Below are positions 1 to 23,778 of a stretch of DNA of 23,778 nt, one piece after another. Source of the DNA: a virus. The notes under the pieces are model-generated. The model did no database searches, was not told the DNA's origin, and worked only from the letters and a program-made list of their open reading frames with translations. The stretch covers positions 1 to 23,778 of IMG/VR virus record IMGVR_UViG_3300044636_000047, one strand, 5' to 3'. Numbering within the stretch: the stretch's first letter is position 1; every line of letters starts with the position of its first letter. The translations under genes and the position numbers were made by a program.

Positions 1-2
1 TA

Positions 3-1328
3 ACTGGTTCTACCCCAGATAAAAATGTTACAATCTCTGGAGGTTCTGCTGGAATAGCAGTAATGCTAAATCCAACCACTAATGTGGGGTATTACTTTGA
101 AATTGCAGCACTTGGTTTGAACAAGTTATCAGAAAGAGAAAAACAAGATGTTCAGAATGTTTTGTTTTATAAAGTTAAGTCTAGTGGAGGAAAGGGAATC
201 CCAGTCCCACTATATAAGGGCTTGGCTAAAATTATTGTAGACGATGGTAGGTTTACTGGTCAATCAAGAATGTTTGCTGAGGAAAATCCGACGGTATATG
301 ATTTGGCAGTAGAATACGAAAACATAGGAAAGATAAGAAGATTCTATCTATATATAAACGGAACCATGGTAAAGACAGTAGACGACATAGATCCATTGCC
401 AGAGTACTCTAATATTGCACTCTTCACTAGAGGGTCTTCAAGAGCAATGTTTGAGAATGTTTATGCATTGTGCAACAACTACTCTCAGAACACATCCTTT
501 TCTTTAGGAACTGTGGTCAATTCTATTTTTGCAGATGCTGATATTGATGCAAGCAATTCTTTTAGAAAGTATGCTCTTAGTGGACTTATTCAGAACACAT
601 ACCTTACTGGCATTGGATCTTCCGAACCACCGAAGTATAATATTTATTTTGAAGAGTTTGGAAGCATAATGAGAGAAGTAGCAGAATTTAGTTTTAGATA
701 TGACAAAGCATTTCCAGCACTAACTGCAAAAGTTTCTCCAACATTTAATAGCATAAAAGGGTTTGTTATCTCTGGCTTTAGGGCAGGTTCATACGGGGCA
801 GAGTTCCTAGTATTTAATGCAACAGATACTGCTCTTAACTTAGATGAGACTAGTGGAAACTATCTAAGAATACAAGGAATTACTTTTACTCAGCAGTCAA
901 ACAATACCTTGACGGTTGATCAATATTTTAGCAAGAACAGTCTTATGTCGGACCCAAAGTTTGTGGCAGATAAACTAATTTCAAATCCTTTTAAGTTTAA
1001 ACTAGACTATGAAGATATAAAATTTAGCAGGATGCAGCATGGTAAAAAAGATTTCTCTTTAGATGCTGCCTATATTCAATCACAAGATGAGGCATCAGAA
1101 CTGATGAAATGGATTGTTACAAAAATATCAAAACCAAGAAAGTCTCTGGGGGTTAAGATATTTTCTATTCCAACAATCCAACTTGGAGATATAGTGACGC
1201 TAGACTATAAAGAAAATGGAATAGACATTGCAGCAAACTCATCTAACAGATTTGTTGTCTATAATATTGACTTCTCAAGAAGTTCTAACGGTCCAGAAAT
1301 GCAATTATATTTAAGTGAGGTAATCTAA
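3..1328 (+). CDS. Tail tip/baseplate protein with LamG-like segment (5' partial)
   Basis: The frame is open from the window's first bases, so the gene begins upstream and the ATG at 63 is probably internal. Sequence: the part around bases 230-470 reads like a concanavalin/LamG-type beta-sandwich, with alternating hydrophobic strands, 'FYLYINGTMV' and 'IALFTRGSS'. The C-terminal ~100 residues (about 1020-1328) have the pattern 'AAYIQSQDEASELMKWI' followed by 'IQLGDIVTLDY', which resembles the last domain of phage tail-hub or tail-associated proteins. Family knowledge: such proteins sit at the tail tip and bind carbohydrate or join the fibre to the tail. It ends in a TAATG overlap with the next gene. 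The structural role is fairly sure from the motifs and from the fibre-like genes that follow. The exact position in the virion is not known. Confidence 0.6.
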   Translation, partial: TGSTPDKNVTISGGSAGIAVMLNPTTNVGYYFEIAALGLNKLSEREKQDVQNVLFYKVKSSGGKGIPVPLYKGLAKIIVDDGRFTGQSRMFAEENPTVYDLAVEYENIGKIRRFYLYINGTMVKTVDDIDPLPEYSNIALFTRGSSRAMFENVYALCNNYSQNTSFSLGTVVNSIFADADIDASNSFRKYALSGLIQNTYLTGIGSSEPPKYNIYFEEFGSIMREVAEFSFRYDKAFPALTAKVSPTFNSIKGFVISGFRAGSYGAEFLVFNATDTALNLDETSGNYLRIQGITFTQQSNNTLTVDQYFSKNSLMSDPKFVADKLISNPFKFKLDYEDIKFSRMQHGKKDFSLDAAYIQSQDEASELMKWIVTKISKPRKSLGVKIFSIPTIQLGDIVTLDYKENGIDIAANSSNRFVVYNIDFSRSSNGPEMQLYLSEVI

Positions 1329-1864
1329 TGGCAGACACAAGCATGCCAGCAACAGCAGCAATTCCAAAACCAGCCAAGACAAGTACTGTTGGTTCTGTAA
1401 AAATTGCAACACCTGATTTGCTCATCTTTGGCGAACAGGTTGTTGCTATTGAAATAATGACAGACCTTATCTTTGAAGACATAGGTGGGTTTGAACTTGC
1501 AACAATATCAAGACACGATTTGGTAAATGGTCAGACAGTAATCTACGAACCAATCAAAAACCTAACAGACCTTTACTTACAATACAATCCAAACAACGTT
1601 TTAAGACTTCAATCTGCCGACTCATTCTTTAGTTCTTTGGCTATAACACTTGCCAACTATCTTCCAAAATATGGCAACGGATATGATTTGATCGGAACTA
1701 ATCCAGACTTAACAAAAAGAGTAAAGGTCTATAATGGAAAGTCTATATACATCGACCCAATAAGCGGAGACCTTGTGATTAATCTAATAAACGTAAAGGA
1801 AAATGAGCAGGTAGAGGTTGAAATATTAACTGCTGGAGGGACTTATGATGATACAATATACTAG
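1328..1864 (+). CDS. Phage tail-region protein of unknown function
   Basis: This encodes 178 aa. Its ATG overlaps the stop of the upstream tail gene by one base (TAATG), which indicates translational coupling. I do not recognise the family. The first ~25 residues are rich in Ala, Pro and Thr, like a flexible arm. The middle ('IMTDLIFEDIGGFELATISRHD') and the acidic end ('ENEQVEVEILTAGGTYDD') look like a compact beta-rich fold, with no signal peptide, membrane segment or catalytic motif. Its place between a tail-tip protein and a fibre-like protein suggests a virion connector or baseplate component. That is inference from synteny only. Confidence 0.5.
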   Translation: MADTSMPATAAIPKPAKTSTVGSVKIATPDLLIFGEQVVAIEIMTDLIFEDIGGFELATISRHDLVNGQTVIYEPIKNLTDLYLQYNPNNVLRLQSADSFFSSLAITLANYLPKYGNGYDLIGTNPDLTKRVKVYNGKSIYIDPISGDLVINLINVKENEQVEVEILTAGGTYDDTIY

Positions 1865-1875
1865 GGGAGTAACAA

Positions 1876-3069
1876 ATGATAACTAATTCAGGTAAAAACA
1901 TCTTGGCAAAGTACCTTGTTGGGCAGACCACATCCTATGCATCTCACATTGCCATAGGCTGCGGAACAAAGCCAGTTGTCTCTGATCATACATTTAGTCC
2001 TGCCGAGTTACTAGCAATAAAAAATAAAAAGTCTTTAGAATTTGAAATGATTCGTATGCCTATTATTTCTAGAGGCTTTGTTGATGAGGACGGACAATCA
2101 AAAGTTGTCCTAACCGCAGAACTTCCAACCCAAGAAAGATATGAGATTACTGAGGTAGGTATATTTTCTGCAGCATCAAATCCAGCAGCAGGAGCATTTG
2201 ATAGCAGAGTAGTTTATTCTTTTTCAGATACAGACAACTGGAGATATAGTATTGATGGACAATCTCCTGTTAATATTGTACCAAAGTATGAGCCATTGGA
2301 TGGAAATTCTGCAAATGGAGTTATAAATGTCGTTGATGAAAACTTACAACCACTAAAGGTTTTTGCAACAAATGCAGACAACAGAATATTTACAGACGAA
2401 GACAGAGTTGGGTTAAATGAAAGATGTAGATTTTTAAATAACATTATTGCAATGAGAGGCGACACATCAGACATTGAATATAATTTACAAGGAAGCATGG
2501 TTGGCGCAACTGGGTCAGACAGTATTGTTTTAGATCCAACAACTATTGATTTTACCAAAAATAGCCCGTTAGATGAACTTAAACTTGCATTTTCTGTTGT
2601 TAATAAAACCCCTGGAACAGAACAAGTTCCTGCAATTGTTCCAGACAATGTTAAAATACTGCTACAGTTTTCTCATAACCTAACAAATCAGGGCGTTCAG
2701 TATGCAAAGTTTGCAGTAGACATTGATAACATAGGATACGCAAATGGAACATCTGAAAATAATCATGATTTTGAAAATAATAGATACGTAGTAGTAAGTA
2801 AAACCTTTCAAGAATTAGACAAAAGTTTAAGATTCAATTGGGCCGAAGTTACAACAGCAAGAATTTTTGTTACTGTCACTAAAAATAATTTACCTTCTGA
2901 CTCTTTTTATGTTTGTCTAGATGCCCTAAGAGTTGAAAATAATACAGCAACAAACTCTTTGTACGGACTAACTGGATACTCCGTAATTAAAAATGTACAG
3001 GCTAGGCCAATCATAAAATCAGCAAACACCACAAACTACATAGAGTTTAGATTTGCATTGGACGTTTAG
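1876..3069 (+). CDS. Tail fibre-like / baseplate protein
   Basis: This encodes 397 aa and starts at an ATG preceded by 'AGGGGAG' at 1862-1868. The N-terminus ('MITNSGKNILAKYLVGQTT', then 'SHIAIGCGTKPV') resembles the conserved anchoring region of many phage fibre or baseplate proteins, which attach through the N-terminus and expose a C-terminal beta-structured region. The rest is rich in Asn, Thr, Val and Ile with short strand-like runs. Around residues 270-390 there is a segment that reads like a carbohydrate-binding beta-sandwich ('KSLRFNWAEVTTARIFVTV', 'FYVCLDALRVEN'). There is no enzymatic motif. It lies 11 nt after the previous gene in the same operon. A role in host recognition is likely but not proven by sequence alone. 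Confidence 0.6.
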   Translation: MITNSGKNILAKYLVGQTTSYASHIAIGCGTKPVVSDHTFSPAELLAIKNKKSLEFEMIRMPIISRGFVDEDGQSKVVLTAELPTQERYEITEVGIFSAASNPAAGAFDSRVVYSFSDTDNWRYSIDGQSPVNIVPKYEPLDGNSANGVINVVDENLQPLKVFATNADNRIFTDEDRVGLNERCRFLNNIIAMRGDTSDIEYNLQGSMVGATGSDSIVLDPTTIDFTKNSPLDELKLAFSVVNKTPGTEQVPAIVPDNVKILLQFSHNLTNQGVQYAKFAVDIDNIGYANGTSENNHDFENNRYVVVSKTFQELDKSLRFNWAEVTTARIFVTVTKNNLPSDSFYVCLDALRVENNTATNSLYGLTGYSVIKNVQARPIIKSANTTNYIEFRFALDV

Positions 3070-3071
3070 TT

Positions 3072-3509
3072 ATGGCAATTACCCCAGATCCTGGAATTAA
3101 AAATGTTGTTATTAAAAAGCAGTCACTGGGAAAGGTGACAGGAAATAACAAAACTGTTTTAAGATTTAGAATAGTTGCAGAAGATAAGAACAGAAAGTCT
3201 GCTTATTCTCCAATAGTATTTACTGAATCAGAAAAGGTTGAAGATGGTACTGGAGATTTAAGACAACTGGGAAATACTCTGTTTCTTAGTTGGGACCCTG
3301 GAAATCTTTCTACACAGATACTATATGATATCTTTGTTGGCTTTGACTCTTCTAGTCCAACATACAGAGCAACAACTGGATCGACTAACTATTCATTTTT
3401 AAAAACTGGAACAACCTCAGTGAGGGCTGTTGTTCAAGTATCTTCAATAAATCCAACATTAAATACATCGTTAACTATTTATGATTCTGGAACTGAGAGT
3501 CTGGTATAA
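3072..3509 (+). CDS. Small FN3-like tail protein
   Basis: This encodes 145 aa, starting 2 nt after the previous stop. The centre ('LFLSWDPGNLSTQILYDIFVGF', residues about 73-94) has the Trp and Tyr spacing of a fibronectin type III or Ig-like strand pair. The flanks are also beta-prone. Such domains are common add-ons in phage tail and fibre proteins and are thought to help surface adhesion. No signal peptide or membrane segment is present. Its last codons overlap a -10-like TATAAT (3505-3510) that appears to drive the next gene. The FN3 assignment is moderate; the structural role rests mainly on the neighbours. Confidence 0.5.
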   Translation: MAITPDPGIKNVVIKKQSLGKVTGNNKTVLRFRIVAEDKNRKSAYSPIVFTESEKVEDGTGDLRQLGNTLFLSWDPGNLSTQILYDIFVGFDSSSPTYRATTGSTNYSFLKTGTTSVRAVVQVSSINPTLNTSLTIYDSGTESLV

Positions 3510-3510
3510 T
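3502..3510 (+). promoter_or_regulatory. Extended -10 promoter, predicted leaderless start for the 3517 gene
   Basis: TGG precedes a perfect TATAAT at 3505-3510. The expected start of transcription, 7 nt after the last T, is base 3517, which is the A of the next gene's ATG. No Shine-Dalgarno is seen. No good -35 is present, so the call rests on the extended -10 and its exact spacing. Confidence 0.5.
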
Positions 3511-3516
3511 TATATT

Positions 3517-3963
3517 ATGGCAATTTTACCCGTACCAGAACGAGGACAGCCCTTAGACGTAACCTACATCTATCAGATTGTTAAGGCTGTTAATGATCTA
3601 TCAACTCAGGCTTCTACATCTGTCAATAAGTATGTCACGGTTGACACACCAAATGCAGGCAAGCAGAGCGTTAAGACTTCAGAGGCAAGAGTTATTGGTG
3701 GCTATGTTAGAGTCACAAATGGTGAAAGCCAGACTGCTGGCTCATCTCGTACATTTTCTTATTCTTTTCCAACTGAGTTTAAGTTTGTTCCAATTGTAAC
3801 AGCAACCCCTGTAAGTATTGGAACTTCCTCTGACGCTGGAAAAGATGTTGTAGTTACTCTTTCTAGCGTAACCACTTCAAGCATAGAGGGATCAATCAAG
3901 TTTAATATTGGCGGAATAACAAGTGTTGGCATTAACCTTATTGCAATAGGTATCCCCAACTGA
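3517..3963 (+). CDS. Small lectin-like tail/receptor-binding protein
   Basis: This encodes 148 aa. I chose the ATG at 3517 because the upstream in-frame ATG at 3481 would extend into the previous gene with non-protein-like residues, and because the -10 box places transcription start at 3517. The N-terminus ('ILPVPERGQPLDVTYIYQIV') is a short helical arm. Residues about 60-148 are beta-rich, with 'FSYSFPTEFKFVPIVTATPV', typical of small C-terminal receptor-binding or H-type-lectin-like domains found at the ends of phage fibres. The end overlaps the next ATG (TGATG). The putative function is surface binding as an accessory fibre or spike. Confidence 0.5.
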   Translation: MAILPVPERGQPLDVTYIYQIVKAVNDLSTQASTSVNKYVTVDTPNAGKQSVKTSEARVIGGYVRVTNGESQTAGSSRTFSYSFPTEFKFVPIVTATPVSIGTSSDAGKDVVVTLSSVTTSSIEGSIKFNIGGITSVGINLIAIGIPN

Positions 3964-4154
3964 TGATTTTTTGTAAAAAATGCAAAGGAAGAATGTTCCT
4001 AGATAGACAATATACAGAGATAAATAATTTAGAACTGTACTGTATGTCTTGTGGAGCACGATCATTCTTTCATCCACCAAGTAATTCTCAGGAGGGCCGA
4101 TGGCTATTAAAAAGGGAACAATTGAGAGCGAAGGCTACAATGTCCTCCCTGTAA
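3963..4154 (+). CDS. Small four-cysteine zinc-ribbon protein
   Basis: This encodes 63 aa. Its ATG overlaps the previous stop (TGATG). C4 and C7 (CKKC) plus C27 and C30 (CMSC) form two knuckles of a zinc ribbon with a 19-residue spacer. The tail after residue ~40 is basic and overlaps the next gene by 55 nt, so only the first ~45 residues are likely to be structured. Such mini-ribbons usually bind nucleic acid or RNA polymerase, but nothing here names a target. The four cysteines, the coupling and the position at the head of the small-gene block support a real gene. Confidence 0.55.
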   Translation: MIFCKKCKGRMFLDRQYTEINNLELYCMSCGARSFFHPPSNSQEGRWLLKREQLRAKATMSSL

Positions 4155-4642
4155 TTCCAGGGAATAAAAAGGTTTGGTTTCTTAACGGAGACCTAGTAAG
4201 AATACACCATTTCAACAAGTCTAATGGGATTATGTCTGTTTATAATATTACAAAGGATCAGATTGAAAGTTGTTTAATTAGTGATTTTAAAAATAAAAGA
4301 GAACGAGCATATACCGTAGGGCAGACTGCTGATTTAGTTAATCGTCATAAAAAATATATGCCATCACTAATGAAACGAAGAATCATTCCTTTTCCAACGG
4401 GATCTCAAAAAGGTGGAGCAAGAGGATTTCAAGTAAGATCGTACTACTCAGAATCACAAGTCAGAGAGATACGTGATATACTTGCTTCATACCATATTGG
4501 TAGACCAAGAAAAGATAAATTAATAACTAATGATATTACGCCCAGCAAGCAAGAGTTGACACGCAGGATGGGCGATGGTATACTTACATATAGAAGAACA
4601 GAAGATGGACGGTTTGTTCCCATTTGGGGCGAATCTATTTAA
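4100..4642 (+). CDS. MerR-like/excisionase-like HTH DNA-binding protein with AT-hook-like motif
   Basis: This encodes 180 aa. A strong AGGAGG (4090-4095) precedes the ATG. After an N-terminal ~70-residue beta-rich segment, residues about 73-130 ('TVGQTADLVNRHKKYMPSL', then 'IIPFPTG' and 'YYSESQVREIRDILA') match the helix-turn-helix plus wing of MerR or excisionase-type domains. This is followed by 'GRPRK', an AT-hook-like minor-groove motif. I infer a sequence-specific DNA-binding protein, possibly a regulator of the replication block just downstream. A consensus promoter (4556-4584) lies inside its 3' end. It could instead be a structural DNA-binding or recombination accessory protein. Confidence 0.55.
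   Translation: MAIKKGTIESEGYNVLPVIPGNKKVWFLNGDLVRIHHFNKSNGIMSVYNITKDQIESCLISDFKNKRERAYTVGQTADLVNRHKKYMPSLMKRRIIPFPTGSQKGGARGFQVRSYYSESQVREIRDILASYHIGRPRKDKLITNDITPSKQELTRRMGDGILTYRRTEDGRFVPIWGESI
4556..4584 (+). promoter_or_regulatory. Strong sigma70-type promoter inside the HTH gene
   Basis: TTGACA at 4556-4561, a 17-nt spacer and TATACT at 4579-4584, with TGG just before the -10 (extended -10). This is the best consensus match in the window. Predicted start is near 4591, giving a ~65-nt leader before the gene at 4656. It would drive the small genes and the replication block independently of the tail operon. It lies within coding sequence of the upstream gene. Confidence 0.65.
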
Positions 4643-4655
4643 CGAAGGGTATAGC

Positions 4656-4865
4656 ATGGATAACGAATCAACAAAGGTATCTGTAACATTGGGATACACA
4701 TTAAATCTAGGAAATTTTCAATCACTAAGGCTGGACCTTGGCGTTACAGATTCAAAGCGTGATGGAGAGAATACAGATCAGGCTTTTGAGCGTGTGTACA
4801 AGTTTGTTGAAGACAAACTAACTGCTAAGATTTTAGAAGCACAATCCGAGGCTGAAGAAAAGTAA
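4656..4865 (+). CDS. Short conserved-type phage protein, unknown function
   Basis: This encodes 69 aa, starting at the ATG at 4656 with 'GAAGGG' about 6 nt upstream. A longer reading from 4575 would overlap the HTH gene and cross the predicted promoter leader. It begins with strands ('KVSVTLGYTLNLGNFQSLRLDLGV') and ends in a charged helix ('RVYKFVEDKLTAKILEAQ'). I recall small phage proteins with this strand-strand-helix pattern near replication genes, but I cannot name a function. It is coupled by TAATG to the next gene. Confidence 0.55.
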   Translation: MDNESTKVSVTLGYTLNLGNFQSLRLDLGVTDSKRDGENTDQAFERVYKFVEDKLTAKILEAQSEAEEK

Positions 4866-5173
4866 TGGCCGAACGCAAAGACCGTATGGCTTTGCTTTCA
4901 AGATACAGCAAGTATCATACCGCAAGGTACGAATCAAAGCCATCTCTGAACCTAAATGTAGAACAGTGGGCATCTGATGCTCTCATTGAATCCTACACGC
5001 TGCCAGGATGCTACGATATACTTGAGTACTACTTTGCTGTTTCAGAAACCCCATCGTGGAACTATTTTGCATACAATGCAGAGAAAATATTACAGGCAAA
5101 AAAAGATAGACTAAAGGATAGTCAAGAAAGAGCAGAGCGTAGACGAATGGCAAAGGAGTGGCTAAGTGAATAA
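4865..5173 (+). CDS. Small protein upstream of helicase, unknown (possible loader)
   Basis: This encodes 102 aa. Its ATG overlaps the previous stop. It is rich in Tyr, Trp and Ala, and predicted largely helical, with a highly charged C-terminal helix ('KKDRLKDSQERAERRRMAKEW'). No catalytic motif or membrane segment is present. It immediately precedes, and overlaps, the DnaB-type helicase gene, the place where phages often encode helicase loaders or primosome accessory proteins. The loader idea is synteny-based inference only. Confidence 0.5.
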   Translation: MAERKDRMALLSRYSKYHTARYESKPSLNLNVEQWASDALIESYTLPGCYDILEYYFAVSETPSWNYFAYNAEKILQAKKDRLKDSQERAERRRMAKEWLSE

Positions 5174-6386
5174 TACAGAGTCAAAACTAATTACTGCTGT
5201 TCTTCAGGATAAGCAGATCCATGTTCTGCTACAGGCAAACGTAGATACACTACTTAGAACTCACGGAGATATTTGGAATTTTGTAAGACTTTATTTTGAG
5301 AATAACTCATCTCTTCCTCCAGTAGATTTGGTAAGAGAAAAGTTTCGTGACTTTGATCCAGTTCCAGGTGTTGGTGCTACTAAGCATCACCTTGAAGAGT
5401 TGCAAGGAGAATACTTACGGGATAGTCTAAAAGATATCTTAAGGTCTGCTGCAACTGATGTTCAGCAAGGTGAGGGTGGTAAAGCCTTAGAGGGACTTAT
5501 TACAAAAACCTCAGAACTAAAAAAGAATACTGCTGCTATTCGTGATATTGATGTAACAGATCTAGAGTCTGCGATTGCTTACTTTGAAAATGTAAAGAAG
5601 CAACAAGCACTAGGTCATATTGGCATCAAGACTGGCTTGCCAGGATTTGATAACTATCTGCCATCTGGAATTATGCCAGGGCAGTTAGGAGTCTTCTTGG
5701 CATACCCAGGTATAGGAAAGTCTTGGTTAGCCCTGTACTTCGCTGTACAGGCCTGGAAACAGGGTAAGACACCCCTTGTAATCTCTCTTGAGATGTCTGA
5801 GACAGAAGTCAGAAACCGTGTCTTCACTATTATGGGAGAAGGCCGTTGGTCTCACAGAAAGATTAGTAATGGCGAGATTGAGATTGATATGCTAAAGGAA
5901 TGGCATGCAAAGAATCTTCAGGGCAAGCCAGAGTTTCACATTATCTCAAATGATCAGGGTGGAGAAATTAACCCTTCTGTTCTTCGTGGAAAGATTGATC
6001 AATACAAGCCAGACTTTGTAATTGTTGACTATCTACAATTGATGGCTCCTAATCAGAAGTCAGATAACGAAACGGTACGAATGAAGAACCTTTCAAGAGA
6101 ACTTAAACTTATGGCTATTGGTGAAGAGGTTCCTATTATTGCTATCTCATCTGCTACACCAGATGATGTTAACGACCTCTCTACAGTGCCTACACTAGGC
6201 CAAACGGCATGGTCTAGACAGATTGCCTACGATGCTGACTGGGTTCTTGCCCTAGGCCGTGGAACCAATAGCGACATCATTGAGTGTGCCTTTAGAAAGA
6301 ACCGTAATGGTTTTATGGGAGACTTCTTGGTTCAGTGCGACTTTGACAAGGGATATTACAGGTATAAAGACTTTGAAGATAAGTAG
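5166..6386 (+). CDS. DnaB-type replicative DNA helicase
   Basis: This encodes 406 aa from a GTG start that overlaps the previous gene's end; an ATG alternative is not available nearby. Family: RecA-fold DnaB-like hexameric helicase that unwinds the phage fork 5'-3' and recruits primase. Motifs: Walker A 'AYPGIGKS' at residues 179-186, 'PLVISLEMSETEV' near 203-215 (the H1a-type glutamate region), Walker B 'VIVDYLQL' at 285-292, and a conserved C-terminal 'RKNRNG' segment. The N-terminal ~140 residues are a helical, DnaB-like domain. At ~400 aa it is slightly shorter than bacterial DnaB (~450-470). Primase, ssDNA-binding protein and polymerase follow, forming a near-complete replisome. Confidence 0.9.
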   Translation: MNNTESKLITAVLQDKQIHVLLQANVDTLLRTHGDIWNFVRLYFENNSSLPPVDLVREKFRDFDPVPGVGATKHHLEELQGEYLRDSLKDILRSAATDVQQGEGGKALEGLITKTSELKKNTAAIRDIDVTDLESAIAYFENVKKQQALGHIGIKTGLPGFDNYLPSGIMPGQLGVFLAYPGIGKSWLALYFAVQAWKQGKTPLVISLEMSETEVRNRVFTIMGEGRWSHRKISNGEIEIDMLKEWHAKNLQGKPEFHIISNDQGGEINPSVLRGKIDQYKPDFVIVDYLQLMAPNQKSDNETVRMKNLSRELKLMAIGEEVPIIAISSATPDDVNDLSTVPTLGQTAWSRQIAYDADWVLALGRGTNSDIIECAFRKNRNGFMGDFLVQCDFDKGYYRYKDFEDK

Positions 6387-6387
6387 G

Positions 6388-6393
6388 TATAAT
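6388..6393 (+). promoter_or_regulatory. Possible -10 box for leaderless start of the 6399 gene
   Basis: A perfect TATAAT lies in the 12-nt gap after the helicase stop, 5 nt before the ATG at 6399. No -35 at the right distance and no extended -10 TG are visible. The position matches the other predicted leaderless starts here. Confidence 0.35.
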
Positions 6394-6398
6394 ATGGT

Positions 6399-6770
6399 AT
6401 GTCAAAAATTAAGGAGAACATACCTCCAGATTTCTATCACCACAAGCCACTTAAAAAGTTTTACCTAAGTGGGATAATTCAAGACGAGGCTTTGCTTGGA
6501 AGATTAAAGATAGAATACGTAAGATTATTAGTTTCAGAGATGAGGTTGAGTGGGTATGTTCCAAGAATTGATATTGACCCAGACTTCACCTTGCTGTATA
6601 ATGATAGTAAAGACTTTTTTGAATTTGAATTATCTGTACACGGAGTTTACGCAGGGAAAAGGAAGAGCGAATGCATAGCAGGGGTAGACGGGACCAATCC
6701 AGTCCTTATACAGCCGAGCAAGTCAAGCGAGTCATCACTGGATCAGGCACAACAATCGAGTCAGAACTAG
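6399..6770 (+). CDS. Unknown protein between helicase and primase
   Basis: This encodes 123 aa with an ATG at 6399. I do not recognise it. Residues 1-90 look like a folded alpha/beta domain ('KFYLSGIIQDEALLGRLKIEYVRLL', 'RIDIDPDFTLLY', 'FFEFELSVHGVYAG'). The last ~30 residues are Ser/Gln-rich and are encoded where the frame overlaps the primase gene by 100 nt, so that tail may be unstructured. The position between helicase and primase suggests a replication accessory protein. No start other than 6399 gives a better fit. Confidence 0.5.
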   Translation: MSKIKENIPPDFYHHKPLKKFYLSGIIQDEALLGRLKIEYVRLLVSEMRLSGYVPRIDIDPDFTLLYNDSKDFFEFELSVHGVYAGKRKSECIAGVDGTNPVLIQPSKSSESSLDQAQQSSQN

Positions 6771-7615
6771 ATGCTGACTTTATAATCTTTTGTCCATTTC
6801 ACAACAATCATAGAACGCCAGCAGGAGAAGTGCACAAGACCAACGGAATGTTCTTTTGTTTTTCATGTCAAAAGTCTGCAGATCTAATAGAGTTAGTAAT
6901 GCACACATCTAACAGAACATATTTTGAAGCAGCAAGATTTATAAAGAGCAAAGAAAAAGAGAGCAATCTTGCAGTGGAGATTGACCGTGCCTTAGTAAAA
7001 GAAGAACAGTATAAGCCATTTGACGAGTTAATCATTAAAAGACTTCATAACAATCTTATTTCATCTGATAGGGCTAAGAATTATTTTCAGTATCGTAAAC
7101 TAACTAAGCATTCTTGCGAGAAGTTTGTTTTAGGGTATTCTGAAAAGCAGGATATGGTTACTGTTCCAGTCCACAGCCCAGACGGAGTGCCACTTGGATT
7201 TGTTGGAAGATCTATTGAGGGTAAAGACTTTAAGAATACACCAGGACTTCCCAAGAGCAAAACTCTTTTTAACTTGCACCGTGTTAAGAAATCTGATATA
7301 GTATATGTTGTAGAGTCTTCATTTGATGTGATCAGACTTGACCAACTAGGAATTCCTGCAGTCGCAACACTAGGTGCAAACGTCTCAGGTAAACAAATAG
7401 AATTGCTTCAGAAGTATTTCAATAACATTCTTGTTATTGCAGATAATGATGAAGCAGGAGGAAACATGAAAGACAGGATAATTGAAAAACTTGGATCTCG
7501 TGTATCTGTTATACAACTAAATAAAAAATATAAGGACATAGGCGATATGCCAGATGAAGAAATTAAGGCTTTAAGTTCTTCGTTTGACAAAACCATAGAG
7601 TCTATGCTAAACTAA
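6671..7615 (+). CDS. DnaG-type primase with CHCC zinc finger and TOPRIM domain
   Basis: This encodes 314 aa. Role: synthesis of RNA primers at the fork with the helicase above. Motifs: zinc-binding C41-x2-H44 and C63-x2-C66 ('CPFH', 'CFSC'); TOPRIM glutamate E215 ('VVESSFD') and acidic pair D258/D260 ('ADNDEAGG'). The protein is about half the size of bacterial DnaG (~600 aa) and lacks the large C-terminal helicase-binding domain, as in many phage primases. The start at ATG 6671 leaves a 100-nt overlap with the previous gene. A later in-frame start could reduce the overlap, but the domain begins by residue ~35, so the true start cannot be much later. Confidence 0.87.
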   Translation: MHSRGRRDQSSPYTAEQVKRVITGSGTTIESELDADFIIFCPFHNNHRTPAGEVHKTNGMFFCFSCQKSADLIELVMHTSNRTYFEAARFIKSKEKESNLAVEIDRALVKEEQYKPFDELIIKRLHNNLISSDRAKNYFQYRKLTKHSCEKFVLGYSEKQDMVTVPVHSPDGVPLGFVGRSIEGKDFKNTPGLPKSKTLFNLHRVKKSDIVYVVESSFDVIRLDQLGIPAVATLGANVSGKQIELLQKYFNNILVIADNDEAGGNMKDRIIEKLGSRVSVIQLNKKYKDIGDMPDEEIKALSSSFDKTIESMLN

Positions 7616-7639
7616 TACAAACACACAAAGGAGAAAAAT

Positions 7640-8296
7640 ATGAGCATTGTAAAGGGAATCAAGAACATCAACGCCCTGCTCGACAGACCAAAGTACGAAA
7701 ACGAAGGACCAAAGGTTAAGTGGCTAAAACTTGCCGATGGACAATCAGTAAAGATCCGATTCATTGAAGAACTCGATGAGGATTCTGCAAACTATAATGA
7801 AAAGCGTGGACTAGCACTTGTTGTTAAGGAGCACGTAAATCCAAAGGACTACAAGCGTAAGGCTGTAGACACAATGGAATCAGAAGGCCGTGACTGGGCA
7901 GAAGAAATGCACCGCAAGGATCCAAAGGCAGGATGGCGTGGCCGTCTTCGCTTCTATTGCAACGTTCTTGTTGACGATGGAATTGAAGCACCCTATGTTG
8001 CAATCTGGTCAATGGGTATCAGCAAGCAGTCATCATTTAATACAATTCGTGAGTATGCACTTGAAACAGGAAGCATCTCAAACGTAATCTGGAAGTTAAA
8101 GCGTAATGGTCAGGGAACTGAAACCAATTACACACTTATTCCATCAGCACCAGATAAGGAACCATTCGATTGGAAAGATATCGAACCTTATCCTTTGGAG
8201 TCAGCACTAAAGAAGATTCCATACGCAGAACAAGAAGCGTTCTACTTGGGCTTTGATGGCCCATCTACTACCTCAGCAACAAACGCTGATTGGTAA
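7640..8296 (+). CDS. Putative ssDNA-binding protein
   Basis: This encodes 218 aa. It has a good ribosome-binding site ('AAAGGAG', ~7 nt from ATG) in a 24-nt intergenic gap, which fits high expression. The sequence starts with 'KGIKNINALLDRP', then 'WLKLADGQSVKIRFIEEL', and has aromatic/basic stretches ('GWRGRLRFYCNVLVDDG', 'VIWKLKRNGQGTETNYTLIP'). This pattern is seen in gp32-like or other phage ssDNA-binding proteins that sit between primase and polymerase genes. There is no zinc motif and no acidic C-terminal tip like bacterial SSB. Assignment rests on the general pattern and the position. Another replisome accessory role is possible. Confidence 0.55.
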   Translation: MSIVKGIKNINALLDRPKYENEGPKVKWLKLADGQSVKIRFIEELDEDSANYNEKRGLALVVKEHVNPKDYKRKAVDTMESEGRDWAEEMHRKDPKAGWRGRLRFYCNVLVDDGIEAPYVAIWSMGISKQSSFNTIREYALETGSISNVIWKLKRNGQGTETNYTLIPSAPDKEPFDWKDIEPYPLESALKKIPYAEQEAFYLGFDGPSTTSATNADW

Positions 8297-8297
8297 T

Positions 8298-11200
8298 ATG
8301 AACTACGTAGGCTTACATGTCCACACCCATTTTAGTTTGTTTGATGGGATTGCTACTCCAGAAGAATACGTGAACCGTGCAGTTGAGTTAGGGATGCCTG
8401 CAATAGCCATCACTGACCACGGTACTTTATCTGGGCATAGGGAACTGCACCGTATTGCAAAAGCAAAGGGCATAAAGCCAATTCTTGGACTAGAGGGATA
8501 CATGTGTGCAGACATATCTGATACACGAGATAAGTCTGAAAGAGAAGGTCAGCAAGATCTTGTCTACAACCACATTATCCTTCTAGCCAAGAATCAAATT
8601 GGTTTGGAAAACCTAAACAAGATTAGTGAACTATCTTGGACAGATGGTTTCTTTAAGAAGCCACGCTTTGACTTTACTATTTTAGAAAAGTATAAAGAAG
8701 GAATTATCGTAACCTCTGCTTGCCCAAGTAGCGTTTTAGTTAAAGCACTTGAAGAAGAAGAGTTTGCTCTTGCTAAGAAATATATATCTTGGTTTAAGGA
8801 ACGCTTTGAAGATGACTACTATATTGAAGTCATGCCTCACAACGAAGCACATATTAATAAATATTTAATTGAACTTGCAGATGAGTTTGGAATTAAGGTT
8901 GTTGTAACACCAGACTGCCACCATGTAGACTCGTCACAAAAAGAGGTTCAAGAGTTTAAGTTACTTATGAACACACACGGCAAGTTCGTAAAAGATGCAA
9001 CATATGAAAAGTCAAAGAAAAAGGGCAGCATGATGGAACGCCTTGACTATCTTTATGGTGAAGATCGCCAAATAACCTTTAATAAGTTTGATATCCACCT
9101 GCTTTCATATGAAGAAATTAAATCAGCCATGGAAGCGCAGGGTATTGATCGACCAGACATCTACTCAAACACACTCCTATTAGCAGACACAGTAGGAGAC
9201 TATGGAATTCAAGAAGGTCTAAACCTTCTACCAGTACAATACAAAAGCCCTGACAAAGAACTTGCAAAGGTAGCATTAGAAGGTTTGGCAGAACGAGGTT
9301 TGTCAGAAAATAAAGAATATCTAGATAGACTTGAAGAAGAGTTGCAGATTATTAAGGATAAAAAGTTTGCTCCATACTTTCTTGTTGTGAGTAACATGAT
9401 CAACTGGGCCAAGAAAGAAGAGATTATGGTTGGACCTGGTAGAGGTTCATCTGCTGGTTCTCTTGTTTGTTACGCACTAAAGATTACAGACATCGATCCT
9501 ATTGAGCACAATCTTTTGTTCTTCCGCTTTATCAATCCAGAGCGTAATGACTTCCCAGATATTGATACAGATATTCAAGATACTCGTCGTGAAGAAGTAA
9601 AAGACTATCTTGTTAGACAGTATCGACATGTTGCATCTATTGCCACATTCCTTCAGTTTACTGGTAAGGGAATTGTGAGAGACGTTGCACGAGTATTAAA
9701 CATTCCGCTATCGGACGTGAATAAAGTATTGAAAACTGTAGACACATGGGATGACTTCTGTACATCTAAATCAACATATGAGTTCCGTGAAAAGTATCCA
9801 GAGGTGGAGATTTATGGAGAGCAACTACGTGGTCGAATTCGTGGTACAGGAATCCATGCTGCAGGTGTTGTAACTGCAAAAGAACCAATCTTTAGGTACG
9901 CACCACTCGAAACAAGATCATCTACTGGGTCTGATGAAAGAATTCCTGTCGTAGGTGTAGACATGGAAGAGGCTGAAAGAATTGGTCTAATTAAGATTGA
10001 TGCGTTGGGTCTTAAGACACTTTCTGTTCTTAAGAATACAATCGACATTATTAAAGAACGAGATGGAAAGAAGATTGACCTTCTTAAAATTAAGATGGAT
10101 GATGCAAATGTTTATCAGATGCTATCTGACGGATATACAAAGGGAGTGTTCCAGTGTGAAGCAGCACCATACACAAACCTTCTTGTTAAGATGGGTGTCA
10201 AGAATCTAAACGAACTTGCAGCATCAAATGCACTTGTCCGTCCAGGTGCAATGAATACTATTGGTAAGGACTATGTTGATCGTAAGCATGGTCGTCAAAA
10301 CATTTCCTATACTCACCAAGTACTAAAACAATTTACGGAGGACACCTATGGCTGTATTCTTTACCAGGAACAAGTTATGCAAGCATGCGTACACCTTGGC
10401 GGTATGTCCATGTCGGAAGCAGATAAAGTTAGAAAGATCATTGGAAAGAAAAAGGATGCTAAAGAATTTGATCAGTTTAAAGAGAAGTTCGTAGAGGGAG
10501 CATCTAGATACATTACTCCGCATGCTGCTCTAGATCTATGGCATGACTTTGAGGCCCACGCAGGGTACTCATTTAATAAGTCACACGCAGTAGCATACTC
10601 AACGCTATCCTATTGGACGGCATGGCTAAAGTATTATTACCCACTTGAGTTTATGTACTCAGTGCTAAAGAATGAAAAGGACAAAGATGCAAGAACTGAA
10701 TACCTTATTGAAGCAAAAAGAATGGGCATTAGCATTAAGTTACCTCACATTAACGATTCGGATATCGATTTTAAAATTGAGGGTAAAGGTATTCGGTTTG
10801 GACTCAGTGCTATCAAGTTCATATCTGACAAGATTGGTGAACGATACATATCAGCACGACCATTTAGTTCGTATAAAGAACTTGAAGAGTTTACATTTAC
10901 CAAGGGCAACGGAGTAAACAGTCGTGCACTGCAAGCATTAAGAGCAATTGGTGCTGCAACCTTTAATGATAATCCTAGAAATGACGAAGAGATTAAAGAG
11001 AACCTGTATGAATATTTAAACCTTCCAGAGTTTAATATTACAATTCCTTCTCACTATTATGCATTTATTCAGGATATTGTTGACTTTGAAGAAAAAGGAT
11101 CATACATATTTATGGGTATGGTAAAATCAATTAAACGAGGAACAGGATGGTCACGAGTTGAAATTTTGGACAAAACTGGCAGTGTCGGTATATTTGACGA

Positions 11201-11573
11201 TGAAAATACAACTATTGAGACGGGTCGCTCTTATCTTGTCTTGTGTAATGATAACAGGATTGTTTCTTTCATACCTTCAGACGAGATAAAAGAATCATCA
11301 CATGCTCTTGTGAAGTTCTTAAGTTACAAGCAGTTACCATACAAGGATGATGAAATGTTTGTTGTATCATTTAAGCCAAGGATTACGAAGGCTGGAAAGA
11401 AGATGGCATCTCTCACACTTGCAGATACAAGTAGAGATTTACACTCCATTACAGTTTTTCCTACATCTTTTGCAAAAGCGTATATGCATATTGAAGAAGG
11501 AAAGTCATACAAGTTCGATTTTGGCAAGACTAAAGACGGAACAGTAACATTGGAGGATGTACATGTCAGTTAG
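8298..11573 (+). CDS. dnaE: DNA polymerase III alpha subunit (C-family) with PHP domain
   Basis: This encodes 1091 aa. The ATG at 8298 follows the previous stop by 1 nt; an in-frame ATG at 8253 would only add residues from the preceding gene's 3' end. Domains: N-terminal PHP (about 1-250) with 'LHVHTHFSLFDG' (H7-x-H9), 'AITDHGTL' and 'TPDCHH'; 'GPGRGSSAGS' (pol3 nucleotide-binding loop); catalytic aspartates D423 and D425 in 'PDIDTDIQD' and D568 in 'KIDALGLKTL'; helix-hairpin-helix region; and a C-terminal OB-fold-like part ('YIFMGMVKSIKRG', about 935 on). It is near bacterial DnaE length (~1160), so this is a complete replicase. The metal-binding residues of PHP look largely kept, so proofreading activity is possible. 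I see no obvious clamp-binding pentapeptide. Confidence 0.93.
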   Translation: MNYVGLHVHTHFSLFDGIATPEEYVNRAVELGMPAIAITDHGTLSGHRELHRIAKAKGIKPILGLEGYMCADISDTRDKSEREGQQDLVYNHIILLAKNQIGLENLNKISELSWTDGFFKKPRFDFTILEKYKEGIIVTSACPSSVLVKALEEEEFALAKKYISWFKERFEDDYYIEVMPHNEAHINKYLIELADEFGIKVVVTPDCHHVDSSQKEVQEFKLLMNTHGKFVKDATYEKSKKKGSMMERLDYLYGEDRQITFNKFDIHLLSYEEIKSAMEAQGIDRPDIYSNTLLLADTVGDYGIQEGLNLLPVQYKSPDKELAKVALEGLAERGLSENKEYLDRLEEELQIIKDKKFAPYFLVVSNMINWAKKEEIMVGPGRGSSAGSLVCYALKITDIDPIEHNLLFFRFINPERNDFPDIDTDIQDTRREEVKDYLVRQYRHVASIATFLQFTGKGIVRDVARVLNIPLSDVNKVLKTVDTWDDFCTSKSTYEFREKYPEVEIYGEQLRGRIRGTGIHAAGVVTAKEPIFRYAPLETRSSTGSDERIPVVGVDMEEAERIGLIKIDALGLKTLSVLKNTIDIIKERDGKKIDLLKIKMDDANVYQMLSDGYTKGVFQCEAAPYTNLLVKMGVKNLNELAASNALVRPGAMNTIGKDYVDRKHGRQNISYTHQVLKQFTEDTYGCILYQEQVMQACVHLGGMSMSEADKVRKIIGKKKDAKEFDQFKEKFVEGASRYITPHAALDLWHDFEAHAGYSFNKSHAVAYSTLSYWTAWLKYYYPLEFMYSVLKNEKDKDARTEYLIEAKRMGISIKLPHINDSDIDFKIEGKGIRFGLSAIKFISDKIGERYISARPFSSYKELEEFTFTKGNGVNSRALQALRAIGAATFNDNPRNDEEIKENLYEYLNLPEFNITIPSHYYAFIQDIVDFEEKGSYIFMGMVKSIKRGTGWSRVEILDKTGSVGIFDDENTTIETGRSYLVLCNDNRIVSFIPSDEIKESSHALVKFLSYKQLPYKDDEMFVVSFKPRITKAGKKMASLTLADTSRDLHSITVFPTSFAKAYMHIEEGKSYKFDFGKTKDGTVTLEDVHVS

Positions 11574-12573
11574 TATAGAAGAAGCGTTAGCACAACTTGA
11601 CCCTAAGTTAAGAAAGAGATTGGGTAGTGGAGTAGGAGTTAATTATGAGTACCAGCCTACACCCAGTTATGGATTAAACCGTGCACTAGGTGGTGGACTT
11701 CCCTACGGTAGACAAGTACTTATCTGGGGTTCAAAGTCTTCGGCAAAGTCTTCTATGTGCCTTCAGATGATTGCTTTAGCACAGGCAGAAGGAAAGTTGT
11801 GTGCGTGGATTGACTCAGAGATGTCATACTCAGAAGACTGGGCTAGAACTCTTGGGGTAGATCCAGAAAAACTAATCTACTCACAAGCAAGAACTATCAG
11901 TGACATGGTAGACGTTGGTGTTGGACTTATGAATGCTGGTGTAGACCTAATTGTGGTAGACTCTATTACATCAATGCTTCCTGCAATCTATTTTGAAAAA
12001 GATACAGATGAAATGAAGGCGTTAGAAAATACAAAACAGATTGGAGCAGAATCTCGTGACTTTAGTAACGCATGGAAAATGCTTAACTATGCAAACAATA
12101 AAGTTAAGCCAACTTTGCTTGTTCTTATTTCTCAGTCTCGTAATAATATTAATGCTATGTATACTAGCCAGCAGCCTTCTGGTGGTCAGGCTACTAAGTT
12201 TTATTCCTCATGTATTGTTAAACTCTTTTCTTCAGAGTCAGACAATCAAGCGATTAAGGGTAAGATCAAGGTAGGAGATAAATTAATTGAAGAAAAAATT
12301 GGTAGAACTATTAAGTGGGAACTCCAGTTCTCCAAAACCTCTCCAGGGTTCCAGTCTGGTGAGTATGATTTTTATTTTAGAGGTGACAATATTGGTCTTG
12401 ATACCATTGGTGATCTGGTTACTACCGCAGAATTAAACGGCATTGTAGAACGAACAGGTGCCTGGTATATCCTTCCTGACGGAACAAAGGTGCAAGGCAA
12501 AGAAGCATTCGTTAATCGTGTAAGGGAGGATCTTGATTTGCAAGAATCAATCAAGGCTAAACTAAATGGCTAG
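11563..12573 (+). CDS. RecA/UvsX-like recombinase
   Basis: This encodes 336 aa. The start is ATG 11563 rather than 11557, because the TGGAGG at 11551-11556 abuts 11557 but is 6 nt from 11563. It overlaps the polymerase stop by 11 nt. Role: ATP-dependent strand exchange in phage recombination-dependent replication and repair. Motifs: 'YGLNRALGGGLPYGR' before the P-loop, Walker A 'GSKSSAKS' (residues 56-63), and 'LIVVDSITSMLP' as Walker B. The P-loop lacks the usual Gly before Lys (Ala here). T4 UvsX also departs from the consensus at this position, so the protein is probably active. The DNA-binding loop region near 'YTSQQPSGGQATKF' is present. Confidence 0.85.
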   Translation: MSVSIEEALAQLDPKLRKRLGSGVGVNYEYQPTPSYGLNRALGGGLPYGRQVLIWGSKSSAKSSMCLQMIALAQAEGKLCAWIDSEMSYSEDWARTLGVDPEKLIYSQARTISDMVDVGVGLMNAGVDLIVVDSITSMLPAIYFEKDTDEMKALENTKQIGAESRDFSNAWKMLNYANNKVKPTLLVLISQSRNNINAMYTSQQPSGGQATKFYSSCIVKLFSSESDNQAIKGKIKVGDKLIEEKIGRTIKWELQFSKTSPGFQSGEYDFYFRGDNIGLDTIGDLVTTAELNGIVERTGAWYILPDGTKVQGKEAFVNRVREDLDLQESIKAKLNG

Positions 12574-12745
12574 TTATACTGTTTATCAGGGTCAGTGGGT
12601 TTGCCACACATGCAAAGCAATAGTTCCAACATTGAGATGCTATGCTGAAACAAAAACATTAACTTGGATGTGCAAAGATAAGCATCTAACCACTGTATAT
12701 CTGGGCAGAAGAAAGAAGAAAGATTTTGATGACGGAGAAGAGTGA
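12566..12745 (+). CDS. Small four-cysteine zinc-finger protein (59 aa)
   Basis: This encodes 59 aa, starting at an ATG that overlaps the recA-like gene by 8 nt and ending 17 nt into the next gene. Cysteines C13, C16 ('CHTC'), C25 and C36 are spaced to form a zinc site. The C-terminus is a basic patch followed by an acidic tail ('GRRKKKDFDDGEE'). No upstream Shine-Dalgarno is obvious, so translational coupling from the upstream gene is likely. The function is unknown; nucleic-acid binding is a guess from the Cys pattern and the basic patch. I report it because the frame is intact, fills the gap exactly and has a motif. Confidence 0.5.
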   Translation: MASYTVYQGQWVCHTCKAIVPTLRCYAETKTLTWMCKDKHLTTVYLGRRKKKDFDDGEE

Positions 12746-13010
12746 GTCTAAAAGGATTGGTGCTAAGCAGCACAAGAACTCTGGTCGTAATACCCAAAAG
12801 GGAGATGCTTCCTGGAAAAACTTTGTCGTAGACTTTAAAGAGGTTGGAAAATCCTTTACTTTAAATAAAGAGGTTTGGGCTAAGGCTACTACAGATGCTA
12901 TGAAGAATGGCAAGGACCCAGCCATAGTAGTCGTAATAGGCGAGGGTAACTCTAAGGTCAGACTTGCTATAATTGAGATGAGTATTCTAGAAGACATGGT
13001 GGAGGAATAA
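12729..13010 (+). CDS. PD-(D/E)XK-like small nuclease-related protein
   Basis: This encodes 93 aa from ATG 12729; a TTG at 12726 is the only nearby alternative. The layout 'SKRIGAKQHKNSGRNTQKGD' followed by 'FVVDFKEVGKSFTLNKEVW' and 'PAIVVVIGE' resembles small phage endonuclease-like proteins, with a possible active site D26 and D35-x-K37 (DxK in place of ExK). Substitution of Glu by Asp may be permitted or may indicate loss of activity. It sits between RecA-like and Cas4-like genes, which fits a Holliday-junction or end-processing role. The family call is moderate and catalysis is untested. It ends in a TAATG overlap with the next gene. Confidence 0.5.
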   Translation: MTEKSESKRIGAKQHKNSGRNTQKGDASWKNFVVDFKEVGKSFTLNKEVWAKATTDAMKNGKDPAIVVVIGEGNSKVRLAIIEMSILEDMVEE

Positions 13011-13315
13011 TGGAACAGCAGGGAACAACAATAGACATGGTCAATGGTCTTTCAGAGATAGCAGACTATATGCAAGACGAAGAACTTACGGTAGCACTAA
13101 CAATGATTGCTAAATTAATTATAAAGCCAGACATCCCAATCAATGTTGCTCACGTAGAGATTGTAAGGCTTCAGGCAATTGCTGCAAAGATGGCTTTTAA
13201 GGCTACCTGGATGGCTAATGTTGACAAGTCGGATCGTGGAAAGAAGAATCTTTATTATACGGCAGCAGAGTCGCTTAATAATTTAGTGTCTGCACTCAAA
13301 TATATTACACGCTAA
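13010..13315 (+). CDS. Small helical protein, unknown function
   Basis: This encodes 101 aa, ATG overlapping the previous stop (TAATG). It is almost all helical with regular hydrophobic spacing ('EIADYMQDEELTVALTMIAKLI', 'IVRLQAIAAKMAFKATWMA') and a conserved-looking end ('KKNLYYTAAESLNNLVSALKYI'). No catalytic residues, membrane segments or Cys are seen. I recall comparable small helical proteins beside recombination genes in other phages, but I cannot name the function. Its position between two nuclease-like genes makes a protein-protein adaptor possible. Confidence 0.5.
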   Translation: MEQQGTTIDMVNGLSEIADYMQDEELTVALTMIAKLIIKPDIPINVAHVEIVRLQAIAAKMAFKATWMANVDKSDRGKKNLYYTAAESLNNLVSALKYITR

Positions 13316-13317
13316 TC

Positions 13318-13332
13318 TGCTATACTTATACT
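13318..13332 (+). promoter_or_regulatory. Promoter upstream of the Cas4-like gene
   Basis: TGC-TATACT (extended -10, 13321-13326) and a second overlapping TATACT at 13327-13332 lie in the 34-nt gap before the ATG at 13350. TTACAC at 13305-13310, 16 nt before the second box, could be a weak -35. The predicted leader is about 11-17 nt, with only a weak Shine-Dalgarno. Confidence 0.5.
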
Positions 13333-13349
13333 AATAGAAACGAGAAACG

Positions 13350-14165
13350 ATGACGAAGAATTTACTGCACACTGTAATGATAAAGCCAGAAGAAAAGCCG
13401 ATTCACCGCATGGATATAGCGGGACTTGAGGCAAAGATTAAAGAAGGCTATACGATTACTCGTGTAGACAAGCATACAACAAAGAAAACTTTTGCACCAT
13501 CAACCATTGCTTATGGCCATGGAGAGTGTGCAAGATACTGGTACCTTGCATTTGATGGTCAGATTTTTGAAGATAATGCAGACGCATACGCATCAGCAAA
13601 TATGACTGCTGGCACTCTATCACATGCAAGAATTCAAAACGCAATGCTAAATGCTGGTATTGTTAAGGTCTTCCGTGATGAAAATAATGAAGCAACAACA
13701 GAGTTTAAGATTATAAATGAAGATCCTCCTATCTTTGGGTATGGGGATGTCATGTTTAATTGGCAAGGAGAAGAACTCATTGGTGAAATTAAAACAATGA
13801 TGAACGAAGGGTTTGAATATAGAAAGGCATCAGGCAAGGCCAAGACTGGTCACTTGATGCAATTACTTATCTATATGAAAATCTTAAAGAAACCAACAGG
13901 TGTTATGATTTATGAAAATAAAAATAATCATGAACTTCTTTTAATACCTGTAGATGTAAACGATCATTACCGTCGGTGGGTAGACCAGGCATTTGATTGG
14001 ATGAGACTAGTTCGCAAGACATGGGAAGACAGAACCCTGCCAAACAAAAACTATAGATCAAATTCCAAGATATGCAAGTCATGCCCAATTAAAAAAGCAT
14101 GTGAGTCTGCAGGTCCAGGCGTGTTAAAGATAGCACCCCTGGAGATTCTAAGTGAGACACTGTAA
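13350..14165 (+). CDS. Cas4-like PD-(D/E)XK exonuclease with Fe-S cluster motif
   Basis: This encodes 271 aa. Family: RecB/Cas4/AddB-type nucleases that resect dsDNA ends using Mg2+ or Mn2+ and carry a structural [4Fe-4S] cluster. Visible residues: C60 ('GHGECARYW') and the C-terminal trio C242, C245 and C251 ('CKSCPIKKAC') form the cluster; H92 ('TLSHARIQ'), D133 ('GYGDVMF'), E146 and K148 ('GEIKT'), Q171 and Y175 ('QLLIYMK') form the nuclease site. All key positions seem intact. There is no CRISPR array or other Cas gene in the window. With RecA-like and RuvC-like neighbours it most likely serves phage recombination or DNA processing. It has its own predicted promoter. Confidence 0.8.
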   Translation: MTKNLLHTVMIKPEEKPIHRMDIAGLEAKIKEGYTITRVDKHTTKKTFAPSTIAYGHGECARYWYLAFDGQIFEDNADAYASANMTAGTLSHARIQNAMLNAGIVKVFRDENNEATTEFKIINEDPPIFGYGDVMFNWQGEELIGEIKTMMNEGFEYRKASGKAKTGHLMQLLIYMKILKKPTGVMIYENKNNHELLLIPVDVNDHYRRWVDQAFDWMRLVRKTWEDRTLPNKNYRSNSKICKSCPIKKACESAGPGVLKIAPLEILSETL

Positions 14166-14436
14166 CTTTTGCGATAAACAATTTACTCAATCAGTATCGT
14201 ATCAAATATACTGCTCTGTTGAATGTAGAGAACTTGCAACAAAAGAAAAAATTGCTGCAAGGTATATGCAATCAAAAAGAGCAAAAAGAAAAGGAAAGAC
14301 AAGACTTTGCAAGTCTTGCTCTATGCCACTTTCAATCTACAATGATTTCCCAGTTTGCTCATCTTGTTCTATAAATCCAGACGCTGTGAGCAAAGCAATT
14401 AAAAAGATTAAGGATAAGACAGATGGTAAAAAATAA
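14152..14436 (+). CDS. Double zinc-finger protein
   Basis: This encodes 94 aa from a GTG at 14152 ('GGAG' lies ~8 nt upstream), overlapping the Cas4-like gene by 14 nt. Two four-cysteine clusters are visible: C4, C7, C21, C25 and C53, C56, C69, C72. A basic helix ('YMQSKRAKRKGKTR') links them. This layout suggests nucleic-acid binding. Function is unknown. It overlaps the RuvC-like gene's start by 14 nt, so the three genes are probably co-translated and act in DNA processing. No signal peptide or membrane region. Confidence 0.55.
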   Translation: MRHCNFCDKQFTQSVSYQIYCSVECRELATKEKIAARYMQSKRAKRKGKTRLCKSCSMPLSIYNDFPVCSSCSINPDAVSKAIKKIKDKTDGKK

Positions 14437-15013
14437 GTGGGGTCTAGAAATAAAGCCACACAAGATATGCGCCATTGACGCCAGTACAAACAGTCTTGCC
14501 TTTGCATTGTTTTCTGGAGATGATCTTGAGTCTGTAGGAAAGATTAACTTTGAAGGAAACGATGTATATGAAAAAGTTATGGATGCAGGTAAAAAAGTAA
14601 AAGCATTCTTTGATATATATGATGGGTTTGAAGCAATAATTATTGAACACACTGTGTTTATGAATAGTCCTAAGACTGCTGCAGATCTTGCATTGGTTCA
14701 AGGTGCAATACTTGGATCAGCAGGACAGTCTGGGACTAAGGTCATAGGCAAGGTGTCTCCGATTACTTGGCAGAACTTTATTGGCAACAAAAAGATTTCT
14801 AAAGATGAGCAACTATTTATTCGTTCACAGCATCCTGGCAAGTCAGTTTCTTGGTATAAAACTTATGAAAGAAACCTTCGCAAAGAAAGAACCATTAAGT
14901 TTATTAATACTATTTATGATAGATCAATTACTGATAACGATGTAGCAGATGCTTGCGGGATTGGGCACTGGGCACTAAAAAATTGGGGGAAAGCAATTGG
15001 AGTTGACAAATAA
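14423..15013 (+). CDS. RuvC-like Holliday junction resolvase
   Basis: This encodes 196 aa, ATG at 14423. Family: RNase H-fold RuvC-like endonucleases that cut branched DNA before packaging. Catalytic acidic residues fit: D19 ('ICAIDASTNS'), E75 ('AIIIEHTVF'), and the C-terminal pair D173 and D176 ('NDVADACGIG'). The middle contains 'VSPITWQNFIGNKK', the helix that in RuvC-like enzymes contacts DNA. Length (196 aa) is normal for phage members (~150-200). It clusters with RecA-like and Cas4-like genes and precedes the terminase, consistent with resolving replication intermediates into packageable DNA. Confidence 0.82.
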   Translation: MVKNKWGLEIKPHKICAIDASTNSLAFALFSGDDLESVGKINFEGNDVYEKVMDAGKKVKAFFDIYDGFEAIIIEHTVFMNSPKTAADLALVQGAILGSAGQSGTKVIGKVSPITWQNFIGNKKISKDEQLFIRSQHPGKSVSWYKTYERNLRKERTIKFINTIYDRSITDNDVADACGIGHWALKNWGKAIGVDK

Positions 15014-15017
15014 CATC

Positions 15018-15173
15018 ATGGCTGCTAAACTATATACATCAGAAGTCTTTATGCGTAAGAGATATCTTATGGATAAAAAGACTCCAGAAGAGATTGCAAA
15101 GGAATGTGGATGCTCACTAGAGACGATCTATGTTTACCTTGCTAAGTTTGGATTAAGGAAATCAAAACGATGA
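15018..15173 (+). CDS. Mini HTH protein (51 aa)
   Basis: This encodes 51 aa from ATG 15018, in the space between the RuvC-like gene and the next mini-gene. Residues about 20-47 ('KTPEEIAKECGCSLETIYVYLAKFGL') form a clear helix-turn-helix of the resolvase/Sigma-70 region 4 type ('eiAkecgcs.etiy.yL'). A basic C-terminus follows. It probably binds DNA, as a small regulator or terminase accessory factor. It overlaps the next gene by 4 nt (ATGA). Small size lowers certainty, but the HTH and the tight packing support it. Confidence 0.55.
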   Translation: MAAKLYTSEVFMRKRYLMDKKTPEEIAKECGCSLETIYVYLAKFGLRKSKR

Positions 15174-15304
15174 ATAAATTTGAAAAAGCATTGGTAGCAC
15201 TTGCTGTTGCAGGTAGCGTTGGTTTTGCCTTTGCGTTTGCTGCGCTAAAGGGTATTCCAGAAACATTTGATTGGGAAACTGATGAGGAGGAATCTTATGA
15301 GTGA
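15170..15304 (+). CDS. Single-pass membrane mini-protein (44 aa)
   Basis: This encodes 44 aa, ATG overlapping the HTH gene's stop (ATGA). Residues about 7-27 ('ALVALAVAGSVGFAFAFAAL') form one hydrophobic membrane helix, preceded by a Lys-containing start and followed by an acidic tail ('WETDEEESYE'). This gives an N-in/C-out topology by the positive-inside rule, or a cytoplasmic acidic end if inverted. Function is unknown. Such peptides can act in lysis timing or superinfection exclusion, but nothing shows this here. Its 3' end overlaps the DUF3310 start by 8 nt. Confidence 0.45.
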   Translation: MNKFEKALVALAVAGSVGFAFAFAALKGIPETFDWETDEEESYE

Positions 15305-15539
15305 TAATCTAAACATAACAGTTGACCAAGTAAATAATCCATTGCACTACACATCAGATCCATCGGGTATTGAGTGCATTGAGATAACTCGTCATCGTAA
15401 TTTTAATATTGGTAATGCTTTCAAGTATCTTTGGAGAGCAGGACTTAAGGATGAAGCAAAGACAATACAAGATTTAGAGAAGGCAATTTTCTATATTAAA
15501 GATGAGATCAACAGGCTGGAAGGCAAGTATGTCAACTGA
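15297..15539 (+). CDS. DUF3310 (SaV-like) phage protein
   Basis: This encodes 80 aa from ATG 15297, which has 'GAGGAGGAA' ~6 nt upstream; an earlier in-frame ATG at 15267 lies inside the previous mini-gene and lacks this site. The sequence 'VNNPLHYTSDPSGIECIEIT', then 'GNAFKYLWRAGLKD' and 'DLEKAIFYIKDEI', matches the DUF3310 pattern (HY...IECIE...GNAiKYl.R...K...DL.KA..Yi). This small family is widespread in phages; a nucleotide-related role has been suggested but is not settled. It is coupled to the terminase small subunit by an 11-nt overlap. Confidence 0.8.
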   Translation: MSDNLNITVDQVNNPLHYTSDPSGIECIEITRHRNFNIGNAFKYLWRAGLKDEAKTIQDLEKAIFYIKDEINRLEGKYVN

Positions 15540-16065
15540 AGACGATCTAGTTAAGCATCTTGACCAAGTCAACTTGGTAGTGGAAGAATACCTAAAGGGC
15601 AACGATCCAACAGTAATCTCAAAACAACTTGCTATACCAAGACAAAAGGTTGTGACACTTATTAACGAGTGGAAGGTTATGGCATCTGCTAATGATGCTA
15701 TCCGTGCTCGTGCTAAGGAAGCCCTTGCTGCTGCAGACACACACTACAGTAAGTTAGTTTCTCGCACATACGAGGTAATTGATGAAGCATCTATGACTAA
15801 CAATCTTAGTGCAAAGACTGCTGCAATTAAACTTGTTATGGACATTGAGTCAAAGCGTATTGACATGCTTCAGAAGGCTGGATTGCTTGAGAACAAAGAA
15901 CTTGCTGAAGAGATGATGGAAATTGAAAAGCGTCAAGAGATTCTTGTTCTTATTTTAAAAGATATTGCCTCAGAATATCCACAGGTTCGTGATGAGATTA
16001 TGCGTAGGCTTTCTTCATTCGCAAAAGACAACGAGGTGATTACAGTTGTCCACGATGTTCAATGA
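15529..16065 (+). CDS. Terminase small subunit
   Basis: This encodes 178 aa from ATG 15529, an internal start within the DUF3310 end. Residues about 24-48 ('DPTVISKQLAIPRQKVVTLINEWK') form a helix-turn-helix that would recognise the packaging site. The rest is helical ('AKTAAIKLVMDIESKRIDMLQKAGLL', 'EEMMEIEKRQEILVLILKDIA'), as expected for the oligomerisation core of small terminases. The gene overlaps the large terminase by 20 nt. The assignment rests on HTH plus helical core plus position. Confidence 0.75.
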   Translation: MSTEDDLVKHLDQVNLVVEEYLKGNDPTVISKQLAIPRQKVVTLINEWKVMASANDAIRARAKEALAAADTHYSKLVSRTYEVIDEASMTNNLSAKTAAIKLVMDIESKRIDMLQKAGLLENKELAEEMMEIEKRQEILVLILKDIASEYPQVRDEIMRRLSSFAKDNEVITVVHDVQ

Positions 16066-17842
16066 GTTTCTTGAAGCACTTCAAGATGATCACTTTGAAG
16101 AAACTCCAGTAGATGCAAGAACTTTTGTTGAAGGTGAAGCATACCTTGGACAGCCACCCCTGTCTGATATTCAGTACGACATCGTAGAAGCCATGAGTCA
16201 GATCTATCGAAAAGAAGATCTTATAAATTTGCTGGGGGAAGAAAAAGGAACTCAGTACTACAACAAGTATACAAAGAATGAAATCATTCTTCAACTTGGC
16301 AAGGGATCTGGAAAAGACTTCACATCAACAGTAGCATGCTCATACATCGTATACAAACTTCTATGCCTTAAAGACCCAGCAAAATATTTTGGTAAGCCCT
16401 CTGGAGATGCTATTGACCTAATCAACGTTGCTATTAACGCACAACAGGCCAAGAATGTTTTCTTTAAAGGTTTTAAATCAAAGATTGAAAGATCACCTTG
16501 GTTTGCAGGAAAGTACAATGCTAAAGCAGATTCAGTTGAGTTTGACAAGTCTATTACAGTTTACTCTGGTCACTCTGAACGTGAGTCACATGAGGGCTTG
16601 AACTTGCTTCTTGCAGTTCTTGATGAGATTTCTGGTTTTGCATCTGAAGTTGGAACAGGTAATGAACAGGGCAAGACTGCTGATAATATCTACAAGGCTT
16701 TCCGTGGTTCTGTAGACTCTCGTTTCCCTGACTTGGGCAAGGTTGTTCTTCTTTCTTTTCCAAGATATCCAGGAGACTTTATCTCAGAAAAGTATGATGA
16801 TGTTATTGCTGAAAAAGAGGTTATTGAAAGAACACACAAGTTTACTATCAACCCACTGCTTCCAGAAGATAGCCCAGACAACTCATTTGAAATTTCCTGG
16901 GATGAAGATCAGATACTTTCATACAAGTATCCAGGAGTGTTTGCACTAAAGAGACCTACATGGGAGGTAAATCCTACTCGCAAGATTGATGACTTTATGA
17001 TTGCTTTTATGACAGACCTTGGAGATGCGATGATGCGCTTTGCTTGTGTCCCAACATTTGCATCAGATGCATTCTTTAAGCAGGTAGAAAAAGTAAGAGC
17101 CTGCATGACATTAAGAAACCCAGTAGATACATTTAAAAGATTTGACGAAGCCTTTAAGCCAGATCCAACTAAGAAGTATTATGTACATGCTGACCTTGCC
17201 CAGAAACACGATAAGTGTGCTGTCGCTATTGCACATGTAGAAAAATGGGTAAACATACAAGTCATCAACAATTACGAACAAGTAGCACCAATTGTAGTAG
17301 TAGATGCAGTGGCATGGTGGGAACCAAAGATTGAAGGCCCAGTTAATCTTTCAGAAGTTAAACAGTGGATTCAGAACCTTAGAAGGCTTGGGTTTGACAT
17401 TGGTATGGTTTCGTTTGACCGTTGGCAATCATTTGATATTCAAAATGAATTGAAGCAGGTTGGAATGAAGACTGATACTGTTTCTGTTGCTAAGAAGCAC
17501 TACGAGGACATGGCTATGCTTGTATATGAGGAAAGACTTGCTATGCCTGCAATTGATTTATTGTTTGATGAACTAACACAGTTAAAGATTATGAAAAATG
17601 ACAGAGTTGACCACCCCCGCAAAAAGTCAAAGGACTTGGCTGATGCTGTGTGTGGAGCAATATTTGGGGCAATATCACATACCCCAAAAAATATAGACAC
17701 TGAAGTAGAGGTTCATACTTTTAAGGATAGACCAAAAACTCCAGAGGAGCAATTTGACTTAGAAAGTCGCAATGTGATACAATATAAACCTAGCCAAATA
17801 GAAGAAATAAAAGACTATTTGGACAGACTAAAAACACTATAA
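16046..17842 (+). CDS. Terminase large subunit (packaging ATPase/nuclease)
   Basis: This encodes 598 aa. The TTG at 16046 is preferred, since 'GAGGTGAT' lies ~6 nt upstream; the next ATG (16055) would have a long spacing. Role: ATP-driven packaging of DNA into proheads and cutting of the concatemer. Motifs: Walker A 'LGKGSGKD' (residues 84-91), with Asp where most have Ser/Thr; Walker B 'LLAVLDE' (188-194, D193-E194); nuclease aspartates D383 ('HADLAQKHD'), 'VSFDRWQS', and D533 ('KDLADAVCGAI'). Length is typical. It is upstream of the accessory block, not beside the tail genes, so the virion genes presumably continue outside the window. Confidence 0.9.
   Translation: MSTMFNEFLEALQDDHFEETPVDARTFVEGEAYLGQPPLSDIQYDIVEAMSQIYRKEDLINLLGEEKGTQYYNKYTKNEIILQLGKGSGKDFTSTVACSYIVYKLLCLKDPAKYFGKPSGDAIDLINVAINAQQAKNVFFKGFKSKIERSPWFAGKYNAKADSVEFDKSITVYSGHSERESHEGLNLLLAVLDEISGFASEVGTGNEQGKTADNIYKAFRGSVDSRFPDLGKVVLLSFPRYPGDFISEKYDDVIAEKEVIERTHKFTINPLLPEDSPDNSFEISWDEDQILSYKYPGVFALKRPTWEVNPTRKIDDFMIAFMTDLGDAMMRFACVPTFASDAFFKQVEKVRACMTLRNPVDTFKRFDEAFKPDPTKKYYVHADLAQKHDKCAVAIAHVEKWVNIQVINNYEQVAPIVVVDAVAWWEPKIEGPVNLSEVKQWIQNLRRLGFDIGMVSFDRWQSFDIQNELKQVGMKTDTVSVAKKHYEDMAMLVYEERLAMPAIDLLFDELTQLKIMKNDRVDHPRKKSKDLADAVCGAIFGAISHTPKNIDTEVEVHTFKDRPKTPEEQFDLESRNVIQYKPSQIEEIKDYLDRLKTL
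17754..17783 (+). promoter_or_regulatory. Putative promoter for the exported surface-protein gene
   Basis: TTGACT at 17754-17759, an 18-nt spacer, then TACAAT at 17778-17783 with TGA just before it (extended -10). It lies inside the terminase 3' end and gives a predicted start near 17790, about 70 nt before the ATG at 17860. Confidence 0.5.
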
Positions 17843-17859
17843 ACAAGGAGAAATAAGTA

Positions 17860-19032
17860 ATGAATTCATTCAAGAAAATCGCACTAGCCGTGGTTGCAGC
17901 CATGACTTTGGGCATGGTCGCAGTAGCACCTGCAAATGCTACAGTAATGACAGTAGCGGTAACGCTAGACGGAACAGCAAACACAACTAATGGTGTAATT
18001 GCTACCCCTGCCACATTGCCAGTACCAGCAGATAACACAATCGATGCAGCAGATGCACTACGCTTTGTGGCAACAGTAGCAGCAGGAACATCAGTTTCTG
18101 CAGTAGCAACTAACGCAACAATCGTATCAGCACTACACACATCAGCAGCACCAGTCGGAGCATCGTCAGGATCATCATCTTTGACAATTGCAACAGGAAC
18201 TGGAACAACTGCAACATTCTTTGTCTACACAAAGACAACAGCAATTGGAACCGTTGTAATTAACAATGGTGGAACAACTCTTACATACTATGTACAGGGT
18301 ACTGCTGGCAAGATCAACAACCTAACAGTTTCAGCACCTTCAGCAGGTGCAGCAGGAACTAAGCAAGACATCGTTGTAACTGCAACAGATGCATTTGGCA
18401 ACAAGGTATCTGGTAAGTCAATTACAGCAACTGTATTTGCTTCAACAGCAGTTATGGATACAGCAACAGTAACAACTGGTGCTACACTAACAGATTTTGG
18501 AACAGCAACCTTTAAGGCTACTCTTCCAACAACAGGAACACGCTCACTAATTACTTTTGCACCAACAACATCATCAGATGCAGTTGCAGCAGCAGTAGTT
18601 GGTTTGACTGCTCCAACACTTGCACCATTCGCAGAGATTGCAGTTCGTGATCTAGTATCAGAACTTGCTGCACAGACTGCTGCAAAGATTGCTGCAGAGA
18701 ATGCTCTTGCTGCTGCCATTGCTAAGGCTGCATCAGATGCTGCTGCTGCAAAGGTTGCTTCAGATGCAGTACTTGCTGCTAAGAATGCAGAACTTGCAAA
18801 GTTCAAGGACGACACAACAACAGCAGTTGCTCAGGCAAAGGCTGCTTCAGATAAGGCACTTGCAGATGCAAAGGTAGCATCAGATGCTGCTCTTGCTGCT
18901 AAGGATGCACAGATTGCTAAGTTGACTGCAGATAATGCAGCAGCACTTTCTTCTTTGAAGAAGTCATTCAATGCACTTGCTACAAAGTGGAACAAGAAGA
19001 ATCCAAAGGCTAAGGTTACTCTAGTTAAGTAA
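17860..19032 (+). CDS. Exported S-layer-like surface protein (Ig-like domain, coiled coil)
   Basis: This encodes 390 aa. A canonical Sec signal peptide (residues 1-27: 'NSFKK', hydrophobic core, 'APANA' before T28) is followed by Ala/Thr-rich strands and, near 150-250, an Ig-like (Big-type) segment 'DIVVTATDAFGNKVSGK'. Residues about 260-365 form an Ala-rich coiled coil containing an imperfect repeat of 'AKVASDAxLAAKxA' at 297-310 and 337-350. The Lys-rich end is 'KWNKKNPKAKVTLVK'. It resembles surface-layer or cell-wall proteins of actinobacteria, not known virion parts. RBS 'AAGGAG' upstream; strong terminator downstream. Likely secreted onto the host envelope; host origin is an inference. 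Confidence 0.75.
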   Translation: MNSFKKIALAVVAAMTLGMVAVAPANATVMTVAVTLDGTANTTNGVIATPATLPVPADNTIDAADALRFVATVAAGTSVSAVATNATIVSALHTSAAPVGASSGSSSLTIATGTGTTATFFVYTKTTAIGTVVINNGGTTLTYYVQGTAGKINNLTVSAPSAGAAGTKQDIVVTATDAFGNKVSGKSITATVFASTAVMDTATVTTGATLTDFGTATFKATLPTTGTRSLITFAPTTSSDAVAAAVVGLTAPTLAPFAEIAVRDLVSELAAQTAAKIAAENALAAAIAKAASDAAAAKVASDAVLAAKNAELAKFKDDTTTAVAQAKAASDKALADAKVASDAALAAKDAQIAKLTADNAAALSSLKKSFNALATKWNKKNPKAKVTLVK

Positions 19033-19048
19033 TTAGTCCAACATTAAA

Positions 19049-19078
19049 GGGGTTACCAATTACGGTAGCCCCTTTTTT
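19049..19078 (+). terminator. Rho-independent terminator
   Basis: Arms GGGGTTACC (19049-19057) and GGTAGCCCC (19064-19072) pair over 9 bp with one G-T wobble, around a 6-nt loop AATTAC, followed by six T (19073-19078). It sits 17 nt after the surface-protein stop and would make that gene a monocistronic or operon-ending unit. Confidence 0.9.
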
Positions 19079-19089
19079 GTGCAATAAAA

Positions 19090-19098
19090 TGGTATAAT
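19090..19098 (+). promoter_or_regulatory. Extended -10 promoter for the PA14-protein gene
   Basis: TGG plus TATAAT (19093-19098) lies 12 nt after the terminator. Predicted start near 19105 gives a ~32-nt leader that includes the 'AAGGGGGAAAGG' ribosome-binding site. No clear -35 exists; the -35 region falls on the terminator stem. Confidence 0.55.
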
Positions 19099-19136
19099 CA
19101 TCCTATCAGACATGTCGTCTGCAAGGGGGAAAGGTA

Positions 19137-21284
19137 ATTAAACGACTACTAAGAATAGTAACAGCCACAGTTCTAGCCTTTGGCTGGCTACTTATAGCCC
19201 CCCAGGAAGCCCACTCTGATGATCCACTCACAGTTGCAGCCCAAGAAATACAGGAACTTAACGATAGCGTAGATGACCTTGGCTATCAAGATGATTTTAT
19301 AGATCTTATAGAGATAGCAGAAAATAAGTTTACCTCAGCCACAAATGCGAAGGAACTTAAAGATGATGCCTATGATGCCCACGAAAATGCAGTAGAAGCA
19401 GAAGCCACAGCCTTAGAAGCAAAGAACCTTGCCCAGTCAAATGTGGATGGTCAGACAGCCACAGTAGCCTTGGCCCTTGAACACAAAGACAACGCTCTTG
19501 AAGAAAGAAACGATGCACAGGATGCTCTCAGCATAGCCAATATTAATGTTCAAACCACACAATCTAATATGCAGAGTGCTGGAGGAACAGGTTTGGCATA
19601 CACTGTTTATACTCTTGTTAGGCAGGGTAATGTTGCTACCCCAGGATCTGTGCTTTGTTCTGGCACTTGGAACTCTAACTCTATGCAACTTCCAGTTTGT
19701 GGCAATAGATATGAGAACTTTATTGTTAAATTTGCTGGAACTATTACTGTTCCATCATGGTTTACAACAACATATTTCGCAGGCTCTACAGATGATGGAT
19801 TTAGAATGTATGTAGACGGGCAACTTGCTGTTGATAACTGGGTAGAGCAAGGAACTACTTGGAGCGATTATTCACCAGTATATGATGTTAGCGAAGACAA
19901 AACATTGAGTGTAGAGATTTGGTGGTATAACGGTGGAGGACCAGGATCTTATCATCTTGGCTGGGCTATACCTGGAGGATGGACTGGAGCAGGTTGTGAC
20001 TATGCTGGAAATCCAAGAGTATGGGGACAAAATTTTAGTTGTAATCTTAATACATTTTCTTCTGGATCAGGACCAACTCAATCACAAATAAATGCTTACA
20101 ATGATGCTGTTGCAGCACAGGCTATAGCACAAACAAACTATAACAATAAATTGGCAGTATACAATGACAAACTAAGCGTATACAACTCTGAGAATACAAC
20201 ACTGTCATCAATAAATCAGATTTTACAAACAAAGACACAGGAACATCTTGATGCCATTGCAGATACAGAAGATGCTTTAGACTTGAAGAATAGCAGAATA
20301 GAGATATACAATCAGTCAATAATTGATTTAAATAATGCTATTAGTGATGCATGGGAATATTATTATGAACAATCAGAAAGAGAACTTAATGCTGCTATTG
20401 CTCAAGCAGCAGCCAATGCTGCAGCCAATCAGCCTACCCCAGAACCCACTCCAGAACCTTCTCCAGAACCAACCGAAGAGCCAACAGATGAACCAACTCC
20501 AGAGCCTTCGCCAGACCCAACTGATGAGCCTACAGATGAACCAACGCCTGAACCTACCCCAGAGCCATCACCAGAGCCTACAGTAGACCCTACAGAAGAG
20601 CCTACACCTGAACCTACCCCAGAAGTTACCCCAGATCCAGAACCAACTGAAGAGCCAGTTATAGAACCTACCGAAGAACCTTCACCAGAACCTTCACCAG
20701 AACCTGGACCAGATCCAGAAGATAATCCTTGGACTGAACCAGATGTAGAAATTAAAGATGAAGTGTTAGCAGCCCTCATTCCTGAAAAGGGTACAGGAAC
20801 AGCAGAAGATTTATCTGGAGTTATTGCTAACCTTACAAGCAAGGACAACAAATTAGTTACTCTTTCCCCTGAACAAGTAACAGCAGTTAGCCAAACCCTT
20901 AAAGCATTGACGCAAGAAGCAAAAGTAGAAGTTGCAGAAGACCTTGGTATTAAGCCGTCAGAAGTTGCAGAGATTGCTGAGCAGATGAAGTCTAACCCAG
21001 CACTTGCTGAAGCATTTGTTGAGTTTACTGACAGAGCAGAATCAGCAGGGGATACCCCAATGCCATTTACATTAGCAGATGCAGTAACAGAAGTACAGAC
21101 AGAAGCATTTTTAGCAGACCCACTTGGTGCAGTATTTGAAGTGGATGTTACAGAACTCCTATCCAATTTCTCTGAGTTGGGTATGGACATGACAGACGAT
21201 CAGAGAGAGAAAGCCCAGGAAGTCATTATCCCAGTAATCATTGTTTCACAGATTGCAAATGTAATGATTGGGATGAGGAGGTAA
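19137..21284 (+). CDS. Exported PA14-domain protein with Pro/Glu-rich linker
   Basis: This encodes about 715 aa if started at ATT 19137; no ATG, GTG or TTG occurs in frame before GTG 19443, and that start would remove the signal peptide. Evidence for ATT: 'AAGGGGGAAAGG' just upstream and an immediate Sec-type N-terminus (K-R-L-L-R, core 'IVTATVLAFGWLLIA', 'EAHS' cleavage). Order: signal (1-27), acidic coiled coil (30-150), PA14-like domain (about 154-282, 'FAGSTDDGFRMYVDGQLAVD', W- and G-rich end), coiled coil (290-430), Pro/Glu/Thr/Ser repeat linker (about 432-533), helical C-terminal region ending in a hydrophobic stretch. PA14 folds usually bind glycans. Likely a surface or virion adhesin. 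Role uncertain. Confidence 0.7.
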   Translation: MKRLLRIVTATVLAFGWLLIAPQEAHSDDPLTVAAQEIQELNDSVDDLGYQDDFIDLIEIAENKFTSATNAKELKDDAYDAHENAVEAEATALEAKNLAQSNVDGQTATVALALEHKDNALEERNDAQDALSIANINVQTTQSNMQSAGGTGLAYTVYTLVRQGNVATPGSVLCSGTWNSNSMQLPVCGNRYENFIVKFAGTITVPSWFTTTYFAGSTDDGFRMYVDGQLAVDNWVEQGTTWSDYSPVYDVSEDKTLSVEIWWYNGGGPGSYHLGWAIPGGWTGAGCDYAGNPRVWGQNFSCNLNTFSSGSGPTQSQINAYNDAVAAQAIAQTNYNNKLAVYNDKLSVYNSENTTLSSINQILQTKTQEHLDAIADTEDALDLKNSRIEIYNQSIIDLNNAISDAWEYYYEQSERELNAAIAQAAANAAANQPTPEPTPEPSPEPTEEPTDEPTPEPSPDPTDEPTDEPTPEPTPEPSPEPTVDPTEEPTPEPTPEVTPDPEPTEEPVIEPTEEPSPEPSPEPGPDPEDNPWTEPDVEIKDEVLAALIPEKGTGTAEDLSGVIANLTSKDNKLVTLSPEQVTAVSQTLKALTQEAKVEVAEDLGIKPSEVAEIAEQMKSNPALAEAFVEFTDRAESAGDTPMPFTLADAVTEVQTEAFLADPLGAVFEVDVTELLSNFSELGMDMTDDQREKAQEVIIPVIIVSQIANVMIGMRR
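20430..20735 (+). repeat. Pro/Glu-rich imperfect tandem repeats in the PA14 protein
   Basis: About 100 codons of alternating Pro with Glu/Thr/Ser/Asp (units of type PEPT, PEPS, PTEE, PTDE). At DNA level the units of 6-12 nt (such as CCAGAACC, CCAACTGA) recur imperfectly, so expansion or contraction by recombination is plausible. Such linkers usually span cell-wall layers or act as a rigid stalk. Confidence 0.8.
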
Positions 21285-21285
21285 T

Positions 21286-21492
21286 ATGAAAATAATAACA
21301 AAGGTTGTGAAGGGATTCTTCACATGGCTAAAAGATGCAGGGGTGGAGATAATCGCACAAGCCTTTACCCTCCTTGGCTTCTTTATTGCATGGTTAACAT
21401 TAACGGGATCAGCAAGAGACATTGTTGGTATTGCAGTACTTGCAACCACAGTAATCTGGCTAATAACAATCCCACTAAGAAAGGAGGACTAA
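21286..21492 (+). CDS. Small membrane protein, holin-like
   Basis: This encodes 68 aa, starting 1 nt after the PA14 gene, with 'GAGGAGG' upstream of its ATG. A basic amphipathic N-terminus ('IITKVVKGFFTWLKD') precedes two hydrophobic segments (about 21-41 'IIAQAFTLLGFFIAWLTL' and 45-62 'DIVGIAVLATTVIWLITI'), then a short charged tail. Small size, two membrane segments and a neighbour of the same type suggest a holin or antiholin. No endolysin is recognised in the window, so the lysis role is not confirmed. Confidence 0.55.
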   Translation: MKIITKVVKGFFTWLKDAGVEIIAQAFTLLGFFIAWLTLTGSARDIVGIAVLATTVIWLITIPLRKED

Positions 21493-21494
21493 AT

Positions 21495-21779
21495 ATGGCA
21501 ACTAAAAAGGTAGTAGAGCCTCCTAAGAAGGAGCACCCACAAAAGGCTTTGACAAATGTCTTGATGCGTATCGTAGCAGTGTTCGCTGCTTCTGGTCTAT
21601 CAGTACTTGGTGCTGGAGCAGTAGTAGGAATTGATACAGTCCAGGCAGTTATGCTTGCGGGTCTATTAGGCGTAGCCACCGTTATTGAAAGGCTTGCAAG
21701 GGCTTTTTTGGACGATGGAAAACTCACATTGGCAGAGATCAATGATGCGTTTAAGACGGTAGACAAAAAGGCTAATTAG
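21495..21779 (+). CDS. Second small membrane protein, holin-like
   Basis: This encodes 94 aa from ATG 21495, with 'AAGGAGG' (21481-21487) 7 nt upstream. Longer readings of this frame start inside the preceding gene and lack such a site. A Lys/Pro-rich cytoplasmic N-terminus ('KKVVEPPKKEHPQKA') is followed by two membrane helices (about 22-45 and 47-64), separated by a short turn, and an acidic/basic C-terminal tail ('DDGKLTLAEINDAFK'). This matches the class II holin pattern of many actinophages. With the gene before it, it could be a holin/antiholin pair. Confidence 0.6.
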   Translation: MATKKVVEPPKKEHPQKALTNVLMRIVAVFAASGLSVLGAGAVVGIDTVQAVMLAGLLGVATVIERLARAFLDDGKLTLAEINDAFKTVDKKAN

Positions 21780-21795
21780 TCATTATTGACGATAG

Positions 21796-21825
21796 TTGAC
21801 AGCCCTCTCTGGGCAATGGTATACT
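21796..21825 (+). promoter_or_regulatory. Strong promoter of the Ntn-hydrolase gene
   Basis: TTGACA at 21796-21801, 18-nt spacer, TATACT at 21820-21825 with TGG before it. Predicted start near 21832. The leader contains 'GGAGAGGG' about 7 nt before the ATG at 21857. Confidence 0.7.
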
Positions 21826-21851
21826 TAAGTATCACCTATCTGGAGAGGGCT
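21801..21851 (+). promoter_or_regulatory. Inverted repeat around the promoter (operator candidate)
   Basis: AGCCCTCTC (21801-21809) and GAGAGGGCT (21843-21851) are perfect 9-bp inverted arms that flank the -10 box. Between them, ATACTTAAGTAT (21821-21832) is a perfect 12-bp palindrome overlapping the -10 and the predicted start. The right arm includes the ribosome-binding site. Together they could be a repressor site, and if read from upstream the stem would hide the ribosome-binding site. Confidence 0.45.
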
Positions 21852-21856
21852 TTGTC

Positions 21857-22381
21857 ATGACCTGTATTGTTGCTTTACGCCATGAAGATAAGATTTATAT
21901 GGCTGGAGATCGTGGAGCATCAGATGATGGAGTTATTCTTTCACTTGAGTCACCAAAGGTTTGGAAAGTTGGTCCGTATCTAATTGGTTATGCTGGATCA
22001 ATGGACGGGGACAGAATTAGACACAACTTTAGACCATCAGCACCCAACATTAAAGACACAGATAAGTTTATGCATACAAAGTTTATCAAAGAACTTCGTG
22101 AATTTTATAACGAGTTCTGGATTGACACATCTAAAGAAGGCGAACTTAGTTTGATTATTGGCATTCGTGGTGAAATCTACGAGCACAGTTCTGGAGATAT
22201 GTCTTTATCTAAATACTCATTGCCATATGTTTCTATCGGTTCAGGATCAGAGTATGCATACGGGGTTTTATATGCAACAGATAAGCAAAAAAATGCAAGG
22301 AATAGAGTAAATCAAGCGGTATCTGCAGCAATTAAATTTAACCCATCATGCATGGGTCCAGTTGACATCATAAGCGCTTAG
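21857..22381 (+). CDS. Proteasome-beta/HslV-like Ntn hydrolase
   Basis: This encodes 174 aa. The start is fixed by the fold: after Met removal, Thr2 becomes the N-terminal nucleophile ('MTCIVALRH'). Other matches: D18 ('YMAGDRGAS', equivalent to proteasome D17), K34 ('SPKVWKVG', proteasome K33), G44/G47 ('IGYAGSMDGD', the oxyanion-related glycine), 'IGSGSEYA' (127-134, the S129 region) and D170 ('VDIIS', near proteasome D166). No propeptide. Similar proteins occur in other phages and bacteria as putative Ntn hydrolases. The role may be proteolysis or amidohydrolysis; assembly into a ring is not shown. It has a strong promoter and candidate operator. Confidence 0.78.
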   Translation: MTCIVALRHEDKIYMAGDRGASDDGVILSLESPKVWKVGPYLIGYAGSMDGDRIRHNFRPSAPNIKDTDKFMHTKFIKELREFYNEFWIDTSKEGELSLIIGIRGEIYEHSSGDMSLSKYSLPYVSIGSGSEYAYGVLYATDKQKNARNRVNQAVSAAIKFNPSCMGPVDIISA

Positions 22382-22390
22382 GGGTATACT
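22362..22390 (+). promoter_or_regulatory. Consensus promoter with leaderless start
   Basis: TTGACA (22362-22367), exactly 17 nt, TATACT (22385-22390), within the 3' end of the Ntn-hydrolase gene. The predicted start, 7 nt after the -10, is base 22397, the A of the next ATG. No Shine-Dalgarno is present. Confidence 0.7.
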
Positions 22391-22396
22391 TAGTAT

Positions 22397-22618
22397 ATGA
22401 ACGAAGAATTTGAAGAGATCCTTAAGGACATTCAGAATATAGAGTCAGACTTTGACGAGTTCGAGATATGGCTTGACAACGGAATTGAACGGGGATGGAT
22501 AACAGAGCCGTTCTGCAATACTCATGAAGGAGATCCTTACATGACAGACGAAGAACAGCAAGAGTGGGAAGAAGGCGGAGACCCATGTCAAGTAGTTTTA
22601 AAAATCAAACAACAATAA
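22397..22618 (+). CDS. Small acidic protein, unknown function
   Basis: This encodes 73 aa with an extreme acidic composition ('EEFEEILKDIQNIESDFDEFE'). The end 'ITEPFCNTHEGDPYMTDEEQ', 'EWEEGGDPCQVVLKI' has two fixed Cys (C40, C64) and I recall this 'PFC.THeG' / 'EEGgDPC' pattern from small actinophage proteins of unknown role. It has its own consensus promoter and a predicted leaderless mRNA. It could be an inhibitor or a regulatory partner of the proteases on either side, but nothing here shows this. Confidence 0.6.
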   Translation: MNEEFEEILKDIQNIESDFDEFEIWLDNGIERGWITEPFCNTHEGDPYMTDEEQQEWEEGGDPCQVVLKIKQQ

Positions 22619-22631
22619 TAAGGAGAATAAA

Positions 22632-23606
22632 ATGAAGAAAGTACTACTAGCATTACTATCAATTACAATTGCATTCACAGCAATGCAGCCATCACAGGCA
22701 CAAGATGAGCGAGTCCTTGCAATTATTGACTCCTCTATCAACTCAAACAATTTTCCATCAATCATTCACGAAGTTTGTTTTACAACTGTAAAGTCTAAGA
22801 TTGTTGCTCAGAATATGTCATGCCCTAACGGAGAACTATTTATGGAGGGCAAGGGAGCAGCAGCATCACCTTGGCCAGCATCCCTAAACAATGCCACATA
22901 TCATGGAGACTCTATGGTTAAGGCTGCACTCGCAAAGACTCCAAACATCAAGATTGTATTTATTAGAGTCTACAATGTTTCTTCTCTTGGAAACTCATCA
23001 ACTCCATTTAATGGATCAACAATCCTTAGTGCTATCGACTGGGTCAATAAGAATGCATCAAAGTATAGCATTGATGCTGTGTCAATTAGTCAGTCTGGTA
23101 TTAATACATCAACAAGATCACTACACATTGGCTGCACTGATCAATCAATCTTTAGTCCATTTGTAACTCAGGTTTCACAGTTAAATGCACAGAACATTCC
23201 TACTTTTGTTGCCACTGGCAATGATGGTCTAAAGACAATTGTTGGTTTCCCAGCATGTGTTACAGGAGTTATCGGTGTTGGATCATCAACCGATGTTCTG
23301 GATGCTGGAACTTCTGTAGGGGCAACGGCTACAAATAGAGGTCCAGGCCTTGACATGGTTGCTCCTGGAACAGTTAGTATTACAAAGTACAATGGATCAC
23401 AGACAACTGCATCTGGAACTTCTGTGTCAACTGCACTTGCAGCAGCATCTTATGTAAACGGAAATACATTCAAGTCATTTACACAATACATAGATACTCT
23501 TCCAAAGAAAACAATTAAGTTTGTTGATTCTGTAGTTGTAAATAGCAACAAGACAAGAACAACTGTTTGGGAACCGACAAGAGTAATCACCTCTAACTTG
23601 CCATAA
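22632..23606 (+). CDS. Exported subtilisin-like (S8) serine protease
   Basis: This encodes 324 aa, with 'AAGGAG' about 7 nt before the ATG. Signal peptide residues 1-23 (KK start, hydrophobic core, 'PSQA' cleavage). Catalytic triad: D33 ('LAIIDSSIN'), H91 ('TYHGDSM'), S264 ('ASGTSVSTALA'); oxyanion N197 ('VATGNDG'). Cys49, 64, 168 and 209 may pair. The mature chain begins only ~9 residues before D33, so no I9-type propeptide is visible, unlike most secreted subtilases. It would act outside the cytoplasm on host or viral surface proteins. After S264 only ~60 residues remain, a compact catalytic domain. Phage-encoded, Sec-exported subtilases are unusual. Confidence 0.85.
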   Translation: MKKVLLALLSITIAFTAMQPSQAQDERVLAIIDSSINSNNFPSIIHEVCFTTVKSKIVAQNMSCPNGELFMEGKGAAASPWPASLNNATYHGDSMVKAALAKTPNIKIVFIRVYNVSSLGNSSTPFNGSTILSAIDWVNKNASKYSIDAVSISQSGINTSTRSLHIGCTDQSIFSPFVTQVSQLNAQNIPTFVATGNDGLKTIVGFPACVTGVIGVGSSTDVLDAGTSVGATATNRGPGLDMVAPGTVSITKYNGSQTTASGTSVSTALAAASYVNGNTFKSFTQYIDTLPKKTIKFVDSVVVNSNKTRTTVWEPTRVITSNLP

Positions 23607-23643
23607 GGCAAAAAGTCCTGGGTATGACTTAAAACTGCCCTAT

Positions 23644-23716
23644 TGCCCTATAACTCAGTTGGTAGAGTGCCGAACTGTTAATTCGGATGTCCCTGGATCG
23701 AGGCCAGGTGGGGCAG
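23644..23716 (+). tRNA. tRNA-Asn (GTT)
   Basis: A full cloverleaf can be drawn: acceptor TGCCCTA/TGGGGCA (7 bp, one G-T), D stem ACTC/GAGT, anticodon stem CCGAA/TTCGG with loop CTGTTAA (anticodon GTT, 23677-23679), 5-nt variable loop, T stem CCTGG/CCAGG, and discriminator G at 23716. CCA is not encoded. The T loop is ATCGAGG, with A in place of the usual T54. It probably supplies Asn for phage AAT/AAC codons. Confidence 0.9.
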
Positions 23717-23725
23717 CGGTCTGGT

Positions 23726-23740
23726 GTATAATTGTTATAC
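23726..23740 (+). promoter_or_regulatory. -10 box inside a palindrome before the last gene
   Basis: GTATAA-TTG-TTATAC (23726-23740) is a perfect palindrome with a 3-nt centre. It contains TATAAT (23727-23732); predicted start is near 23739, ~26 nt before the ATG at 23765. No -35 is seen. It could be an operator or simply a -10 with mirror symmetry. Confidence 0.35.
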
Positions 23741-23764
23741 CAAAGCAATTAAGATAAGGGTAAA

Positions 23765-23778
23765 ATGATAATAAAGAA
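23765..23778 (+). CDS. Start of a further gene (3' truncated by the window end)
   Basis: An ATG at 23765 follows 'GATAAGGG' by ~5 nt and reads Met-Ile-Ile-Lys before the window ends. Only four complete codons are visible, so no family can be given. The upstream -10 box and ribosome-binding-site-like sequence are the only support. Confidence 0.35.

Follow-up and report, generated by a model that had tools for sequence, protein, structure and literature searches.

A conserved block of holin-like genes and three predicted exported proteins, a possible exit module, in uncultured relatives of Stanwilliamsviridae

The window (the whole 23,778-nt stretch of viral DNA analysed here) carries a block of genes located after the terminase. 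Sequence comparisons place this phage among the relatives of Stanwilliamsviridae: its terminase large subunit (terL) is 55% identical to that of Streptomyces phage Kenrey and the order of its replication genes matches Kenrey's. The hosts of these uncultured phages are probably actinobacteria, a group in which 'Ca. Planktophila' has been brought into culture (PMC10202952). All the genes described in an earlier note on this DNA were found at their reported positions, and its overall observation was confirmed: three genes with signal peptides (starting at 17860, 19137 and 22632) lie around those of a pair of small membrane proteins and of a hydrolase resembling the proteasome. To call signal peptides, we relied on inspection and on hydropathy, with a threshold of 1.6. 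The features of the region are as follows.

15502..16065, plus strand: phrog_9507 protein, called terS by position only (phrog_9507, E 5.1e-47, function unknown in PHROG); it adjoins terL in relatives
16046..17842, plus strand: terminase large subunit, used as synteny anchor (55% identity to Kenrey terminase; phrog_2)
17860..19032, plus strand: surface protein gene, product predicted to be exported (ATG start, 390 aa, N-terminal hydrophobic segment)
19046..19075, plus strand: terminator-like hairpin 3' of the surface-protein gene (dG -23.1 kcal/mol, z -6.12, 0/200 shuffles as good; absent from the consensus-scan list)
19093..19098, plus strand: TATAAT, candidate -10 box for the spike (60/79 distinct leaders have it at -43 to -45 relative to the start codon; absent from the consensus-scan list)
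19137..21284, plus strand: PA14 spike, predicted to be exported, ATT start (domain, structure and start-codon comparisons)
21286..21492, plus strand: holin-like membrane protein 1 (two hydrophobic segments)
21495..21779, plus strand: holin-like membrane protein 2 (phrog_443 holin, E 9e-4; hydrophobic segments)
21796..21825, plus strand: promoter-like site before the Ntn gene, TTGACA-18-TATACT (11/12 consensus matches; -35/-10 pair in 35/45 distinct upstream regions)
21857..22381, plus strand: proteasome/HslV-like Ntn hydrolase (Pfam Proteasome 29 bits, cut-off 22.4; phrog_1040, E 1.1e-20)
22362..22390, plus strand: promoter-like site before the 73-aa gene (11/12 matches; same spacing in 34/43 distinct upstream regions)
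22397..22618, plus strand: gene of a 73-aa acidic protein (no family in Pfam or PHROG; linked in 18/18 loci fetched via terL and 56/56 contigs fetched via the subtilase)
22632..23606, plus strand: subtilase, predicted to be exported (Pfam Peptidase_S8 33.9 bits, cut-off 21.8; catalytic residues in 55/55)
23644..23717, plus strand: tRNA-Asn(gtt) (the endolysin lies beyond the tRNA in relatives; in relative L027 the order is subtilase, tRNA-Asn, CHAP)

Promoter-like and terminator-like sites are no commoner in this region than in shuffled sequences (11 versus 12.9 and 5 versus 4.2, respectively), so the proposed transcription units rely on conservation of position. Judging from the promoter-like site at 22362..22390, the mRNA of the 73-aa gene is expected to be leaderless.

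The surface protein begins with MNSFKKIALAVVAAMTLGMVAVAPANA and presents a hydrophobic segment at residues 7-25 by hydropathy. Its AlphaFold model (pLDDT 77) predicts Ig-like strands and one long helix. The Ig-like fold resembles SbsB, as well as many other Ig-like proteins, and neither a Pfam nor a PHROG family was found for the protein, nor a Pfam family for three of its relatives. The previous description as "surface-layer-like" therefore holds as a resemblance and not as a family assignment. Compared with nine other genes of the relative G002, the surface-protein gene came nearest to the major capsid gene in codon usage (0.635; 0.442-0.603 for the rest), which suggests that the protein is highly expressed. 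A host origin of the protein was looked for twice in 84,980 species genomes; the scans returned 61 and 76 pattern-match stretches, none of them confirmed by tblastn, a test that the protein's coiled-coil composition may defeat. At least 488 stretches of IMG/VR encode the surface protein. In one relative (L135), it has a different start as called, which breaks the recurrence of the signal-peptide-like N-terminus.

The second exported protein is a spike composed, in order, of a helix, a PA14 head, a helix, a Pro/Glu linker, a helical domain and a C-terminal hydrophobic helix. Its recognition as a PA14 protein with a Pro/Glu stretch was upheld: the PA14 match is barely above the Pfam cut-off (26.0 versus 24 bits) and is backed by structure, as the head is similar to PA14 structures that bind sugars (Foldseek E 3.5e-6 for one solved with bound sugar). 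The Asp-Asp-Gly motif, which we take to be the calcium motif of PA14 domains, was present in 88 of 101 distinct spikes, and two other head types were found among those lacking it. We identified 127 pairs of spikes with anchor domains at least 85% alike and heads less than 35% alike, indicating that heads have been swapped. Such swapping is no less compatible with exclusion or adhesion than with lysis. An LPxTG motif was sought in the spike and is absent, the C-terminal hydrophobic helix standing in its place. We also considered a head domain common to the spike and the phage tail proteins and rejected it: no relatives of the spike head were detected among the other proteins of the window or of the relatives G002 and G003, and a receptor common to spike and tail therefore stays without support. 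Six spikes missed by a first motif were re-examined with a wider one, and five of them were then placed.

The coordinate 19137 given earlier for the spike is right and implies a non-canonical start, which had not been reported. In the spike frame, ATG, GTG or TTG codons occur only from 19443; the frame is open upstream, and an ATT start is inferred because the signal peptide begins at the ATT codon at 19137. Start signals of this type are very rarely used by bacteria. Across 106 distinct versions of the spike (one open reading frame, L279, was left out because its start could not be placed), the start is ATT, ATA or ATC (ATH) in 76, TTG in the other 30, and ATG or GTG in none. Given this recurrence, we rejected an assembly error as the cause of the ATT start. 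No canonical in-frame start lies upstream in 74 of the 76 ATH spikes, none lies within the next 30 codons in 46, and 44 have neither. In the 30 remaining spikes, a GTG or, in most cases, a TTG occurs within 30 codons, and an internal start may be used; the spike of the window has none before 19443. All 76 ATH starts are preceded by a Shine-Dalgarno-like pattern, but this pattern is broad. The starts of neighbouring genes were chosen among ATG, GTG and TTG only, and this control cannot show ATH starts. A hairpin in the spike leader was rejected as an RNA element: it is recurrent in sequence, yet its folding is ordinary relative to shuffles (z 0.27 in the window). Among the TTG spikes, 13 of 17 leaders lack a stem of more than four pairs. 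A literature search with partial coverage found no earlier case of AUU-type starts across a phage gene family. With more than 100 distinct homologues avoiding ATG at one position, the spike family would, if our preferred reading below is right, offer a natural test system for the control of non-AUG starts.

In 30 of the 36 loci measured, holin-like gene 1 starts at an offset of -7 to +2 bases from the spike stop. The holin-like character of the two membrane proteins stands for both with respect to hydrophobic segments, but only the second matches a holin family (phrog_443), and its best PHROG is phrog_26427 (E 2.6e-25), labelled nuclease. This second protein also has a 50.7% match in the metagenome-assembled DSL-LC01, among other neighbour genes there. 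The hydrolase is proteasome-like as proposed, with a Pfam match above the cut-off and an N-terminal Thr with Lys and Asp partners: Thr2 and Lys34 were each conserved in 52/52 sequences and Asp18 in 48/52 (Glu in the other four).

The third exported protein is indeed a subtilisin-like protease: besides its Peptidase_S8 match, it presents Asp33, His91, Asn197 and Ser264. Its N-terminus falls below the 1.6 hydropathy threshold, and its signal peptide was judged by inspection. Two of the five relatives scanned (L128 and L033) had no Pfam match at E 0.01, and a sequence search against solved structures gave no match at the same threshold. Across 23 full contigs, the subtilase (median identity 58%) and the spike (68%) diverge fastest, compared with CHAP (87%) and terL (89%). 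Despite this divergence, the Asp/His/Ser triad and the oxyanion Asn are each invariant in 55 of 55 distinct sequences. The subtilase is encoded by at least 524 stretches of IMG/VR.

Conserved linkage in related phages, the check proposed by the earlier note, was clearly observed, with the reservation that the contigs are kin and partly near-identical, so that the following counts are not independent. The surface protein follows terL in 115 of 115 contigs holding both. After removal of 14 duplicate loci, all three exported-protein genes fall inside a span of 3.7-9.4 kb in 51 of 161 contigs; short fragments account for many of the others. Among 80 loci fetched via terL, those with enough flank presented the surface protein in 46/48 cases, the spike in 21/23 and the subtilase in 15/16. 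Fetching via the subtilase yielded 57 new contigs (22 of 79 had already been seen and were removed); where the flank was sufficient, the spike was found in 27/29, the holin-like genes in 34/34 and 33/34, the Ntn hydrolase in 41/42 and CHAP in 50/51. The linkage also persists, with the genes in a different order, in a second phage group. Separately, optional cargo is present in the region of the block in L003 (6512-11531) and in G002.

As had been stated, the window contains no endolysin: the record stops 172 nt after the subtilase stop. A CHAP endolysin is present in relatives. Of the 56 contigs that either extend 7 kb or more past the subtilase or contain CHAP, 53 show the linkage, with CHAP on the downstream side of the subtilase in 43 and between holin-like gene 1 and the Ntn gene in 9. 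In the reordered contigs L075-L077, the subtilase is present and CHAP was not detected. The CHAP protein exceeds the Pfam cut-off (44.9 bits versus 26 for G002) and resembles annotated endolysins of Streptomyces phages. The annotated endolysin of Kenrey gave no tblastn match in G002 or G003. A peptidoglycan-hydrolase gene is thus linked to membrane-protein genes in the relatives and not in the window itself. Since CHAP is linked in relatives, the missing endolysin lies beyond the end of the window, and an expanded lysis module is the best reading of the block. Holin and endolysin activities are predicted from hydropathy, the weak holin match and the CHAP family.

Our preferred interpretation, to which we assign a probability of about 0.5, is that the block is an exit module of an uncultured actinophage family, combining a lysis core with three exported proteins that act on the host surface. 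The core would be an ordinary lysis set of two small holin-like membrane proteins and the CHAP endolysin. The three Sec-exported proteins would act outside the host late in infection, a timing that we infer together with their substrates and the masking. The subtilase would cut proteins on the host surface and so loosen a coat that would otherwise keep debris and virions together once the peptidoglycan is cut, and might destroy receptors too; the coat remains a supposed substrate because no relative of the surface protein was confirmed in the species genomes. The spike would be anchored in the membrane through its C-terminal helix, its long helical stalk lifting the lectin-like head through the wall, and the abundant surface protein would coat the cell. 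Together, they could mask receptors against rival phages and the phage's own progeny, on the infected cell and on its fragments. The conserved weak start codon (AUU, AUA, AUC or UUG) would ration the dose of spike, by analogy through initiation factor IF3. Stripping and masking the surface around lysis would let progeny escape without re-binding debris. A further proposal, which we hold tentatively and consider rather doubtful, is that this represents an undescribed kind of phage lysis, in which a Sec-exported subtilase without propeptide acts as the last lysis enzyme on a proteinaceous coat, as spanins do on the outer membrane, coupled to a lectin-like spike dosed by a conserved AUU-type start. 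If the preferred interpretation is right, these results name the genes by which these phages exit cells and shut them to rivals, and would make the protease a factor in the lysis of bacteria that have a protein coat. The block had initially been viewed as an envelope-remodelling or lysis module; the linked CHAP endolysin strengthens the lysis half and the interpretation as a whole is partly supported. Lysogenic conversion in the strict sense found no support, no integrase being recognised in the partially annotated translations of the window and part of G002.

Another reading is a module purely for surface exclusion, whose exported proteins would act before lysis against other phages and lie near the lysis genes only as fellow late genes. 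Swapped lectin-like heads and fast divergence agree with exclusion, as do the likeness of the spike to PrgA, an enterococcal surface-exclusion protein, and the terminator-like hairpin that separates the surface-protein gene from a spike gene with its own candidate promoter. T5 Llp adds a precedent (PMC9586334). However, receptor masking needs no exported protease, the linkage to the holin-like genes and CHAP survives reordering, and no head shared with tail proteins was found in the window, G002 or G003; exclusion by itself is possible but, in our view, not the probable answer.

Alternatively, the surface genes could have been acquired from hosts and retained, for other advantages, in a late region that tolerates them. 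Proteins of this surface type are typical of hosts and optional cargo occurs in the same region (L003, G002), but the near-universal presence of the genes, their fixed neighbours, the invariant catalytic residues of the subtilase and the failure of both genome scans to confirm a host relative of the surface protein make this unlikely. It is more improbable still, to the point of being hardly credible, that the three proteins are virion components, such as capsid decorations or tail proteins, whose signal-peptide-like ends are unused for export. The location after the terminase, the occurrence of Ig-like domains in phage structural proteins and the capsid-like codon usage of the surface protein would suit such a role; yet relatives of all three proteins also show signal-peptide-like N-termini (with the exception of the L135 surface protein), the spike has a C-terminal hydrophobic anchor, and in G002 and G003 the block lies apart from the genes for capsid and tail.

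The exit module has few counterparts among named phages. No counterpart of the surface protein or of the whole spike turned up in 50,697 phage records, in which the subtilase had just three weak matches; the anchor domain of the spike matched four Rhizobium phages at E 0.09, and the nearest named relatives, such as Kenrey, are without the block. Literature searches with partial coverage, for a phage subtilase with a lysis cassette and for an acI phage with S-layer and subtilisin, returned nothing naming this block. A 2025 survey of viral lytic proteins (PMC12596118) reports single-component endolysins as predominant in Stanwilliamsviridae, and the word subtilisin does not appear in its main text.

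Several known systems resemble parts of the module. With small membrane proteins in linkage with a CHAP endolysin akin to annotated ones of Streptomyces phages, the block recalls the holin-endolysin cassettes of actinophages, to which it adds the exported subtilase, the spike, the surface protein, the proteasome-like hydrolase and the 73-aa protein. The spike head shares its PA14 carbohydrate-binding fold with the RTX adhesin MpAFP, and the long helices with a head resemble PrgA (6z9l, Z 15.2 over 233 residues, a match partly due to the long helices); unlike PrgA, the spike has no LPxTG wall anchor and ends in a hydrophobic helix. A weak start codon kept by selection is known from infC, whose AUU start is under IF3 control. 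A study on Streptomyces sigR likewise describes a GTC start under IF3 control (PMC5472188). In contrast to these single genes, a whole phage gene family uses ATT, ATA, ATC or TTG here, and dependence on IF3 is our proposal. Finally, phage-encoded Llp of T5 is reported to prevent attachment both to infected cells and to the fragments left by lysis (PMC9586334). Llp is a small lipoprotein blocking one outer-membrane receptor, whereas the present phages encode a long spike with a swappable head and a surface protein, for which we propose a masking role.

Past the terminase gene, the window presents the surface-protein gene, a strong terminator-like hairpin, a candidate promoter with the gene of the PA14 spike, genes for two small membrane proteins (holin-like), an Ntn hydrolase gene, a gene for a 73-aa acidic protein, a subtilase gene, and a tRNA-Asn gene. 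The signal peptides of the exported proteins (surface protein, spike, and subtilase) were called by eye and from hydropathy. Two features locate this layout:

17860: gene of the surface protein, Sec-exported by its predicted signal peptide; first gene past the terminase
22362-22397: strong promoter-like site of the 73-aa acidic protein gene; the site ends 6 bases 5' of the ATG

The earlier note had proposed that conserved linkage of the exported genes in related phages would support a module, and such linkage was indeed found. Relatives were collected in three separate searches, with the subtilase, surface protein, and terminase as respective baits. Among 161 distinct contigs, the terminase gene was 5' of the surface-protein gene in all 115 that carry both, and 51 contigs contained all three exported genes together, spanning 3.7-9.4 kb; these linkage counts are not independent because many contigs are closely related. 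When only terminase-fetched loci (n = 80) with enough downstream sequence were considered, we found the surface protein in 46/48, the spike in 21/23, the holin-like genes in 22/23 and 19/22, the Ntn hydrolase in 18/18, the 73-aa protein in 18/18, and the subtilase in 15/16. Both loci scored as missing the spike (L138 and L142) encode its anchor domain. A subtilase profile yielded 57 further contigs and, where flanks sufficed, these presented the spike (27/29), the holin-like genes (34/34 and 33/34), the Ntn hydrolase (41/42), the 73-aa protein (56/56), and an endolysin (50/51). Twelve contigs, including the relative G003, whose terminase is 55% identical to the window's, display an alternative order: spike, holin-like, Ntn, subtilase, 73-aa, and surface protein. 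That linkage survives this reordering argues for a shared role of these genes. The second holin-like protein has a relative at 50.7% in DSL-LC01 (OQ999401, L340 11465-11990), located behind another small gene, and the rest of the block was not found nearby.

The absence of an endolysin from the window, stated in the earlier note, is correct and is explained by the end of the record, since relatives carry a CHAP-domain endolysin. The last 180 bases of the window match contig L003 at 100%; beyond this match, L003 carries a cargo set of ~5 kb, followed at 11568 by a CHAP protein. Contig L027, a 100% match to the window in terminase, surface protein, and spike, has the order subtilase, tRNA-Asn, CHAP. 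Overall, CHAP was present in 53/56 contigs (those extending at least 7 kb past the subtilase or containing CHAP, a denominator that favours hits). It was located 3' of the subtilase in 43 contigs, at a median distance of 130 bases, and between the first holin-like gene and the Ntn gene in 8 of the 12 reordered contigs; none was detected in three of these 12. All three CHAP proteins scanned scored above the Pfam cut-off, and the CHAP proteins are similar to annotated endolysins of Streptomyces phages. Because this endolysin is linked to the block in relatives, we assign the block to the predicted lysis region.

The optional cargo between subtilase and endolysin (L003 6512-11531; L178 4029-8982) contains, by inspection, glycosyltransferase-, oxygenase-, and carbamoyltransferase-like genes. 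The relative G002 further carries a 262-aa gene, sulfotransferase-like by inspection, between surface protein and spike (L177 18621-19409), and, distant from the block, another exported protein that appears transglycosylase-like (L180 14125-14715, minus strand).

The simplest account of the block is a lysis set with exported helpers, i.e., an exit module, to which we give a probability of about 0.5. By inspection, the likely cleavage site of the subtilase lies only ~10 residues before the catalytic Asp, which seems to leave no room for a propeptide; an enzyme of this kind would fit a brief burst of activity. That the exported proteins serve exclusion of other phages alone appears less likely; receptor blockers encoded by lytic phages are known, such as T5 Llp (PMC9586334). 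The exported proteins may contribute to lysis, to exclusion, or to both.

Pairwise comparison of the 23 contigs that carry every gene of the set gave the lowest median identities for the subtilase (58%) and the spike (68%), intermediate ones for the 73-aa protein (81%), the surface protein (82%), and the Ntn protein (82%), and the highest for the holin-like proteins (86% and 90%), CHAP (87%), and the terminase (89%). Subtilase residues Asp33, His91, Asn197, and Ser264 are kept in 55/55 distinct sequences; in the Ntn protein, the N-terminal Thr and the partner Lys are both conserved in 52/52, and Asp18 is present in 48/52. With the catalytic residues invariant, such rapid change is more in keeping with a host-facing arms race than with decay. 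Recombination within the block is also seen, as a mosaic: compared with the window, L027 is at 100% up to and including the spike and the first holin-like gene and at 65% in the subtilase, whereas L003 is at 86% in the spike and at 100% over the stretch that runs from the holin-like genes into the subtilase.

Exchange is likewise apparent within the spike, where 127 pairs share at least 85% identity in the anchor domain and less than 35% in the heads, so that heads are exchanged between relatives; two further head types were identified besides PA14. In the AlphaFold model of the spike (mean pLDDT 70; shallow alignment of 19 sequences), the PA14 head sits between two long helices predicted with confidence (52-147 and 315-430; ~14 and 17 nm at 1.5 A per residue); the remainder consists of a Pro/Glu linker of low confidence, followed by a helical domain and a C-terminal helix. 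The two long helices may fold against each other into a hairpin that carries the head at its tip. Top structural matches were PA14 domains, mostly sugar-bound, and enterococcal PrgA matched residues 46-441 with a Z of 15.2, a match that calls for caution, given that Z rises with long helices. The surface protein was modelled from a similarly shallow alignment (14 sequences). When set against nine other G002 genes, its codon usage comes closest to that of the major capsid gene, which suggests high expression.

Promoter- and terminator-like sites were no more numerous in the block region than in shuffles, and the weight given to them rests on conserved positions rather than number. The hairpin separates the surface-protein gene from the candidate promoter of the spike gene, and TATAAT lies 43-45 bases 5' of the spike start in 60/79 distinct leaders. 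The promoter-to-ATG spacing of the 73-aa gene is the same in 34/43 distinct upstream regions and, given how close the site ends to the ATG, its mRNA is likely leaderless. The Ntn gene has a promoter-like site of its own. A nine-base inverted repeat (AGCCCTCTC / GAGAGGGCT; window 21801-21852) surrounds the -10 of this site, recurs in several of six upstream regions compared, and is a possible operator.

The window is one entire IMG/VR virus record of 23,778 bases (GC 39%), and nine long relatives measure 98-119 kb. Its replication and packaging gene order is that of Streptomyces phage Kenrey (Stanwilliamsviridae), whose terminase is 55% identical, and this kinship suggests an actinobacterial host; a possible freshwater origin was suggested in the earlier note. 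Two scans of 84,980 species genomes for relatives of the surface protein in hosts yielded no confirmed relative. After the terminase the two phages differ: Kenrey carries tRNAs, HNH endonucleases, and hypothetical genes, whereas the window carries the block.

The spike gene lacks ATG, GTG, and TTG near its start (ATT at 19137-19139). Across 106 distinct relatives, the aligned start codon was ATT in 50, ATA in 23, ATC in three, and TTG in 30, and none had ATG or GTG, though the search motif permitted both. Canonical starts were absent upstream in frame from 74 of the 76 spikes with ATT, ATA, or ATC; 44 of the 76 also lacked one within the next 30 codons, and 30 had a GTG or TTG there. The first holin-like gene starts -7 to +2 bases from the spike stop in 30/36 loci measured, and a Shine-Dalgarno-like run precedes it in the last codons of the spike gene, so that spike translation might also affect holin-like protein output. 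The nearest well-studied case that we found for this non-canonical start is Streptomyces sigR, which has a GTC start and is repressed by IF3 (PMC5472188).
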